DNA of 64,000 nt, taken from the NCBI GenBank assembly GCA_016342415.1, contig JAEIOD010000009.1, positions 62,001 through 126,000 of the forward strand. Reading direction: 5' to 3'. This document shows, piece after piece, positions 1 through 64,000 of the stretch; position 1 is the stretch's first letter; each line of letters starts with the position of its first letter. Source of the DNA: Clostridiales bacterium. Lineage in GTDB: Bacteria; Bacillota; Clostridia; Peptostreptococcales; Acidaminobacteraceae. A program made the translations under genes and the position numbers. Under the pieces are notes generated by a model, which did no database searches, had not been told where the DNA came from, and saw only the letters and a program-made list of their open reading frames with translations.

Positions 1-184
1 TTTCAATGTTGAAACATCAGGTTACGGTGTGCCATTTTGCTTAATCTTTAGACCAGATCCATCTGCTTTTGATGGTTATTCATTAGAAACAACGTATAAA
101 GTAACTATAAGCAATCTATATAAATTAGATGGTGATTTAGTGACCTTGACTTATGAGACTCAATTTTTCAATCTGTCATTCTAA
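1..184 (+). CDS. C-terminal fragment of a probable secreted Ig-like protein
   Basis: The open frame enters from outside the window and its first complete codon is at base 2. It ends at TAA after about 60 residues. The visible part alternates hydrophobic and polar residues, as in a beta-sandwich, and ends in a run rich in Thr, Tyr and Phe (tail QFFNLSF). Such tails are common at the C-terminus of bacterial Ig-like domains in secreted or surface proteins. This is inference from composition only, because the catalytic or anchoring part lies upstream. No LPXTG motif or charged tail follows, so covalent sortase anchoring is not supported. No clear terminator separates it from the next promoter. 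Confidence 0.5.
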   Translation, partial: FNVETSGYGVPFCLIFRPDPSAFDGYSLETTYKVTISNLYKLDGDLVTLTYETQFFNLSF

Positions 185-207
185 TTCATTAAAAGATTGT
201 TAAATAA

Positions 208-236
208 TTGACATTCTTACTATTCTTAATTATAAT
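208..236 (+). promoter_or_regulatory. Perfect sigma-A promoter for the small Cys-rich gene
   Basis: TTGACA (208-213) and TATAAT (231-236) are separated by exactly 17 bases. Both hexamers match the consensus in all positions. The likely transcription start is near 243, which leaves a very short leader before the Shine-Dalgarno GAGGAGG and the ATG at 259. Confidence 0.85.
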
Positions 237-258
237 AACATGAGTTGAGGAGGTAATT

Positions 259-441
259 ATGGAGAATTTAAAAGCAAGAACAGATGAGAAATTTAAAGAT
301 TGCAAAGCTTTCTGCCCAGATTGTGGATCGGATTTATTCTTTGCTAATGACGGTTGTTATTGTAAAGGTAGTTTTGCAAAAGAAAGTGATTGTACGTGGC
401 TATGTGGCAATTGTAGTCCAAGACAAGGTATTGTGAAGTAA
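259..441 (+). CDS. Small cysteine-rich (zinc-ribbon-like) protein
   Basis: This 60-residue protein has eight cysteines, including an FCPDCGSDLFF knuckle, a CYCKGS segment and a C-terminal LCGNC. The first and last CXXC pairs could form a zinc ribbon. Charged residues at the N-terminus and the lack of any hydrophobic segment indicate a cytoplasmic protein. The start is well supported: GAGGAGG lies a few bases upstream and a perfect consensus promoter precedes it. A strong terminator follows, so this is a monocistronic and probably highly transcribed gene. I do not recognise the family. A metal-binding or redox-sensing role is possible, but nothing in the sequence proves it. Confidence 0.75.
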   Translation: MENLKARTDEKFKDCKAFCPDCGSDLFFANDGCYCKGSFAKESDCTWLCGNCSPRQGIVK

Positions 442-484
442 CAGGGAAACCTAATAATTAAGTTTAAAATATGTAATTGATAAC

Positions 485-516
485 AAAGAGTTTACTTGAG
501 TGAGTAAACTCTTTTT
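485..516 (+). terminator. Intrinsic terminator of the small Cys-rich gene
   Basis: A 12-bp stem (485-496 with 503-514) with a 6-base loop is followed by a T-run. It lies about 45 bases after the stop codon of the 60-residue gene. Confidence 0.8.
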
Positions 517-520
517 GTAC

Positions 521-544
521 AAAAAAATAGCAGTTAAACTGCTA
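521..544 (-). terminator. Intrinsic terminator of the acetamidase gene
   Basis: A short stem, TAGCAG with CTGCTA (528-544), overlaps the stop codon of the minus-strand amidase. Seven A residues on the plus strand (521-527) give the T-run when read on the minus strand. Confidence 0.6.
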
Positions 545-1423
545 TAAATTAAGATATCTAAAATAAAGTTGTGGCATTTTCATACGAGCTGTTTTCTTAG
601 GATCAACTACTTGACAGATCTCGCTGTCAGCCATTATGCTAATGAGCATTGCAGCATCAGAGTCGTTGTACCCAAGGGATTTTTTAACCCAGTAATGCAT
701 TTCATAAGCAGCTTTTTCTACGGCCTCGTCCAATGTTTTACAGGAGTAAATGGTATAAAATTGACCGTTTTTAGTCATAATCGGATGACCGTGGGATTTT
801 TCCTTAATAATATCGAAAGTAACTGTTACTTTACCACCAATTTCAATACCTGTTACATTTGATTCGCCATCTCCCATAGCTGCATGTAAATCACCTAATC
901 CGAAGAGAGCACCTTTAACAAAAACGGGCAAATATAAAATAGTACCAGTTGAAATCATTTTATTGTCCATATTGCCACCATGTGGTCCTGGTTCACCATT
1001 TGAAATGGATTTAGAAGAAGGTGCAACACCGATAACTCCGATCATTGGATGTATCGGAATGGCCATATCATTAAACTCCGTATAACCATCATAAATATCA
1101 AAACATTTGACAGATGATTTTTTGTGTAAGCTGCCAAATATACCAGCATCCGGTATAGAAGCCATAACTCCGGAAGCATCTATTTCAATGCCATTTATCT
1201 CAACTTTTAAAAAGTCACCAGGCTCAGCACCTTCAATATATATAGGACCAGTGGCAGGATTTACCTGGTTCCAATTCAAAGTATCCAATTGATCGTCTTC
1301 AGATGTGATTTGGCCACCAAAAGCATCAATTGTCTCAATAATGACAGTTTCTTTAGGGCGTACTATTTTTACAGCTACATTGTCTTTAGAAAAACTATAG
1401 AATATATTATCTTTAGTAATCAT
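542..1423 (-). CDS. Acetamidase/formamidase family protein
   Basis: This 293-residue protein matches the FmdA/AmdA family, cytoplasmic amidases that hydrolyse formamide or acetamide to the acid and ammonia. Family features include the N-terminal GPIYIEGAEPGD segment, the Gly-rich GEPGPHGGNMDN region and FGLGDLHAAMGDGE, which carries the acidic and His residues of the presumed metal site. Its length is normal for the shorter bacterial branch. AAGGAGAG sits just before the ATG on the minus strand. It is divergent from the molybdenum hydroxylase locus, so it could remove formamide or ammonia-releasing amides from heterocycle breakdown. That link is inference. The exact substrate cannot be read from sequence. 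Confidence 0.88.
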   Translation of the reverse strand: MITKDNIFYSFSKDNVAVKIVRPKETVIIETIDAFGGQITSEDDQLDTLNWNQVNPATGPIYIEGAEPGDFLKVEINGIEIDASGVMASIPDAGIFGSLHKKSSVKCFDIYDGYTEFNDMAIPIHPMIGVIGVAPSSKSISNGEPGPHGGNMDNKMISTGTILYLPVFVKGALFGLGDLHAAMGDGESNVTGIEIGGKVTVTFDIIKEKSHGHPIMTKNGQFYTIYSCKTLDEAVEKAAYEMHYWVKKSLGYNDSDAAMLISIMADSEICQVVDPKKTARMKMPQLYFRYLNL

Positions 1424-1564
1424 GGGCTCTCCTTACATATAATCAAGTTACTTAGTATTATAACACAATGAAAAAAGAATTTGAAAATATGGTCTATATA
1501 AATTTACTTATAATGGTTGTTGATTTTTTTTGACTGCTACCATATGCTTGAAGAGGAGGTGCTT

Positions 1565-2497
1565 ATGAGAATAGAAAAAATGAAACTGGAACACAGGGTA
1601 AAAGTGGGTTTATTAATTATAGAAAAATTTAAAAAGTCATATGATGCATTTATAATGTTGCCAAGAAAATACACACTTGAAAGTGATGTTTCGGATTTGG
1701 TAAATGAAATGATAGAAAATGAGAAGGCCGTAGTATTGATAGATGATGATATAATTGGTTTTATAGATATCTCATATGAAGGGGAAATGTTTTATAACAA
1801 GCAGGGTGTTTACACGGCTGAATGGGGTAACTGTATTCCATCAAATAATCTAAAAGGATGTTTGCTATTGTTAAATTATATTTATGATTATATGAATGAC
1901 CATAAGTTATTGGATCATACTATTTCAGTGATGGAAAATGAAAAAGGAGTGATTGAAAAATTATTCAATATGTCATATGGCAGTCGTTGTATGGATGCTC
2001 ATGCTTTAATCGAAAATAAATCATTTTCAAATGAAATGACCATAAGAGAAGCTACAATGGATGATATGGGGGAGTTAAAAACATTGCTGAAAATACTTCA
2101 TAAACATATGCAAATGCCTCCAACACTAATAGGTATGAGTTATTCGAAAGAGGAACCCATTATAAAAAAATGGTTGAGTGATGACGCTTCTAAACTATGG
2201 GTGATGTGTGATGCAAATAAGGTCATTGGAATGATGAAAACAGTTAATGGAGCATCTGGGGGTTGTGATTGTTCCTCTGATGATGAAACATTAGGCATAC
2301 AAGACACAATTATTCTTTCTGATGTACAAGGTCAGGGTTTAGGAAAATGTTTTGTTGATTTTGTGCATGACTACGGTCAAAAAAACGGGTTTAAATACTT
2401 GGCTGTCGATTTTGAAACAATGAATCCTACTGCGCAGTATTTTTGGCCAAAATATTTTACGCCAACTGTTAGAAGCTTAATCAGATCCATTGGATAA
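1565..2497 (+). CDS. Tandem GNAT-domain acetyltransferase
   Basis: This 310-residue protein carries two GNAT folds. The N-terminal half (about 1-150) is divergent and lacks a clear acetyl-CoA loop. The C-terminal half (about 160-310) begins with MTIREATMDDM and has the acetyl-CoA loop VQGQGLGK, followed by an NPTAQYFWPKYF segment typical of the C-terminal strand. An upstream in-frame ATG exists at 1517, but AGAGGAGGTGCTT directly before 1565 decides the start. It ends 14 bases before the XdhC-like gene and is probably cotranscribed with it. The acceptor substrate is unknown. A role linked to amines released by the catabolic cluster is speculation. Confidence 0.8.
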   Translation: MRIEKMKLEHRVKVGLLIIEKFKKSYDAFIMLPRKYTLESDVSDLVNEMIENEKAVVLIDDDIIGFIDISYEGEMFYNKQGVYTAEWGNCIPSNNLKGCLLLLNYIYDYMNDHKLLDHTISVMENEKGVIEKLFNMSYGSRCMDAHALIENKSFSNEMTIREATMDDMGELKTLLKILHKHMQMPPTLIGMSYSKEEPIIKKWLSDDASKLWVMCDANKVIGMMKTVNGASGGCDCSSDDETLGIQDTIILSDVQGQGLGKCFVDFVHDYGQKNGFKYLAVDFETMNPTAQYFWPKYFTPTVRSLIRSIG

Positions 2498-2511
2498 AGA
2501 AAGAGGTCTCT

Positions 2512-3309
2512 ATGTTACAAGTTATAAATGTATTACAAAATGCAATTAATAGTAATCAGAGTATAGCATCGGTTACAATCATAAAAGAACAAGGGAGCAG
2601 TCCTAGAGGTATTGGCAGTATGATGCTGGTGAATGAAGATGGCTTGGTGGAAGGAAGTATCGGAGGAGGTGCGGTTGAGTTAAAAGCGATTGCAGATGCA
2701 CAAGTTGCTTTACTTGACGGTCATTCAAAAACCGTTTCTTATCCATTGGCTTCATTAGACATGACATGTGGTGGTGATATTGAAGTCTTTATTCAAGTCT
2801 ATGTTCAGAAAGATGAAATTCTAATTATTGGAGCCGGTCATATATGTGAGGAGTTAACTTATTATTTAAAGCCGCTTCCATATAAAGTGACTGTACTAGA
2901 TCATAGAGATGAATTTGCTATAGCTTCAAGATTTCCTGAATGTACAGTGATTTGTAATACGGTTGTAGAAGGTCTGAATTCTATTAAGTTTCATAAGAAA
3001 ACAAATGTCATAATTGTGACTCATGGCCATGAATATGATGAAGTAGCCTTAAGGTATGTATTGAAACAACCTTATAAATATGTTGGCATGATAGGAAGCC
3101 AAACTAAGATTTCCAAGTGTTTTAATGCAATGATAGTGGATGGTTATTCAAAAGAGCAACTTGCTTCTGTGTATGCACCCATTGGATTAACCCTTGGTGG
3201 TGAAACACCAGCTGAGATCGCATTAAGTATCGTATCTGAAATTCAGAGTATCAATAACAAAAAAAATGCGATTCATTTACGTGATGTTAATCAAATGACT
3301 ATAAAATAG
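2512..3309 (+). CDS. xdhC: XdhC/CoxI-family molybdenum hydroxylase maturation factor
   Basis: This 265-residue protein has the XdhC layout. The N-terminal XdhC/CoxI domain (residues about 1-75) contains EQGSSPRGIGSMM and EGSIGGGAVE. A Rossmann-like domain follows, with IIGAGHICEELTYYL and a late HKKTNVIIVTHGHEYDE segment. XdhC proteins bind the molybdenum cofactor, help give it its terminal sulfur and insert it into xanthine dehydrogenase-type enzymes. The neighbours fit: a MocA-like cytidylyltransferase and two Mo hydroxylases follow. The closely related YqeB-type selenium-linked proteins are alternatives, but the length and N-terminal motif favour XdhC. AGAGG precedes the ATG. Confidence 0.88.
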   Translation: MLQVINVLQNAINSNQSIASVTIIKEQGSSPRGIGSMMLVNEDGLVEGSIGGGAVELKAIADAQVALLDGHSKTVSYPLASLDMTCGGDIEVFIQVYVQKDEILIIGAGHICEELTYYLKPLPYKVTVLDHRDEFAIASRFPECTVICNTVVEGLNSIKFHKKTNVIIVTHGHEYDEVALRYVLKQPYKYVGMIGSQTKISKCFNAMIVDGYSKEQLASVYAPIGLTLGGETPAEIALSIVSEIQSINNKKNAIHLRDVNQMTIK

Positions 3310-3477
3310 CAATCAGCTTTTACGAGCTTTGCCTTAGGGTTAACTATGAAGCATTATTATCACATGTAATGGCATTTGAAGTTAAATTTCAGAAATTATA
3401 AGCATTGTGATTCATATAAAGGGTAATACAAGAGGATCAAATAACTTGATGGATTTAATATAGGAATTAAAGTTTGG

Positions 3478-3502
3478 AAAAATGGGTATTTGCCTATTTT
3501 TT
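3478..3502 (+). terminator. Probable terminator after the xdhC-like gene
   Basis: AAAAATGGG (3478-3486) can pair with CCTATTTTT (3493-3501) over a 6-base loop, with one G-T pair, and the stem itself runs into T-rich sequence. It is AT-rich and therefore weak. It lies about 170 bases after the stop codon. Confidence 0.45.
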
Positions 3503-3522
3503 CGTTTTTTTTGGGTATATTC

Positions 3523-3541
3523 TTTGTAAGATACTTACAAA
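3523..3541. repeat. Perfect inverted repeat, candidate operator
   Basis: TTTGTAAG (3523-3530) is repeated in inverse as CTTACAAA (3534-3541) around a 3-base centre. It lies about 75 bases upstream of the mocA-like start, where an operator for the long catabolic operon would be expected. No T-run follows it, so it is not a terminator. The binding protein is unknown. Confidence 0.5.
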
Positions 3542-3614
3542 TAAAATAGAAATAAAAAGTACTACACTTTAATTATCAGAAAATTCGGAATAAACTAAAA
3601 TTAGAGGTGGTTAA

Positions 3615-4181
3615 ATGGAAGGTATAATATTAGCTGCAGGTTACTCTACGCGGTTTCCTGATTATAAAATGGTCCAAGAAATAAATAATAGAACTTTAAT
3701 AGAACACACCATTCATCAAATGAAGGAATATGTAACACAGATTTTTGTTGTTACAGGGTATCATCATGAACTTATAGAAACGATTCTAAAAGACTACAAA
3801 AATGTGTCTTGTCTCTATAATGATGAGTTTGATAATGGTATGTTTTCGTCTGTAAAAAAAGGCGTTTCAATGGTAAATGATTCCTTTTTTTTAATACCGG
3901 GCGATTGTCCTTTTGTAAAAAAAAGCACTTATGAAGCTTTATTAGATGCTGATGGTGAAGTTGTTATACCCAGTTATAAAATGAAAAGTGGGCATCCCAT
4001 TAAAATAAGTAAAACACTAATAGAATCTTTAAAAAAGAGTCGTGCAGTTCATTTAAGGGAGTTCATCAATACATATGACAAACAATACGTAACTGTTGAT
4101 GATTCTTGGATACTAGAAGACATTGATGATAAAGATACTTTTGAGAGGATAAAGGGGAGGTTGGAAAATGAAAATTACTGA
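3615..4181 (+). CDS. mocA: MocA-like molybdenum cofactor cytidylyltransferase
   Basis: This 188-residue nucleotidyltransferase has the family's N-terminal nucleotide-binding loop (GIILAAGYSTRF) and lysine (DYKMV), the central LIPGDCPFV metal-binding region, and VIPSYKMKSGHP. Members of this family (MocA/YgfJ) add a nucleotide, usually CMP, to molybdopterin to make the dinucleotide cofactor used by xanthine dehydrogenase-type enzymes. The gene starts the long operon after GAGGTGG, and its last 14 bases overlap the Mo-binding subunit gene, which fits translational coupling with its client enzyme. The family call is strong. CTP rather than GTP specificity is taken from the family. Confidence 0.88.
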   Translation: MEGIILAAGYSTRFPDYKMVQEINNRTLIEHTIHQMKEYVTQIFVVTGYHHELIETILKDYKNVSCLYNDEFDNGMFSSVKKGVSMVNDSFFLIPGDCPFVKKSTYEALLDADGEVVIPSYKMKSGHPIKISKTLIESLKKSRAVHLREFINTYDKQYVTVDDSWILEDIDDKDTFERIKGRLENENY

Positions 4182-6246
4182 TCATGTTGATCGAGTAGAT
4201 GTAAGAGATAAGTTAAAAGGAAACACTAGGTATATTGAAGATATCGTATTTGAAGATCTCCATTATGCTAGGACACTAAGAAGTACCATCCCAAAAGGTA
4301 AAATTTTAAGAATTGATTATCCGCCTGCCGAGGAAGGTATCACAATTGTCGATCACAAGGATGTCTGTCATAAAAATGAAGTGGCCATGATAGAAAAGGA
4401 CATGCCTATATTTGCATCTGAATCAGTCAACTATGTAGGAGAACCGATAAGTCTGATTGTTGGCAAGGACAAAGATCAAATAATAAGATATTACAATCAG
4501 ATTCAAGTCGTCTATGAAAATGACTCAACAGCAATATTTACAATGGATGAAGGTGATGTATTTACTGAACACACTTTTAGTGTGGGTGCACTAGAAGATA
4601 TTACATACGACGATTGTTTTGTAGAAGAATATGAAACGGGATATCAAGAACAAGTTTATATGGAAAAACAAGGTGTGGTTGGTACTTTTGAAAATAATAT
4701 TGTAACGGTTTATGGATCGTTACAATGTCCGTACTATGTTTTAAATGCCATGAAACATGCTTTAGATTTAGATGAGACAAAAGTTAGGGTTATCCAAACA
4801 CCAACAGGAGGTGCTTTTGGAGGTAAAGAGGAGTATCCGTCACTTTTGGCATTGCAAGTTGCTGTAGCTGCAATGAAAGTTAAAAAACCAGTGAGATTAA
4901 TCTTTGATAGACGTGAGGATATGGCTTTTACTACTAAGAGACACCCGTCAAAAAGTATTATTAAAACCTATTTACAGAAAGAAAAAATAGTTGGTATGAC
5001 ATTTGAGATCAATTTAGATTCCGGACCTTATATCGGTTTATCGGATGTGGTATTACAAAGAGCCATCTTTACAATGATGGGTTGTTATATGTTTGATTTC
5101 ATTAAAGTTACAGGTCGTACAATTAAGACGAATAATGTCTTCACAGGAGCTTTTAGAGGGTTCGGTGCACCTCAGAGCATGTACGCATTAGAACTTCATA
5201 TGAACCAATTGGCGAGGTATTTAGAAATAGATCCCATTGACTTTAGAAGACCTTACTTTGTAAAAAAGGGAGATAAGACTTCAACAAATGGCGTTTTTAA
5301 TGAAGATATCTATTTAGATGAAATGACGGATATGTTAATGGATTTAGTAGATTATAAAACGGTTGAATGTGAGGATGATCCCAACGTAGGATATGGATTT
5401 TCGTTCATACCTCATGGCGGTGGATTTACTGGCGATGGTGAAGCGGTTCATATAAAAGCAGAGGTACATCTAAAAAAAGATTGTGATGGTGATATACACA
5501 TCCTGATTTCCAATGTTGAAATGGGACAAGGGGCTATTACTGCTCTATCTAAAATTGTCGCTTCAGCACTTGATTATCCGATTGAGCGGATTCACTATCA
5601 ACAACCTGATACTTTTTTAGTGCCAGATTCCGGTCCGACGGTTGCATCAAGAACGACAATGGTAGTCGGTGGATTATTGTATAAAGCGGCACTCAAACTC
5701 AAGGATCAATTGGAGTCAAAAGAAGAAATTTTAGTTAAGGAATTTTTTAAACAACCGGATTATGTGAAATGGAATCAAGACAAGTTAGAGGGAAATGCTT
5801 ATATGGCATATTCTTGGTCTATCATTATGGCGAGAGTTGAAGTCAATCCATTAACTTATGAAGTTACTTGTACAGATATTTTTGGTGTATATGATGTTGG
5901 TGTCCCTATTGATGAAAGACTTCTATTGGGACAAATACACGGTGGTGTTATACAGGGGTTAGGCTATGGTTTACTTGAAAACATGACCTCTGAAAAAGGA
6001 TTGATACAACAACACTCTTTTTCCAATTATGTTATCCCAACCACCTGTGATATTCCCAATATACATTCAGAATGGATTATGAATAAATACGTTGATGGTC
6101 CATTTGGTGCAAAAGCAGTTGGTGAGCTAACTCTTGTGGGAGTTGCACCAGCAGTCGCTTCAGCCGTGGAGCAGGTAATCAATAAACGCATCAACAAACT
6201 GCCAGTTACACCAGAGCTAATTTTGGAGGTGTTAAATGAAGATTAA
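4168..6246 (+). CDS. Molybdenum hydroxylase 1, Mo-cofactor-binding catalytic subunit (xanthine dehydrogenase-like)
   Basis: This 692-residue subunit of the xanthine oxidase family carries the catalytic Mo site. Visible motifs are GGAFGGKEE (residues 214-222), TGAFRGFGAPQ with the conserved Arg at 330, NVEMGQG in the second half and GPFGAKAVGE, whose final Glu (653) is the catalytic base of the family. The FRGFG motif is the form seen in xanthine dehydrogenases, so a purine substrate is plausible. It is 60-90 residues shorter than usual for the family, mainly in the C-terminal half. GGGGAGGTTGG precedes the start. It overlaps both neighbours and forms a trimeric enzyme with the next two genes. 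Whether the cofactor carries selenium cannot be seen. Confidence 0.9.
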   Translation: MKITDHVDRVDVRDKLKGNTRYIEDIVFEDLHYARTLRSTIPKGKILRIDYPPAEEGITIVDHKDVCHKNEVAMIEKDMPIFASESVNYVGEPISLIVGKDKDQIIRYYNQIQVVYENDSTAIFTMDEGDVFTEHTFSVGALEDITYDDCFVEEYETGYQEQVYMEKQGVVGTFENNIVTVYGSLQCPYYVLNAMKHALDLDETKVRVIQTPTGGAFGGKEEYPSLLALQVAVAAMKVKKPVRLIFDRREDMAFTTKRHPSKSIIKTYLQKEKIVGMTFEINLDSGPYIGLSDVVLQRAIFTMMGCYMFDFIKVTGRTIKTNNVFTGAFRGFGAPQSMYALELHMNQLARYLEIDPIDFRRPYFVKKGDKTSTNGVFNEDIYLDEMTDMLMDLVDYKTVECEDDPNVGYGFSFIPHGGGFTGDGEAVHIKAEVHLKKDCDGDIHILISNVEMGQGAITALSKIVASALDYPIERIHYQQPDTFLVPDSGPTVASRTTMVVGGLLYKAALKLKDQLESKEEILVKEFFKQPDYVKWNQDKLEGNAYMAYSWSIIMARVEVNPLTYEVTCTDIFGVYDVGVPIDERLLLGQIHGGVIQGLGYGLLENMTSEKGLIQQHSFSNYVIPTTCDIPNIHSEWIMNKYVDGPFGAKAVGELTLVGVAPAVASAVEQVINKRINKLPVTPELILEVLNED

Positions 6247-6706
6247 ATTCGAACTCAATCATGAAGTAGTAGAAATAGAAACAACCCTCTCAAAAAGACT
6301 TTTAGATGTTATCCGAGAAGATTTTGACTTGATAGGAACCAAAGAAGGCTGTGCTGAAGGGGAATGTGGTGCCTGTTTGGTTTATGTAGATGATTTGCTT
6401 GTCAACTCTTGTTTGGTTCCAATTGCCAATGTTGTGGACAAACATGTTATTACTATAGAAGCTTTTTCTAAAACACAATCGTATCAAAAGATTGAAGATG
6501 CATTTGTTAAGGCTGGTGCTGTTCAGTGTGGTTATTGTACACCTGGTATGGTTATGGCAGTACATGAGCTTTTGAAACGATATTCGAATCCAACAGTTGA
6601 AGAAGTAAAAGAAGGATTGTCAGGTAACTTGTGTAGATGCACAGGATATCAAAGCATATTTGAAGCCGTAAACTTACTGATTGAAGGAGGATACTTAGAT
6701 GTTTAA
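6236..6706 (+). CDS. Molybdenum hydroxylase 1, [2Fe-2S] subunit
   Basis: This 156-residue iron-sulfur subunit carries two [2Fe-2S] clusters. The N-terminal plant-ferredoxin-type cluster is seen in CAEGECGACLVYV with a fourth Cys in NSCL. The C-terminal four-helix domain has CGYCTPGMVMA and NLCRCTGYQ. It passes electrons from the Mo site to FAD. The start overlaps the catalytic subunit by 11 bases and the end overlaps the FAD subunit by 8, so the three are translated together. Size and motifs are fully normal for the family. Confidence 0.93.
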   Translation: MKIKFELNHEVVEIETTLSKRLLDVIREDFDLIGTKEGCAEGECGACLVYVDDLLVNSCLVPIANVVDKHVITIEAFSKTQSYQKIEDAFVKAGAVQCGYCTPGMVMAVHELLKRYSNPTVEEVKEGLSGNLCRCTGYQSIFEAVNLLIEGGYLDV

Positions 6707-7514
6707 ATCATATCGACCTCATTCGGTTGCAGAGTTATTGGATATTATCGATAAGGAAACCTGTCATATATTTGCCGGTGGAACAGATTTGATGATTAGA
6801 AAGAGGCAATGGCAAGGCGCTGAAAGAAAATTTACTCAAAATGTCGTTTATATGAATCATTTAATGGAACTCAAAGGTATTAAAGAAACTGATGATGCTT
6901 ATATAATTGGTACTTTAACAACTCAGTCTGATATTGTTAATAGTGAGTTGCCTGACTATATAAGAAGACCTTATGAATTAATGAGCTCCCCTGCAATAAG
7001 AAATGTTGCTACTGTTGGAGGTAACATTGTCAATGCAGCCAGTGTGGCTGATTCACTTCCAATACTGTATGCATTAGATGCTTCTGTTGAACTTGCCAGT
7101 AAGCATGGTAAAAGAGTAATTAAAGTGGATGAGTTTGTATTGGGTAGATATAAAACAGATAGACAAAGTAATGAACTTCTAACAAGGGTAATTGTACCAA
7201 AATACAAGTCTCAAGGTTATTTTTACAAAAAATTAGGTCAACGAAAAGCATCGATTTTATCAAAAGTTTCTGTTTTCATTTTGCATCAACCTAATGATAT
7301 AAGGATTACCATTGGTGCAGTCAATGACTTAGTCATAAGAAATATGGAACTTGAAAGAAAATTTTTAAAAGATAAAGATCTCTCAAGTTTACTTGTCGGA
7401 TATAAAAGTTTGATGAATGGAAGTGATGATAAACGGTCTACAAAAGCTTACCGTGAAACGATTGCACTGAATCTTATTGAAGATTATATAAAGGAGATAA
7501 TAAATGAATTATAA
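6699..7514 (+). CDS. Molybdenum hydroxylase 1, FAD-binding subunit
   Basis: This 271-residue protein belongs to the FAD-binding molybdopterin dehydrogenase family. It has the two flavin-binding motifs, IFAGGTDLMIRKR and VATVGGNIVNAASVAD, followed by the C-terminal CO dehydrogenase flavoprotein domain. It completes the Mo/FeS/FAD enzyme and probably passes electrons to NAD or ferredoxin. AAGGAGGATA precedes the ATG. It ends in an 11-base overlap with the M20 hydrolase gene. It is slightly shorter than the usual 285-300 residues, but no motif is missing. Confidence 0.92.
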   Translation: MFKSYRPHSVAELLDIIDKETCHIFAGGTDLMIRKRQWQGAERKFTQNVVYMNHLMELKGIKETDDAYIIGTLTTQSDIVNSELPDYIRRPYELMSSPAIRNVATVGGNIVNAASVADSLPILYALDASVELASKHGKRVIKVDEFVLGRYKTDRQSNELLTRVIVPKYKSQGYFYKKLGQRKASILSKVSVFILHQPNDIRITIGAVNDLVIRNMELERKFLKDKDLSSLLVGYKSLMNGSDDKRSTKAYRETIALNLIEDYIKEIINEL

Positions 7515-8718
7515 ATATCAGCTTGGAGCTTTATCCAAAAAATATGAACAGCAATTGCATAAATTTCTACGTGATATGATTTCTATTCCTTCACTAAGTT
7601 GTGATGAAGCAGGTGTTATTGAACGAATTAAACAAGAGATGGAAGCTTTAGAATATGATGAGATCATAATCGATAAAATGGGTAATATTTTAGGTAGAAT
7701 GGGTAGTGGTAAAAAAGTTATAGCTTTTGATGGCCATATTGATACTGTTGATGTCGGTGTTAGAGAAAACTGGACATTTGATCCGTTTGAAGGCAAGGAA
7801 GATGATCTCTATATATATGGTAGAGGGGCAAGTGATCAAGAAGGTGGATTTGCCTCAGCTGTTTATGGTGCTAAGTTTATGAAAGAACTTGGCCTTCTTG
7901 AAGATCATACAGTATGGGTCGTAGGATCTATTCAAGAAGAGGATTGTGATGGGTTATGTTGGCAGTATATTCTGAATGAAAAGATAATTGAACCTGAGTT
8001 TGTTGTATCTACAGAACCTACAGGACTTAATATTTATAGGGGTCAACGTGGCCGAATGGAAATCCTTGTAGAAGTTAAAGGAACGAGTGCACACGGTTCT
8101 GCACCAGAACGAGGAGATAATGCGATCTACAAAATGGCAAAGATTATCACTGAGTTGGAACAATTAAATGAAACATTAAAACATGATGACTTCTTGGGTA
8201 AAGGCACATTGGTCGTTTCTCAAATTTTCTACTCGTCTCCTTCTAGATGTGCAGTCGCTGATGGCTGTTCCATTTCAATTGACAGAAGACTGACATTTGG
8301 AGAAAGTGAGGCAACGGCAATCGGGGAAATAAATGCATTGGAAAGCGTCAAGAATGCTAATGCCAATGTGAGTATGTATCGTTATGAAAGACCGTCATAT
8401 AAGGATTTAAAACCAGATGTAGCCTGTTATTTCCCAACATGGGTCATTCCAGAAGAACATAAACTATGCAAAGATTTGTTATGTGCATATGATTATCTAT
8501 TTGAAAAAGAAGCTTTACTTGATAAGTGGACTTTTTCAACAAATGGCGTCTCTATAATGGGCATGTACAATGTACCTTGTATCGGATTTGGTCCTGGATT
8601 GGAAGAAGAAGCTCATGCACCAAACGAAAAAATATTGAAGTCAGATTTGGTTGAAGCAGCAATGTTTTATGCGTTGATACCATTAGCAGATAAGGGGGAT
8701 TTATGTACGGCAAATTAA
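7504..8718 (+). CDS. ygeY: YgeY-family M20 metallohydrolase
   Basis: This 404-residue protein has the M20 peptidase/deacylase fold. Metal-binding residues are visible in AFDGHIDTVDVG (His78, Asp80), GRGASDQEGG, the Glu pair of QEEDCDG, STEPTGLNIYRGQRGR and the C-terminal EEEAHAPNE. These match the YgeY family, found together with YgeW and selenium-linked molybdenum hydroxylases in E. coli and Firmicutes. The known chemistry of M20 enzymes is hydrolysis of amide or ureido bonds. Here it probably cleaves a ring-opened or carbamoylated intermediate, which is inference. The gene overlaps both neighbours by 11 and 16 bases. GGAG precedes its ATG. Confidence 0.9.
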   Translation: MNYKYQLGALSKKYEQQLHKFLRDMISIPSLSCDEAGVIERIKQEMEALEYDEIIIDKMGNILGRMGSGKKVIAFDGHIDTVDVGVRENWTFDPFEGKEDDLYIYGRGASDQEGGFASAVYGAKFMKELGLLEDHTVWVVGSIQEEDCDGLCWQYILNEKIIEPEFVVSTEPTGLNIYRGQRGRMEILVEVKGTSAHGSAPERGDNAIYKMAKIITELEQLNETLKHDDFLGKGTLVVSQIFYSSPSRCAVADGCSISIDRRLTFGESEATAIGEINALESVKNANANVSMYRYERPSYKDLKPDVACYFPTWVIPEEHKLCKDLLCAYDYLFEKEALLDKWTFSTNGVSIMGMYNVPCIGFGPGLEEEAHAPNEKILKSDLVEAAMFYALIPLADKGDLCTAN

Positions 8719-9665
8719 AAGGAAAACATTTTATTACTTTAAGAGATTGGAACAACCACGAAATCAACATGCTACTTGAAACAGCAAAGGATTTAAAAAG
8801 AAAACATTATATGGATGTGACAACAGACTACTTGAAAAACAGAACCATTGCATTGATGTTCTTTGAGGAATCTACACGTACAAGGAATTCGATGGAAATG
8901 GGTATGGCTCAATTAGGAGGCCATGCGAACTTTTTAGATACCTCGACAATGCAGATTTCCCATGGTGAAGTTGCAAAAGACACAGCTGTCATATTGTCTA
9001 GTTTTGGTCACGGTATCGCCTGCAGAAACTGTTTTTGGGAAATTGGTAACAAATATCTTAATGAGATGGCCAAACATTCAAGTCGACCAATTATGAACCT
9101 TCAATGTGATTTATTCCATCCAATGCAAGGTTTAGCGGATTTAATGACCATTCAGGAATTGTGTCCAGAAACAAAGAATTTAAAAGTATCAATTATTTGG
9201 ACTTATGCAACCAGTCATAAAAAGCCAATCAGTGTTCCGTTAACTCAAGCATTGCTTTTCCCTAGATACAAAATGGATGTAACATTGGCTTACCCAAAAG
9301 GATTTGAAATGCCAGATTGGGTTATAGCAGAAGCCAAATCAAATGCACAGACAAACGGTGGTGCTTTTAAAATTACTCATGACATCGATGAAGCTTTTAG
9401 AGATGCTGATATTGTTATACCTAAAAATTGGGGGTCGTGGAGTGGTAAAGATCCGGATGTAAATATTGAAGATTATAAGACTTGGAAATGTACTGAAGCA
9501 CGAATGAAATTAGCAGATCCAGATGTGAAATATATGCATGCATTACCTGCTGATAGAGGTAATGAAGTTGAGGATTCAGTTATAGACGGACCACATTCTG
9601 TTGTATATCAGGAAGCTGAAAATAGACTCCATACAGCAAAAGCTGTTATGGCTTTAACCTTATAG
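8703..9665 (+). CDS. ygeW: YgeW-type knotted carbamoyltransferase
   Basis: This 320-residue protein belongs to the aspartate/ornithine carbamoyltransferase superfamily. The phosphate-binding loop is ESTRTR, and the carbamoyl-phosphate site is LQCDLFHPMQGLAD, where HPMQ replaces the usual HPTQ. KNWGSW, TWKCTEARM and MHALPADRG match positions in the YgeW family. It is about 75 residues shorter than E. coli YgeW, mainly between KNWGSW and TWKCTE. In catabolic clusters this enzyme is expected to run phosphorolytically and produce carbamoyl phosphate for ATP synthesis. No carbamate kinase gene is in the window. AGGGGGATTT precedes the ATG. Confidence 0.88.
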   Translation: MYGKLKGKHFITLRDWNNHEINMLLETAKDLKRKHYMDVTTDYLKNRTIALMFFEESTRTRNSMEMGMAQLGGHANFLDTSTMQISHGEVAKDTAVILSSFGHGIACRNCFWEIGNKYLNEMAKHSSRPIMNLQCDLFHPMQGLADLMTIQELCPETKNLKVSIIWTYATSHKKPISVPLTQALLFPRYKMDVTLAYPKGFEMPDWVIAEAKSNAQTNGGAFKITHDIDEAFRDADIVIPKNWGSWSGKDPDVNIEDYKTWKCTEARMKLADPDVKYMHALPADRGNEVEDSVIDGPHSVVYQEAENRLHTAKAVMALTL

Positions 9666-9673
9666 GAGGCACT

Positions 9674-11074
9674 ATGAATAAAATACCTTTTATTGGACCA
9701 ACATATGAGGAAATGTTACACCCTTGGAAGATAGATGAAACAATTAGAAAAGCTGCATTGGAAATGAAAGACAAGGACCCACTTCATCCACTTAATCTAT
9801 ACAATATTACTTGGAGAAACGGAGATAACAGTTTCAATTATTTTGTGTTACCACCTGAATTTACAGGTGTTAAGGCAAATATAGTTGTATTGTTCGCCAA
9901 GAATTTTCCATCAGGAAGTCATAAAGTAGGTCCTACTTATTCTGTCTTAACAGAAAAAACAGTTGAAAACCAAGTCGATCCACATATTCATAAGTTGGTT
10001 TGGCCAAGTACTGGTAATTACGGAGCTGGTGGAGCGTTTGTAAGTTCAAGAATGAATTATGATTCATTGGTGATTTTACCAGAGGAAATGTCTCAGGAAC
10101 GTTTTGATTTGATTGAACGATATGGTTCTAAAGTTATTGCAACACCTGGATGTGAATCCAATGTAAAAGAAATATACGACAAGACTCATGAACTGGTTGA
10201 AAACGATCCTGAACATATTAGAATACTAAACCAATTCGAGTCATTTGCCAACTACAGATTTCATGAATATGTGACAGGCAATACAATGATTGAATTGGTT
10301 CATGATGAGGAAATTGGAAACAAAGGCATATCAGCAGTTGTGTTAACTGTTGGTTCAGCCGGTACCATTGCCAGCGGCGATCGAATCAAAAAAGTGTTTC
10401 CTAATGCAAAAGTAGTGGCTGGGGAACCAATTCAATGTCCAACTTTGTCTTTGAATGGATATGGTGGACATGATATACAAGGCATTGGTGATAAACATGT
10501 CACATGGATTCACAATGTTATGAACTGTGATGGTGTTGTACAAATCGATGATATGGACTGTAAAAGGTTGTTAAAAGTTATTTCTTCTGAAAAAGGAAAA
10601 ACATATCTTAAAACATTTATGGACTCGGAGTTAGTCGAATTTATGTCTGATAAACTTGGTATTTCAGGTGTAGCCAATATTATCGGTGCAATAAAAACAG
10701 CAAAACACTATGATTTAGGGACGGATGAAAATATCATGGTTGTTGCAACAGATTCATTGAATCGATATCATTCTGTAATGGATGCCATGCCAGATTATAC
10801 AGATGCTGATATTCAATCCATTTATGAACGTGTCGTAAAGTATCAGGAACCAAGCTTTTTCTTTGAAGGTGATAGAAACAATCAACTGAGATGGCATAAT
10901 CTAAAATACTACACTTGGGTTGAACAACAAGGTAAAACAGTAGAAGCTTTAAACGAGATGTTATACCAGGATTTCTGGGAAAATGAAGCCAATAAAGTAC
11001 ATGAATACAATGACTTAATTGTTAAGTACCGTGAAAAACATCACAAAGCGTTGTATGAAATAATGGGATTATAA
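9674..11074 (+). CDS. PLP-dependent fold-type II enzyme (cysteine synthase-like)
   Basis: This 466-residue protein belongs to the tryptophan synthase beta superfamily. FPSGSHKVGP contains the lysine (84) that should bind PLP. PSTGNYGAGG is the substrate-carboxylate (Asn) loop, and TVGSAGTIASGD is the phosphate-binding loop. It sits where diaminopropionate ammonia-lyase (YgeX) is found in related clusters, yet its motifs and length differ from YgeX (about 400 residues, PLP motif of another form). The function is therefore probably an analogous C-N lyase or beta-replacement, but the substrate is unknown. AGGAGGCACT precedes the ATG, and it lies 8 bases after ygeW and 1 base before the hydantoinase. 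Confidence 0.8.
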   Translation: MNKIPFIGPTYEEMLHPWKIDETIRKAALEMKDKDPLHPLNLYNITWRNGDNSFNYFVLPPEFTGVKANIVVLFAKNFPSGSHKVGPTYSVLTEKTVENQVDPHIHKLVWPSTGNYGAGGAFVSSRMNYDSLVILPEEMSQERFDLIERYGSKVIATPGCESNVKEIYDKTHELVENDPEHIRILNQFESFANYRFHEYVTGNTMIELVHDEEIGNKGISAVVLTVGSAGTIASGDRIKKVFPNAKVVAGEPIQCPTLSLNGYGGHDIQGIGDKHVTWIHNVMNCDGVVQIDDMDCKRLLKVISSEKGKTYLKTFMDSELVEFMSDKLGISGVANIIGAIKTAKHYDLGTDENIMVVATDSLNRYHSVMDAMPDYTDADIQSIYERVVKYQEPSFFFEGDRNNQLRWHNLKYYTWVEQQGKTVEALNEMLYQDFWENEANKVHEYNDLIVKYREKHHKALYEIMGL

Positions 11075-11075
11075 T

Positions 11076-12356
11076 ATGTTTGATCTAAGAATAATCAATG
11101 GTGACTGTTTTATTGATGGACAATTTATGAAGAAAAACATTTATGTGTCAGGTGAAAAGATTGCATCCATAAGTGATGCAGTTTTCCCTGCTGCAAAAAC
11201 CATCGATGCAGAAAACCTAAAGGTATTGCCTGGATTGATCGATCCACATGTACATTTACATTTAAATATTGGTCAAACATATTCTGCAGATGATTTTTTA
11301 TCAGGAAGTCAACTTGCTGTATCTGGTGGTGTAACAACACTTATTGATTTTCTGGATCCCATATATAATAATGATGAACTAAAAGAAGTATTTGATAGAC
11401 GATTAAAAGAAGCTGATAATTGTGTTGTTGATTTTGCCTTTCATTGTACTTTAGGGAATTATCAAGATGATATCGACGAGTTAGCACATGAAGTAAATCA
11501 ATTAGGCATTACAAGTATCAAGGTTTTCACCACTTACTCCGATTCCAATAGAAGATGTTCCGAGGATAATATAAAAAAACTTTTGAATACCGAATTATTG
11601 GTATTAGCACATTCCGAAGATGATAAGATGATTCTACCTTGTGATGATATAAAAAAATATGAACAATCAAGAAGTGAAGCGTCGGAGTGGTCAGCTGTTA
11701 ACCGTTTGATTGAAATATTGAAAATATCTTCGGGTAAACTGTATATTGTACATATTTCTTCTGGTCATACACTTGAGAAAATGGAACTTTTGCCTGGAAA
11801 ACTTTTTTTGGAAAGTTGTCCTCAGTATTTCCATTTGAATAAATCGTTGTTCTTAAACCCAGATGGTAGAAAGTATTTGTTGGCACCACCTATTCGTTCC
11901 TTGGAATCTATCCGTTTGATGAAACGAAACTTAAGAAAATTGGATACAATCGGTACCGATCATTGTCCCTTTATGTTAGATGAGAAATATGCAACTCATC
12001 TAATTGATATGATTCCTAAAGGGATTGGTTCGTTAGGTTTGGCATTTCCGCTGATGTATGAACTGTTTGGCTCAGAAATCATTACTAAGTTTACTGAAAA
12101 TCCAGCACGGATATTTGGGCTACATCAAAAAGGGAAGCTTGAAAAAGGTATGGATGCAGACTTTGCGATTTTAGATGATCAGCTTTATACTTTACCGAAT
12201 TCAATTTTTACAAAGTGTGATTATAGTGTATATGATCACCCAGTAAAATCGAAAGTTGTCATGACGATTCTAAGAGGGGATGTTGTTATGGAAAAAGATC
12301 ATTTACATACAAAAAAGGGATTGTATTTAAGGAGGCATCATGAAGGCCATAATTAA
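11076..12356 (+). CDS. Dihydropyrimidinase/hydantoinase family cyclic amidohydrolase
   Basis: This 426-residue protein has the metal-dependent amidohydrolase barrel. GLIDPHVHLHL carries the first two metal-binding His (58, 60). The Lys of SIKVFTTY is the likely carboxylated lysine. LAHSEDD and VHISSG hold further His ligands, and GTDHCPF supplies the catalytic Asp. The C-terminal NPARIFGLHQKGKLEKG motif is typical of the D-hydantoinase/dihydropyrimidinase group. It should open a hydantoin, dihydropyrimidine or related ring to an N-carbamoyl compound, a good feed for the YgeY hydrolase and YgeW carbamoyltransferase. It is about 30 residues shorter than typical hydantoinases. No strong ribosome site is seen, so coupling to the PLP gene is likely. 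Confidence 0.87.
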   Translation: MFDLRIINGDCFIDGQFMKKNIYVSGEKIASISDAVFPAAKTIDAENLKVLPGLIDPHVHLHLNIGQTYSADDFLSGSQLAVSGGVTTLIDFLDPIYNNDELKEVFDRRLKEADNCVVDFAFHCTLGNYQDDIDELAHEVNQLGITSIKVFTTYSDSNRRCSEDNIKKLLNTELLVLAHSEDDKMILPCDDIKKYEQSRSEASEWSAVNRLIEILKISSGKLYIVHISSGHTLEKMELLPGKLFLESCPQYFHLNKSLFLNPDGRKYLLAPPIRSLESIRLMKRNLRKLDTIGTDHCPFMLDEKYATHLIDMIPKGIGSLGLAFPLMYELFGSEIITKFTENPARIFGLHQKGKLEKGMDADFAILDDQLYTLPNSIFTKCDYSVYDHPVKSKVVMTILRGDVVMEKDHLHTKKGLYLRRHHEGHN

Positions 12357-13590
12357 TGCTCGAATATACGATTTTGAAACTTATATAGAAAACGGTTATG
12401 TGGTTTATAATAAATCAATCATTGATGTTGGTGAAATGAAGGACTACAAAGGACATTATGAAGTGTATGATGCCAAAGGGAAGCTGCTGATTCCAGGATT
12501 GATAAATGGTCATACTCATATATATTCCACATTGTTCAGAGGAGCACCACTTCAAGCATCACCCAATAATTTTTTAGAGATATTGGATCAGATATGGTGG
12601 AAGTTTGATAAGGAACTTACCATTTTAAGTATACAAGAGAGTGCTAAAGCATATGGTCAAATGTCTCTTTTATGTGGTGTAACTAGTTTGATTGATCACC
12701 ATGCCTCTGGTGAGATTACAGGAAGCTTATCAGCGATTCATGAAGAACTCGACAAACTCAATATGAAACATCTGTTGTGTTTTGAAACCAGTGACCGATT
12801 CGATGTTAACCAGTGTATAGAAGAAAATATCAAAACTTCTATACATAAAGGACATTTCGGTTTGCATGCCAGTTTATCCTTATCCGACGAAACACTAGAA
12901 CAAGTTTCCGAGGTAATAAATGACAAACCTATTCATATTCATGTAGCTGAAAGTAAAATAGATGAAGATTTATGCGAATCTAACTATGACTGTAGAGTTG
13001 TGGAGAGATTAAATACATTCGGTTTACTCAACAAGGACTCAATACTTGCTCACTGTTTGTATATCAATGATTTAGAAGCTTCACTTATCAAAATAAAAGG
13101 TTGTTATGTCGCTATTAATCCAAGTTCTAACTTGAACAATGCAGTAGGTTTATACAACAATGAACTGTTAATGACTCATGATATTCCAGTATTAGTTGGA
13201 ACGGATGGTTTAGGAGCAAACATTGCAAAAGCCTATCAGAATCTTTATTTTGTTGGTAATCAATCAAGAAATCATCCCAGTAAAGTAAGTCTGGAATGGA
13301 TTAGAAAACAACTATTAACTAGTTATGACTACTTCAATCGTTTATACGGTTGTCGAGTTGGACGTATAAAAAAAGAGTATGATAGTGATTTTTTACTGAT
13401 TGATTATGAATCGATTACACCTATGAATGAAAATAATGCATTTGGTCATCTCGTTTTTGGCGTTTTTGAAGCATTGAGACCCTATGCGGTTTTTATAAGA
13501 GGAGAGTTGCAAGTAGATCAAAATCAACTGATATTGAAAGAAAAAATAAATCAAGAAACAATAGAAGCTTTATGGAGGAATTTAATATGA
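12340..13590 (+). CDS. ssnA: SsnA-type metal-dependent amidohydrolase
   Basis: This 416-residue protein is in the ATZ/TRZ-like amidohydrolase group. Metal ligands appear in GLINGHTHIYSTLF (His58, His60), HIHVAES, ILAHCLY and the late VGTDGLG. The segment LIDHHASGEITGSL matches the SsnA family, which co-occurs with YgeW, YgeY and YgfK in purine breakdown clusters. Related enzymes deaminate guanine or aminated heterocycles. A deaminase or iminohydrolase role on a purine-derived ring is therefore likely but not shown. AAGGAGGCATC precedes the ATG. It overlaps the hydantoinase by 17 bases and the next gene by 4. It is somewhat shorter than E. coli SsnA (about 440). Confidence 0.86.
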   Translation: MKAIINARIYDFETYIENGYVVYNKSIIDVGEMKDYKGHYEVYDAKGKLLIPGLINGHTHIYSTLFRGAPLQASPNNFLEILDQIWWKFDKELTILSIQESAKAYGQMSLLCGVTSLIDHHASGEITGSLSAIHEELDKLNMKHLLCFETSDRFDVNQCIEENIKTSIHKGHFGLHASLSLSDETLEQVSEVINDKPIHIHVAESKIDEDLCESNYDCRVVERLNTFGLLNKDSILAHCLYINDLEASLIKIKGCYVAINPSSNLNNAVGLYNNELLMTHDIPVLVGTDGLGANIAKAYQNLYFVGNQSRNHPSKVSLEWIRKQLLTSYDYFNRLYGCRVGRIKKEYDSDFLLIDYESITPMNENNAFGHLVFGVFEALRPYAVFIRGELQVDQNQLILKEKINQETIEALWRNLI

Positions 13591-14657
13591 AACTTGAGGT
13601 CAAACTATTAGGTCAAACGTTTTCGAATCCATTGTTGCCTGCATCAGGGCCAAGTGTTGGTAGTTTACATAGTTTGGAATTTTTTAACGACTCAAAAGTT
13701 GGAGGTATTGTTACAAAAACAATCTCTATCACAGGCGCCAAGGTTAAAAAACCATGTATCGTAGCAAGTAATCATTTGGTTTACAATACAGAACTATGGA
13801 GTGAATTACCTTTAACCGAATGGTATAAGTACATTTTACCTGAACTTAAGAAGACTCTAAAGAAACCATTGATTGTTTGTGCAGGGTATACATCTGAGGA
13901 CTTTGAACAATCAATTCCAGTATTGGAGGAATACGCAGACTTTTTTGAGGTCAGTACCCATTACGGAAAAGATGCATTGAAAGATTTGGTTACTTCAATA
14001 TGCCGGTTGACGGATAAACCTGTTTTCATAAAGTTAAGTCCCCATGAACAAGATTACCTAGGATTTATTGAAACTGCTATTTCTTGTGGTGCTAAAGGTG
14101 TCGTTGCTATCAATTCAGTAGGACCAGGTATTTGCGTGAGTTTAAAAAATAGAGCGGTTACAATTGGTGTTAATGAAGGTCACTCATGGATTTCTGGCCC
14201 TGCAATAAAACCAATTGCATTACAACGGGTCATGTCAATTAGAAGACACTACCCTGATTTACCAATTATCGCCTGTGGTGGTGTTAGTACAGCAGAAGAT
14301 GTCCTTGAATTTATATTGGCAGGGGCTGATTTGGTACAAATGTTATCTTCTGCACTTATCAATGGTCGTCAAGTATACGATCAAATAGTGGATGAACTGC
14401 CTTTTGTAATGAATAAATATAAAATAGATAGTATTGAAAGTTTAAGAAAAACACCTTTGGAAATAATCCCCAAGGGTAAAGGTGGTTTTCCAAAAATAGA
14501 TCAATCCAAATGTGTTCTATGTAATAAATGCGTAAAGATTTGTCCTGAAATGGCAATGTCTTTGGATAAGGTAATAATAACAGATCCCTCAAGATGCATT
14601 CGATGTGGTTTGTGTGAGTCAAGATGTCCAACAGAAGCTATAAACGGGGTGTTGTAA
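13587..14657 (+). CDS. PreA-like dihydropyrimidine dehydrogenase subunit with 2[4Fe-4S] ferredoxin domain
   Basis: This 356-residue protein has an N-terminal dihydroorotate dehydrogenase-like FMN barrel (about 1-295) and a C-terminal two-cluster ferredoxin domain. The barrel shows SNPLLPASGP, the FEVSTHYG region, PVFIKLSPH and IIACGGVSTAEDVLEF. The ferredoxin domain has CVLCNKCVKICP and CIRCGLCESRCP. This is the layout of PreA, which reduces the C5-C6 double bond of uracil or thymine. No PreT (NADH-binding) partner is present, so electrons may come from ferredoxin. An in-frame ATG at 13572 exists, but GGAGG before 13587 and the ATGA overlap with ssnA decide the start. The substrate is probably an oxidised ring of purine or pyrimidine type (inference). 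Confidence 0.86.
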   Translation: MKLEVKLLGQTFSNPLLPASGPSVGSLHSLEFFNDSKVGGIVTKTISITGAKVKKPCIVASNHLVYNTELWSELPLTEWYKYILPELKKTLKKPLIVCAGYTSEDFEQSIPVLEEYADFFEVSTHYGKDALKDLVTSICRLTDKPVFIKLSPHEQDYLGFIETAISCGAKGVVAINSVGPGICVSLKNRAVTIGVNEGHSWISGPAIKPIALQRVMSIRRHYPDLPIIACGGVSTAEDVLEFILAGADLVQMLSSALINGRQVYDQIVDELPFVMNKYKIDSIESLRKTPLEIIPKGKGGFPKIDQSKCVLCNKCVKICPEMAMSLDKVIITDPSRCIRCGLCESRCPTEAINGVL

Positions 14658-15853
14658 TGTATCATTTAACATGTATAACATGTAAAACAGTTTACAAACC
14701 AGAACCTGGAAGATATTTATGCGATCACTGTGATGCACTTCACGGTACATTAGAAGTAATTTATCCGTATGAAAATATGATAGTCAATAAGGAGTTTTCT
14801 AAATCCTTAGGGATGTTCCAATTTCAAAAGTTATTACCAGTATCGTCTCATACACCATTAGATGACTACATAGGAGGCACACCATTATTAAGATTTGATA
14901 ATGTCTTTAACCAAAATGTACTACTGGTAAAAAACGATGGTATGAACTTCTCAGGTTCTTATAAAGATAGAGCGAGTATTATTGCTATCAACAAAGCCAT
15001 TGAAGAAGGTAATGATCATATATTCTGTGCATCTACTGGTAATGCAGCATCTTCACTGGCACTGCTTAATGCACACACCGATATAAAAACAACAATTTTT
15101 GTGCCTAAAAAAATACCTGAAGCCAAATTAGCACAACTTATGGTAGCAGGAGCTGAAATTTATCCAATAGATGCAAGTTATGATGAAGTATTTGATATCT
15201 CTTTGGATATTGGATTAGAAAAAAAATGGTATACAAGAAATTCTGCCGTTAATCCATATCTACTGGAGGGTAAAAAGACAGGTGCATTTGAGATTATTGT
15301 TCAAAATGACTATGTTGTACCTGATTATTGTTTTGTAGGAGTAGGCGATGGCACAATTATCAGTGGGTTATGTAAAGGCTTTGATGAGTTTTATACACTT
15401 GGACTAATTGATAAAGTGCCAAAAGTTATTGGAGTACAGGCCGAACATGCCTGTACACTCAAGAAGGTATTCGAGAAAAAACCCTACATACCGATATTTG
15501 AATCGTCTGAGACAATAGCTGACAGTATCTCTGTTGGCAATCCGAGAGATGTTATCAAAGCGTGCCATTATTTAGAAAAAAACGGTGGTAAACTTATTGC
15601 CGTAACCGATGACCAAATACTATCGGCTATTGAACAGCTTGCTCAAACTACTGGTGTTTTTTCAGAGCCGGCAGGAGCAGTGACTTTAGCAGGTTTACTT
15701 AAATTACAAGGCAATGAAATACAACCTGATGATTTGGTTTGTCTTGTAATTACAGGAAATGGATTAAAAGATATCTCAGCGGTTAAACTTCAATCGGTTA
15801 AAACATATTCAAAAGATGAAGTTTACGACTACTTTGAAAAGAGGTTGAAATGA
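14657..15853 (+). CDS. Threonine-synthase-like PLP enzyme with N-terminal zinc ribbon
   Basis: This 398-residue protein starts with a zinc-ribbon-like domain (CITCKTVY and LCDHCDA), common in class II threonine synthases. The PLP lysine lies in NFSGSYKDRAS. CASTGNAASSLALL is the Asn loop, and GVGDGTIISGLCKGF holds the phosphate loop. FSEPAGAVTLAGLL is the usual C-terminal serine/glycine motif. A true biosynthetic threonine synthase would be out of place here. It more likely performs a beta- or gamma-elimination on an amino-acid intermediate of the catabolic route. It starts in a TAATG overlap with the PreA-like gene and overlaps the next gene by 4 bases. A start at 14624 is in frame but less likely. 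Confidence 0.83.
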   Translation: MYHLTCITCKTVYKPEPGRYLCDHCDALHGTLEVIYPYENMIVNKEFSKSLGMFQFQKLLPVSSHTPLDDYIGGTPLLRFDNVFNQNVLLVKNDGMNFSGSYKDRASIIAINKAIEEGNDHIFCASTGNAASSLALLNAHTDIKTTIFVPKKIPEAKLAQLMVAGAEIYPIDASYDEVFDISLDIGLEKKWYTRNSAVNPYLLEGKKTGAFEIIVQNDYVVPDYCFVGVGDGTIISGLCKGFDEFYTLGLIDKVPKVIGVQAEHACTLKKVFEKKPYIPIFESSETIADSISVGNPRDVIKACHYLEKNGGKLIAVTDDQILSAIEQLAQTTGVFSEPAGAVTLAGLLKLQGNEIQPDDLVCLVITGNGLKDISAVKLQSVKTYSKDEVYDYFEKRLK

Positions 15854-16587
15854 AATGTTTAGATATTAAAATGCCGTCTGACTTTGAAGAGGCATATGCA
15901 TTGTTAAATAGTCAAAAGAAAGCAACTATAATAGCAGGCGGATTATTTTTAAGACTTCAGAAACAAACGATTCCTTTACTAATTGATTTGAGTGATATGA
16001 ACTTAAATTATATAAAGGAAATAAAAGATGGATTTATCATAGGTCCTATGACAACTCTTCGTACCATTGAGACAAGTAATTTACCAAGTGCATTAAAAGA
16101 TTCTGTTAAACAAATCAGTGGTGTCGGAACTAGAAATCTTGCAACTATAGGGGGCAGTATTTGCGGAAGGTATCCATTTAGTGATATTGATAATGCTTTG
16201 ATGTCATTAAATGCACATCTCATATTTTATAAATCAGGTAAAACCTCTATGAGAGACTTTTATCATAATGGTTTAATAGATAAAGATATTTTAATTGAAA
16301 TCGTTGTACCAAAGCCCGATTTTTCGATGATCAAGTATTACAAAAAAGTATATACTGACTTTTCACTTGTCAATGTATCATTAGCAGGAAGTGATCTTGC
16401 AATTGGAGCAAGACCAAAACGTAGTTTGGTTGTAGAAAATATTGATTTCAATTCATCTGCAAGGAAGATATTAGAAGATGTGGAGTTTGGTACAGATTTT
16501 CAAGCAAGTGGGGCTTATAGACGTGCATTAGCAGAAGCATTACTTGAAGATATTTTGAAAGAAAGGAAGGCATTCTATGGAAGTTAA
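15850..16587 (+). CDS. Molybdenum hydroxylase 2, FAD-binding subunit
   Basis: This 245-residue flavin subunit keeps both family motifs in modified form: TIIAGGLFLRLQKQ for the first, where the usual GGTD reads GGLF, and LATIGGSICGRYPFSDID for the second. The C-terminal flavoprotein domain is short. It is smaller than the FAD subunit of the first enzyme (271) and more divergent. It starts in an ATGA overlap with the PLP enzyme and ends 11 bases inside the FeS gene. The altered first motif may weaken pyrophosphate contacts, but the second is intact, so FAD binding is still expected. Confidence 0.86.
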   Translation: MKCLDIKMPSDFEEAYALLNSQKKATIIAGGLFLRLQKQTIPLLIDLSDMNLNYIKEIKDGFIIGPMTTLRTIETSNLPSALKDSVKQISGVGTRNLATIGGSICGRYPFSDIDNALMSLNAHLIFYKSGKTSMRDFYHNGLIDKDILIEIVVPKPDFSMIKYYKKVYTDFSLVNVSLAGSDLAIGARPKRSLVVENIDFNSSARKILEDVEFGTDFQASGAYRRALAEALLEDILKERKAFYGS

Positions 16588-17026
16588 ACTAATCATTAAT
16601 GGTACACATATAAAATTTGCAGCAGATCCTGATGAATACCTTTTAGATACTCTTAGAAAATTAGGTTACAAATCTGTAAAACGTGGATGTGACACCAGTT
16701 CATGTGGCGTCTGTAGTATCTTAGTGGATGGGCACTTGATCCCATCATGTTCTTACTTAACAGTCAGAGCACATAATAAACCAATAACAACAGTGGAGGG
16801 TATTCAACTTGAAGCTAGGAAAATAGGTGAAATGATTACTGCAGAAGGTGTAGAACAGTGCGGTTTCTGTTCACCTGGACATGTCATGGCGGTTTACGCT
16901 TTGATGCAAGAAAATACTCATCCTTCAATAGAAGAGATTAAACATTACTTGGCTGGTAATCTCTGTAGATGTTCTGGTTACGAAGGTCAACACAGAGCAC
17001 TAAAAAATCTGATGGAGGTGAGATGA
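16577..17026 (+). CDS. Molybdenum hydroxylase 2, [2Fe-2S] subunit
   Basis: This 149-residue subunit has the two cluster-binding regions of the family: RGCDTSSCGVCSILV with IPSCSYL for the ferredoxin-like cluster, and CGFCSPGHVMAVYAL with NLCRCSGY for the second. It transfers electrons between the Mo and FAD subunits of the second enzyme. AAAGGAAGG precedes the ATG. The last codons overlap the start of the Mo subunit. Length and motifs are normal. Confidence 0.93.
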   Translation: MEVKLIINGTHIKFAADPDEYLLDTLRKLGYKSVKRGCDTSSCGVCSILVDGHLIPSCSYLTVRAHNKPITTVEGIQLEARKIGEMITAEGVEQCGFCSPGHVMAVYALMQENTHPSIEEIKHYLAGNLCRCSGYEGQHRALKNLMEVR

Positions 17027-19314
17027 TGTCTGTTAATAAAGGAATACCTAAAGTTGATGGTATGGGTTTGGTTCTAGGAAAACCGGCTTTTACAGATGAT
17101 CTTGCACCTCGTGATGCCTTGATCGTAAAAGTCATGAGAAGCCCTTATGCTCATGCACATATCACTAACATTGACACTCATATCGCTGAAGGTTTACAGG
17201 AAATAAAATGTATACTTACTTATGAAAATGTCGGTGATGTTAATTTTTCAAGAGCTGGACAAGGTTTCCCTGAACCATCACCATATGATCATAGAATACT
17301 AAATAAAACGGTTAGATATATTGGTGAACCAGTAGCAGTTGTTGCTGGTCATTCTGAAAAGGCTGTTGACTTAGCGATTTCAAAGATAAAAGTTTCTTAT
17401 GATATTTTAGAACCGGTCATAGATTTTGAGGCAGCAATGGACAACTCTATTGTTATTCATGAAAATGACGGCACTAGTTCTATGTTTGAAATTGGTCATA
17501 AACCTAAAAGAAACATTGCAGCCGGTTATGAAATGGAAATAGGAGATGTAAAGAAAACATTAGACTCTTGTGATGTGGTTTACGAGGGACGATATTATAC
17601 ACAGGCTCAAGCACATGCTATGACAGAACCTCATTCATGTGTGAGTTATTTAGATCAACAAGACCGATTGACTTTGATTACATCTACTCAGACACCTTTT
17701 CACGTTAGACGTATAGTTGGTAAAACACTTAATTTACCTTTGTCTAAAATCAGAGTCATTAAACCAAGAGTTGGTGGAGGTTATGGTGGTAAACAAGCGA
17801 TTCATGGTGAGTTTTTTGTCTCACTTGTAACCATTAAGACAGGATTGCCAGCAAAACTTATTTTTTCTAGAAAAGAAGTTTTTACAGGCTCGTATACTCG
17901 TCACGCTATGCGTGTTGATGTCAAAATAGGATCTGATAAAGAAGGTCATATCAAAGTAATCGATATGGATATCTTGTCTAATACTGGTGCATATGGTGAG
18001 CATGCCTTAACCGTATTAATGGTGGCAGGATCCAAGACACTACCGCTTTACAATAAGGTGGATGCTGTTGGTTTTAGAGGTGATGTTGTTTATACAAATC
18101 TTACACCAGCAGGTGCATACAGAGGTTATGGCGCGATTCAAGGTAATTTTGCTTTGGAGTCTGGTATAGATGAGTTGGCAGACTTATTAAAGATGGATCC
18201 CATTGAACTTCGTCGTATGAACATGATGAAAGAACATGAGACTTCAGAAATCTTTGAAATCATGGGTGAAGGGCAAGAAGGAACCGCCATGACCATAGAA
18301 TCCTGTAAATTAGATGAATGTTTAGATGAATGCATAAAAAAAATCGATTATTATAATAAGCTTAAACATGTTCATGAGGATCCTAATAAAGTAACTGGAG
18401 TTGGTTTGGCTATTGCCATGCAAGGTTCTGGCATACCTTATATTGATATGGGTTCAGCTATTCTAAAATTAAACGATGATGGCTTCTTCAATTTACTAGT
18501 CGGTGCAACTGATATCGGGACGGGTTCTGACACCATATTAGCCCAAATGGCAGCTGAAACATTGAATGTACCAGTAGATAAGATTATTGTCTATTCGTCG
18601 GATACAGACTTGACACCTTTTGATACAGGCGCATATGCATCGAGTACCACTTATGTATCTGGTCATTCGGTTAAAATAGCGGCAGAAAACATGATCAGGA
18701 AAATTGAAGCAGCAGGAAAAATCTATTTTGAAAGTGAAGATGTTTGCTTTAACGGAAAGGATCTGACTTCAGGCGAAAGCTCTATATCTTTAAAAGACTT
18801 TTCAACCAAATTATTTTATTCTGAAAATCAAGAACAACTCGTCAGCTCTGGGTCCTATGTGGGAACAAAATCACCACCACCTTACATGGTAGGTGCTGTG
18901 GAAGTTGAAATAGATATTAGGACAGGTCATTTGGATATTTTAAATTATGTAGCAGTTGTGGATTGTGGCACAACTATAAATCCTAATTTAGCACGTATAC
19001 AGGTGGAAGGTGCTTTGCTTCAAGGTATAGGAATGACTTTATATGAGGAAGTGAATTATACAGAACTTGGAGGTAATAGAAATAACTCATTCTTTAAATA
19101 TAATGTACCAACTAGAATGGAAGTGAAGTCTATGGATGTTTCATTCGTCGAAAGTTATGAACCATCAGGACCATTCGGCGCGAAGTCCGTTGGTGAGATT
19201 GGCATAGATACACCGCCGGCTGCACTTTCAAATGCAATCAAAAATGCTTTAGGTAAAAGAATGACTAATTTGCCGATACGATCAGAAGATATTTGGCATA
19301 AACTTAATAACTAA
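17026..19314 (+). CDS. Molybdenum hydroxylase 2, Mo-cofactor-binding catalytic subunit
   Basis: This 762-residue subunit has the usual length of the xanthine oxidase family. Visible motifs are PRVGGGYGGKQ, GAYRGYGAIQGNF (YRGYG, where enzyme 1 has FRGFG), GATDIGTGSDT and GPFGAKSVGE, with catalytic Glu near 724. The YRGYG form and the missing MGQG suggest a substrate different from that of enzyme 1, perhaps a non-purine or differently substituted heterocycle. Two adjacent ATG codons (17023, 17026) follow GGAGG, and the second has better spacing. The gene is the last of the operon, with a strong terminator just after its stop. Substrate assignment is inference. Confidence 0.9.
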   Translation: MSVNKGIPKVDGMGLVLGKPAFTDDLAPRDALIVKVMRSPYAHAHITNIDTHIAEGLQEIKCILTYENVGDVNFSRAGQGFPEPSPYDHRILNKTVRYIGEPVAVVAGHSEKAVDLAISKIKVSYDILEPVIDFEAAMDNSIVIHENDGTSSMFEIGHKPKRNIAAGYEMEIGDVKKTLDSCDVVYEGRYYTQAQAHAMTEPHSCVSYLDQQDRLTLITSTQTPFHVRRIVGKTLNLPLSKIRVIKPRVGGGYGGKQAIHGEFFVSLVTIKTGLPAKLIFSRKEVFTGSYTRHAMRVDVKIGSDKEGHIKVIDMDILSNTGAYGEHALTVLMVAGSKTLPLYNKVDAVGFRGDVVYTNLTPAGAYRGYGAIQGNFALESGIDELADLLKMDPIELRRMNMMKEHETSEIFEIMGEGQEGTAMTIESCKLDECLDECIKKIDYYNKLKHVHEDPNKVTGVGLAIAMQGSGIPYIDMGSAILKLNDDGFFNLLVGATDIGTGSDTILAQMAAETLNVPVDKIIVYSSDTDLTPFDTGAYASSTTYVSGHSVKIAAENMIRKIEAAGKIYFESEDVCFNGKDLTSGESSISLKDFSTKLFYSENQEQLVSSGSYVGTKSPPPYMVGAVEVEIDIRTGHLDILNYVAVVDCGTTINPNLARIQVEGALLQGIGMTLYEEVNYTELGGNRNNSFFKYNVPTRMEVKSMDVSFVESYEPSGPFGAKSVGEIGIDTPPAALSNAIKNALGKRMTNLPIRSEDIWHKLNN

Positions 19315-19320
19315 AATAAG

Positions 19321-19355
19321 TCCTGTCATGATACTCATCATTGACAGGATTTTTT
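19321..19355 (+). terminator. Terminator of the molybdenum hydroxylase operon
   Basis: TCCTGTCA (19321-19328) pairs perfectly with TGACAGGA (19342-19349) across a 13-base loop, followed by a run of six Ts. It starts six bases after the stop codon of the last operon gene. Confidence 0.85.
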
Positions 19356-19358
19356 CGC

Positions 19359-19374
19359 TGTCATAAAAATGACA
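19359..19374. repeat. Small inverted repeat before the ycjF-like promoter
   Basis: TGTCAT (19359-19364) and ATGACA (19369-19374) flank AAAA. It lies 10 bases upstream of the -35 box of the next gene, so it may be an operator. It is short and could be chance. Confidence 0.35.
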
Positions 19375-19384
19375 TGAAATGATC

Positions 19385-19414
19385 TTGGCTTATTTTTAAA
19401 TAGTTTGTTATAAT
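19385..19414 (+). promoter_or_regulatory. Sigma-A promoter of the ycjF-like gene
   Basis: TTGGCT (19385-19390) and TATAAT (19409-19414) are 18 bases apart. The ribosome-binding site AGGAGG and the ATG at 19435 follow at once, which implies a leader of about a dozen bases. Confidence 0.7.
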
Positions 19415-19434
19415 TTTATTATCTAGGAGGTTTT

Positions 19435-20358
19435 ATGAAAGCATTAAAAATAATCTTATTTTTTGTCATACTGTATTTTGTATCATTTGCCTATCAAAGT
19501 ATGACTTCGTTAGTTGAGTTTCTTAGTTTTGATCAACTTTGGCTAACATACGTGCTCTATGGCTTATTGATGACTTTAACTCTCTATTATGTTGTATGGC
19601 CATTGTTAAAATATACTGAGAGACCTTCCTTGATACATTTAGAAGCATATATTGCTAACAGTAAGTATGAACGAAAAATTCTGAAGTACATTAATAAAAG
19701 GTTTGAAGTTTCCTTGGATTCCAAAGAGAAGGTTGTAGAATTCTTAATGGAGCAAGTGGATGAGTTCGATTCAATCATCAAGCAGTATGCTCAACAAACA
19801 ACAGTAACTGTAATGGTTTCACCCAATTCCTTTATTGATGGTATTGCCATCTTATTTGCCAATTCTAAAATGATATTTGATTTATCATCAAAGTTAGGCT
19901 TTAGGTATTCAACAAAATCACTATTGAAAATGTATTTCGGCGTGCTGTCTATGGCATCCGTTACTGGTCTCATAGAAGAATTTGATGATGCAATAGAATC
20001 TATAATTGAAGAACTGGCAGAAGAATTTTCTGAATTGATTGCAGAAGAAACTGGTAAAAGTGTCTCACAATCGATACCATTTTTCAGTATAGCTGTTAAT
20101 GCAATGAGTCCAATACTGCAAGCTGCAGGTAATTACGCTTTTATGTTATATAGTGGTAATCGTTTTAAGTATGACCTTTTAAACATTATAGAGGATGAAA
20201 AACTATCCGAAAAGGAAATTAAAATAAAAGCTAGAAAACGTGCACGTTCACTAAAGTATGTCTATATTAAAGATATGTCTTCAAGAATAGTAACAGGAAC
20301 AGGCAAAAAAATTGTGTCGATCAATCCATTTAAAAAGAAAAATAAGCCAGCAGAATAA
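19435..20358 (+). CDS. YcjF/DUF697-like membrane protein
   Basis: This 307-residue protein has two predicted transmembrane segments at the N-terminus (about residues 3-22 and 35-55). A helical domain follows, containing MVSPNSFIDGIAILFANSKM, a segment that resembles the conserved core of the YcjF/UPF0283 (DUF697) family. The C-terminus is Lys-rich (NPFKKKNKPAE) and probably cytoplasmic. AGGAGG precedes the ATG and a sigma-A promoter lies just upstream, so the gene is probably transcribed on its own. Family members have no firmly known function, and some are linked to envelope stress or GTPase partners. No partner GTPase lies next to this copy. Confidence 0.65.
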   Translation: MKALKIILFFVILYFVSFAYQSMTSLVEFLSFDQLWLTYVLYGLLMTLTLYYVVWPLLKYTERPSLIHLEAYIANSKYERKILKYINKRFEVSLDSKEKVVEFLMEQVDEFDSIIKQYAQQTTVTVMVSPNSFIDGIAILFANSKMIFDLSSKLGFRYSTKSLLKMYFGVLSMASVTGLIEEFDDAIESIIEELAEEFSELIAEETGKSVSQSIPFFSIAVNAMSPILQAAGNYAFMLYSGNRFKYDLLNIIEDEKLSEKEIKIKARKRARSLKYVYIKDMSSRIVTGTGKKIVSINPFKKKNKPAE

Positions 20359-20433
20359 CTGTATACGCCATAAAACCAACTAATAATCCAATTAATTTTA
20401 TACTAATGATCATAGTAATAGAAAGGACATCAT

Positions 20434-22326
20434 ATGGACGGCAATGTAAAAAAATTACTCAACAATATGCTCCGGTCTGTAGAATACGAACGTGAAGAAG
20501 AACGTACTAGGCATTTTCAAGAAATGAAATATTTGTCTGGTGAGGAACGTGAAAAAAAAGGGCGAGCAATCATCAATTTAATCAAAAGAAAAGGTGGTAG
20601 AACTTTAAGTGGTGAACACCTTTACATCTTTAGAAAAAATGAAAGAATCGAAACCGAAATAAGTGTTGGAGATCAAGTTATTATCAGTCAGGAAAATCCT
20701 TTAGATCTTCAGAATCCATCAGGTATCGTGTATGAAATAGATTATAAATCCATAACAATTGCTTTTACTAAACAACTGAGATTTACAAATTCAAAGGGCA
20801 TGCGTATTGATTTGTCAGTTAATGATACGACTTATAAACGAATGGAAGAAGCTCTAATGACTGTAAAGAGTCCTCAGTACTCAAAACTTCATAAAATATT
20901 TGGTGGTCATTATCATGTCAGCACGCATCTTAGCGAGCTTGGCAAATATGAGTTAAATGACAAGCAAAAGGAGAGTGTTTCACAAGCTTTTAATAACAAT
21001 GGTTATTACAGTATTCAAGGACCTCCAGGAACTGGTAAGACCTATACCGCAGCCCATCTTATTAAAAACATAGTAACACACGGAAAAAAAGTATTGATTA
21101 CAGCTGATTCGAATGCTGCTGTTGATAACCTCATTAGACATTGCGTTAGTTTAGGTCTCGATCCTCTTAGAGTTGGTAATCCCATTCGTGTTAACCATGA
21201 TTTAAAACCTTACACACTTGATTACCGAGTATACCAACACATTCTGTATGGAGAAGTAGAAACCCTACAAGATGATATGGAAAACGTTAGAGCTATGCAA
21301 GGTGAAATGGACAAACCCAAAATGAAAGATATGAGGGGCTTTAGCTATACAGAATTGATTGAACTTATTGAAAACAATCAAACCAGTCGTGGCTTATCCA
21401 AACAATCTTTAAAAGATATGAAACCTTATCTAAAACTCCAAAAGAAACTGGATACGATGTATGCAAAAATTCAAAAATTACGAGATCAAATACAGAGTGA
21501 TTTATTATACAGTCATCCAATAATTGCGAGTACCAATGCTACCTCTGGCTGTACTTTGCTAGAAGACATGCAATTCGATTGGGTAATAATTGATGAAGCT
21601 GCACAAGCCTCTATTCCTTCATCTTTAATTCCAATTATAAAAGGGAATCGTTTTGTATTGATAGGAGATCATTTCCAACTACCGCCAGTGGTTATTAACC
21701 AAGAAGCCAAGGCCTTAGGTTTGGATCAATCTTTAATGGATTATTTAGCTGATCTTTACCCGTTTTTCCTGAGTCGATTATCTGTACAGTATAGGATGCA
21801 TCAAGACATTAACGACTTAGTAAGTACGATGTTTTACAATGATGAATTAATTCCTGATAAGAGTGTTGCCCAAAGAAGGGTCTTAGAGGGTAATATCATC
21901 GATGTTATACCTGTAGTGGGTCAAGAAAAAATGCAAAAGGATTCAAAATCCTATTACAACGACATAGAAATAGAAGTGGTTCAAAGACAAATAGAAAAAC
22001 TGTTAAAACAAAATATTGAGAAAGATCAAATAGCAGTCATTTCACCTTATAAAGCACAGGCAAAAAAACTTCAAATGTTGTTTGATGATATAGAAATTGA
22101 CACTGTTGATGCTTTTCAAGGTCGTGAAAAAGATGTTGTAATTTTATCCTTTGTGAGGTCAAACAATCATCAAACTTTAGGTTTTTTAAAGGATTTTAGA
22201 CGTCTTAATGTTTCTATTAGTCGAGCTAAATCAAAACTTATACTAGTTGGTAATATCGGATTACTTAGAACCAATGACATGTATGATTTCTTATTTCAAT
22301 ATATACATGAACAAAAAATTAAATAA
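20434..22326 (+). CDS. SF1B DNA/RNA helicase of the UPF1/DNA2/IGHMBP2 type
   Basis: This 630-residue helicase has an N-terminal OB-like region (about 1-150) and a two-lobed SF1 core. GPPGTGKTYTA is Walker A, VIIDEAAQAS is motif II, LIGDHFQLPPVV is motif III, RLSVQYRMH is motif IV, DAFQGREKDVVILSFV is motif V and LNVSISRAKSKLILVGN is motif VI. It unwinds nucleic acid with ATP. The bacterial members are poorly characterised and may act in DNA repair or RNA handling. AAAGGACATCAT precedes the ATG. A terminator follows directly, so it is the last gene of its transcript. No nuclease domain is fused, and nearby genes do not suggest a defence island. Confidence 0.88.
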   Translation: MDGNVKKLLNNMLRSVEYEREEERTRHFQEMKYLSGEEREKKGRAIINLIKRKGGRTLSGEHLYIFRKNERIETEISVGDQVIISQENPLDLQNPSGIVYEIDYKSITIAFTKQLRFTNSKGMRIDLSVNDTTYKRMEEALMTVKSPQYSKLHKIFGGHYHVSTHLSELGKYELNDKQKESVSQAFNNNGYYSIQGPPGTGKTYTAAHLIKNIVTHGKKVLITADSNAAVDNLIRHCVSLGLDPLRVGNPIRVNHDLKPYTLDYRVYQHILYGEVETLQDDMENVRAMQGEMDKPKMKDMRGFSYTELIELIENNQTSRGLSKQSLKDMKPYLKLQKKLDTMYAKIQKLRDQIQSDLLYSHPIIASTNATSGCTLLEDMQFDWVIIDEAAQASIPSSLIPIIKGNRFVLIGDHFQLPPVVINQEAKALGLDQSLMDYLADLYPFFLSRLSVQYRMHQDINDLVSTMFYNDELIPDKSVAQRRVLEGNIIDVIPVVGQEKMQKDSKSYYNDIEIEVVQRQIEKLLKQNIEKDQIAVISPYKAQAKKLQMLFDDIEIDTVDAFQGREKDVVILSFVRSNNHQTLGFLKDFRRLNVSISRAKSKLILVGNIGLLRTNDMYDFLFQYIHEQKIK

Positions 22327-22346
22327 GCCTTTTAAGGCTTATTTTT
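22322..22346 (+). terminator. Terminator of the helicase gene
   Basis: AATAAGCCTT (22322-22331) and AAGGCTTATT (22334-22343) form a perfect 10-bp inverted repeat that overlaps the stop codon and continues into a T-run. Confidence 0.8.
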
Positions 22347-22436
22347 ACATGTATTTGTAGAAAACTTTACCCGTTATATGATACGATTGACACCTAAGTG
22401 ATGTTTGAATGAGTTATGAATAGACGAGGAAATAAA

Positions 22437-23219
22437 ATGATAGAGATGATAATTTCATTACAAAATATCAATTGCTTAAAAGATAATATACTGTCAATTT
22501 ATCTTAAGGGATCTAAACAGGATATGAGTAAAGTTGACTTTTGGTCTGATACAGATATCATAATAGTTTTAAAGGATGATATTAAAATAACAGATGAACT
22601 GGAACACTCGTTAAATCAACTGTTTCAACCTATATTCGCTAAAGAATTATATGTTCATAAGGGCGGAATCGTTTATAGAGTCATTTCAACTATTTCTAAT
22701 GGTATGAGGCAATATGATTTACAGGTATTAGAAAATAGTTATAGTCATGATTATTTAAAAGATAAGATGACCTGCATCTTTGGTATTGATCATTCTGTTG
22801 CAGATAATAAGGATGCAACTTATTTTCACCGTTTAGATTATGACGAAAAGAAGGTTCAGGAAATATGGTTTAAGTACTCTGAATGTGTTAAGAAGTTTTC
22901 TAGAAATGATAATCTAATAGGTTTACACCTTTTATTTGATTTATTAAAAGAGTATCTTGTGATCGAAATGATGAAACGAGATATAAAAGAACAATCCACT
23001 GTTCACCGTTTTGGTTTTTCAGAGGCATTGCCAAGTTGTTTAAAGTACCAATTATTAGATAGTGATGTGACATCGGACAAATTAAACTTTGTACTGCTTT
23101 TATCTGAGATTTATGACAAGGAGTTAACTGTTTTGTATTCAAATTACACCAGTCGTTATGGGATTTTTAAGAAATATGTACTTAAATCCATAGAAAGTCT
23201 TACCCATAAGATTCAGTAA
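22437..23219 (+). CDS. Nucleotidyltransferase-fold protein (aminoglycoside adenylyltransferase-like)
   Basis: This 260-residue protein has the polymerase-beta nucleotidyltransferase signature near its start: YLKGSKQ followed by FWSDTDIIIVL, which supplies the Gly-Ser pair and two metal-binding Asp. A helical C-terminal domain follows, as in AadS/AadK-type streptomycin 6-adenylyltransferases and in relatives without resistance function. An in-frame ATG at 22416 is possible, but CGAGGAA gives better spacing to 22437. A resistance function is not implied, since many such proteins act on unknown small molecules. It stands alone between a terminator and an unrelated gene. Confidence 0.68.
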   Translation: MIEMIISLQNINCLKDNILSIYLKGSKQDMSKVDFWSDTDIIIVLKDDIKITDELEHSLNQLFQPIFAKELYVHKGGIVYRVISTISNGMRQYDLQVLENSYSHDYLKDKMTCIFGIDHSVADNKDATYFHRLDYDEKKVQEIWFKYSECVKKFSRNDNLIGLHLLFDLLKEYLVIEMMKRDIKEQSTVHRFGFSEALPSCLKYQLLDSDVTSDKLNFVLLLSEIYDKELTVLYSNYTSRYGIFKKYVLKSIESLTHKIQ

Positions 23220-23331
23220 TAAATGATATGTATTTGTACTGATGCTATTTAGTGTTTTATTTATATAAAAAATTTCAAGTTTCGAAACGTTAGAAGAAAC
23301 AATTACTATTCAAAGAGAGGGAAAAGTAAGT

Positions 23332-24276
23332 ATGATATCAACGCATAAAAATATGGATAATATCCCTAAGTATATATACAATCGTGATGTTATAGGACAA
23401 AGTGTCTTAACTGAAGATATGATTGAACTAAAGAAAAAGGTGATGAATAGCAATCATGTTCAGACAGTTCTTGATGAGCAATGGGATGATGGTTCGTGGG
23501 GGCGTTTTCATAGTATGAATACCAGCTCTAAAGACCCATATACCACGGAGAAAGCTTTAAGAAGACTTCTGCATTTAGGATTAGATAAAACTGATGAGCC
23601 TATCATAAAAGCTGTTAATTATATGGAATCATATTTAAAAGGTGAAATTGAGTTACGTGATTATAGAGAAAAAAAGCACGATTGGACATTGTTAACTCAT
23701 TTGTTTGTGGCCACTTGGCTTTTAAGAATTGATAATAAAAATGCATTGGCTTTAGAAGTAGCTTATAAATGGGCTCAAGTAATCGAACATGCTTTTGAAG
23801 GTGATTCTTTTAATCAAGAGGCCTATTACACGGCTTATGATACCATCTTAAAACCAGAAAAAAACAAGTCGTACTGGTTTATAGAAAATTTCTATGTGGT
23901 GTCTATCTTAAAAGGTAAACTGAGTTCCAAAACTGAAAAGCTTTTTATTGATCATCTCTTGAATCATCCTAAGGGGATTTATTATATCTACTCTGATTAC
24001 TTAAATACACCCCCAGAAATATTTAAGTCCAGGGAAGCCAATAGATATCTAGAAGCGATAGAATTAATTGCTGACTTTGAATACAAAGAAGTTCTTGGAT
24101 TTATTTTACCTTGGTTAGAGGAAAATAAAACAGCTGATGATTTATGGGATATGTCAAAGGTCGTCAAGGATAGTATGGTGTTTCCTTTATCTGATTCTTG
24201 GAGAAAAGAGATCAATCGAAAAATGGATACAACGGTAAGAATATTAAAACTTATCGCAAAAATTGGTCGAAAATAA
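23332..24276 (+). CDS. Alpha/alpha-toroid-like protein with one QW motif
   Basis: This 314-residue protein is mostly helical and has no signal peptide. Near residues 45-52 it has EQWDDGSWG, which fits the QxxxGxW (QW) motif of squalene/hopene cyclases and related prenyltransferase-fold proteins. It is followed by a helix (TEKALRRLLHLGL) typical of that toroid fold. Only one clear QW repeat is present, and the DXDD catalytic motif of terpene cyclases is missing, so cyclase activity is unlikely. It may be a structural relative of unknown function. AGAGAGGGAAAAGTAAGT precedes the ATG. The next gene, a methyltransferase, may be cotranscribed. Confidence 0.6.
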   Translation: MISTHKNMDNIPKYIYNRDVIGQSVLTEDMIELKKKVMNSNHVQTVLDEQWDDGSWGRFHSMNTSSKDPYTTEKALRRLLHLGLDKTDEPIIKAVNYMESYLKGEIELRDYREKKHDWTLLTHLFVATWLLRIDNKNALALEVAYKWAQVIEHAFEGDSFNQEAYYTAYDTILKPEKNKSYWFIENFYVVSILKGKLSSKTEKLFIDHLLNHPKGIYYIYSDYLNTPPEIFKSREANRYLEAIELIADFEYKEVLGFILPWLEENKTADDLWDMSKVVKDSMVFPLSDSWRKEINRKMDTTVRILKLIAKIGRK

Positions 24277-24360
24277 TTTATGTTAAAGGTGACATAATAT
24301 CTTTTATTTTATTGTTATACAATCAGGTGAGTATGGCAATTGAAGTTTGAAAGGAATATG

Positions 24361-24969
24361 ATGGAAAATACAGTTTTTAAACATACACCGCTTTATAGAT
24401 TCTTGGAATACTGCAATGATGAACTGACGGAAAAGTCAATATTGGACTGTGGAGCTGGAGGACAAATGCCAGTTCTTTCACTTTTCAATAGGCATGGATA
24501 CAAGACCTTTGGTATAGATTTTGATCCTAAGCAAGTTGAAAAGGCTAATGACTATGGCTTAGATAACAATCAGATTTTAAATATTAACTTTGGAGACATG
24601 ACTTGTTTACCTTACGAGGATCATTCTTTTAACTTTGTTTACTCCTATAATTCGATATTTCATATGAAAAAAGATCAAATAAAAGTAGCGATAAATGAAA
24701 TGAAAAGGGTCCTAAAAACCAATGGAATGATGTTTGTAAACTTCTTATCGGTTGATGACTTTAGATGCGGTGAGGGTCCTCATTTAGGCGATAATCAATA
24801 CGAGCAGATGGATGATGAACCTGTTATTCATTCATATTTTGATTATGATGAAGCTGAAAGTTATTTCGAGGATATGACTTTTGTGATAAAAGAAAGACGT
24901 ATTATTGAAAGAATGTATGAAGGTGATAGAATTAAACAAGGTTTTATAGATTACATATTGAGAAAGTAA
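24361..24969 (+). CDS. Class I SAM-dependent methyltransferase
   Basis: This 202-residue protein has the Rossmann methyltransferase core. SILDCGAGGQMPVLSLF is motif I, TFGIDFDPKQVEKA carries the acidic residue that binds the ribose, and INFGDMTCLPYEDHSFNFVYS is the usual acidic loop. The core matches UbiE/COQ5-like enzymes, but the substrate is not evident. AAAGGA sits 5 bases before this ATG, and the upstream TTG and ATG codons are worse placed. It is followed 12 bases later by a GNAT acetyltransferase, so the pair is probably one transcript. Confidence 0.82.
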   Translation: MENTVFKHTPLYRFLEYCNDELTEKSILDCGAGGQMPVLSLFNRHGYKTFGIDFDPKQVEKANDYGLDNNQILNINFGDMTCLPYEDHSFNFVYSYNSIFHMKKDQIKVAINEMKRVLKTNGMMFVNFLSVDDFRCGEGPHLGDNQYEQMDDEPVIHSYFDYDEAESYFEDMTFVIKERRIIERMYEGDRIKQGFIDYILRK

Positions 24970-24981
24970 GAAAGGGCGTTT

Positions 24982-25527
24982 ATGAATACAGCACCAGTTT
25001 TAAAGAACAATCAGATTTTACTAAGAGAACCTAATAAAAGTGATATACATGATAGAAAAATATTGGGTATGAATTTGGAATGCGCAAGAATGATTGGAAG
25101 CGAATTTGATAAAGTCAAAGAATTTACTGATGATGATGCCCTAAAGTGGTATACCAGATGTTTAAAACATCCTTGTAAATGGATTATAGAATATTCAGGA
25201 CAATGTATTGGTGTAGTAGGTCTACGTCCAATAAGCGATGACAACAAGGCTAAATTTTCTATAGAGATTTATGATCAAACTCTATATGGTAAAGGGATTG
25301 GTACTGAAGTGACAAATTTGGTTTTAAAATATGCATTTCAAGAGAAATTATATCATAAGGTTTTTCTGCGTGTATTAGATTATAATAAAAGAGGTATAGC
25401 TGTTTATGAAAAATGTGGATTCGTAATAGAAGGTATTGACAGAGAAGGTGCTCTGATTCAAGGTCAGTACCATAGTGATATTTATATGGGAATTTTAAAA
25501 ACTGAGTATGAACAGATTTATAAGTAA
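24982..25527 (+). CDS. RimJ/RimL-type GNAT N-acetyltransferase
   Basis: This 181-residue acetyltransferase shows the GNAT layout: LLREPNKSDIHD at the start, a central IGVVGLRPISDDNKAKF beta region and the acetyl-CoA loop DQTLYGKGIGTEVTNLV. It then has RVLDYNKRGIAVYEKCGFV, the typical C-terminal motif of RimJ/RimL-like enzymes that acetylate protein N-termini or small amines. AAGAAAGGGCG precedes the ATG. It lies directly behind the methyltransferase. The acceptor is unknown. Confidence 0.85.
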   Translation: MNTAPVLKNNQILLREPNKSDIHDRKILGMNLECARMIGSEFDKVKEFTDDDALKWYTRCLKHPCKWIIEYSGQCIGVVGLRPISDDNKAKFSIEIYDQTLYGKGIGTEVTNLVLKYAFQEKLYHKVFLRVLDYNKRGIAVYEKCGFVIEGIDREGALIQGQYHSDIYMGILKTEYEQIYK

Positions 25528-25605
25528 TTTAGTGGATGGAATTATTTTTTTAAGATATATATATCAAGTATAAACAATAATAGAGTATAGACATAAGGAG
25601 AGCAT

Positions 25606-25816
25606 ATGTATTTGGCTACGAATGAACAATTGAATCAAATAAAGAACTTATTCTGTGATGAAGAGTCAAAAATATTAAAAGCTTATTTGAAAAGGGCATA
25701 TGGGTATGGCTTGGGTAAATGATCTTATAAATCCAACAGCAGTTCACGTCAAAGTTGACTTCTTTTCATTTTTTGCAGGAGATACTTATTATGTACATAT
25801 AGAGGATACTAAATAA
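25606..25816 (+). pseudogene. Frameshifted and truncated GNAT_acetyltran (ZmaR-like) remnant
   Basis: A good ribosome site (AAGGAG, spacing 5) leads to an ATG at 25606. The first frame reads NEQLNQIKNLFCDEESKILK and continues to YLK before stopping at 25722. From GGG at 25694 a second frame reads GHMGMAWVNDLINPT, then VDFFSFFAGD, and stops at 25816. Joined across a one-base insertion in the A/G run near 25690-25696, the two pieces look like the N-terminus of the GNAT_acetyltran family, to which the zwittermicin A resistance protein belongs. Family members are about 240-270 residues, while only about 69 residues remain. So both a frameshift and a truncation are present. Family assignment is from memory of the motif spacing. 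Confidence 0.6.
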
Positions 25817-25824
25817 TTAAAAGA

Positions 25825-25858
25825 GATATAAAACTGAAAATCCAGTTTTATATCTTTG
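25825..25858. terminator. Bidirectional terminator between GNAT remnant and histidine kinase
   Basis: GATATAAAACTG (25825-25836) pairs with CAGTTTTATATC (25843-25854) over a 6-base loop. T-rich sequence follows on the plus strand and A-rich sequence precedes it, so it can stop transcripts from both sides. It overlaps the stop codon of the minus-strand kinase. Confidence 0.75.
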
Positions 25859-28175
25859 TTTTTATAATGAATCCATTATCATATTCAATTGTACCTTTCA
25901 AAACTTGTGTTACCATGTTATGTACCGCATGAAGTCCGATACCCATTAATCCATCAATTTTTTTTGTACTAAAGAAGGGATCAAACATTTTACTCTGAAC
26001 TTCTAGTGGAATTGGTATCCCGTTATCCTTATATTGAATCACAAGATTTGATTCCTCTATTTTAATACTCAACTGGATAATCGGATTTTCTTTATTTATG
26101 AAACTATGATTGATACTATTCGAAATAAAGTGAGAAACAATATCATTTAAAATCCGAGGATAGGTTGATACAATATCATAATTCGTATTTGTAATCAGTT
26201 TAATATGAGTTTCATTCAGTTTTTGCCGTTGTTCATTTGAAATATAAGTGAGCAATTCATTTATGGTAAATGTTTTTATTTTAAATGAGTAATCGGTCAA
26301 AGCAAGTGACTTAAAACTCTGAATCATCTCTGAGGAATGCAGAATTGCTTTTTCAACTTCGGATAATATATTTGTACTCTCCTCAATGTAATCTTTTAAT
26401 GTTTGCTTTTTTAATTTTCCTTTCATAAAATCAGATTTTAATTTTTCCAAACTGAATAGTTGATGCGTAATCATTGTAATACTAACTCCAATAGGTGTAT
26501 TCAGTTCATGTGCAACACCTGCTACAAGTTGTCCTAATCCAGCTAGCTTTTCAGCTTTAATCAATTGTTCCTGAGTCTCTTCAAGATGATTAAGAGTCAG
26601 TTGTAGCTTATTTGCAGTGTTAGAAATAATTTCAGCTTTATTGGCATTTTCTATGGCAATTGCAATATATGAGGATAGTCCTTCCATTAAAACAATATCA
26701 TCCTTGGAATAAGCATTTTCTCTTTCGCTTTGCAAACTGATAACTCCTATAGCTCTTTGTTTATTATAAAGAGGGCAGAATAGGACAGAACTAATATTAT
26801 CGAACTGTTTATCATTACCAACTCTTTCAGTTTCATAAGTTGAAAAATTAAAATGCGGTATATAAATCGACCTATTTCCATTTATGGCTTGGTAGCCTAG
26901 TGAATGTTTATCGTTGATAACAACATGTGGTTCAAGCCTCTCATTATTAAAGAGTATCCATTTATATTCAAGGAAATTATCCTCGTTTAACAGGCCGACT
27001 AATAATAAAGGTGCGTTAATCATAACAGAAATATTGTGATAGATATCAAAGAGCAATTGATCAATATTAAGTGCATTAATCAAAGCTTTTCCAACTTTTG
27101 ATATCAATAGTAATTCCTCGGATTTCTTCTTTAGTTCTATGTTATTAAGCCTATAGATTTCAGCATATTTTTTTATGCTTTCTATAGATTTTTCAGCTGA
27201 TAAAATTGAAATACTTTTTTGCAATCTTTCATCATGTATTATTTTTTCTGTTTGGCAATGAAGTTCTGAATATTTTAATGCTTCATCAGTTAATCCAATT
27301 GACTTATGAGCATCGCATAAAACCTTGTATAATGCAGGATTGATAGCATGACTATTTAGCTCCGTAACCAACTTTAAGGCTTTAAATGCATAATCGATAG
27401 ACTGATTAGAAAAACCTTGTGCTAAGACAATTTCGGCCAATCTGCAATAACTTACTGCAATTGCGAAATCATCCTTTATTTCAAGCCTGGCGTTTAAGCT
27501 TTTCTCGGCGAATATTTTTGCCTCATCGTATTTTTTTTCCATTAATCTAATTTGAGCTATTACTATATAACATAATCCTAGACTGTACATATCTTTTTTA
27601 TATTCTGATAACTCAATGCTTTTCTGTGAGTATATCAGCGCTTCATCTGGTTGACCAGTTTCTTGAAAGCACATTGCAATACTGGAATACAATACATTAG
27701 AGAGTAAATGTTCCTCGTTCAGATTGAGTTCTATCGCTTCAGTTAAAAATAAAATCGCCTTGTCAAAATTCTCTATATCTTTATAAATTTCTGCTAAGTT
27801 ATAGAGCATAAAAATACTCATTTCATCCACGTGATTTTTTTTTGAATAGTCTAAGCCATTTGATAGATAACTAATGGCTTTACTGAAATCACCATAAATG
27901 ATATATAACATACCTAGGTTATTTGCATTTCTACAGGCAAAAACAGGAGAGGGATTAATTTTATAATAATCATATGTTTCTAAAGACTCTTTTTCGGCAA
28001 TTTTATAATTGCTTTTATAGATATCTAATATACTTTTAACCGTTAGGGCATCATAATAGTCGGATAACTTTTGAGTTATCTGTGAATCTTGAATAATTTC
28101 TTCTACAAGTGTATAAGACTCATCTGGATTTTCTCTTCTTAATGACCATGCCTGTTCCAATTTTGATATATTCAT
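25848..28175 (-). CDS. Soluble sensor histidine kinase with TPR and GAF domains
   Basis: This 775-residue protein has no transmembrane segment. The N-terminal half is a series of TPR-like helix pairs (for example NLGMLYIIYGDFSKAISYL and YNLAEIYKDIENFDKAILFL), followed by a GAF domain near residues 360-510. The kinase core has VAGVAHELNTPIG with the phosphorylated His near 556, the N-box in HFISNSINHSF, and DNGIPIP plus GLMGIGLHAV for ATP. It senses an intracellular signal, perhaps through the GAF domain. No response regulator lies beside it. GAGGTGGCTT before this ATG favours it over an upstream one at 28202. It begins only 22 bases after the RF3 terminator. Confidence 0.86.
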   Translation of the reverse strand: MNISKLEQAWSLRRENPDESYTLVEEIIQDSQITQKLSDYYDALTVKSILDIYKSNYKIAEKESLETYDYYKINPSPVFACRNANNLGMLYIIYGDFSKAISYLSNGLDYSKKNHVDEMSIFMLYNLAEIYKDIENFDKAILFLTEAIELNLNEEHLLSNVLYSSIAMCFQETGQPDEALIYSQKSIELSEYKKDMYSLGLCYIVIAQIRLMEKKYDEAKIFAEKSLNARLEIKDDFAIAVSYCRLAEIVLAQGFSNQSIDYAFKALKLVTELNSHAINPALYKVLCDAHKSIGLTDEALKYSELHCQTEKIIHDERLQKSISILSAEKSIESIKKYAEIYRLNNIELKKKSEELLLISKVGKALINALNIDQLLFDIYHNISVMINAPLLLVGLLNEDNFLEYKWILFNNERLEPHVVINDKHSLGYQAINGNRSIYIPHFNFSTYETERVGNDKQFDNISSVLFCPLYNKQRAIGVISLQSERENAYSKDDIVLMEGLSSYIAIAIENANKAEIISNTANKLQLTLNHLEETQEQLIKAEKLAGLGQLVAGVAHELNTPIGVSITMITHQLFSLEKLKSDFMKGKLKKQTLKDYIEESTNILSEVEKAILHSSEMIQSFKSLALTDYSFKIKTFTINELLTYISNEQRQKLNETHIKLITNTNYDIVSTYPRILNDIVSHFISNSINHSFINKENPIIQLSIKIEESNLVIQYKDNGIPIPLEVQSKMFDPFFSTKKIDGLMGIGLHAVHNMVTQVLKGTIEYDNGFIIKTKI

Positions 28176-28199
28176 AAGCCACCTCGATTTTTTTATACC

Positions 28200-28236
28200 C
28201 AAAAAAAAAATATAATAGCAAGTATATGCTATTATA
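28200..28236 (-). terminator. Terminator of the release factor 3 gene
   Basis: On the minus strand TATAATAGCA and TGCTATTATA (28211-28236) form a perfect 10-bp stem with a 6-base loop. A run of ten Ts follows (28201-28210 read in reverse). It lies just after the prfC stop codon. Confidence 0.88.
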
Positions 28237-28244
28237 TCTAGTAT

Positions 28245-29834
28245 TTATAATGAAATTTCACTAAGTGTTACATTTTCATTTCTTTCTTCAGCATGTCTGA
28301 TAGACCATTCGTTTTTGAATAAAATAACAGGATTCTCATTTTTATCTACAACCAATCGGCAATCCAATGGTACTGAGAATTTCGAATGATCGAAGTTTTC
28401 AGCTTTTACCCAACGGACATATCTAAAAGGTTGTTGTTCAATAATAATATCAACGCCGTATTCGTTCTTAAGTCTATATTCCAAAACTTCAAATTGCAAG
28501 ACACCAACCACACCAATCAATAATTCTTCCATGCCGATGTTTAATCTTTTGAAAACTTGAATACTACCTTCATCAGATAATTGAGTAATGCCTTTTAAAA
28601 ATTGCTTTCTTTTTAACGAGTTTTTGATAGTAACTCTAGCAAAATGTTCTGGTGCAAACGATGGAATACCATGATATTCAACTTTTGAATTATCCTGACA
28701 TAATGTATCACCTATATTAAAAATACCTGGATCATGTAAACCTATGATATCACCTGGATAAGCAGAATCTACAATCACACGGTCTTGTGCTAGGAATTGC
28801 TGTGGTTGTGCTAACTTAATCTTTTTGTTGGTTCTAACATGATTAACAGCCATACCTTTATCAAATTGACCTGAACAGATTCTTAGAAATGCTATACGGT
28901 CTCTATGATTTTTATCCATATTTGCCTGAATCTTAAATATAAATCCTGTGAAGTTCTCTGACGTTGGTTCAATATGTCCATGATTACTTTCTCTTGGTTG
29001 TGGACCTTTTGAAATTTCTAGGAATGATTCCAAAAATGGTTCAACACCAAAATTTGTAAGAGCACTACCGAAAAATATTGGTGTTAACTCTCCATTTATA
29101 ACTTTATCATGATCATAATTATCGCCAGCAATGTTTAATAATTCGATTTCTTCCAAAAGCGTTTCGTGAAGATGAGAACCTAATAGATCATTAAATTTCT
29201 CATCATCAACAGCACCTGTTACAACGTTTAGTTTATTGCTACCGTGGTTACCGCCATCGAATAATTCAACTCGTTCTTTTTGTCTGTTATAGACACCTTT
29301 AAAGTTTTTCCCCGAACCGATAGGCCAGTTAATAGGGCACGCTCTAATACCTAAAACAGATTCGATTTCTTCAATAAGTTCAAATGGTTCTTTACCTTGT
29401 CTATCCATTTTGTTAATGAATGTAAAAATTGGAATGTTTCTCATTTTACATACTTTGAATAATTTGATTGTTTGAGCCTCAACACCTTTAGCACAGTCTA
29501 CAACCATGACAGCGCTGTCTGCAGCCATCAATGTTCTATAAGTATCCTCGCTGAAATCCTGGTGTCCTGGTGTATCTAGTATATTAATACAATGATTATT
29601 AAAGTTGAATTGTAAAACAGAAGATGTAACTGATATACCTCTTTGTTTTTCTATTTCCATCCAGTCTGAAACAGCATGTTTTTGAGATTTTCTTGACTTA
29701 ACAGTACCAGCTTCTCTTATGGCTCCACCATAAAGTAAGAATTTCTCTGTTAAAGTCGTTTTACCAGCATCGGGATGGGAAATAATCGCAAACGTTCTAC
29801 GACGTTCTATTTCATTAGCTAACTTAGTTGACAT
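28245..29834 (-). CDS. prfC: Peptide chain release factor 3
   Basis: This 529-residue translational GTPase recycles release factors RF1 and RF2 from the ribosome. The G1 motif is ISHPDAGKTTLTEK, the G2 region is KQRGISVTSSV, G3 is DTPGHQDFSEDTYR and G4 is FINKMDRQGK. Domain II and the C-terminal domain with GVVGVLQFEVLEYRL match RF3 rather than EF-G or TetM. AAGGAG with 5-base spacing before this ATG makes it better than the GTG two codons upstream. A strong terminator follows. The length is normal (about 525-530). Confidence 0.96.
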   Translation of the reverse strand: MSTKLANEIERRRTFAIISHPDAGKTTLTEKFLLYGGAIREAGTVKSRKSQKHAVSDWMEIEKQRGISVTSSVLQFNFNNHCINILDTPGHQDFSEDTYRTLMAADSAVMVVDCAKGVEAQTIKLFKVCKMRNIPIFTFINKMDRQGKEPFELIEEIESVLGIRACPINWPIGSGKNFKGVYNRQKERVELFDGGNHGSNKLNVVTGAVDDEKFNDLLGSHLHETLLEEIELLNIAGDNYDHDKVINGELTPIFFGSALTNFGVEPFLESFLEISKGPQPRESNHGHIEPTSENFTGFIFKIQANMDKNHRDRIAFLRICSGQFDKGMAVNHVRTNKKIKLAQPQQFLAQDRVIVDSAYPGDIIGLHDPGIFNIGDTLCQDNSKVEYHGIPSFAPEHFARVTIKNSLKRKQFLKGITQLSDEGSIQVFKRLNIGMEELLIGVVGVLQFEVLEYRLKNEYGVDIIIEQQPFRYVRWVKAENFDHSKFSVPLDCRLVVDKNENPVILFKNEWSIRHAEERNENVTLSEISL

Positions 29835-29903
29835 AAGCACTCCTTTATATATATTACAACTCTTAAAATATTAACGGTAAACCATAGGAATGTCAACAAA
29901 ATC

Positions 29904-29912
29904 TGATATAAT
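29904..29912 (+). promoter_or_regulatory. Extended -10 promoter of the ribokinase-fusion gene
   Basis: TGATATAAT contains a consensus TATAAT preceded by the TGn extension that can replace a weak -35 box. No good -35 hexamer is seen 17 bases upstream. It lies 34 bases before the ATG. Confidence 0.5.
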
Positions 29913-29945
29913 ACAGGTATATATTATAAAAAATGTGAGGTTAGA

Positions 29946-30995
29946 ATGATAGAAAAAGGAAAGTGCCCAATATGTGGGAAAAATAATGGCTGTGCAATGG
30001 TCGCAGGAACAGATCCATATGCATGCTGGTGTATGACAACTTTGGTTCCAAAAGACTTGTTGAATCATATTCCAGAGGAGTATAGAAATAAATCTTGTAT
30101 ATGTAAGGAATGTACTACTAATTATAATAAAAAAGTTTGTGTTGTTGGTAGCTTGAATATGGATTTAGTATTATCATTGAACGAATTTCCCCAAAATGGA
30201 GAAACTGTTAAAGCGAATAAACTCGAAACCTTCTTCGGTGGAAAAGGTGGTAATCAGGCAATTGCAGCTGCAAAACTAGGATTAAAAGTATCCATGTTGG
30301 GATCGGTTGGAAATGATAGCCATGGCAATAAATATATTGAACATTTGATAAATAGCAATATTGATGTATCACTTGTAAAAAGAAGTGAAGGTGACTCAGG
30401 ACAAGCATTTATTCAAGTAGATAAAACTGGTGAAAATAAGATTATCACCATCGGTGGTGCTAATTATCAACTTACAAAAGAATGGATTGATAATAATGTA
30501 GATGTAATTTTAGATCATGATTTCTTTTTAATGAGTCTGGAAATTCCAAAAAATGTGAGTTTACATCTCCTTAAATTGCTTTCAAAACATGAAAAAACAA
30601 TTATTTTAGATCCTGCTCCCTATAGTAACTTCAGCAAAGAGATGCTTGATTATGCGGATTATATAACTCCAAATGAAACTGAATATGAACTTATAAAAGG
30701 CAGTATAGATAAAAGTGATAATGTAATTCTAAAAAACGGATGCAAAGGATCTAGTTTTATTCATGACAATAAAATTGTAAATGTTCCAGCCTATCGTGTT
30801 GATTCAGTTGATAGTGTTGGTGCAGGTGATACTTTTAATGCTGCTGTATGTTTTGGATTATTATTCAAATTTGATATTGAGGAAACCTTATATCATTCCA
30901 ATATAGCTGGAGCGTTGGCTACAACAAAACCGGGAGCACAAGGTGGCATGCCGACTTTAGAAGAATTGATTAAATTGAAAAAAATAAATGAATAG
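29946..30995 (+). CDS. rbsK: Ribokinase fused to an N-terminal cysteine-rich CWC domain
   Basis: This 349-residue protein joins two parts. Residues 1-58 match the small Cys-rich CWC domain: KCPICGKNNGC, YACWC, then SCICKECT, with eight Cys that probably bind metal. Residues 63-349 form a PfkB-family ribokinase with GGKGGNQAIAAAKLG, a central NETEYELIKG region and the anion-hole/catalytic motif SVGAGDTFNAAVCFG. It phosphorylates ribose or a similar sugar with ATP. Ribose would be available from nucleoside breakdown, which suits the purine cluster elsewhere in the window (inference). GTGAGGTTAGA precedes the ATG. CWC domains usually occur as separate small proteins, so the fusion is unusual. 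Confidence 0.9.
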   Translation: MIEKGKCPICGKNNGCAMVAGTDPYACWCMTTLVPKDLLNHIPEEYRNKSCICKECTTNYNKKVCVVGSLNMDLVLSLNEFPQNGETVKANKLETFFGGKGGNQAIAAAKLGLKVSMLGSVGNDSHGNKYIEHLINSNIDVSLVKRSEGDSGQAFIQVDKTGENKIITIGGANYQLTKEWIDNNVDVILDHDFFLMSLEIPKNVSLHLLKLLSKHEKTIILDPAPYSNFSKEMLDYADYITPNETEYELIKGSIDKSDNVILKNGCKGSSFIHDNKIVNVPAYRVDSVDSVGAGDTFNAAVCFGLLFKFDIEETLYHSNIAGALATTKPGAQGGMPTLEELIKLKKINE

Positions 30996-31043
30996 ACAAT
31001 ATTTCATTTTAAAGCTAAGTAAGATATAACATTAAAACAAAAG

Positions 31044-31078
31044 AAAATCTCATCTTAATTTGATGTGATTTTTTTTAC
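31044..31078 (+). terminator. Terminator of the ribokinase gene
   Basis: AAAATCTCATC (31044-31054) pairs with GATGTGATTTT (31062-31072), with one T-T mismatch. A run of Ts follows. Confidence 0.7.
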
Positions 31079-31101
31079 GTGAGTTAATTGGATTTAAATA
31101 G

Positions 31102-31127
31102 GGCTCATGAGTAAAAACTCATAAGCC
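31102..31127 (-). terminator. Probable terminator of the antiporter gene
   Basis: GGCTCATGAGT (31102-31112) pairs with ACTCATAAGCC (31117-31127), with one mismatch, over a 4-base loop. It lies just after the minus-strand stop codon. The T-run on that strand is weak, so confidence is moderate. Confidence 0.5.
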
Positions 31128-31145
31128 TAAAGTTGTTTTTAAGAT

Positions 31146-32348
31146 TTAGATTTCTTGATCAGACACGATTTCATTTTCGAGTAAATGTATACCACCATAT
31201 CTGATTCCAATCAAACCCAGTGGTGCAGTTATGATAATTGCAAGTACAGCAAGCGCTAGTATTAATTCTCCAGATGGTATGCCTAAACTCAGTGGAATAG
31301 CACCTATGGCAGCTTGGACTGTCGCTTTTGGTATATATGAAATTGCACAAAAAAGTTTTTCCTTGTTATTAAGGTCTGTACCTAATGTTGAAATAAAGAC
31401 ACCAATTGATCGTGCAATCAATCCAATTACAATAACTAAAAGTCCCTTCAGTCCAGAATTTAAAGCCACTTCAATATTAACCTGAGAACCGATTAGAACA
31501 AATAACAGCAATTCGGCAAAAACCCAAATTTTATTGAATTTTACTGCTAACCTTTTTGCAACAATTTCTCTCTTTTCCAGTATGACAAAACCTATAGTCA
31601 TTACACCCAATAAACTGGCAACTGGTACAATACCACTTAGTAAAGTTTCTAGTGAAGTTAAAAGTGTAGCAATTCCAATAATAATCAATACTTTTTTTGT
31701 ATCTCTTATATGTAATTTGTTAAATAGATAAACTAATAAAAGTCCCAAAAGAAATCCTATTGTTATACCTAAAAGAATTGATATAGGGATATTTAATAGT
31801 TGAATTCCGATATTCACCTTACTACCACTGTATAGTCCTAAGAAAGTTGTAAATATTGTGATTGCCACAACATCATCAATCGAAGCACTTGCTAATATCA
31901 GTGTTGGAATGTTCTTCTTTGTACCAATTTTATTTTCAATAAATGAAAGCATGGAAGGTACTACAACGGCAGGCGATACCGCAGCAACTATGAATCCAAG
32001 AATTCCACCTTCGACAAAAGACAGATCAAAAAATAACATTGTCAAAAATGCTACTGTAAATCCTTCTAAAATCCCTGGAATGAAACTCATTTTTAGAGCA
32101 GTTTTTCCAACTTTACTTAAATTGTTCTTGCTGATTCCTAGTCCGGCTCGCAATAAAATTATAATTAATGCAATTTTTCTGAGATCAGCAGATATGACTA
32201 GAAGATCAGCATCTAAAATGTTAAAGACATATGGTCCTAGCAAAATTCCTAATAACAACATTCCAAGTAAACCAGGCAATTTTAATTTCTCAAAAATATA
32301 ATTTAAAATAAGTCCTAATAATATAATTATTGCAATACTCGTTGTCAT
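31146..32348 (-). CDS. Cation/proton antiporter (CPA family)
   Basis: This 400-residue membrane protein has about 11-12 hydrophobic segments. It has the Kef/NhaP-like fold: GLLGMLLLGILLGPYVFNIL near the N-terminus, LILASASIDDVVAITIFTTF with the paired acidic residues used for ion exchange, and a late AISYIPKATVQAAIGAIPL that matches the Na+/H+ exchanger core. It probably exchanges sodium or potassium for protons across the cell membrane. No TrkA-N or RCK regulatory domain is attached. AAAGGATAAAAC precedes the ATG. It stands alone on the minus strand with a hairpin after the stop. Confidence 0.87.
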   Translation of the reverse strand: MTTSIAIIILLGLILNYIFEKLKLPGLLGMLLLGILLGPYVFNILDADLLVISADLRKIALIIILLRAGLGISKNNLSKVGKTALKMSFIPGILEGFTVAFLTMLFFDLSFVEGGILGFIVAAVSPAVVVPSMLSFIENKIGTKKNIPTLILASASIDDVVAITIFTTFLGLYSGSKVNIGIQLLNIPISILLGITIGFLLGLLLVYLFNKLHIRDTKKVLIIIGIATLLTSLETLLSGIVPVASLLGVMTIGFVILEKREIVAKRLAVKFNKIWVFAELLLFVLIGSQVNIEVALNSGLKGLLVIVIGLIARSIGVFISTLGTDLNNKEKLFCAISYIPKATVQAAIGAIPLSLGIPSGELILALAVLAIIITAPLGLIGIRYGGIHLLENEIVSDQEI

Positions 32349-32496
32349 GTTTTATCCTTTCTATCCGTGGGTATTATAACATATATCATTCTTATGGAAA
32401 AGTATTGGGAAGATATCCTTGTTTTTTATAAGGAAATGATATTTAATTATATATAGAAATGGAAAGATTGAATCAAGTGGCTATATATACGAAATT

Positions 32497-32511
32497 CTAT
32501 GATTTTCATAG
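32497..32511. repeat. Perfect palindrome upstream of marR
   Basis: CTATGA (32497-32502) and TCATAG (32506-32511) flank TTT. A second imperfect repeat, AAGGA...TCCTT, covers 32516-32535 and abuts a TATAAT box at 32535-32540. Both sit where a MarR protein would repress its own promoter, but no footprint is known. Confidence 0.45.
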
Positions 32512-32553
32512 CGCTAAGGATATAAATTATTCCTTATAATATTAGAAAGGAGC

Positions 32554-32598
32554 ATGTCAGACAAAATGTTGTTTGGCAGAATAAAAAATGAAAAATAA
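32554..32598 (+). CDS. Possible 14-residue leader peptide overlapping marR
   Basis: AAAGGAG is followed 1 base later by ATG, and a 14-codon frame (MSDKMLFGRIKNEK) ends at TAA inside the first codons of marR. MarR itself has no good ribosome site, so ribosomes ending here could restart on it. The spacing between AAAGGAG and this ATG is very short, so the frame may not be translated at all. Confidence 0.35.
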   Translation: MSDKMLFGRIKNEK

Positions 32599-33025
32599 TT
32601 ATGTAGTTTATTCTTTCAATAAGGTAAAGAAATTGATGCATCAATACTTGGACAAACAATTAAAGAACTTTGATATTTCTGATATTGTTCCAGCTTATGG
32701 TGATATCTTAACAGCTTTATATATCAACGATGGCCAATTAAAAATGAATCAAATCAGTGATATGGTCGGTAAGGACAAATCAACAATTACTGTTTTGGTT
32801 AATAGGTTATGTGAAAGAGGTTATGTTGATAAGGAAAAAAGCAAATTGGATAAAAGAGTTACTTATATAAGATTGTCAAAAAAAGCTTATGATTACGAAA
32901 ATGAATTTTTAACAATTGCCTCTAATGTAAAATCTGTTGCATTTAATGGTTTTACTCATGAGGAGCAAGAGCAGTTTATGGCGTACTTGTCAAGAATGCA
33001 TGATAATTTCCAAGAAAATCTATAG
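32588..33025 (+). CDS. MarR-family transcriptional regulator
   Basis: This 145-residue protein has the winged helix-turn-helix of the MarR family. MNQISDMVGKDKSTITVLVNR is split by the turn into helices 3 and 4, and the following GYVDKEKSKLDKRVTYIRLS is the beta-wing with its conserved DxR. N- and C-terminal helices form the dimer region. It probably represses a nearby promoter in response to a phenolic or oxidising ligand. The closest downstream gene is methionine sulfoxide reductase, so oxidative stress is a reasonable guess. Palindromes upstream could be its own operator. The ribosome site is weak. Confidence 0.88.
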   Translation: MKNNYVVYSFNKVKKLMHQYLDKQLKNFDISDIVPAYGDILTALYINDGQLKMNQISDMVGKDKSTITVLVNRLCERGYVDKEKSKLDKRVTYIRLSKKAYDYENEFLTIASNVKSVAFNGFTHEEQEQFMAYLSRMHDNFQENL

Positions 33026-33154
33026 GTGTTTTAATGATTGAATATGCTTATATGCAGATGGTTGTATAGTAAATAAAGTGAAATAATCTTACTGCCAGAA
33101 GTGAGCAATCCCATTAATTATGTACATTTAGTATTTTTAATACAAGGAGAGAAT

Positions 33155-33697
33155 ATGTCAATTCAAAAAATTTACGTGGCAGGCGGATGCTTCTGGTGCA
33201 TGAATAGCCCCTTCGACTTGAAAGGTGTGAAAAAAGTTACTTCAGGATATATGGGCGGTCATGTAACCGATCCGACTTACAAGGAAGTTAAGACTCAGGT
33301 TTCGGGACATTATGAAGTTGTGGAGATTCAATTTGATGACGAGGAAATTACACTTGAAAGGATTTTGAATTCCTTTTGGAGAAACATTGATCCAACTGAT
33401 CCAGACGGACAATTTCACGATAGGGGATCATCTTATCGAACCGCAATTTTTTATATAACAGAAGATCACAAGTTAATCGCTGAGAAATCAAAGAGTGATT
33501 TAGATAAAACAGGTCGCTTTAACGCTCCAATAGTAACACAAGTTATCGAAGCAGGAACATTTTATGAAGCTGAGGAATACCATCAAGACTATCACCTGAA
33601 ACAACCAGACGATTACGAAGAAGACCGATCAAAGTCTGGACGAGATGAGTTCATAAAGAAACATTGGGGTGAGGATTACTGGGATTTTTATGAATAG
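33155..33697 (+). CDS. msrA: Peptide-methionine (S)-S-oxide reductase
   Basis: This 180-residue cytoplasmic repair enzyme reduces methionine S-sulfoxide in oxidised proteins, using thioredoxin. The catalytic Cys lies in AGGCFWCM, with a Cys replacing the usual Gly after FW. It is followed by VTSGYMGGHVTDPTYKEV and by the conserved DPTDPDGQFHDRGSSYR and YHQDYHLKQP segments. AGGAGAGAAT before this ATG decides the start over an upstream in-frame ATG at 33101. No MsrB domain is fused. The marR gene upstream may control it, which is inference from position. Confidence 0.94.
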   Translation: MSIQKIYVAGGCFWCMNSPFDLKGVKKVTSGYMGGHVTDPTYKEVKTQVSGHYEVVEIQFDDEEITLERILNSFWRNIDPTDPDGQFHDRGSSYRTAIFYITEDHKLIAEKSKSDLDKTGRFNAPIVTQVIEAGTFYEAEEYHQDYHLKQPDDYEEDRSKSGRDEFIKKHWGEDYWDFYE

Positions 33698-33998
33698 GGT
33701 AGACCATAAAAATCGCTTTAATATTTTTATCTCGATTAACTCAGAATCCCATCAATCTTATTAAATGAAATAAAGATAATCATATGACTATAAAAAGGAT
33801 TGCATTTAACTGCAATCCTTTTTTATGTTGTATGATTATTTTACAACTCATTAACCCTTCAAGAATATTTTGTATGATTATAATGATTTTACAGAGTCAG
33901 ACATGCGTGTTTACAAGTTACTGTTCAATTTTCCAAATTACCAAAGTTTGACATATAAGTATAATATATGTTAAACTACATTTAGAAAGGGGAAACTT
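33698..33998 (+). other. Gap after msrA with terminator and promoter
   Basis: This stretch of about 300 bases holds one strong terminator (33792-33824) and a promoter-like region just before the next gene (TATAAT at 33960-33965, and TTGACA at 33948-33953, which belong to two alternative promoters). No small gene with a ribosome site was found in the rest. Confidence 0.5.
33792..33824 (+). terminator. Terminator of msrA
   Basis: AAAAAGGATTGCA (33792-33804) pairs with TGCAATCCTTTTT (33811-33823) in a 13-bp stem with a 6-base loop. The stem merges into the T-run. Confidence 0.88.
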
Positions 33999-34442
33999 AT
34001 GAAAAGATTTTTAATGGTTATGGTACTAAGCATTCTAATGTTAAGTAGTCTTGTGTACGGTGAAGAACAGTCCGTTGATTCAGATGTTTTAGAAATGATT
34101 ACTCATGAGGTTGATGTGACTAATGAGCGAATTGAGAATTATATTGAAGCACATGTTAATTATTCTGAAGGTGTCCTGATCACATATGATAAAAAAATTA
34201 AATTTCTAAATGATTATTTTTCAGGGAAAACGAGGCAATATTTGACTCAGCTCTTTACAGAAAAAAAGGATTACCTAATAGATCTAATAATTGACTCGTT
34301 AATTAAAGTAACCAATGCTGAAGCTGAAAGGATGTTTTACCGCGCTGAAAGTTTTGGTGTAACAGTAATTTGTGATTATACATTTGTAATAATCGATACC
34401 AAAGAAATCCTTATAGACCCAATTAGAGTTGTTGGTGGTTAA
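33999..34442 (+). CDS. Secreted protein of unknown function
   Basis: This 147-residue protein starts with a signal peptide: Lys-Arg, a hydrophobic core of about 15 residues and a probable cleavage site after VYG. The mature part is charged and helical, without cysteines or recognisable motifs. AAAGGGG precedes the ATG. It ends 5 bases before an HD-GYP gene, so the two are probably made together. A role as a periplasmic or wall-side partner in the c-di-GMP pathway is possible, but nothing beyond position supports it. I do not recognise the family. Confidence 0.72.
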   Translation: MKRFLMVMVLSILMLSSLVYGEEQSVDSDVLEMITHEVDVTNERIENYIEAHVNYSEGVLITYDKKIKFLNDYFSGKTRQYLTQLFTEKKDYLIDLIIDSLIKVTNAEAERMFYRAESFGVTVICDYTFVIIDTKEILIDPIRVVGG

Positions 34443-34447
34443 GATAT

Positions 34448-35335
34448 ATGACAACAATTAAGATAGTTGAAAAAAACAATCCAATAGACATAGCATCTCA
34501 GGAGTCTTCCCAACTTAAGCTATTGGCTAAAAGTCACAATTTGGAAATTATGGAGCAAATAATTTTTAAAGATAAAATGTTTATTGTTTATCCTGCAGAC
34601 ACAGAAAATCTTTTTGAATTTTTTTATATAATAAGTGGTTCAATTCAAAGTGAAATACTCCGTACAACTTTATGTCAAGGAGATAGTTTTCATTTCAATG
34701 CCTTAGTCGAAGTCACTCACTTCAAAGCTTTATCGGACACCAGGATTTTATATGTAATCAATGATTCGATTTTTCATCTATTAAGTGACGAGATAAAGAC
34801 CTTATACGAAATGATGAATTCTATAGAGAAAAAAGATGCATATACAAAAAAGCATTGTCAAAGAGTTCAGCAATATGCATATAAAATTGCTGTCGAGTTA
34901 AAGTTAGATAACGAAACGATAGAAAGTATTCAATTTGCAGCATTATTTCATGATTTAGGGAAAATTAAAATACCGGATGATATTTTAAACAAACCTGAAG
35001 CTTTATCAGAAAAAGAGTACGCTATTATTAAGGAACATCCAAAGTACAGTAGAGATATTATTACAAAACTTTACTTCAGAGATATTGAAAAAATAGTTTT
35101 ACAACATCATGAACGTATTGATGGTAGTGGGTATCCAAATCAATTAATTGGGGATGATATTTGTATTGAAGCCGCCATTATAGCAGTCGCGGATTCGTAT
35201 GATGCGATAACATCTGACAGACCGTATAGAAGTGGTTTAAGTAAAGAAATTGCTGTATCGGAATTAATTAAATTTAAAGGAACTCATTATCGAAATGATG
35301 TAGTAGACGCTTTTTTAAACATACTATTAAGTTAA
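34448..35335 (+). CDS. HD-GYP domain c-di-GMP phosphodiesterase
   Basis: This 295-residue protein has an N-terminal beta-rich domain (about 1-120) resembling a cyclic-nucleotide-binding or cupin fold. The C-terminal HD-GYP domain has FHDLGKIKIPDDIL with the HD pair, IIKEHPKYS, and VLQHHERIDGSGYPNQL, which is the HHExxDGxGYP signature. Such proteins degrade cyclic di-GMP to GMP. The domain order suggests that ligand binding controls the phosphodiesterase. No membrane segment is seen. It follows the secreted protein gene by 5 bases and is closed by a strong terminator. Several diguanylate cyclases elsewhere in the window would supply its substrate. Confidence 0.9.
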   Translation: MTTIKIVEKNNPIDIASQESSQLKLLAKSHNLEIMEQIIFKDKMFIVYPADTENLFEFFYIISGSIQSEILRTTLCQGDSFHFNALVEVTHFKALSDTRILYVINDSIFHLLSDEIKTLYEMMNSIEKKDAYTKKHCQRVQQYAYKIAVELKLDNETIESIQFAALFHDLGKIKIPDDILNKPEALSEKEYAIIKEHPKYSRDIITKLYFRDIEKIVLQHHERIDGSGYPNQLIGDDICIEAAIIAVADSYDAITSDRPYRSGLSKEIAVSELIKFKGTHYRNDVVDAFLNILLS

Positions 35336-35356
35336 AACCAGTTCTCTGGTTTTTTA
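35334..35356 (+). terminator. Terminator of the HD-GYP gene
   Basis: AAAACCAG (35334-35341) and CTGGTTTT (35346-35353) form a perfect stem with a TTCT loop and a T-run. It overlaps the stop codon. Confidence 0.82.
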
Positions 35357-35396
35357 TTATTTTTTTGGGTATCAATTTACTAAAGGAGGACTGTTT

Positions 35397-36032
35397 ATGA
35401 AAGAAAAAGGGTATACCAGTGTTTTTGATTTAGACGGAAAAGAACTAGAAAATTTTATTGAAAAATACGGCGATATACATGAACCAAGACATGTAGACTT
35501 TGATTATTATAAAATGTATTACCTCGGTAAATATGATCCAATGATTCATATCTTTAACTTATTAAGTCAAACATATGATATCAAGAAGGTGGTTTATCCA
35601 GGGAGTTTTATCCATATATCCCCATCATTTTCTTTTGAAGATGTCACTTATATTGATGTATATGATAACATTGAAACATTCTTCACAGAGCCAGATATAA
35701 TGAAATACCTGAATTTACACAAAATATACAAACATGAGACAAAAATGACATTTTTCCACAAATCATATACAGATGTTACAGGGGTATTTGATCTTGTTAT
35801 TTCTAGTAATGCTGGCAGTATTTCGTTAGATTGCAAACACTTCATGGAAAAAGGAACCTTATTATTGGCAAATAATGGTCATTCCGACGCTGATAATGCC
35901 TTTGAAGATGACGATTATATTTATTTGGGATATTTCAAGTTTAGTGGCAATAAAGAACATGTTTCATTTATAATAGAAGGAGAGGGTAAAAAAAGCAATA
36001 CATACTATTTATTTAAATATATAGGAGAATAA
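35397..36032 (+). CDS. Methyltransferase-fold protein of unknown substrate
   Basis: This 211-residue protein has a Rossmann-like pattern: [14 protein letters not shown] takes the place of motif I, followed by VTYIDVYDN (acidic strand end), a middle helical part and [15 protein letters not shown] as motif IV. This arrangement occurs in a group of uncharacterised SAM-dependent methyltransferase-like proteins. The first glycine-rich loop is not the standard GxGxG, so activity is uncertain. AAAGGAGGACTGTTT precedes the ATG. It ends one base before a chemoreceptor gene, which suggests co-expression. Confidence 0.6.
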
Positions 36033-36033
36033 T

Positions 36034-37140
36034 ATGAAAGTAAGAAGTCGATATTTGCTGGCTGGTATTATGTTTGGATGTATGTTCCCATTAGGTGCAA
36101 TTGTATTCGAAGGTGTAATTAATGGTCATCTTAATATATTACAGCTCCATATGGACAATAAAATAATGTTTATGATTGATTCAGCACCCATCTTTTTAGG
36201 TGGGTTTGCATACGTAGGTGGTATTTTTCAAGAAAGATCAATTGCCAGTAACAATGATTTAACGGCATCTTCTGAGAAACTCAAAAAATTACTTGCAGAA
36301 TTAGAAATTCAAAGTAAAGAAATGTATATAACACAAGAAAAGACTAATAAAACCAATAATGCATTATCAGAAACTATTTCATCTGTAACAAGATATGTGG
36401 ATGATGTTCAAAATGATATCATCCTTTTGGATGATGAAATGATTGAGTTGCATGCAAAAAGTAGTGATCTTTTATCTAAGTCCAGTGAAATTACTGAACA
36501 TTCGAAAAAATCATACAGGAATTATCAAACGGGTAATGAAATTGTAACATCTCTAAGTCAATCTGTTTCTAATTTAGATTCTGTTCTAAAGAAAATATTG
36601 ATTTCCATTGATATAGAACAAAATCATATTGAAGAACTGTCAAAGAATTTAAGTGAAGTTGATGTTTTAAAAACCAGAGTTGAAAGTGTTTCAAATGAAA
36701 TTGATTTATTGGCATTGAATGCATCTATTGAAGCATCTAGAGTTGGAGAAGCAGGAAGGGGATTCGCAGTGGTCGCCAATGAAATAAAAAAGCTTTCTCT
36801 TGAAAGTCATGAAGCGACATCAGATATGGCGAAATATTTGGTTCATATTACGCAGAATTATTTATCCGTTTCTAAATCGATGAACAATATTTCAGATGAA
36901 ATCAATCAGTTAGATCACCTATTAGAGACAACTCACTTAACACTCATTAATTATATGCAAGAGCAAACGATCGATATGAAAGCGATTCAGACTATCCAAG
37001 ATACAAGTATTTCACAAAAAAACGATGTAGCTGTTTTACACGAGTCACTAGATGGAGCCAAAACAAGCATTTCACATATTAAAACATTGGTCATCAAGAA
37101 TAAAGAGTTTTTGAACAGTAAAAGAATCATGAATCAATAA
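36034..37140 (+). CDS. Methyl-accepting chemotaxis protein
   Basis: This 368-residue chemoreceptor has two N-terminal membrane segments (about 6-28 and 45-68) with only a short loop between them, so there is no large periplasmic ligand domain. A long coiled coil follows, with the signalling hairpin [32 protein letters not shown] and its conserved core. That core is where CheA and CheW bind. It may sense a membrane or cytoplasmic signal. No CheA or CheW gene is in this window. AGGAGAATA precedes the ATG and a strong terminator follows. Confidence 0.9.
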
Positions 37141-37146
37141 AGGATT

Positions 37147-37183
37147 AAAAAGAGAGCCATAAATTATTTATTGCTCTCTTTTT
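37147..37183. terminator. Bidirectional terminator after the chemoreceptor gene
   Basis: AAAAAGAGAGC (37147-37157) pairs with GCTCTCTTTTT (37173-37183). The A-run and T-run on the two flanks allow termination from both strands, and it separates the chemoreceptor from the opposing DsrE gene. Confidence 0.82.
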
Positions 37184-37197
37184 AAAAATAAACTATA

Positions 37198-37530
37198 TTA
37201 AAATGTAATTACTTTCATGTCTGATTTTAGATAATCTGTCAACAGTACACCCATATATTTAACCTCGATGCCCAATGTTCTTAATTGATCCGATATATGA
37301 TAACTGTCTGTACATGCTTGACAAGCAACAACTTTAATATTTTTTGTAAGCATCGATTTCACGCTCACTTGAAGTTCCTCATCATCAGCTAATAACTTAG
37401 AAGAGGGGCCCCAAATGATTAATTCGATGTCATCCCACCAATTATTAATCTTCGCATTATAAACATACATGTGTACCATCTTTAATGCAACTTCTTTCTC
37501 ACCACTAGTCCAAACAACTTTCAGTTTCAT
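37198..37530 (-). CDS. DsrE-family protein
   Basis: This 110-residue protein has the small alpha/beta DsrE/DsrF-like fold. VVACQACTDSYHISDQLRTL contains the Cys pair expected near the active loop, and YMGVLLTDYLKSDMKVITF forms the end. DsrE-like proteins carry sulfane sulfur or act as partners in sulfur relay. It is encoded 8 bases after a CsoR/CstR-like repressor gene, a known pairing in persulfide or copper response operons. AGGAGGCCTT precedes the ATG. Confidence 0.8.
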   Translation of the reverse strand: MKLKVVWTSGEKEVALKMVHMYVYNAKINNWWDDIELIIWGPSSKLLADDEELQVSVKSMLTKNIKVVACQACTDSYHISDQLRTLGIEVKYMGVLLTDYLKSDMKVITF

Positions 37531-37538
37531 AAGGCCTC

Positions 37539-37799
37539 CTAAAGTAATTTATCAATTGATTTATTTAACTCGTCCAAGGCACTTTCATCACCGCTTTTCG
37601 CGGCTTCAAGGATGCAATGATTCATATGATCCTTTAAAATAACTTTTCCGACACTATTTAAGGCACTTTTAACAGCGGCAATCTGGTTTAAGATTTCAGT
37701 ACATTCTCTACCATCTTCATACATTTTTTCTATAGATTTTGCATGTCCGGCTATTTTCGCTAACCTCGCTCTTACTGCTTTTTCATTAGGATGACTCAT
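37539..37799 (-). CDS. csoR: CsoR/FrmR-family metal- or persulfide-sensing repressor
   Basis: This 86-residue all-helical protein belongs to the CsoR/RcnR/FrmR family (DUF156). The ligand positions are visible: Cys33 in RECTEIL, then His58 and Cys62 in DHMNHC. The C-H-C arrangement with the same spacing as in CsoR favours copper(I) sensing. CstR-type persulfide sensors keep the two Cys but usually not the His. The DsrE partner, however, points toward sulfur. The gene overlaps the end of the MATE gene by 14 bases and precedes dsrE. Binding-site sequence is not evident. Confidence 0.85.
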   Translation of the reverse strand: MSHPNEKAVRARLAKIAGHAKSIEKMYEDGRECTEILNQIAAVKSALNSVGKVILKDHMNHCILEAAKSGDESALDELNKSIDKLL

Positions 37800-39120
37800 T
37801 TAAGTACTCCTTTCGTAGATATTCACTAGATTTTGTCTTTTTATTAAATCGTATCCAAAGTAGGGTTCCTCTAAATGTTACATCAAAAGCGTAAGAAATC
37901 CAAACCCCTATTAATCCATAACCCAATTTTATACCAAGAAAATAAGTTCCAAGGATCCTTATAAACCAAATGCCAAAGCCTGTGAGATATAGGGGATACA
38001 TAACATCACCTAAAGCCTGTAGAGAAGAAGCGATAACTTGTGTACTGCATAAGAACGGTTGGAAGACAGCGATAATTCTTAGAACAATACTAACCAATCG
38101 GATAATTTCTGGATCATCAGTGAAAATTCCAGCAAGTTGTGGTGCAAAAATGAAAAATACAGTTCCTATTACCAACATAAAATAAGTACTATATAAAAAA
38201 GTCAGTTTGCCGATGGTTCTTATTTCATCGTAATTGTGTTCACCAATAGAATGACCAATCATTGTAAATGCTGCAATTCCAAAGCCCATTGCTGGTAAGT
38301 AGGAGTATGCTTCAATAGTTCCTGCTATATTATGCCCTGTATAATGTGTGATACCAATAGAAAAGATTAAACTACCATAAATTAGTTGACCGATCCTCAT
38401 CAGTATTTTTTCTAGACCAACCGGAATTGCATAACCAATCATTTCTTTTATATTGGCCTTTAAACAGAAAGTAAAATGTTTTATAAATTGAGTTCTGTTA
38501 TTTAGAATGTAAGTAAGAATAATACATCCGACCAATCTTGAAAAAGTTGTTGCAATACCAGCACCAATGATTCCAATACCATTAAAGCTTCCGATACCTC
38601 TTATGAGGACATAATCTAAAATAACATTGATAACATTAATTATAAATACCGTTATCATAGGAGATTTCGTATCTCCAAGCGACTTGATGATGCTTGATAA
38701 TACTGTCATAAACGCCAAAGCTCCAATAGGAATTATGACAACCATAAAATATAAATATGCTTCATCTACAAAACTATGATCATTTGTAATCAATAACAGA
38801 ATGCTTTTCCCAAATAATAGATTTATAAAGAAAAAAAGTACACTTAATCCTATTGTAATTAGCATTGCGTTTTGAATGTTATCTCTTAATTTATGTTTGC
38901 TACCTTCACCATTAGCACGAGCGGTTAAGATTGATACACCAGTACCAACAGCAATGAAAAAAGTTAAATATAGATTTGATATCAAGGAGTTTACACCAAC
39001 TGCCGAAATTGCTATAGATCCTAATGTTGCCACAAAATATGTATCAACTGACGATAGCATGATTTGGAGTATATTTTCTATAATTGATGGTATTGCCAGT
39101 TTGAATATTTTTCTTGTCAT
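37786..39120 (-). CDS. MATE-family multidrug efflux transporter
   Basis: This 444-residue membrane protein has the twelve-helix MATE pattern: two repeats of six segments. The first repeat begins KLAIPSIIENILQIMLSSVD, with FVATLGSIAISAVGVN, and the second begins with YAIPVGLEKILMRIGQ. These proteins export cationic compounds using a proton or sodium gradient. The gene leads a minus-strand unit with csoR and dsrE. GGGAGGATAAGGGTT precedes the ATG. Just upstream, AACCC can pair with GGGTT around the ribosome site. Confidence 0.88.
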   Translation of the reverse strand: MTRKIFKLAIPSIIENILQIMLSSVDTYFVATLGSIAISAVGVNSLISNLYLTFFIAVGTGVSILTARANGEGSKHKLRDNIQNAMLITIGLSVLFFFINLLFGKSILLLITNDHSFVDEAYLYFMVVIIPIGALAFMTVLSSIIKSLGDTKSPMITVFIINVINVILDYVLIRGIGSFNGIGIIGAGIATTFSRLVGCIILTYILNNRTQFIKHFTFCLKANIKEMIGYAIPVGLEKILMRIGQLIYGSLIFSIGITHYTGHNIAGTIEAYSYLPAMGFGIAAFTMIGHSIGEHNYDEIRTIGKLTFLYSTYFMLVIGTVFFIFAPQLAGIFTDDPEIIRLVSIVLRIIAVFQPFLCSTQVIASSLQALGDVMYPLYLTGFGIWFIRILGTYFLGIKLGYGLIGVWISYAFDVTFRGTLLWIRFNKKTKSSEYLRKEYLNESS

Positions 39121-39144
39121 AACCCTTATCCTCCCTTGGGGGTT
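39121..39144 (-). promoter_or_regulatory. Possible hairpin over the MATE ribosome-binding site
   Basis: On the minus strand AACCC and GGGTT lie on both sides of the GGGAGG Shine-Dalgarno, and CCC next to it can pair with GGG. The 24-base element touches the ATG. Such a fold could hide the ribosome site, but the stem is only 5 bp. Confidence 0.35.
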
Positions 39145-39152
39145 ATTTTACC

Positions 39153-39182
39153 ATATAAAAAGAACCTACTCAATAGGCTCTT
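39153..39182 (-). terminator. Terminator of recX
   Basis: On the minus strand AAGAGCCTA and TAGGTTCTT form a 9-bp stem with one G-T pair, followed by a T-run. It overlaps the stop codon of recX. Confidence 0.7.
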
Positions 39183-39831
39183 CTAGTGATTCTTCATATA
39201 ATCCATCTTCTAATGCTTCTTTAACCAAATAAATGTTAAATCCTTTTTGGCTTAAATATTGATAAACTTTTTGCCTTATTTCGTATTCATTGTACTTATT
39301 CTTTACAACCAATTGTTTGTACTTTTTTAAAGACAACACTTTAGCATTTTCATAATCAAAGTCTTCTCCTAATTCACTGTAATATGTTTTGGCTTTGTTG
39401 ATAATGTCAGAAGAAATACCTTTTTTCTTTAACTCATATGAAATTTTGCTCATTGAATGACGTGATATTGATGATTTGTCATGTATAAATGCTTTTGTAA
39501 ATTCAAAGTCATTTACTAGATTATGTTCTTCAAGAAAATCCAAGACTTGTGAGATGACGTCAGGTCCACACTCAAGCGTCTTAAGTTTTTCTTTGACATC
39601 AAAAACACTTCTCATTCTATAGGATATGAATTTGATGGCATCAGCCTTTGCTTTTGCAACCACTTCCTTTAATAATATATCATTATACATTTCATCAGAA
39701 ATTTCCTGATTGACATGTAGACCTAAATAAACAATTACATCTTCATGTACTCCACACTTGAAAACATCATCCATATAAAGGCTGTAACGGTTCTTATTCT
39801 TCTTTTGTATTTCAATTTTAGTTATTTTCAT
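39166..39831 (-). CDS. recX: Regulatory protein RecX
   Basis: This 221-residue protein is built of RecX-type three-helix repeats. ISYRMRSVFDVKEKLKT is the first, followed by LDFLEEHNLVNDFEFTKAFI and SKISYELKKKGISSDII. RecX controls the filament of RecA during recombination and the SOS response. The recA gene is not in the window, which is common in Firmicutes. AAGGAGTATAT precedes the ATG on the minus strand. Length is usual for the longer Gram-positive RecX proteins. Confidence 0.88.
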   Translation of the reverse strand: MKITKIEIQKKNKNRYSLYMDDVFKCGVHEDVIVYLGLHVNQEISDEMYNDILLKEVVAKAKADAIKFISYRMRSVFDVKEKLKTLECGPDVISQVLDFLEEHNLVNDFEFTKAFIHDKSSISRHSMSKISYELKKKGISSDIINKAKTYYSELGEDFDYENAKVLSLKKYKQLVVKNKYNEYEIRQKVYQYLSQKGFNIYLVKEALEDGLYEESLEEPIE

Positions 39832-39887
39832 ATATACTCCTTATAATGTATTATACTAAAAAATAAGCGAAGAAAGTAGGAGGAAAT

Positions 39888-40889
39888 ATGATTTTAAAAA
39901 AAGGCTCAAAAGTAGCACTGATATCACCAAGTAATGGCTTGTCAGAAATGTTTCCTGACGTATTTGAAAGTGGTGTAAAAAACTTAGAAACATTTTTCAA
40001 TTATGAAGTTGTAATTTGTCCATCGTGTACAAAATCTACTGAATTTTTATATAACAATCCTAAATTTAGAGCTGAGGAAATTAACAATGTGTTTGCTGAT
40101 ACAACAATTGATGGTATTATATGCTCTATAGGGGGTTATGAATCAGTACGAATCTTGGACTATTTAGATATTGAATTAATATTAAATAATCCCAAGTTGA
40201 TAATGGGCTTTTCTGATTCAACATCTTTTTTAACATACTTAAACATTCTAGGGTTAAAAACCTATTATGGTCATAGTGTCATGGCTGGTTTGGCTCAGTT
40301 ACATCATTTTCCAAACTCGTTGGATCAAGTTAAAAAATATTTAACAACCGACTGGGAGGAGTTTGAATGGACTTGCTCCGATGAATATGTTGATGGATAT
40401 AAAGATTGGTTTGTTTACCCATCTGAAGTACTGGATCCAAAAGCCAATAATCAGTGTTATGAAGTTTTTTCAAATAAGATGATGAAAGGACAACTGTGGG
40501 GTGGGTGCATAGAAGTATTAGAAGGGCTTAAAGGTACCAAGTACTGGCCAGCGCCTGAATTCTTTGATGGAAAGATACTTTTTTTTGAAACTTCAGAAGA
40601 AAAACCAACACCAGATCAGGTTGGCTACATGATTAGAAATTATGCCACTCAAGGCCTTCTAAATCGTGTTGAAGGGATTGTTTTCGGACGATGCAAAGAT
40701 TATACCAATGATGAATATAACGAGTTAAAACGAATCATACTAAACATTTTTGAAATAGAACTTGAGATTGCACCAAAAGTAATTTTTAATTTGGATTTTG
40801 GTCATACTGATCCTAAATGGATTTTACCTTATGGTGTTGATGTAGAATTTAACTGTGAATCAAAAACACTGGTTATTAAAAAAGACTAA
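39888..40889 (+). CDS. S66-family LD-carboxypeptidase-like protein (MccF type)
   Basis: This 333-residue serine peptidase has the S66 layout. The N-terminal ALISPSNGLSEMF segment opens the first domain. The nucleophilic Ser lies in IMGFSDSTSF, and the C-terminal domain has EGIVFGRCKDYT and the late catalytic Glu/His region (FGHTDPKWILPYG). Homologues either trim peptidoglycan tetrapeptides or, like MccF, cleave microcin C. The longer central insert and end motif are closer to MccF. AGGAGGAAAT precedes the ATG. Confidence 0.83.
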   Translation: MILKKGSKVALISPSNGLSEMFPDVFESGVKNLETFFNYEVVICPSCTKSTEFLYNNPKFRAEEINNVFADTTIDGIICSIGGYESVRILDYLDIELILNNPKLIMGFSDSTSFLTYLNILGLKTYYGHSVMAGLAQLHHFPNSLDQVKKYLTTDWEEFEWTCSDEYVDGYKDWFVYPSEVLDPKANNQCYEVFSNKMMKGQLWGGCIEVLEGLKGTKYWPAPEFFDGKILFFETSEEKPTPDQVGYMIRNYATQGLLNRVEGIVFGRCKDYTNDEYNELKRIILNIFEIELEIAPKVIFNLDFGHTDPKWILPYGVDVEFNCESKTLVIKKD

Positions 40890-40953
40890 ATTGATAGTAC
40901 AGTTATATATTATTAAGGGTATAATAAGTTATAACAGTTTAAAAGGAAAAATT

Positions 40954-41571
40954 ATGAATACATTTTACTTGAAATTATTAGCAGTATTATTAATGGTTGT
41001 AGACCATATCGGATTTTTTTTATACCCTCAGTATACGATTTTAAGAATTATTGGAAGATTATCTTTCCCTATATTTGGGTTTTTAATTGCAAATGGTTAT
41101 AATTATACCCGAGATAAGAAAAAATACTTTTTAAGATTATTTATTTTTGCTAATATAATTCAAATTCCATCATTATTTACGACTATACCTGTAAATATAT
41201 TTTATACTTTAAGTTTTGGCTTATTATGTATTATGATATTTGAGAGTGTCTACGATGAAGTTAATAAAATAGTTGGAATAGCAGGGATTCTGGTTATTAC
41301 ATTGATGATTCAACCTGATTACAGTATTTATGGTGTCTTGTTGATATTTATAATCCACCTCTTAAAGGATAATTATATTTATATGATTGGTGCGTTTTTA
41401 GTACTGAGTTTTGTTTTATATGGTCCGACAAGCATACAAGGTTTTGCTGCATTAACCCCTCTAATTTTTATGACGTATAATCATCAGAAGGGCAGAAGTA
41501 TGAAATACTTGTTTTACTTGTTTTATCCAGTGCATATAGTGTTTTTAGATTGGTTAAGTCAAAGAATCTAG
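40954..41571 (+). CDS. TraX-family membrane protein
   Basis: This 205-residue membrane protein has 6-7 hydrophobic segments and the TraX hallmark near the start: LAVLLMVVDHIGFFLYP, followed by RLSFPIFGFLIANGYNYTR. TraX acetylates F-pilin in E. coli plasmids, but Firmicute homologues are chromosomal and probably acetylate another surface molecule. The start is chosen for AAAAGGAAAAATT just upstream, and a longer frame from 40855 would lie inside the previous gene. It overlaps no conjugation genes. It ends 8 bases before the next gene's ATG. Confidence 0.82.
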   Translation: MNTFYLKLLAVLLMVVDHIGFFLYPQYTILRIIGRLSFPIFGFLIANGYNYTRDKKKYFLRLFIFANIIQIPSLFTTIPVNIFYTLSFGLLCIMIFESVYDEVNKIVGIAGILVITLMIQPDYSIYGVLLIFIIHLLKDNYIYMIGAFLVLSFVLYGPTSIQGFAALTPLIFMTYNHQKGRSMKYLFYLFYPVHIVFLDWLSQRI

Positions 41572-41579
41572 GTGAGTAT

Positions 41580-43364
41580 ATGAGTTTTGACAGTTGTTTT
41601 TTGAAATTGAATAATATCAGTGTACGTCCGGTTGAAGAAACTGATGAAAATTTAAATATGTTAACGGCTTACAATAAAGGTGGAGTCGGTTATTTTGAGT
41701 ACCATGATGATTACAAAGTGATATATATATCAAACTACATTTCTAAAGTTTGTCAAATAGATTTTTCTGCTGAAATTACTTTCTTTGAAGTTGTCTGCAG
41801 AATATTGAGTAAAAATGAACAATTTGTTTTTCTGAGTCATATGAAAGAGATTATTGATGGTGTAGAATATAAAAAATATATTTTGACATTATCTTTAGAG
41901 GATGAGGACGCACCATTTGAGTTTACAATCACTAAAATAAAAAAGGATATCTACGTTGGTACAATGAACGAAATGGATCGTAAAATGTTACATGCAAATA
42001 ATATGGAAAAATCTTCTATTACCATTGAGCAAATTTTCAATAGTGTCTCATTACCAGCTTATTATTATGATCTTAATGGCAATATATTGTTAAAAAATCA
42101 ATTTCATAATAATGGATTATCTTATATCCATTCTCTATTAGAAACTCATTCACAAGACAAGAAAATCGATCTTTCACGATACCCTGGAATACATTTCTTT
42201 GAGAAAACACATTATTCATCAACACATGACAAATTTGAAATTCATTTTGAGTTGAACCAAATTAATACAATTAATAATGTCCATCGTATTATCGTACAAG
42301 AGGGTTCAAAAGCAAGTGGTATCATATATATACACGAGGATATTACTGATATACGTTCTGATGACAATCAATTGAATAAACTCATAAAAGCCAATGAATT
42401 AATTATTGAAATTAAGGACTTAGTAGATCACGTACATGATCTCAATAGTATGTATGATTATCTCTTGTCAAAGATTCATACCGTTATACCTTCGGCAAAA
42501 CGTGCATGTGTTCTAAAACTAGATCAGGATGACAACATGTTTATATCTGCGAGTTATGGCTTTACAGACGAATATGTAGATAGTGTAAAACTCCCATTTA
42601 AAAATTCATTTGCAAATAGTAGTTTAAATAATGACTATACCAAATCTGTCATTTTAAACGATATCCAAGAAAAATATAGCACTTTGTATCCTGATATAAA
42701 TAAAAATACTATTGGATTTAAGTTTGAATCTAACATGACTGCTCCACTAGTTGTTAACGGTGTTCTTTATGGTCTACTGAGTGTAGACAGTGATAAAAAT
42801 AATATTTTTGATGCGATAGACTTAAATCTATTTGATTATCTAAAAGTACAAATTGAAAGAGCGATAGTAAAATTCAAAAAAATTAGTCGTGTAAAAAGAG
42901 ATTCAATTATCGATCCGTTGACAGGTATTTTCAACAGAAGGCATTTAATGGATTTATTTAGTCAATATTTGGAAAAAGGTCACTTGCATGATAAAAAATT
43001 TGCTTTTGTTTTATTTGATATAGATAAATTAAAGAGAATTAATGATAATTTTGGTCATGTCGCTGGTGACAAAGTGATTAAACAATTCGCATTTGTATCA
43101 AGTAATGAAATACGAGAGACTGATGTTATTGCTCGGGTTGGTGGTGATGAATTTATTGGTCTTTTCTGGGATATTTCAGAGGATGTGCTCACTCAACGTT
43201 TGAATAGATGGCAGGAGCTTCTAAAATTAGAAACTATACAATACGAAAGTCACGATATTTTAACTAAATTCAGTTATGGTATATCGATGTATCCTGATGA
43301 TGGTAGGACATTTGAAGAGTTGCTAAAAAAATCTGATGCAAAAATGTATACTCAAAAGCTTTAA
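41580..43364 (+). CDS. PAS-GAF-GGDEF diguanylate cyclase
   Basis: This 594-residue protein has a PAS-like region near residues 160-260, a GAF domain near 265-430 and a C-terminal GGDEF domain. The active site is intact in RVGGDEFIGLF. The allosteric I-site RETD lies five residues before GGDEF, so product inhibition is expected. DPLTGIFNRRHLMDLF marks the start of the domain. It makes cyclic di-GMP from GTP in response to an unknown signal. AGGTGAGTAT before this ATG decides the start over an in-frame codon at 41550. A hairpin follows the stop. Confidence 0.9.
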   Translation: MSFDSCFLKLNNISVRPVEETDENLNMLTAYNKGGVGYFEYHDDYKVIYISNYISKVCQIDFSAEITFFEVVCRILSKNEQFVFLSHMKEIIDGVEYKKYILTLSLEDEDAPFEFTITKIKKDIYVGTMNEMDRKMLHANNMEKSSITIEQIFNSVSLPAYYYDLNGNILLKNQFHNNGLSYIHSLLETHSQDKKIDLSRYPGIHFFEKTHYSSTHDKFEIHFELNQINTINNVHRIIVQEGSKASGIIYIHEDITDIRSDDNQLNKLIKANELIIEIKDLVDHVHDLNSMYDYLLSKIHTVIPSAKRACVLKLDQDDNMFISASYGFTDEYVDSVKLPFKNSFANSSLNNDYTKSVILNDIQEKYSTLYPDINKNTIGFKFESNMTAPLVVNGVLYGLLSVDSDKNNIFDAIDLNLFDYLKVQIERAIVKFKKISRVKRDSIIDPLTGIFNRRHLMDLFSQYLEKGHLHDKKFAFVLFDIDKLKRINDNFGHVAGDKVIKQFAFVSSNEIRETDVIARVGGDEFIGLFWDISEDVLTQRLNRWQELLKLETIQYESHDILTKFSYGISMYPDDGRTFEELLKKSDAKMYTQKL

Positions 43365-43388
43365 AAGAAGAATTATCTTCTTTTGCTA
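43363..43388 (+). terminator. Terminator of the GAF-GGDEF gene
   Basis: AAAAGAAGA (43363-43371) pairs with TCTTCTTTT (43376-43384) over a 4-base loop. The T-run is short, so strength is moderate. Confidence 0.55.
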
Positions 43389-43464
43389 TGTAATAAAATA
43401 ATACTTATACTAACGAAAAAGTAATTGCTTAAAAATTAATGACAATTATTAAAAGGAGGTTGTT

Positions 43465-43650
43465 GTGAGCAATAAATATAAAAAATCTAGAGATGAACAT
43501 AAGATTCCTAAATTCAAGGATGATTATGATATTGGATTTGCTGATATGGTTTTAGTCATTCTTCAAGCTTATAAGTTCTTATTTCCAATCTTAATTGGAA
43601 TATACATTATCGCGATAGGTATAATGGCTTTGTTCAGATATCTTGCATAA
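43465..43650 (+). CDS. Small single-pass membrane protein
   Basis: This 61-residue protein begins with a GTG codon after AAAAGGAGGTTGTT. The first half is charged and Lys-rich, and the second half holds one strong hydrophobic helix (about residues 36-58) ending in FRYLA. It would sit in the cell membrane with the charged part inside. The strong ribosome site and a following hairpin support a real gene. I do not recognise the family and see no link to its neighbours. Confidence 0.65.
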   Translation: MSNKYKKSRDEHKIPKFKDDYDIGFADMVLVILQAYKFLFPILIGIYIIAIGIMALFRYLA

Positions 43651-43667
43651 TCAAACTTAGTAATTAA

Positions 43668-43709
43668 TTAAAGAGCTAAAATCTTGGTTAAAAGATATCA
43701 GCTCTTTAA
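43668..43709. terminator. Long hairpin after the small membrane protein gene
   Basis: TTAAAGAGCT (43668-43677) pairs with AGCTCTTTAA (43700-43709). Inside, ATCTT and AAGAT (43681-43695) can form a second stem. It lies about 20 bases after the stop codon. The T-run is weak, so it may be a weak bidirectional terminator. Confidence 0.45.
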
Positions 43710-43732
43710 TAGTGATTAACTCATTGGATTGC

Positions 43733-43757
43733 TTCAAATGATATAATATCATTTGAA
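43733..43757. repeat. 25-base perfect palindrome at the end of the HAD gene
   Basis: TTCAAATGATAT (43733-43744) is repeated in inverse as ATATCATTTGAA (43746-43757) around one central base. It overlaps the HAD stop codon. There is no T-run on either side, so a simple terminator is not clear. A binding site or a hairpin that protects the mRNA end is possible. Confidence 0.5.
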
Positions 43758-44402
43758 TTTATGCTCTATTTCCCAAAATTCATCTATAATATAGTCTGGA
43801 TTAAGCGTCATCAATAACTCTTTTGAATGCGAACCTGTTGTAATAGATATAATTTCAGCATCTATATGACGAGCTGTTTGAATATCTAGCAGGGTATCAC
43901 CTATAACAATAATCCTTTCATATTCAAACATGGCATTTGCCTTTTTTAAACCCGCTTCGGCAATTTCAAACCTTTTTAATCCATCTTCACCAAAACCGCC
44001 ACATTGGAAGTATTGCCAAACGCCTATTTTCTCAAGTTTATACTGAGCTCCGATAGATAGTTCGCCAGTAATGAGTGCTAGGTCATGTTCAGTTCCTGAT
44101 AACCATTTGATAAATGGTACGGCATCAACATTCTCTCTCCATACATCTGAATCCTTGAAGAGTATGAGTTGTTTCTCATATAATCTTAAAAAATCACTCC
44201 ATAAAGTTTCATTGAACTCAATATTAAAATTAGAGAGTATTTCCATGAATACATCTTTATCAGATCTTGCAGACGTGTCAATTGAGTTCATGGGATTATC
44301 TATACTTAGTAATTCTTTCATTGCATATTCAAATGGCAAGTCAGTTCTTTCATCCCTTTGAATAATGGTTCCGTTTATATCAAAAAAAATTAAATATTTC
44401 AT
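43749..44402 (-). CDS. HAD-family hydrolase
   Basis: This 217-residue protein has the HAD phosphatase fold. Motif I reads FFDINGTI: the first Asp (nucleophile) is present, but the second Asp of the usual DxD is Asn. VIGDTLLDIQTA is motif IV, with the two metal-binding Asp. A helical cap lies between them. It is similar in size to phosphoglycolate phosphatase-like enzymes. The Asp to Asn change may reduce or alter activity, although some HAD groups carry it. AGGAGGCTT precedes the ATG on the minus strand. No neighbour suggests a substrate. Confidence 0.78.
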   Translation of the reverse strand: MKYLIFFDINGTIIQRDERTDLPFEYAMKELLSIDNPMNSIDTSARSDKDVFMEILSNFNIEFNETLWSDFLRLYEKQLILFKDSDVWRENVDAVPFIKWLSGTEHDLALITGELSIGAQYKLEKIGVWQYFQCGGFGEDGLKRFEIAEAGLKKANAMFEYERIIVIGDTLLDIQTARHIDAEIISITTGSHSKELLMTLNPDYIIDEFWEIEHKFK

Positions 44403-44644
44403 AAGCCTCCTTTTTTCTAATATTATACAGAATATTGGATATGATTTAAATAGGTGATGTCATTAAAAAGGCTTATACATTTTTAAGTATTTCTGATCAT
44501 GACGAATGAATGGCTCATGAAACACAAAAGCATGCTGCTTTGATTTTTATTAAAATAGTACTATCGTCTAATCATTTGTAAGATTTTCAATTGCACTCTT
44601 TTATTTTCTAGAATTTTTCTCTATAATATGAATTGGAGGATTTG

Positions 44645-45367
44645 ATGAAAATAATAATATCACCAGCAAAAGTTCAAACTGAACAACACATTTTCGATTA
44701 TGGGTTCAAATCTCTTATTTTTGAAAATGAAACTTGCACGCTCAACAGTTATTTAAAGGACTATTCGAAAAATGGTATTTCTAAGTTAATGAAAATTAAG
44801 AACAAGTTGCTTGATAACACTTATGAGACCATTCAGAATGATTTTGCTAAAAATCATGCAATCAATTTATACAATGGCACTGTTTACAAAGAGATTAATA
44901 CAAATCTGTATGATGAGTTGCAACTGGAGTATATGAATAGTCATTTAAGAATTTTATCTGCGTTGTATGGCGTTTTAGAACCTTTAACTGGCATTAGTCC
45001 CTATAGGTTGGATATGACCATGAAACCCAATCAAATTAATTTGTATGATTTTTGGAAGTCAAGTATAAACAAATATTTTAAAGATGAGTTAATTATCAAT
45101 TTAGCATCATTAGAATATAGTAAAATGATACATTTGCCAATGATCAATATACATTTTAAAGAACTTATTAATGATACATATAAGATTGTGACGGTCAGAG
45201 CTAAAAAAGCAAGAGGGCTTATGGTCGATTATTTAATTACACATGTCATCTCAGATTTAGAAGATCTTAAATCATTTTCTGAAGCTGGTTATCAGTTTAA
45301 TGAAACCTTATCAGATGAGAAGAATTTTGTTTTTACAAAAGAAGAGGAGCATTATGGATTACTTTAA
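44645..45367 (+). CDS. yaaA: Peroxide stress protein YaaA
   Basis: This 240-residue protein is of the YaaA/DUF328 family, which lowers free iron under peroxide stress in E. coli. The conserved start IIISPAKVQT and the central LSALYGVLEPLTGISPYRLDM are clear. The Lys-rich KIVTVRAKKARGLM region and the final FVFTKEE match the family. GGAGGATTTG before this ATG decides the start. It overlaps the next gene, an M42 peptidase, by 14 bases. Length is close to the normal 250 residues. Confidence 0.9.
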   Translation: MKIIISPAKVQTEQHIFDYGFKSLIFENETCTLNSYLKDYSKNGISKLMKIKNKLLDNTYETIQNDFAKNHAINLYNGTVYKEINTNLYDELQLEYMNSHLRILSALYGVLEPLTGISPYRLDMTMKPNQINLYDFWKSSINKYFKDELIINLASLEYSKMIHLPMINIHFKELINDTYKIVTVRAKKARGLMVDYLITHVISDLEDLKSFSEAGYQFNETLSDEKNFVFTKEEEHYGLL

Positions 45368-46361
45368 AACAACTCTAAAAAAATATTTAGATATACCAAG
45401 TCCAAGTAGTTATACAAAATTAGCTTTAGAAGTAGCTAAAGAAGAATTTGATTCTTTAGGTCTTGAAACTTCGTATACAAAAAAAGGCGCATTGATTGCC
45501 ACTATTCCTGGAAACTCAGAGGCAATTGCAATTACTGCTCATATGGATACTTTAGGTGGTATGGTTAAGTCAATTACAGCAGATGGTCAATTGACTTATC
45601 ACAGAATCGGTGGAGGTGCATGGAGCGCTGTCGAAGGAGAAAACTGTCAAGTTTTCACACGTGATGGAAAAGTATACCGCGGATCAATCATCCCAACAAC
45701 CGCATCAACTCATATTCATGGATTAAAATCATATGAAAAAAGAACTGAAGAAACGATGCGAGTTAGATTGGATGAATTTGTATCAAACAAAGTTGACGTT
45801 CAACAATTAGGTATCCAAGTTGGTGATATAATCTCTATGGATACTCGTACAGAGTTTACGGACAATGGATTTATAAAAACACGTTATATTGATAATAAAG
45901 CTGCGGTGGCGATGACATTTGTTTTGGCAAAGAAATTTATAGAAAATAAACCAGAAAAAACGATTCATTTTATTTTATCAAATTACGAGGAATGCGGACA
46001 TGGTTTATCAGTTATTCCGTCTGATACTGAAGAATTGATTGCTATTGATATTGCGCCTGTTGGTGATCAACAGACATCAACTGAATTTGCAGTTTCTATA
46101 GCAGCAAAGGATAAAAAAACACCTTATGATTATGATTTTATCTCAAGATTAGCTGAGACTGCTGAAACTCATCAAATTCCATATAACATTGATGTTTTTA
46201 ATCATTATAGTTCTGATGCAAGTCAATATATTCACAGAGGTGGGGATGTACGTTTTGCATGCGTTGGTCCTGGAATTAATGGTACTCATCACTACGAGAG
46301 AACACATATGAAAAGTATTGAGGCTACAATCCACTTATTGTATCAATATTGTTTAAAATAG
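45354..46361 (+). CDS. M42-family metallo-aminopeptidase
   Basis: This 335-residue enzyme has the M42 fold. Metal ligands and catalytic residues lie in ITAHMDTLGGMV, TRYIDNKAAVAM, SNYEECGHG and AIDIAPVG, with the final His in THHYERTHMKSI. Members are cytoplasmic glutamyl or general aminopeptidases that form tetrahedral dodecamers. GAGGAGCATT precedes this ATG, which lies inside the end of yaaA, so the two are translated together. A longer in-frame start at 45300 would lack a ribosome site. Confidence 0.88.
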   Translation: MDYFKTTLKKYLDIPSPSSYTKLALEVAKEEFDSLGLETSYTKKGALIATIPGNSEAIAITAHMDTLGGMVKSITADGQLTYHRIGGGAWSAVEGENCQVFTRDGKVYRGSIIPTTASTHIHGLKSYEKRTEETMRVRLDEFVSNKVDVQQLGIQVGDIISMDTRTEFTDNGFIKTRYIDNKAAVAMTFVLAKKFIENKPEKTIHFILSNYEECGHGLSVIPSDTEELIAIDIAPVGDQQTSTEFAVSIAAKDKKTPYDYDFISRLAETAETHQIPYNIDVFNHYSSDASQYIHRGGDVRFACVGPGINGTHHYERTHMKSIEATIHLLYQYCLK

Positions 46362-46397
46362 TTTTACCTACTGTACGTTACGGAAATACAATTTAAT

Positions 46398-46426
46398 TTG
46401 AAAAAATACATTTTATATGATAAGAT
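46398..46426 (+). promoter_or_regulatory. Promoter of the candidate structured RNA
   Basis: TTGAAA (46398-46403) and TAAGAT (46421-46426) are 17 bases apart. Transcription would start near 46433, directly before the nested stems described in the next entry. Confidence 0.55.
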
Positions 46427-46432
46427 GTTTTT

Positions 46433-46547
46433 GGGAATTAGATTGCTCACAAATCATATTACTTAATCATAGGGGGCTTAAGTAAACGCGTGATTTGTTA
46501 GTAATGTTACATATGTACAAAAGACGAGAAATCGTCTTTTGTTTTTT
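46433..46547 (+). ncRNA. Candidate structured non-coding RNA or leader RNA
   Basis: A transcript of about 115 bases is suggested by a promoter at its 5' side and a strong terminator at its 3' side. No reading frame with a ribosome site lies in it. ACAAATCA (46449-46456) pairs with TGATTTGT (46491-46498). Inside that, TTACTTAA (46459-46466) pairs with TTAAGTAA (46478-46485). The internal loop is TA against ACGCG, and the apical loop is TCATAGGGGGC, rich in G. Both stems are perfect 8-bp helices. I do not recognise a known riboswitch class. It could be a separate small RNA or an attenuator leader for the ABC ATPase 85 bases downstream. Both are inference. Confidence 0.5.
46518..46547 (+). terminator. 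Strong terminator of the candidate RNA
   Basis: CAAAAGACGA (46518-46527) and TCGTCTTTTG (46532-46541) form a perfect 10-bp stem with a GAAA loop and a T-run. A GNRA loop of this kind is very stable. Confidence 0.85.
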
Positions 46548-46631
46548 GTTACAATAGAAATTGTGACTATTGATAATAGTTTTAAACCGAACAAATAGTT
46601 ATAATAGTATCAAGAAAAGAAGGAGGCTATT

Positions 46632-47717
46632 ATGGCAGGTTTAAAATTATCAGGTATAAATAAAGTTTATCCAAATGGATTTCACGCAGTAAAAGGTATT
46701 GATTTGGAAATTCAAGACAAAGAATTTCTAGTATTTGTTGGTCCATCCGGATGTGGTAAAACGACTAGTTTAAGAATGATCGCTGGTCTTGAAGAAATAT
46801 CAGACGGCGAATTATATATTGGTGATAATGTAGTAAATGATGTATTACCTAAAGATAGAAATATCGCAATGGTATTCCAAAATTATGCTCTTTATCCACA
46901 TATGACTGTATTTGAAAATATGGCATTTGGTCTAAAATTGAGAAAAATGCCTAAAGCTATTATTAGTGAAAAAGTTGATAAAGCTGCTAAAATATTAGGT
47001 ATAGAAGATTTATTAAAGAGAAGACCAAAACAATTATCTGGTGGTCAAAGGCAACGTGTGGCTTTAGGTCGTGCAATCGTTAGAGAACCAGAAGTGTTTT
47101 TAATGGATGAGCCACTTTCAAACCTTGATGCAAAGCTTAGAGTACAAATGCGTGCTGAGTTAATCAAATTACATCAAGACTTAGACACTACTTTTATCTA
47201 TGTTACTCATGACCAAACAGAAGCAATGACTATGGGTACTAGAATTTGTGTGATGAACAATGGTTTAATTCAACAAGTTGATACTCCGAGAGCTATTTAT
47301 AATAATCCAACCAATATGTTTGTTGCTAGTTTTATTGGAGCGCCTCAAATGAACTTCTTCCACGGTCAGTTAGTTGAAGAAAATGGTAAAGTGCTTGTAA
47401 GTTATAACGGTTATCAAAAAGAATTACCGCCACATAAAGTTGAACAGGCTAAGGCTTCTGGTTTTAGTGGTAAAGATATTGTAATCGGTTGTCGTCCTGA
47501 AGATATCGAAATTGATGGTCCAGACGGATTTGAAGCTACAATTGATGTAATTGAATTATTAGGATCTGAAACATATATTTATTTCAATGCTTTTGGTCAA
47601 ACATACATTGCTAAAGAAGATAAGCAATTCGAAAAAAGTAGAGGAGACAAAGTAAAAATCTCTTTCAAATCTAATGTACATGCATTTGACAAGGAATCTG
47701 AAAACGCAATATTCTAA
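46632..47717 (+). CDS. Sugar ABC transporter ATP-binding protein (MsmX/UgpC type)
   Basis: This 361-residue ATPase has GPSGCGKTTSLRMIAGLEE as Walker A, the Q-loop at MVFQNYALYPHM, the signature LSGGQRQRVALGRAIV and EVFLMDEPLSNLDAKL as Walker B. The C-terminal domain with ELLGSETYIYF is a TOBE/OB fold. This is the MsmX/MsmK/UgpC group, which often energises several sugar transporters encoded elsewhere. No permease or binding protein is adjacent, so a shared role is likely. AGGAGGCTATT precedes the ATG. A strong terminator follows. Confidence 0.94.
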   Translation: MAGLKLSGINKVYPNGFHAVKGIDLEIQDKEFLVFVGPSGCGKTTSLRMIAGLEEISDGELYIGDNVVNDVLPKDRNIAMVFQNYALYPHMTVFENMAFGLKLRKMPKAIISEKVDKAAKILGIEDLLKRRPKQLSGGQRQRVALGRAIVREPEVFLMDEPLSNLDAKLRVQMRAELIKLHQDLDTTFIYVTHDQTEAMTMGTRICVMNNGLIQQVDTPRAIYNNPTNMFVASFIGAPQMNFFHGQLVEENGKVLVSYNGYQKELPPHKVEQAKASGFSGKDIVIGCRPEDIEIDGPDGFEATIDVIELLGSETYIYFNAFGQTYIAKEDKQFEKSRGDKVKISFKSNVHAFDKESENAIF

Positions 47718-47741
47718 CCTAGATGAAAATCTAGGTTTTTC
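47716..47741 (+). terminator. Terminator of the ABC ATPase gene
   Basis: AACCTAGAT and ATCTAGGTT (47716-47737) form a 9-bp stem with a GAAA loop. It overlaps the stop codon and runs into Ts. Confidence 0.85.
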
Positions 47742-47776
47742 CTTTTAATATGTGTATAATAAAAGAAGGAGGACTT

Positions 47777-48664
47777 ATGTTTAGTTATAAAAGTTTAGAA
47801 AATATAATTGGGATTTCTATTAAACTATATAAACATGGTCAATGTTTATATAGTGTAAAAGGTGTAGAATGTCCATATGAGTATGAAAATGGCAGTTATA
47901 CTATTTATACATCTCAAAAGATTGACTCAGAAAGGCTTTCACTGATTCAATTACTAATCAATCAAAATGAGCAATCGCAACCATTTTGGATTAGAGTGTT
48001 TAAAAATTTAACCTATTTAGAAGATGAAATTCCTAATGCATTTAAAGAGACTACTTCATATCAGCTTTGGATTGTAAAAGGGAAAAATATATCAGAGGAT
48101 ATCACTATTTTAGAAGCTTTATTTGAGTTTTCAGAAATAATCAGTTTAACATCCGATCGATTGCTAGTTGTTATAAACGATAAAGAACAATTAACGCCTA
48201 AGGATGTTATCGGACACTTTGAAGCTGAAGTCATGAAAGTCATAAAAGTATATGTAGGTCCAAAGGTCAAACAGTTTACAGATCTTAGATATGCATACAA
48301 TCAAACCTTAATTCTAGAAGATATTGTAGTCAGTAAACATGTTACCATTATAGATTACAATAGTATATTGTTTGAGAGAGTCATTCATGAGTTATCTGAG
48401 GACGTGCAAGAACAATTATTAGAAGGCTATTTGACAGAATATCCAATTCATCATTTAAACTCAGAGCTTTTAGAAACAACAACAGGTTTTTTTAAAAATA
48501 ATTTGAATGTTACAGATACAGCCAATGAGTTGTTTTTACATAGAAATACTTTAATATATCGCTTGAACAAAATATCTCAAGTCACCAATCTAGACATTAG
48601 AAATTTTGAGGATGCATGCAAATTAAGAATATTATTGACTTTATATCAAAACAAAAATCGATAA
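47777..48664 (+). CDS. PucR/CdaR-like transcriptional regulator
   Basis: This 295-residue protein ends in a PucR-type helix-turn-helix: FKNNLNVTDTANELFLHRNT, then LIYRLNKISQVTNLDIRN. This is the DNA-binding motif of the CdaR/PucR group. The N-terminal 220 residues have no clear known domain and may bind the effector. AGAAGGAGGACTT before this ATG decides the start. In several Firmicutes such a regulator sits beside the shared sugar ABC ATPase, as here, so carbohydrate control is likely. Purine control, as for the true PucR, is an alternative because of the purine-like cluster in the window, but distance argues against it. Confidence 0.82.
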   Translation: MFSYKSLENIIGISIKLYKHGQCLYSVKGVECPYEYENGSYTIYTSQKIDSERLSLIQLLINQNEQSQPFWIRVFKNLTYLEDEIPNAFKETTSYQLWIVKGKNISEDITILEALFEFSEIISLTSDRLLVVINDKEQLTPKDVIGHFEAEVMKVIKVYVGPKVKQFTDLRYAYNQTLILEDIVVSKHVTIIDYNSILFERVIHELSEDVQEQLLEGYLTEYPIHHLNSELLETTTGFFKNNLNVTDTANELFLHRNTLIYRLNKISQVTNLDIRNFEDACKLRILLTLYQNKNR

Positions 48665-48844
48665 GGTTTTTGTTTTTGTACGTTTCAGTAAAAATGAAGA
48701 CACAAAACTGAAGATAAAAGCAAATTATATTTTATATATTATTATAAGTAGCAGCAGTAAAAATATACTAATATTTAGTTTGATGAATTGGTTCTTTTCT
48801 TTTTTATTAAAGTGGTCTATCCTAAGAAAGGAAAGGGTGGTTGT

Positions 48845-49738
48845 ATGAAAAAAATAAATCCAATGATAATCGGTATTATTCCATTTGCAATATTCGGATT
48901 ATCTTTCCTATTTACAAAGGTAGCTATCGATAGTTTTGATGATGTATTTCATTTATTAGGATTAAGATTTTTATTAGCAGTGCTTGGACTTACTGTTATG
49001 ATGTTAATAGGTGTCATAAAAATTGATATGAAGGGCAAATCAATTAAAGCATTGCTTTTAGTAGCCTTGTTTCAGCCCATATTTTATTTTACATTTGAAA
49101 CTTTTGGTATTAAGTATTCGTCTTCATCACAAGCAGGTGTCATGATTGCATTTATACCTGTTGTTGTAACATTATTTGCTGTTGTCTTTTTAAAAGAAAG
49201 AACTAATAGACTACAACTTATATTTATTTTTCTTTCTGTAATAGGTGTGTTGATTATGAATTCTGATGTAACCTTTACACTTGATAGTTTAAAAGGTACA
49301 CTTTTCCTAATGGGTGCTGTTTTGTCAGCTGCTTTTTATCAAGTTCTCTCAAGACATGCTTCAAAAGAATACTCCTCATTAGAGATCACTTACATCATGA
49401 TGTGTGTTGGTGCGATATTCTTTAATATAATAGGATTATATAATTCATTCCAGTCAGGTACATTAACTGCTTATTTAAAACCACTTATAACACTTGACCT
49501 CATTGTACCGTTATTATATTTGGGAATACTGTCATCAGTGTTCGCATTTTTCTTAATTAATTATGTCTTGTCTCATGTGGCTGCTTCAAAAGCATCTGTA
49601 CTTGCAAATTTAACAACAATTATCGCAATTGTTGCTGGAGTACTTTTTCTAGATGAGTCTTTTAGCATGATTATGATTGTTGGTAGTGTACTGATTCTAA
49701 TTGGTGTATATGGTACTGCAAGAGTAAAGGTAAAATAA
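48845..49738 (+). CDS. EamA-family (DMT) transporter
   Basis: This 297-residue membrane protein has ten hydrophobic segments in two EamA repeats. The first repeat includes FGLSFLFTKVAIDSF and SSSQAGVMIAFIPVVVTLFA, and the second has LLYLGILSSVFAFFLINYVL and LTTIIAIVAGVLFLDES. These proteins export or import amino acids, nucleosides or drug-like molecules across the cell membrane. An in-frame ATG at 48788 exists, but GAAAGGGTGG lies before this one. A UUCG-loop terminator follows directly. Confidence 0.88.
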   Translation: MKKINPMIIGIIPFAIFGLSFLFTKVAIDSFDDVFHLLGLRFLLAVLGLTVMMLIGVIKIDMKGKSIKALLLVALFQPIFYFTFETFGIKYSSSSQAGVMIAFIPVVVTLFAVVFLKERTNRLQLIFIFLSVIGVLIMNSDVTFTLDSLKGTLFLMGAVLSAAFYQVLSRHASKEYSSLEITYIMMCVGAIFFNIIGLYNSFQSGTLTAYLKPLITLDLIVPLLYLGILSSVFAFFLINYVLSHVAASKASVLANLTTIIAIVAGVLFLDESFSMIMIVGSVLILIGVYGTARVKVK

Positions 49739-49758
49739 TGCTTCGGCATTTTTTTTGG
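49737..49758 (+). terminator. Terminator of the EamA gene
   Basis: AATGC (49737-49741), a TTCG tetraloop and GCATT (49746-49750) are followed by a long T-run. It overlaps the stop codon. Confidence 0.8.
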
Positions 49759-49928
49759 TTTAATCGTTCTGAATATTCTGATTTTTACTGCTAATTATAC
49801 AGGTTTAGTGTACAATGGAAATATACTGTAAATTAATTAACAATCTTCAGAGATTATTCTTACTTAGTTTGGGGTATCAAAAGAAAATGGTGAAGATATT
49901 GATGAAAATGAAAGGATGGTGTTATTCA

Positions 49929-50453
49929 ATGAAGCCTGAAGCTCAAATGGCGACAATAAGTGTACCAGATTTACCCAAGGAAGGTTATGAAGCATTAGAT
50001 GTATTTATAGCAACTACAGTTGCAAATGAATCTGTCTTGATTCAAGTCTTACATAAAGCACAAAATATTTTTGGGTATCTCCCTAGAGAAGTTCAATTAT
50101 ATATCGGTAGAAAACTAAATGTATCAGGTGCTAAAGTGTTTGGTGTTGTAAGCTTTTATTCTTATTTTACAACAAGACCAGTCGGTAAACATGTTATAAA
50201 TATCTGTACAGGTACAGCTTGTTATGTTAAAGGAATTGAACCTGTATTTGATAAATTCAAAGAGGTATTGGAAATTGGCAACGGAGAGACTTCTAAAGAT
50301 GAACTGTTTACACTTAAGGATATTCGATGTGTAGGCGCATGTGGTTTGGCTCCAGTCGTGGTTATTGGTGAGAAAGTATACGGACATGTTAAAATTGAAG
50401 ATGTGCCTGGTATCATTGAAACTTATAGAAAGGCGGCAGAGAATGAAGATTAA
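49929..50453 (+). CDS. hydC: NADH-dependent [FeFe] hydrogenase, NuoE-like subunit
   Basis: This 174-residue subunit has a thioredoxin-like [2Fe-2S] domain. ICTGTACYVKG gives the first two Cys and RCVGACGLAPVV the last two. The N-terminal helical part with LIQVLHKAQNIFGYLP and VSGAKVFGVVSFYSYF is the NuoE signature. It accepts or passes electrons beside the NADH-oxidising subunit. Several in-frame ATGs lie upstream (from 49815), and the start is uncertain: this one fits the family's usual beginning, while the AAAGGA at 49911 is rather far from it. It is the first gene of the hydrogenase operon. Confidence 0.88.
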   Translation: MKPEAQMATISVPDLPKEGYEALDVFIATTVANESVLIQVLHKAQNIFGYLPREVQLYIGRKLNVSGAKVFGVVSFYSYFTTRPVGKHVINICTGTACYVKGIEPVFDKFKEVLEIGNGETSKDELFTLKDIRCVGACGLAPVVVIGEKVYGHVKIEDVPGIIETYRKAAENED

Positions 50454-50835
50454 ATCACTAGATGAATTAATTAAATTACGAGAGGATTCAATAAAAAAAG
50501 TTAATTTAAGAGAAACTGGTGAAAATGCCGGTGATACTATTGAACTGATGGTAGGTATGGCTACTTGTGGTATAGCTGCAGGTGCGAGAGAGACATTACA
50601 GGCATTAATGGAAGCGATTCAATCTAATAACCTTGAAAATGTTAAGCTTGTTCAAGTAGGATGTCTAGGATTTTGTCATAGTGAACCGACGGTTCAGTTG
50701 AATATGCCTGATCAAGAACCAATCCTTTATGGTAACGTCGATAAAGAAACTGCTACAAGAATAGTTGAAGAGCATATTTTAAATGGTAAAATGGTGGACA
50801 ATCACATACTGATTAAATCTTTTGACAAAGCTTAG
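50443..50835 (+). CDS. Hydrogenase-associated thioredoxin-like [2Fe-2S] protein
   Basis: This 130-residue protein has a thioredoxin-like ferredoxin fold. Cys residues lie in VGMATCGIAAGARETL and QVGCLGFCHSEPTVQ, and these four could bind one [2Fe-2S] cluster. The same small protein lies between the NuoE- and NuoF-like genes in many NADH-linked [FeFe]-hydrogenase operons (HndB type). It probably mediates electron transfer or assembly. The start overlaps the preceding gene by 11 bases and lies after GGCGGCAGAG. Confidence 0.86.
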   Translation: MKIKSLDELIKLREDSIKKVNLRETGENAGDTIELMVGMATCGIAAGARETLQALMEAIQSNNLENVKLVQVGCLGFCHSEPTVQLNMPDQEPILYGNVDKETATRIVEEHILNGKMVDNHILIKSFDKA

Positions 50836-50846
50836 GGAGGTTTGAA

Positions 50847-52637
50847 ATGAATAATGTTAGAAGTCACATCATGGTTTGTGGTGGTACAGGTTGTATCGCT
50901 TCTAAATCTGATGAGTTAATAGATAACCTAAACAACGAACTAAAGAAACAAGGGTATGAGAAAGAAATTGATGTAGTTAAAACCGGATGTTTTGGTTTTT
51001 GTGGACAAGGTCCAATTATTAAAATACATCCGGACAATGTATTTTATGTTCAAGTAAAACCAGAGGATGCTGAAGAAATTATAGCAGAACATGTAATAAA
51101 AGGAAGAGTCGTTGATCGTTTATTATTTAATGAACCTATAACTGATGAAAAGGTCTCGGAACACTCTAGAATGAATTTTTATAAGAAACAATACAGAATA
51201 GCACTCAGGAATTGTGGTTTGATAAATCCTGAAGATATTTTTGAATACATAGCATTCCAAGGATACGAAGCTCTTGGTACTGCCGTTACATCTATGTCAC
51301 CAAGTGACGTTATAAAAGTGATAAAAGATAGTAATCTTAGAGGCCGTGGTGGTGGTGGATTCCCTACAGGTCTAAAATTTGAATTGGCTGCAAAAAATGA
51401 AGCTGATCAAAAATACATCATATGTAATGCAGACGAAGGAGATCCAGGTGCATTTATGGACCGTTCAATTCTTGAAGGTGATCCACATAGCGTGTTAGAG
51501 GCAATGGCTATTGCAGGCTATGGTATTGGTGCAACAGAGGGAATTATTTACATCCGTGCTGAGTATCCTCTCGCAATTCATCGATTAGAAATAGCTTTGG
51601 AACAAGCCTATGAAAATGGTTTGTTGGGAGATAACATATTTGGGTCCGGTTTTTCATTCAAAATTAGAGTGAAGTTAGGTGCTGGAGCATTTGTATGTGG
51701 TGAAGAAACAGCCTTAATTCATTCAGTTGAAGGCTCTAGAGGTGAACCGACTAAAAAGCCACCTTATCCTGCAGCAAGCGGTTTAAATGGGAAACCAACT
51801 TGTGTAAACAATGTTGAGACATTTGCTAACATACCAGCAATTTTATTAAAAGGTTCAGAATGGTTCAATAGTATCGGTACTGAAAAATCTAAAGGTACAA
51901 AGGTATTTGCATTAGCTGGTAGGGTCAACAATGTCGGTTTGGTTGAAGTTCCAATGGGCACTACACTCAGAGAAATTATTTATGATATCGGTGGTGGTAT
52001 TTTAGATGGTAAAGCATTTAAAGCTGTTCAAACTGGTGGACCATCTGGTGGCGTTATAACTGTAGAAGACTTGGACACTCCAATTGATTATGAGTCATTA
52101 AAAGACATCGGGTCAATGATGGGTTCTGGTGGTATGATCGTTATGGATGAAACAGACTGTATGGTTAATATCGCTAAATTCTATTTGGATTTTACTCAAG
52201 ATGAGTCCTGTGGAAAATGTACACCATGTCGCATCGGAACCAAGAGAATGTATGAAATTCTTGATAGAATATGTGAAGGTGATGGTGTACCGGAGGATTT
52301 AGTTAAATTAAAAGAATTAGGTGGTATGATAAAAGGATCATCACTCTGCGGTTTAGGTCAAACTGCTCCAAATCCAGTACTGAGTACAATGCATTTCTTT
52401 ATGAATGAATATGAAGCACATATCAATGATAAAAAATGTTTGACCGGTACATGTAAAGCACTAGCTAAATTTTCTATTAATGAAAAATGTATAGGATGTA
52501 CAGCTTGTGTAAGAGTTTGTCCAGTCGATTGTATATCAGGCAAAGTCAAAGAAATGCATGTCATCGATCAAGATGCTTGTATTGCATGTGGCGCATGTTA
52601 CGATGCATGTAAATTTGATGCCGTAGTGAAGCCATAG
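50847..52637 (+). CDS. hydB: NADH-dependent [FeFe] hydrogenase, NuoF-like flavin subunit
   Basis: This 596-residue subunit has an N-terminal [2Fe-2S] thioredoxin-like domain (CGGTGCIA and TGCFGFCGQG). The NuoF core follows, with the FMN- and NADH-binding region RGRGGGGFPTGLKFE, CNADEGDPGAF and GAGAFVCGEETAL. ESCGKCTPCRIGTKR binds a [4Fe-4S] cluster, and the C-terminus carries two more in CIGCTACVRVCP and CIACGACYDACK. It oxidises NADH or reduces NAD and exchanges electrons with ferredoxin in bifurcating hydrogenases. GGGAGGTTTGAA precedes the ATG. It lies 6 bases before the hydrogenase gene. Confidence 0.95.
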   Translation: MNNVRSHIMVCGGTGCIASKSDELIDNLNNELKKQGYEKEIDVVKTGCFGFCGQGPIIKIHPDNVFYVQVKPEDAEEIIAEHVIKGRVVDRLLFNEPITDEKVSEHSRMNFYKKQYRIALRNCGLINPEDIFEYIAFQGYEALGTAVTSMSPSDVIKVIKDSNLRGRGGGGFPTGLKFELAAKNEADQKYIICNADEGDPGAFMDRSILEGDPHSVLEAMAIAGYGIGATEGIIYIRAEYPLAIHRLEIALEQAYENGLLGDNIFGSGFSFKIRVKLGAGAFVCGEETALIHSVEGSRGEPTKKPPYPAASGLNGKPTCVNNVETFANIPAILLKGSEWFNSIGTEKSKGTKVFALAGRVNNVGLVEVPMGTTLREIIYDIGGGILDGKAFKAVQTGGPSGGVITVEDLDTPIDYESLKDIGSMMGSGGMIVMDETDCMVNIAKFYLDFTQDESCGKCTPCRIGTKRMYEILDRICEGDGVPEDLVKLKELGGMIKGSSLCGLGQTAPNPVLSTMHFFMNEYEAHINDKKCLTGTCKALAKFSINEKCIGCTACVRVCPVDCISGKVKEMHVIDQDACIACGACYDACKFDAVVKP

Positions 52638-52646
52638 GAGGGTATG

Positions 52647-54389
52647 ATGGATTTTGTAAATATTAAGATAAATGATGTTGAATTAAAAGTACCAAAGGGT
52701 ACTACCATCTTAGAAGCAGCAAAAGAAATCAATGTTAACATTCCTACTTTATGCCATTTGAATTTAGAAGGCTTTGGTATTGTTAATCAAGTTTCTTCAT
52801 GCCGTGTATGTATGGTAGAAGCGGTTGGACGTCCAACTCTTGTTACTGCTTGTTCAGAGTTGGTTTATGAAGGGTTGGAAGTAAGAACGGATTCATTGAA
52901 AGCTATTAATGCTAGACGTATGGCTGTTGAACTTTTATTGTCTAATCATCCAAAGGATTGTTTGGTCTGTCCTAAAAATCTCGATTGTGATTTACAGAAA
53001 TTAGCAGGAGATCTTGGCGTAAGAGAAATACGTTTCGAAGGTCAAATGATGCAATATGAAAAAGACGAATCAAGTTATTCTATAGTAAAAGATCCAAATA
53101 AGTGTGTTATGTGTCGACGATGTGAAACCATGTGTAATGATGTTCAGACATGTAACATCCTATCAGCGGTAAATCGTGGATTCGATGTGTTTGTCGGACC
53201 TGCCTTCAATATGGATATGGCTGATTCTTCATGTACATTCTGCGGGCAGTGTGTGGCAGTTTGCCCTACAGCAGCTTTGACAGAAGTAAATTATACTAGA
53301 AAAGTTTGGCAATCGCTTGCTGATGAAGATATTCATACAGTTGTACAAGTAGCTCCTGCTATACGTGTGGCTATTGGAGAAGAATTTGGAATGGATCCAG
53401 GAGAAATTTCTACTGGTAAGTTAGCAGCCGCTCTTCGAAAAATGGGATTTGATGGCGTATTTGATACTGATTTTGGTGCTGACCTTACTATAATGGAAGA
53501 AGCTTCTGAGTTGGTTCACAGAATTAAACATGGTGGTACATTACCAATGTTAACATCTTGTTGTCCTGCATGGGTTAAGTTTTTTGAACACCAATTCCCA
53601 GATATGTTGGATATTCCATCAACGTGTAAATCACCACAAATTATGTTTGGTACAATTGCTAAGACGTATTATGCTGAGAAGATGAAACTTGATCCAAAGA
53701 AAATTCAGGTTATTTCAATTATGCCTTGTGTTGCTAAAAAGGCAGAAGCTGCAAGATCTGAATTGACTAAAGACGATAGTAATAATGTTGATGTCGTTAT
53801 TACAACAAGAGAGTTTGCAACTATGTTAAAAGAAGCTGGAATAGATTTTGCAAATCTTGAAGATTCTGATTTTGATCATATGCTTGGTGAGTCTACAGGT
53901 GCATCGATTATATTTGGTGCTACAGGTGGAGTAATTGAAGCAGCGACACGAACTGCATATGAATGGATTACAGGTGAAACACTTGAATCTGTGGATTTCC
54001 ATGCACTTCGAGGAATAGAAGGATTGAGAGAAGCATCTGTTCAAGTAGGAGATATTACTTTAAATATTGGTATTGCACACGGCTTGGGAAATGCTCGAAA
54101 GTTACTTGAAGACATTAGATCAGGCAAATCAAAATTCCACGCAATAGAAATTATGGCTTGCCCTGGTGGTTGCATCGGCGGTGGTGGACAACCATATCAT
54201 CATGGTGATATGAGTATTATTGAAAAACGTCGTGAGGCAATATACAAAGAAGATGCTGGAAAAGTTAAGCGAAAGTCTCATGAGAACCAAGAAGTTCTAA
54301 AACTTTATGAAGAGTATCTTGGTAAACCATATGGCAAAAAAGCTCACGAACTACTTCATACGCATTATGAGCCGAAAGAAAAAATCTAA
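52647..54389 (+). CDS. hydA: [FeFe] hydrogenase catalytic subunit
   Basis: This 580-residue enzyme makes or uses H2. The N-terminus has a [2Fe-2S] domain (SSCRVCMVEA), the His-Cys3 [4Fe-4S] site in HPKDCLVCPKNLDC, and two [4Fe-4S] clusters in CVMCRRCETMC and CTFCGQCVAVCP. The H-cluster motifs are LTSCCPAWVKFFE, MPCVAKKAEA and MACPGGCIGGGGQP, all intact. The C-terminal small-subunit domain is fused. This is the M3 type found in NADH/ferredoxin-coupled enzymes. Two adjacent ATG codons follow GGAGGG, and the second has better spacing. A perfect hairpin terminator ends the operon. HydE, F and G maturases are not in the window. Confidence 0.96.
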   Translation: MDFVNIKINDVELKVPKGTTILEAAKEINVNIPTLCHLNLEGFGIVNQVSSCRVCMVEAVGRPTLVTACSELVYEGLEVRTDSLKAINARRMAVELLLSNHPKDCLVCPKNLDCDLQKLAGDLGVREIRFEGQMMQYEKDESSYSIVKDPNKCVMCRRCETMCNDVQTCNILSAVNRGFDVFVGPAFNMDMADSSCTFCGQCVAVCPTAALTEVNYTRKVWQSLADEDIHTVVQVAPAIRVAIGEEFGMDPGEISTGKLAAALRKMGFDGVFDTDFGADLTIMEEASELVHRIKHGGTLPMLTSCCPAWVKFFEHQFPDMLDIPSTCKSPQIMFGTIAKTYYAEKMKLDPKKIQVISIMPCVAKKAEAARSELTKDDSNNVDVVITTREFATMLKEAGIDFANLEDSDFDHMLGESTGASIIFGATGGVIEAATRTAYEWITGETLESVDFHALRGIEGLREASVQVGDITLNIGIAHGLGNARKLLEDIRSGKSKFHAIEIMACPGGCIGGGGQPYHHGDMSIIEKRREAIYKEDAGKVKRKSHENQEVLKLYEEYLGKPYGKKAHELLHTHYEPKEKI

Positions 54390-54419
54390 TTTCTGTAAAT
54401 ATTATTATAGCAAAATACT

Positions 54420-54453
54420 GAAAAGCAGCTAATCTTAGCTGCTTTTCATTTTA
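54420..54453 (+). terminator. Terminator of the hydrogenase operon
   Basis: GAAAAGCAGCTAA (54420-54432) and TTAGCTGCTTTTC (54435-54447) form a 13-bp perfect stem before an ATTTT tract. Confidence 0.88.
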
Positions 54454-54600
54454 ATAAAATCACATTGATATAATTGCCAAGAAGTTTCTATGATTATATT
54501 GAATATTAAATTTACAACTCAAATCGAAGTAAAAAATATATATATTTACTAAAATTGATTCAGTATATAATTATTATTTCTTTTTCATTCGGTACTTTAA

Positions 54601-54609
54601 TGGTATAAT
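54601..54609 (+). promoter_or_regulatory. Extended -10 promoter of the hybrid kinase operon
   Basis: TGGTATAAT is a TGn extension plus consensus -10 box, 41 bases before the ATG of the hybrid kinase. The -35 region is AT-rich without a clear hexamer. Confidence 0.5.
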
Positions 54610-54649
54610 TTGATAAGTTAAAACAATACTATATGTTGAAAGGAATAAG

Positions 54650-57600
54650 ATGCTAAAAAATATAAAATTAAAGAGTAAAATGATCTATGCATTCTCATTA
54701 ATAATCATATTGATGTTTATTGCTGTTGGATTTAGTTTGTTTGGCCTTAATAAAAACAACCATCAAATATCAAATATGAAAGATATGACTGTTGAAGCTT
54801 CACTTGCTACTGATGTTGAAACTGAATTGCTTAACAGTGTACTTGTCTTCAAAGAGTTCTTCAAAAGTGGTGATACAGCTTTAATCGATGTATTTGAAAC
54901 TCACAAGTCCACTATGCAAAGTAAAATTGAAGAGTTAGAGAATATGAATCATGACACCAATCATCATGAAAGTATTGCTAAGTTACAATCACAAATGACT
55001 GATTACAGCGATGGGTTTAGTACTTTCCAAAGCCTAGATGCAGAAAGATTAGCATATTACACTAACTTAAGCGCTGACGGTGGTCATATAGTTAATTCGC
55101 TGAATACTTTATTGGAAACTTCAATAGTAGAAGGTAATATTAATATTCAGTTAACTTTAAGTGAAGCTACTAACCATTTGCTTGAAGCAAGACTTCATGG
55201 CATGAAGTTTTTTACATTCCATGACCAAGGTGAGTATGACAACTATTATGACAACTATCAACTTTTTAAAGGTTCTGTTAAATCATTAGACGCTTTAAAA
55301 GGCAATCAAAACTACCAATATGAGTATCAGATACTTGCTGAAACCGCGATAACTTATGAAGTCGGTATGAAGGAACTTAATCAGTTGATAGTTTTAATTG
55401 ATAATCAAGTCAAATTAATGGACAGTATTGATAATCAGATTAGTGCAACTGTAGATGAAATAACTACTTCTATTCACCATGAAGAAATCGAACTTGAGAA
55501 GGCAGTTAAGCTACAATCACAGATTTTAATAATTGTTGCACTTATTATGGCTGTCACTTCTATTGTCTTTACCTTTATTATCAGTAGTTGGTTGTTAAAA
55601 ATTGTAATCATACCGATAGAATCATTAAGAAAGACTTTTGATAATATATCAGAAGGTGATGTGGATTTAGAATTTAGACTAAATGACAATTCCAATGATG
55701 AAATTGGTTTGATGTCTAAATCATTTAATCGTTTTATGGTAAATTTAAAAGAATTAATGGATACAATAAATGATCAAAATTGGATTAAAACTGCACAAAA
55801 CGATTTAAATAAAGTTATTAGAGAACCTGAATCTATAGAAGGTTTGAGTGACAATATCTTGAGATATATCAGCGAATACATCAATGCTGAAGTAGGATTG
55901 TTGTATATAAATGATGATGAGGAACTAAAACTGACTGGCACCTATGCCGTTAGTAGTCAAGATGATATTAAACCTACTATGCAATTTGGTGAAGGTATTA
56001 TTGGACAATGTGCATTAGAGAAAAAAGTAAAACGATTAAAAACATCATCACATTATTTAAATATTGAATCGGGATTAGGAAAAGAAGTTGCAACTTCCAT
56101 TGTTATGATCCCTTGTATTTACGAGGATGATGTCAAAGCAATCATAGAGTTAGGTTCTATTCATAAGTTCAATGAAAATGAGTTGGATTTACTTAAAACG
56201 CTTGCAGATGCAATTGCAATATCGATTCATTCTACGTTGGTTCAACTTAAACTTAAAGAGCTTCTTGAAAAAACATTACATCAATCTGAAGAGTTACAGA
56301 TGCAACAAGAAGAATTAAGACAAAGTAACGAAGAACTTGAAGAACAAACACGTGCTTTAAAAGAATCGGAACAAAGATTACAAGCTCAGCAAGAGGAATT
56401 AAGAGTTTCCAATGAAGAATTGGAACAAAGAGCTAAACAACTGGAGTTCCAGAAAAAAGCACTTGATGAAACAAATAAAGAAATAATGATAAAACAACAG
56501 GAAATAATTGAGAAAGCTGACGCCTTGGAATTGGCCAATACTTATAAATCAGAATTCTTGGCTAATATGTCTCATGAATTGAGAACACCTCTTAACAGTA
56601 TTTTAGTTCTTTCGCAATTACTCTCAGAAAGAAATTCTCTTTTACCATTAAATGATAAAGAAAAGGAATTTGCAGAGACAATACATTCCTCAGGTACGGA
56701 TTTACTGGTATTGATTAATGACGTTCTTGACTTATCTAAGGTAGAAGCAGGACATTTGGAAATTATTCATGAACCTTTCGAGTTGGAAAAATTGCTTGTT
56801 GAGAACAATCGAATGTTCAAACCTATGACTGATTCTAAATCAATTGTATTTAAAACAAGTTTAGAGGCAGGATTACCTAAAACCATTAATTCTGATTTTA
56901 TGAGAATACAGCAAATTATTAAAAATTTAATTTCCAATTCTATCAAGTTCACAGAAAATGGTGATGTGACACTTGCAATAAGAAGACCGACGGACTTTGA
57001 AGCAGATACAATCGGTTGTGATAAAAACAAACATATCGCGTTTATTGTTTCTGATACAGGAATCGGCATACCAAAAGATAAACAGCAACTCATATTTGAA
57101 GCGTTCAGACAGTCAGACGGTACTACCAGCAGAAAATATGGCGGAACAGGACTGGGGCTAACAATCTCAAGAGAGTTATCAAATATGTTAGAGGGTAGAA
57201 TCTTGGTAGAAAGTACTATAGGACAAGGTAGTAAGTTCGTGTTCATTGTACCAACCAATAACAGTGAGGAAACAAATTTTATTGAAAAAGAAATTGTGAC
57301 AACTATGGAACCTACTGAACCAATTCTCTTAACTGAAAACATCAAGCCTAAACAAGATAATTTGCTTTTGATTATCGAGGATGATTTAAATTTTGCCAAT
57401 ATACTTAAGAATTTATCTGAGGAAAAGGGATTTGATTGCATAGTTGCCCATAATGGTTTAGATGGTTATCATTTAGCTTTAGAAGAAAGACCGTCTGCAA
57501 TTGTGTTAGACTTGGGATTACCTGATATGGACGGTATGGAGTTGGTGGAAAAGTTAAGTAAAATTGAGTTAACCAAATCTATACCAATTCATATTATTTC

Positions 57601-58546
57601 AGGTATGGACAGTAAACCTGATGATCTGTTACCGAGTAGTGTTATAGGTTTCCTTAAAAAGCCCGTTGATATTAAATCAATCTATAAAACACTTGCAAAA
57701 ATTGAATCTTTATCAGCTAGTGATCAAAGAAGACTTTTAATTGTTGGCGAATGTAACGGGGAGAATTTTGAACAGTTCTCAAGTTTAGGACAAATGAACT
57801 TAGAAAAAACTTCAGATATTTCACATGCAATTTCATTGCTTGAAGCACACAAATACAATTGTATGGTTGTTGACTTTGAATTGGATACGATGACTGGAGA
57901 TCAGTTTATACATGATTATGTTGATCTTATAAAAGATACACCTATTATTATTTATTCGGAGAACGAACTCACGAATGAAAAATTAAATGACATCAATCGA
58001 TATACTGATAGTATTATTTTAAAAAGTCCTAAGTCGGAGGAAAGAATGGTTGATGAAGTTTCGTTGTTCTTACATGGTATGCGTTCTGTCATGACTGAAA
58101 GCACACAAGGAAATACACATTACAAATCGGTCATTATGGATGAATTGTCAGATAAAATAAAGGCCGAAGATCAATTTGAAGGCAAGAAAATATTGGTCGT
58201 TGATGATGACGAAAGAAATGTTTATGCACTTACTAACGTATTGTACAAACACGGCTTTAAAGTTGCTGTTTCTAACGACGGACTTGACAGTATTGAAAAG
58301 GTGAAGTCTTCTGAAAAGTATGATCTTATTTTAATGGATATTATGATGCCTAAAATGGATGGTTATGAGGCTATTAAAAACATAAGAACCCTTCCAAAAG
58401 GAAAAGATATTCCAATTATCGCTTTAACGGCAAAGGCTATGCAAGAGGACAGAATGAAATGTATAAATGCTGGGGCTAATGATTATATGACTAAACCTAT
58501 TGACATTGAAAAATTATTATCAATCATGAAAGTGTGGCTATCTTAA
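54650..58546 (+). CDS. Hybrid sensor histidine kinase with three receiver domains
   Basis: This 1298-residue membrane kinase has two transmembrane segments (about 11-33 and 291-315) around a helical extracellular sensor. HAMP and GAF domains (about 405-530) follow, then a Gln/Glu-rich coiled coil (about 535-640). The kinase core has EFLANMSHELRTPLNSI, the N-box NLISNSIKFTENG and GGTGLGLTISRE. Receiver 1 (DLGLPDMDG) and receiver 3 (KILVVDDDERN, DIMMPKMDG) look active. Receiver 2 lacks the paired acidic residues near its start but keeps the phosphoacceptor-like Asp and the Lys. It leads an operon with CheR, CheB and a diguanylate cyclase. AAAGGAATAAG precedes the ATG. Confidence 0.93.
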   Translation: MLKNIKLKSKMIYAFSLIIILMFIAVGFSLFGLNKNNHQISNMKDMTVEASLATDVETELLNSVLVFKEFFKSGDTALIDVFETHKSTMQSKIEELENMNHDTNHHESIAKLQSQMTDYSDGFSTFQSLDAERLAYYTNLSADGGHIVNSLNTLLETSIVEGNINIQLTLSEATNHLLEARLHGMKFFTFHDQGEYDNYYDNYQLFKGSVKSLDALKGNQNYQYEYQILAETAITYEVGMKELNQLIVLIDNQVKLMDSIDNQISATVDEITTSIHHEEIELEKAVKLQSQILIIVALIMAVTSIVFTFIISSWLLKIVIIPIESLRKTFDNISEGDVDLEFRLNDNSNDEIGLMSKSFNRFMVNLKELMDTINDQNWIKTAQNDLNKVIREPESIEGLSDNILRYISEYINAEVGLLYINDDEELKLTGTYAVSSQDDIKPTMQFGEGIIGQCALEKKVKRLKTSSHYLNIESGLGKEVATSIVMIPCIYEDDVKAIIELGSIHKFNENELDLLKTLADAIAISIHSTLVQLKLKELLEKTLHQSEELQMQQEELRQSNEELEEQTRALKESEQRLQAQQEELRVSNEELEQRAKQLEFQKKALDETNKEIMIKQQEIIEKADALELANTYKSEFLANMSHELRTPLNSILVLSQLLSERNSLLPLNDKEKEFAETIHSSGTDLLVLINDVLDLSKVEAGHLEIIHEPFELEKLLVENNRMFKPMTDSKSIVFKTSLEAGLPKTINSDFMRIQQIIKNLISNSIKFTENGDVTLAIRRPTDFEADTIGCDKNKHIAFIVSDTGIGIPKDKQQLIFEAFRQSDGTTSRKYGGTGLGLTISRELSNMLEGRILVESTIGQGSKFVFIVPTNNSEETNFIEKEIVTTMEPTEPILLTENIKPKQDNLLLIIEDDLNFANILKNLSEEKGFDCIVAHNGLDGYHLALEERPSAIVLDLGLPDMDGMELVEKLSKIELTKSIPIHIISGMDSKPDDLLPSSVIGFLKKPVDIKSIYKTLAKIESLSASDQRRLLIVGECNGENFEQFSSLGQMNLEKTSDISHAISLLEAHKYNCMVVDFELDTMTGDQFIHDYVDLIKDTPIIIYSENELTNEKLNDINRYTDSIILKSPKSEERMVDEVSLFLHGMRSVMTESTQGNTHYKSVIMDELSDKIKAEDQFEGKKILVVDDDERNVYALTNVLYKHGFKVAVSNDGLDSIEKVKSSEKYDLILMDIMMPKMDGYEAIKNIRTLPKGKDIPIIALTAKAMQEDRMKCINAGANDYMTKPIDIEKLLSIMKVWLS

Positions 58547-59376
58547 TGAAAAATGAGGAAATGGATTTAATTGATATAGAAGTACAGTTGTTTCTAGAAG
58601 GTATTTATTTGAGATATGGCTATGATTTTAGAAATTACTCCAGGGCTCATATAAAAAGACGTGTCAATAACCGCCTCGGTCTTTCTGGATTAAACAACTT
58701 ATCAGAATTACAACATTTGGTTTTGACTGATGAAAAATTCTTTCAAAGTATACTAAAAGATTTTTCAATAAATGTGACAGAGATGTTCAGGGATCCGGAA
58801 TTTTTTGCCTTCTTAAGAAAAGACATCATACCTGTCCTAAAATCATATCCGAAGTTAAATATTTGGCATGCCGGATGTTCTACTGGAGAGGAAGTATATT
58901 CAATGGCCATTTTACTTAAAGAGGAAGGCTTATATGATCGGTGTCAAATTTATGCAACGGACTTCAATGCTGATGTTCTTAAAGAGGCCAAAGAAGGCAT
59001 TTATCCTTTAGATGTTGTAAAAGAATATACTTCTAATTTTATCAGAGCAGGCGGTAAAGAATCTTTTTCAGAATATTATGTTGCCAAGTATGACTCTATC
59101 ATCTTAAATCATTCGCTCAAGGCAAATATAATTTTCGCTGAACATAATCTCGTTACAGATCAAGTATTTAATCAGATGCATCTTATTATATGTAGAAATG
59201 TCTTAATTTATTTTAACAATGAGTTACAGTCAAAAGTATTTGATCTGTTTTCAAACAGTTTACGACCTAGAGGATTTATGTGTTTAGGAACTAAAGAATC
59301 TATAAAAGGTAATGATTCATCAGATACCTTTGAAACATATGAGTCAAATTTGAAGGTTTACAGGAAAACAAGGTAG
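58546..59376 (+). CDS. cheR: CheR-family protein-glutamate methyltransferase
   Basis: This 276-residue enzyme methylates glutamate residues of receptors using SAM. The N-terminal CheR domain has NYSRAHIKRRVNNRLG. The catalytic domain has NVTEMFRDPEFF, the SAM motif NIWHAGCSTGEEVYSMA, YATDFNADVLKEA and LIICRNVLIYFNN. It starts in a TAATG overlap with the hybrid kinase gene, so the two are coupled. The likely methylation target is the kinase's coiled coil or a chemoreceptor elsewhere, which is inference. A second ATG at 58561 is possible but has poor spacing. Confidence 0.93.
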   Translation: MKNEEMDLIDIEVQLFLEGIYLRYGYDFRNYSRAHIKRRVNNRLGLSGLNNLSELQHLVLTDEKFFQSILKDFSINVTEMFRDPEFFAFLRKDIIPVLKSYPKLNIWHAGCSTGEEVYSMAILLKEEGLYDRCQIYATDFNADVLKEAKEGIYPLDVVKEYTSNFIRAGGKESFSEYYVAKYDSIILNHSLKANIIFAEHNLVTDQVFNQMHLIICRNVLIYFNNELQSKVFDLFSNSLRPRGFMCLGTKESIKGNDSSDTFETYESNLKVYRKTR

Positions 59377-59382
59377 GAAAAT

Positions 59383-59940
59383 ATGTTTAAAGCAATTGTT
59401 ATAGGCACATCTGCAGGAGGTTTGGTCGCTGCAAAAGAATTATTGACAATTTTAAAGCATCCTTATCCTTTACCAATCATCATTATTCAACATTTAAGCC
59501 CGAGCCATGAAAGTTATTTACCCAAGTTGTTGTCAGAAACTGGACATATGGTGCTTGAAGTTGATGAGAAAACACCAATAGAAAAAGGGAAGGTATATGT
59601 TGCACCTCCAAATTATCATGTCCTTATAGAAAAAGATTATACTTTTTCCTTAACAGTAGAAGCAAGAGAGAGTTATGCAAGACCTTCTATCGATGTGACA
59701 TTTGAAACGGCATCAGACGCATATAAACATCAACTGATCGGTATATTATTGACAGGTGCTAATCATGATGGTGCAAAAGGAATGAAAAGAATATTTGTCA
59801 ATAAGGGTTTCACGATTGTTCAAGATCCGAAAACCGCCCATGCCGAGGAAATGCCTGTTTCTGCATTAAAACTAATCAAACCAGATAAAATATTGTCTAT
59901 AAATGAAATCGGTCATTTTTTAAATGACTTAGTACATTAA
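59383..59940 (+). CDS. cheB: CheB-type protein-glutamate methylesterase without receiver domain
   Basis: This 185-residue protein is the catalytic CheB domain alone. The catalytic triad is visible: Ser in VIGTSAGGLVAA, His in IIIQHLSPSHE and Asp in LTGANHDGAKGM. It removes methyl groups added by CheR. Typical CheB has an N-terminal receiver, which is absent here, so control must come from another partner, perhaps the receiver domains of the hybrid kinase. AAGGTAGGAAAAT precedes the ATG. It lies 6 bases after cheR. Confidence 0.92.
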   Translation: MFKAIVIGTSAGGLVAAKELLTILKHPYPLPIIIIQHLSPSHESYLPKLLSETGHMVLEVDEKTPIEKGKVYVAPPNYHVLIEKDYTFSLTVEARESYARPSIDVTFETASDAYKHQLIGILLTGANHDGAKGMKRIFVNKGFTIVQDPKTAHAEEMPVSALKLIKPDKILSINEIGHFLNDLVH

Positions 59941-59949
59941 GGAGTTAAA

Positions 59950-60933
59950 ATGAGCGACAAAATTAATCTACTCATCGTAGATGACATAAAAGAAAATCAT
60001 CTTGTTATGGAAAGTGTCCTAACAGACAGTGATATAAACATAGTAAAAGCATTATCTGGTGAAGAAGCACTTACTTTATGCATGTCACATTCTTTTGCAG
60101 TTATCTTAATGGATGTTCAAATGCCTGGTATGGATGGATTTGAGACTGCAGATATTTTAAGAAGCATAGATAAAACTAAAAATATTCCGATAATATTTGT
60201 AACAGCTATAAGCAAAGAAAAAAAATCTATCTCTAGAGGGTATGAATTAGGCGCTGTAGATTATTTATTTAAACCAATAGATCCGTTGATATTGAGAAGT
60301 AAAGTAAGATTTTTTATAGAATATCATAAGCAAAAATTAACAATCGTCAAACAAGCAGACGAATTAAAATTCAAAGTAAAAGAATTGACCCAAATTTTGG
60401 AAGAAAAGGACCGTTTGGAAACATTAAGTCTTGAAGATCCTTTAACTAAAGTCTATAACAGAAGAGGTGTAGATAAACTTTACGACATGCATTGGAAGAA
60501 TTGCGGTCGTTATCAGTTGCCGATTTCTGTGTTGATGTTGGATTTAGACAATTTCAAAGGCTACAATGATAATTATGGTCATATTGATGGAGATACTGTT
60601 TTAAAAGAAATTACAAGAGGGATGGTTGCTGGACTCTATAGACCCGAGGACTTTGTTGGAAGAATTGGCGGGGAGGAATTTGTGGCAGTTTTACCGAATA
60701 CTGATAGAGAAGGCGCGGAATTTGTTGCCAAAAGAATCATTGAAGTGATAAATTCTTATGCTATACCTCATTTATATAATGATATTTATGGTATAGTGAC
60801 AGTAAGTTTGGGTATATCTACAATAATTCCTTCTAGCGATATAGACTCTGTAAAATTATTGGAAACAGCTGATAAAGCGTTATACAAGGCAAAAAACACT
60901 GGAAAGAATTGTTTTGAGTATCTTCAAATATAA
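59950..60933 (+). CDS. Response regulator diguanylate cyclase (REC-GGDEF)
   Basis: This 327-residue protein has an N-terminal receiver (LLIVDDIKENH, phosphoacceptor Asp in ILMDVQMPGMDGF, Lys in DYLFKPID), a short coiled coil and a GGDEF domain. The active site is GRIGGEEFVAVL, and the inhibitory I-site RPED stands five residues before it. The kinase upstream would phosphorylate the receiver and raise cyclic di-GMP output. AAGGAGTTAAA precedes the ATG. It is the last of the four signalling genes, but a tiny pilin gene follows only 17 bases later. Confidence 0.94.
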   Translation: MSDKINLLIVDDIKENHLVMESVLTDSDINIVKALSGEEALTLCMSHSFAVILMDVQMPGMDGFETADILRSIDKTKNIPIIFVTAISKEKKSISRGYELGAVDYLFKPIDPLILRSKVRFFIEYHKQKLTIVKQADELKFKVKELTQILEEKDRLETLSLEDPLTKVYNRRGVDKLYDMHWKNCGRYQLPISVLMLDLDNFKGYNDNYGHIDGDTVLKEITRGMVAGLYRPEDFVGRIGGEEFVAVLPNTDREGAEFVAKRIIEVINSYAIPHLYNDIYGIVTVSLGISTIIPSSDIDSVKLLETADKALYKAKNTGKNCFEYLQI

Positions 60934-60950
60934 TTGAAAGTGTGGTAGTT

Positions 60951-61094
60951 ATGGAAAAAGGTGTAGCTTTAGTAGAATATGTATTTATAATAGCTCTAGT
61001 CGTCATGTTAGTCATTGGTGTACTGGCTTTATTTGGTACCGAACTTCGAGATTTTTATCAAAATATTATAGACCAAATTCAAGGACTTCTCTAA
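60951..61094 (+). CDS. Flp-type (type IVb) prepilin, 47 residues
   Basis: This short frame is easily missed. The N-terminus MEKG is followed by VALVEY, so the Gly, then Glu at +5 and Tyr at +6, fit the Flp prepilin cleavage motif (G/XXXXEY). A hydrophobic helix of about 22 residues follows, then a short polar tail ending QIQGLL, as in Flp/Fap pilins. It starts 17 bases after the REC-GGDEF stop and ends in its own terminator, so it is probably the last gene of the signalling operon. The ribosome site (GAAAGTGTGG) is weak. No TadA, TadB, TadC, TadV or CpaF-like genes are in the window. A c-di-GMP-linked adhesion pilus is an inference. Confidence 0.72.
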   Translation: MEKGVALVEYVFIIALVVMLVIGVLALFGTELRDFYQNIIDQIQGLL

Positions 61095-61109
61095 CGAGAA
61101 GTCCTTTTT
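61083..61109 (+). terminator. Terminator of the kinase-CheR-CheB-GGDEF-Flp operon
   Basis: GGACTTCTC (61083-61091) and GAGAAGTCC (61096-61104) form a perfect 9-bp stem with a 4-base loop and five Ts. It overlaps the prepilin stop codon. Confidence 0.88.
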
Positions 61110-61207
61110 CGTAAGAAAGTCTTAAGTTTTGATTAATGCAATTTTAACTTACTCATAAGATTAATTTTATTTTACTAGGATAGAATGATATTGAAAGTGA
61201 GGGATTT

Positions 61208-62245
61208 ATGAAAATTATAAATATGTTATCAAGTGCAGACAAGGTAAAAGGGCAAGGTGTTGGTTCTGCATATCTTGAACAAGTAGCGCTAGTGGAGAAC
61301 GGATTAAAGAATCAATTTGAAGTTAAAATAAATAGTAATAAGAAGGGCGACATCAACCATTATCACACAATTGACTTAAAACACTACATCAAAGCGATTA
61401 CTTCTAAAAAGCCCGTTAATTTAGGCTATGTGCATTTTTTACCAGAAACGATAGATGGGAGTCTCAAACTGCCAAAGCCATTTAGAAAGGTGTTTGATAG
61501 TTACATCATTTCATTTTACAAGAAAATGGATTATTTAGTCACAGTTAATCCATATTTCATAGATCTGTTAGAAGCACATGGTTTAGATAGAAGTAAGATC
61601 AATTACATACCAAATTATGTTTCCAGTGAAAAATTTCATCCACTAGATAAAAATACCATTAGAAAAGGTAAGGAACGGTTTCAAATATATGACCATGACT
61701 TTGTAATCTTAGGAGTAGGACAAGTTCAAACTAGAAAAGGTGTGATGGATTTTATTGATTTAGCTAAAAAAAATCCTGACAAAACATTTGTATGGGCTGG
61801 GGGATTTTCATTTGGAGCAATTACTGATGGTTATCAGGAATTGAAAGAAGTAATCAATAATCCTCCAAATAACGTTAAGTTTACCGGCATCATTGATAGA
61901 AAAGATATGAACCTGATTTATAATATCGCCGATGTTCTCTTTATGCCATCCTATAGCGAGTTATTTCCCATGGCAATACTAGAGGCGATGAGTGTTGGTA
62001 CACCTATTCTTTTAAGAGATTTAGATATCTATCATGCTATACTCGATGGTTATTACTTAAAAGGAGATTGTTTAAACAGTTTTAATACTGTCATCAATCA
62101 ATTATCATACGACAAGAACTATTATGAGGAAGCTACAGAAATGTCTCGTGCAGGCAGTATTTTCTACTCAAAAGATCATGTATTAGAACAGTGGCATGAT
62201 TTGTACAATCAATTGGGTACTGAAAGTCGAGTTTCTAATGAATAA
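61208..62245 (+). CDS. GT4 glycosyltransferase, probably glycolipid synthesis
   Basis: This 345-residue glycosyltransferase has a GT-B fold. The N-terminal VKGQGVGSAYLEQVALV segment and PNYVSSEKFHPL are typical of the diacylglycerol glycosyltransferase branch of GT4. The C-terminal donor-site motif is FMPSYSELFPMAILEAMSVG, with the Glu pair of the EX7E signature. It probably adds the second sugar to glucosyl-diacylglycerol, the lipid anchor of lipoteichoic acid, because another GT4 gene and a flippase-like gene lie next to it. GTGAGGGATTT precedes the ATG. The lipid substrate is inference from family and context. Confidence 0.83.
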   Translation: MKIINMLSSADKVKGQGVGSAYLEQVALVENGLKNQFEVKINSNKKGDINHYHTIDLKHYIKAITSKKPVNLGYVHFLPETIDGSLKLPKPFRKVFDSYIISFYKKMDYLVTVNPYFIDLLEAHGLDRSKINYIPNYVSSEKFHPLDKNTIRKGKERFQIYDHDFVILGVGQVQTRKGVMDFIDLAKKNPDKTFVWAGGFSFGAITDGYQELKEVINNPPNNVKFTGIIDRKDMNLIYNIADVLFMPSYSELFPMAILEAMSVGTPILLRDLDIYHAILDGYYLKGDCLNSFNTVINQLSYDKNYYEEATEMSRAGSIFYSKDHVLEQWHDLYNQLGTESRVSNE

Positions 62246-63248
62246 AAATAGATTTTGGTTTATTATTGGTGCGTTATTTCTTATCAGTGCTTGTACTTAC
62301 CTATTTACATCGGGACAATATATAAATGTAGTTCATGCCCTTAAAAGCATGAATAAATGGTGGTTATTATCAGCAATGGGACTAATACTAATCTATTGGC
62401 TTGTTGAAACAAAAATTATACACCTTTTAATAAATAGACTATACAAAAAGAAAAAATTTAGAGATGCACTTAAAGTCAGTATGATTGGACAATTTTTTAG
62501 TGGTATAACGCCATTTGCAACTGGAGGTCAACCGGCACAATTGGTTTTATTGTCTAAATTGGATGTCCCGGTTGGAATGGGATCCTCTATGTTGATGAGT
62601 AAGTTTATTATATATCAAGGAATTTTGGTCTTATATGCAGGTATATTGCTTATTCTTAAAGCCAACATGTTTCTCTCGAACATAAGCAATCTATTTTCAT
62701 TGGTGTTAATTGGTTTTGGTGTAAATCTAGTTGTTATCTCTGCTTTAGTGTTTATATCAATCTCCAAAAAAACCAATAAAAAAGTTTCAAATAAAATTAT
62801 AAAGATTTTATATAAAATTAATTTAATTAAGAATATAGATATGGTACAATTGAAAATAGCAAAGAATATTGAAGAATTTCATCAACAAGTTGCTATTTTA
62901 TCTGGACATAAAATACTGGTTTTCAAGATGGTTCTATTAACTTTCTTCCAACTGACATGTTATTTTCTTGTACCATATTGCCTCTATCGAGGATTTGGTT
63001 TAACAGGCGTGGCAATTACAGATATTATTGCAGCAACAGCATTCGTATTAATGGTCACTTCCTTCATACCGATGCCAGGAGGTTCCGGCGGAGCAGAAGG
63101 AGGATTCTACATCATATTTGGTATGTTCTTTATTGGAAAGTACATAGTACCCGCGATTTTGGTTTGGCGAGTTATTACGTATTATATGTGGATGGTCATA
63201 GGAGGCTTTTGGGTGCTTTCGTCGAATGTGAATTATGCTAGGAGTTGA
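62238..63248 (+). CDS. LPG_synthase_TM/UPF0104-type membrane protein
   Basis: This 336-residue membrane protein has 8-9 hydrophobic segments. The motif VSMIGQFFSGITPFATGGQPAQ and the late FIPMPGGSGGAEGGFY match the lysylphosphatidylglycerol synthetase transmembrane (UPF0104) family. The second, catalytic domain of MprF is absent, so it probably moves or flips a glycolipid across the membrane rather than synthesising one. The start overlaps the glycosyltransferase stop by 8 bases, and the next glycosyltransferase follows after 4 bases, which supports a shared glycolipid role. Confidence 0.84.
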   Translation: MNKNRFWFIIGALFLISACTYLFTSGQYINVVHALKSMNKWWLLSAMGLILIYWLVETKIIHLLINRLYKKKKFRDALKVSMIGQFFSGITPFATGGQPAQLVLLSKLDVPVGMGSSMLMSKFIIYQGILVLYAGILLILKANMFLSNISNLFSLVLIGFGVNLVVISALVFISISKKTNKKVSNKIIKILYKINLIKNIDMVQLKIAKNIEEFHQQVAILSGHKILVFKMVLLTFFQLTCYFLVPYCLYRGFGLTGVAITDIIAATAFVLMVTSFIPMPGGSGGAEGGFYIIFGMFFIGKYIVPAILVWRVITYYMWMVIGGFWVLSSNVNYARS

Positions 63249-63252
63249 AAAG

Positions 63253-64000
63253 ATGAATATAGGAATTTTTACAGATGCATATTACCCTCAGATAAATGGT
63301 GTGGTAATTTCAACACAAATATTAAAAGAAGAGTTGGAAAACTTGGGTCATAAGGTGACAGTGATCACGGTCTCGGACCCTAATATAGAAAACGAAAAAG
63401 AGGGAGTATTAAGACTAAAAAGCATACCTTTTGCTGTACTCCCTAATTTTAGAGTTGGGCAAGTTTATAGTCATAAAATGATGAAAACAATTAAAGCTTT
63501 AAATTTAGATATTATACATACACAAACGGAATTTTCATTGGGCATATTTGCTAGAATAATCTCCAAACGACTGAATATTCCAATAGTTCATACATATCAT
63601 ACAATGTATGAGGATTATACTCATTATTTTTCTCCAAAACGAATGGAGAAAACTGCAAAAAAAATAACACAAAAGTTAACTTGCTATTTATGTAAAACCG
63701 TCGATAGTGTCATAGTGCCTACTAAAAAAGTGGAAGACAAACTAATAGACTATGGCTTTAAAAAAGCGATTAATGTGGTGCCTACTGGAGTTAATTTGAG
63801 ACCTTTTGAACCGAGCCATTATTCATTAAAAGAAGTTCAAGAGACGAGAGAGGAATTGAATATAGACAAGTCAAGTAAAGTCATTTTATATGTCGGTAGA
63901 CTCGCTAAAGAAAAATCCATAGATGTGCTGTTAAAGGCTATGCCGGATGTCATAAATGAGACCCCAGATGCGATCTTGTTAATTGTGGGAGATGGTCCTG
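63253..64000 (+). CDS. GT4 glycosyltransferase (monoglucosyldiacylglycerol synthase-like), partial
   Basis: The gene runs off the window end after 249 codons. NIGIFTDAYYPQINGVVIST is the N-terminal acceptor-side motif of the alpha-monoglucosyldiacylglycerol synthase type. HTQTEFSLGIFARI and HTYHTMYEDYTHYF follow, and VPTGVNLRPF plus ILYVGRLAKEKSIDVLLKA begin the C-terminal GT-B domain. It should add glucose to diacylglycerol, and the first gene of the locus would extend it. GAGTTGAAAAG precedes the ATG. The EX7E donor motif lies beyond the window. Confidence 0.88.
   Translation, partial: MNIGIFTDAYYPQINGVVISTQILKEELENLGHKVTVITVSDPNIENEKEGVLRLKSIPFAVLPNFRVGQVYSHKMMKTIKALNLDIIHTQTEFSLGIFARIISKRLNIPIVHTYHTMYEDYTHYFSPKRMEKTAKKITQKLTCYLCKTVDSVIVPTKKVEDKLIDYGFKKAINVVPTGVNLRPFEPSHYSLKEVQETREELNIDKSSKVILYVGRLAKEKSIDVLLKAMPDVINETPDAILLIVGDGP

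Follow-up and report, generated by a model that had tools for sequence, protein, structure and literature searches.

The locus at 60951-61094 (plus strand) of the window, that is, of the whole 64,000-nucleotide stretch analysed here, raises the question of whether a short pilin gene that directly follows the gene for a diguanylate cyclase is part of a signalling module or serves a pilus system encoded elsewhere. The window comes from contig C83, one of the 83 contigs into which the 5.4-Mb genome is divided. The initial annotation read this gene as an orphan Flp-type prepilin at the end of a c-di-GMP signalling operon and proposed surface attachment as the output of that module. The operon consists of genes for a hybrid sensor histidine kinase (HK), CheR, CheB and a response regulator with GGDEF (RR/GGDEF), and the translation of the last contains a GGEEF active-site motif and an RPED I-site-like motif. 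The stop codon of the RR/GGDEF gene lies 17 nt 5' of the flp start on the same strand (Table 1). The stretch from HK to RR/GGDEF (54650-60933) is a recurring chemosensory-like unit, and no receptor gene was seen within it.

Table 1. Features of the window around the orphan flp gene.
Feature	Position	Strand	Evidence or remark
hydA-type [FeFe]-hydrogenase gene	52644..54389	+	5' anchor of the flp site, conserved across the genus; named from sequence, without family-library search
Terminator-like hairpin	54419..54448	+	after hydA; separates hydrogenase operon from signalling operon
Promoter-like site, TTTTCA-16-TATAAT, extended -10	54582..54609	+	before HK gene; consensus match only
Hybrid sensor histidine kinase, first operon gene	54650..58546	+	4HB-like sensor, HAMP, GAF, HisKA, HATPase, three receiver domains; domain search
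CheR methyltransferase	58534..59376	+	PF01739, 4e-43
CheB methylesterase domain	59383..59940	+	PF01339, 7e-49
Response regulator with GGDEF	59950..60933	+	Response_reg 4e-24, GGDEF 9e-43
Orphan flp, Flp-type prepilin, 47 aa	60951..61094	+	predicted cleavage G4/V5; helix throughout; tail FYQNIIDQIQGLL
Intrinsic terminator hairpin	61081..61106	+	overlaps flp stop codon; loop TAAC, then T residues; folding

The ORF encodes the Flp-type prepilin MEKGVALVEYVFIIALVVMLVIGVLALFGTELRDFYQNIIDQIQGLL (translation of the window), in which the cleavage motif G/XXXXEY reads G4/VALVEY behind the leader MEKG and precedes a hydrophobic helix and a short tail, as the initial annotation had described. The GXXXXEY motif, here G4-VALV-E9-Y10, was invariant across 16 aligned Flps. 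When all six frames of the whole window were scanned, this was the sole ORF that combined the motif, a hydrophobic stretch and a short tail, and 40 composition-matched windows from a first-order Markov model yielded 0 such ORFs. The motif scan against this null model and the conservation of the frame in congeners rule out a chance ORF; 60951-61094 is a genuine gene.

The Pfam family Flp_Fap (PF04964) matched the protein with an E-value of 1.3e-4 and 22.2 bits and did not reach its gathering cut-off of 32.2 bits. This threshold reflects the curation of scores for short sequences rather than any biological feature, and the genome's main Flp clears it narrowly, at 34.2-35 bits. A strict annotation pipeline would thus leave the gene unnamed, which lends plausibility to the earlier remark that it is easily lost in automatic gene calling. 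A search of NCBIfam gave no meaningful match. A profile built from relatives matched at an E-value of 4e-18, with the window sequence itself included in the profile, and a sequence search of the PDB returned weak matches only, the top ones being Tad pilins. AlphaFold2 modelled the protein as a single helix over residues 2-46 with a mean pLDDT of 91.9, as is expected for a Tad pilin, yet such a model is not specific to Tad pilins. A candidate GTG start at 60942, which would give the N terminus MVVMEKG, is possible, and the short leaders of the congener orphans fit the ATG equally well.

The terminator proposed behind the gene was confirmed as the hairpin AAGGACTTCTC-TAAC-GAGAAGTCCTT-TTT, with a folding energy of -16.7 kcal/mol and a z-score of -4.96, and the TAA stop codon of flp lies inside its loop. 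We compared the locus within the genus, for which three genomes were used: that of the window (G000) and two congeners (G001 and G002). In G002, an equivalent hairpin again holds the stop codon in its loop, and in G001 a weaker hairpin lies 3' of the stop. The Shine-Dalgarno sequence, read by eye, is AAAGTGTGG in the window as against AAAGAGGTG and GAAAGGGG in the congeners, and thus appears weaker here. No clear promoter of its own was found upstream of the orphan flp in this genome. The promoter-like site before the HK gene is a candidate promoter for the signalling operon together with flp, and the number of promoter-like sites in the region was about that expected by chance. A common origin of the HK promoter region and the region upstream of flp in G002, both of which contain ATGGTATAAT, was rejected, as 155 of 500 shuffles were as good.

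Orthologues of the orphan flp were found at G002:C96:12244-12396 (L138) and G001:C32:7510-7379 (L139), so that in all three genomes the gene sits at one and the same position, on the 3' side of the [FeFe]-hydrogenase locus, and its frame is kept in both relatives. The orphan Flp is 70% and 51% identical to its orthologues, as compared with 88% and 87% for the products of hydA. Between G000 and G002, dN was about 0.21 and dS about 1.04 (dN/dS about 0.2), values that indicate purifying selection on the orphan flp. The gene order in G002:C96 is hydA, flp (54 nt between the two), glycosyltransferase and LPG_synthase_TM, and that in G001:C32 is hydA, flp and a gene resembling a branched-chain aminotransferase. 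In the window, the order is hydA, terminator, HK, CheR, CheB, RR/GGDEF, flp, glycosyltransferase and LPG_synthase_TM. The stretch between hydA and the branched-chain-aminotransferase-like gene is itself variable (window 54389-61208, L138 12189-12563, L139 7287-7644): it holds flp only in G001, flp with glycosyltransferases and LPG_synthase_TM in G002, and additionally the signalling operon in the window.

Of 27 hydA sites read in the rest of the family, outside the genus, not one was followed by an Flp. Across 198 genomes of the order, nearly all true Flp matches lay within a few kilobases of a TadA (coordinates compared by eye), and the genus orphans were the only clear TadA-unlinked Flps. 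A few other matches fall at contig ends, or in genomes where no TadA was detected, and may or may not be linked. In a tree of 39 Flps, the three genus orphans formed one group (96 bootstrap / 37 SH-aLRT), with those of G000 and G002 clustering together; this tree rests on 46 columns and is weakly resolved, and the SH-aLRT value for the orphan group is low. In another genus, a tad locus on G136:C6 includes a second Flp in tandem (L122, about 1994, minus strand) with the orphan-like tail VFGEELGNLYNNI. Such a tail may mark a class of secondary Flps, and in the tree this tandem Flp was not grouped with the genus orphans.

To what extent is the pilin tied to the c-di-GMP operon? The initial interpretation held in part, in that the gene is a real, conserved Flp-type prepilin gene away from its assembly genes. 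The 17-nt adjacency to the cyclase gene and the shared terminator stood, but the pairing with the cyclase is not kept in congeners, since the HK-CheR-CheB-GGDEF operon was present at the flp site in neither of the two. Conversely, no Flp was found behind any of three homologous four-gene operons, all with the same gene order. These are in Desulfosporosinus sp. UBA8487 (L031; CheR 63% and GGDEF protein 61% identical), in an uncultured Clostridia bacterium (L032; CheR 61%, HK gene cut by the contig end) and in G002:C132 (L182; CheR 50% and GGDEF protein 41% identical). Judged from these gene orders, the conserved neighbour of the orphan flp is the 5' hydrogenase and not the cyclase. Most likely, an insertion in this lineage placed the signalling operon between hydA and flp, and the closer relationship of the window operon to that of Desulfosporosinus than to the G002 copy fits such an acquisition. 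Loss of the operon in both congeners is possible instead. Two losses need more events, because the orphans of G000 and G002 group together and these two genomes have the downstream genes in common.

The view that the pilin is a dedicated output of the c-di-GMP module, with the operon coupling signal reception to surface attachment, draws on the close spacing, the common strand, the shared terminator and the want of a clear flp promoter in this genome. Against it, flp is conserved at its site without the module in both congeners, and the module occurs without flp in the three operons described above. In addition, no known Rfam family, c-di-GMP riboswitches included, was found in the window, in the Tad locus region L016 or in the G002 region L138. 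We consider a dedicated output unlikely, and the signalling-to-attachment link first proposed is probably an accident of position.

Slightly less likely is that the orphan flp has become a decaying relic in this genome, without useful expression after the insertion. The weak ribosome-binding site and the missing promoter would fit such decay, but frame, motif and terminator are intact and the G000-G002 dN/dS ratio is low. It would be more surprising still if, in this lineage, the inserted operon had captured the pre-existing stand-alone pilin, with the pilin now serving as a membrane signal that the neighbouring kinase and diguanylate cyclase either receive or send; this would represent a recent joining of a Tad pilin to c-di-GMP signalling in a Clostridia-like bacterium.

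Nor do we expect that the Flp acts as an input, by which a membrane-held pilin would contact the histidine kinase and tune the cyclase; of these possibilities, we give it the least weight. A proposed precedent is Caulobacter PilA, which is reported to contact the kinase PleC with an effect on c-di-GMP (cited in PMC10790692). Similarly, c-di-GMP rises in Bradyrhizobium when most of Tad cluster 2 is lost, and unassembled Flp left in the cell has been proposed as the signal (PMC12918737). The orphan flp does adjoin an operon for a membrane histidine kinase with an RR/GGDEF gene, but the pairing of pilin and kinase is not conserved in congeners, and homologous kinases sit in operons without Flp.

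The machinery that could assemble the orphan Flp is encoded elsewhere in the genome. As had been noted, no assembly genes are nearby: contig C83 gave no match to type II/IV secretion ATPase or prepilin peptidase families. The genome search that had been suggested for tadV, tadA, tadB and tadC found all of them in a complete Tad locus on contig C35, which rules out the absence of tad genes from the genome. This locus encodes the main Flp (57 aa), TadE, two TadG-like proteins, RcpC/CpaB, TadZ, TadA, TadB, TadC and a TadV-type A24 peptidase, along with a DegS/DegU-like pair and a DUF192-like protein (labels assigned by eye). Its TadA is 91% and 88% identical to the TadA proteins of the congeners. 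The Tad contig is unlikely to be contamination (9% estimate), because both congeners have closely similar Tad loci. What makes this flp gene an orphan is its location alone.

No secretin was seen in the C35 Tad locus. Its RcpC/CpaB protein carries a C-terminal LysM domain, and its TadZ is fused to a receiver domain (L016 10374-11384 and 9227-10363); LysM on RcpC/CpaB may bind the cell wall and so replace an outer-membrane complex. Three Tad-type loci occur in G001 (L141, L142 and L143, on C138, C129 and C29), one with a second, divergent Flp, and contig C53 of G000 encodes a further TadA-like ATPase, 46% identical, with no recognised Flp beside it.

A profile search for other Flp copies across the three genomes recovered seven clear Flps, comprising the three orphans, as many main Flps, and one from the second, divergent Tad locus of G001. 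Across the order, many Flp matches lie next to TadA. The orphan is 47% identical to the main Flp of the same genome (C35, L016 13656-13829), with G4, E9, Y10 and G29 in common. Most of the differences between the two fall right behind the cleavage site and in the tail, where the orphan reads GVALVEY and LFGTELRDFYQNI; GVALVEY and LFGTELR of the orphan correspond to GQGMVEY and LLGPAIA in the main Flp. The main Flp is encoded in the tad operon and has a long leader of about 18 residues, whereas the orphan lies outside and its leader is far shorter. The leaders of all three orphans are short (MEKG, MLKNDKG and MNKG), which looks like a shared property of the genus orphan Flps, unlike the long leader of the main Flp.

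Together, these comparisons favour a reading in which the orphan is an accessory or alternative Tad pilin, with processing and assembly supplied in trans by the genome's Tad system, and we put the probability of this reading at roughly 0.7. It is favoured because the cleavage motif is intact and because a TadV-type peptidase and TadA, TadB and TadC are encoded in the genome. The orphan prepilin would be made with its very short leader, MEKG, and then inserted in the membrane, cut after G4 by the TadV-type peptidase of C35 and polymerised as a minor or conditional subunit by TadA, TadB and TadC of the same genome. The genus ancestor would have had a stand-alone flp directly after the hydrogenase operon, and in this genome the HK-CheR-CheB-RR/GGDEF operon would have entered between hydA and flp. 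The flp gene may now receive read-through transcription from the operon, of which it would not be an evolved output. Processing by the type IVa prepilin peptidase, in the service of a type IVa pilus rather than a Tad pilus, is highly improbable: contig C45 does encode that second A24 peptidase with PilB/PilT-type ATPases, but the protein carries the Flp motif GXXXXEY, has Tad pilins as its nearest paralogues, and would be expected to work with Tad ATPases and TadV-type peptidases.

Sinorhizobium, Bradyrhizobium and Bdellovibrio already provide examples of Flp genes that lie outside tad loci; the details particular to the present case are the genus-conserved position and the short leader. In S. 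meliloti, smc02446 lies outside the tad loci, and its product has been suggested to be incorporated into pili (PMC10934763). Like the orphan, SMc02446 is a short Flp pilin with the Flp motif and a paralogue of the main pilin, and its gene stands apart from the tad cluster (PMC10934763). It differs, in a comparison made by description, in belonging to an alphaproteobacterium and in being co-transcribed with a transmembrane protein of unknown function, with no signalling operon. Bdellovibrio bacteriovorus also has Flp genes outside the TAD operon in a genome with a TAD locus: flp3 and flp4 are not Tad-associated, and flp4 is expressed and needed for predation (PMC5430801). That organism is a predatory diderm with other genomic neighbours and no TadV. 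In Bradyrhizobium, five flp homologues lie outside the canonical clusters (PMC12918737). PilA of Caulobacter crescentus (PDB 8u1k, 8u2b) is likewise a Tad pilin, with weak similarity to the window protein (phmmer E-value 0.13), itself modelled as one helix, but PilA is a main pilin, and its Tad system is that of a diderm.

The present locus adds a genus-conserved Flp gene outside tad loci, in a Clostridia-like lineage, to the alphaproteobacterial and Bdellovibrio cases. It also illustrates that a functional story drawn from adjacency alone, here a cyclase beside a pilin, can fail once relatives are read. If the orphan Flp is a true conditional subunit, subunit exchange in a small monoderm-type Tad pilus would become testable.
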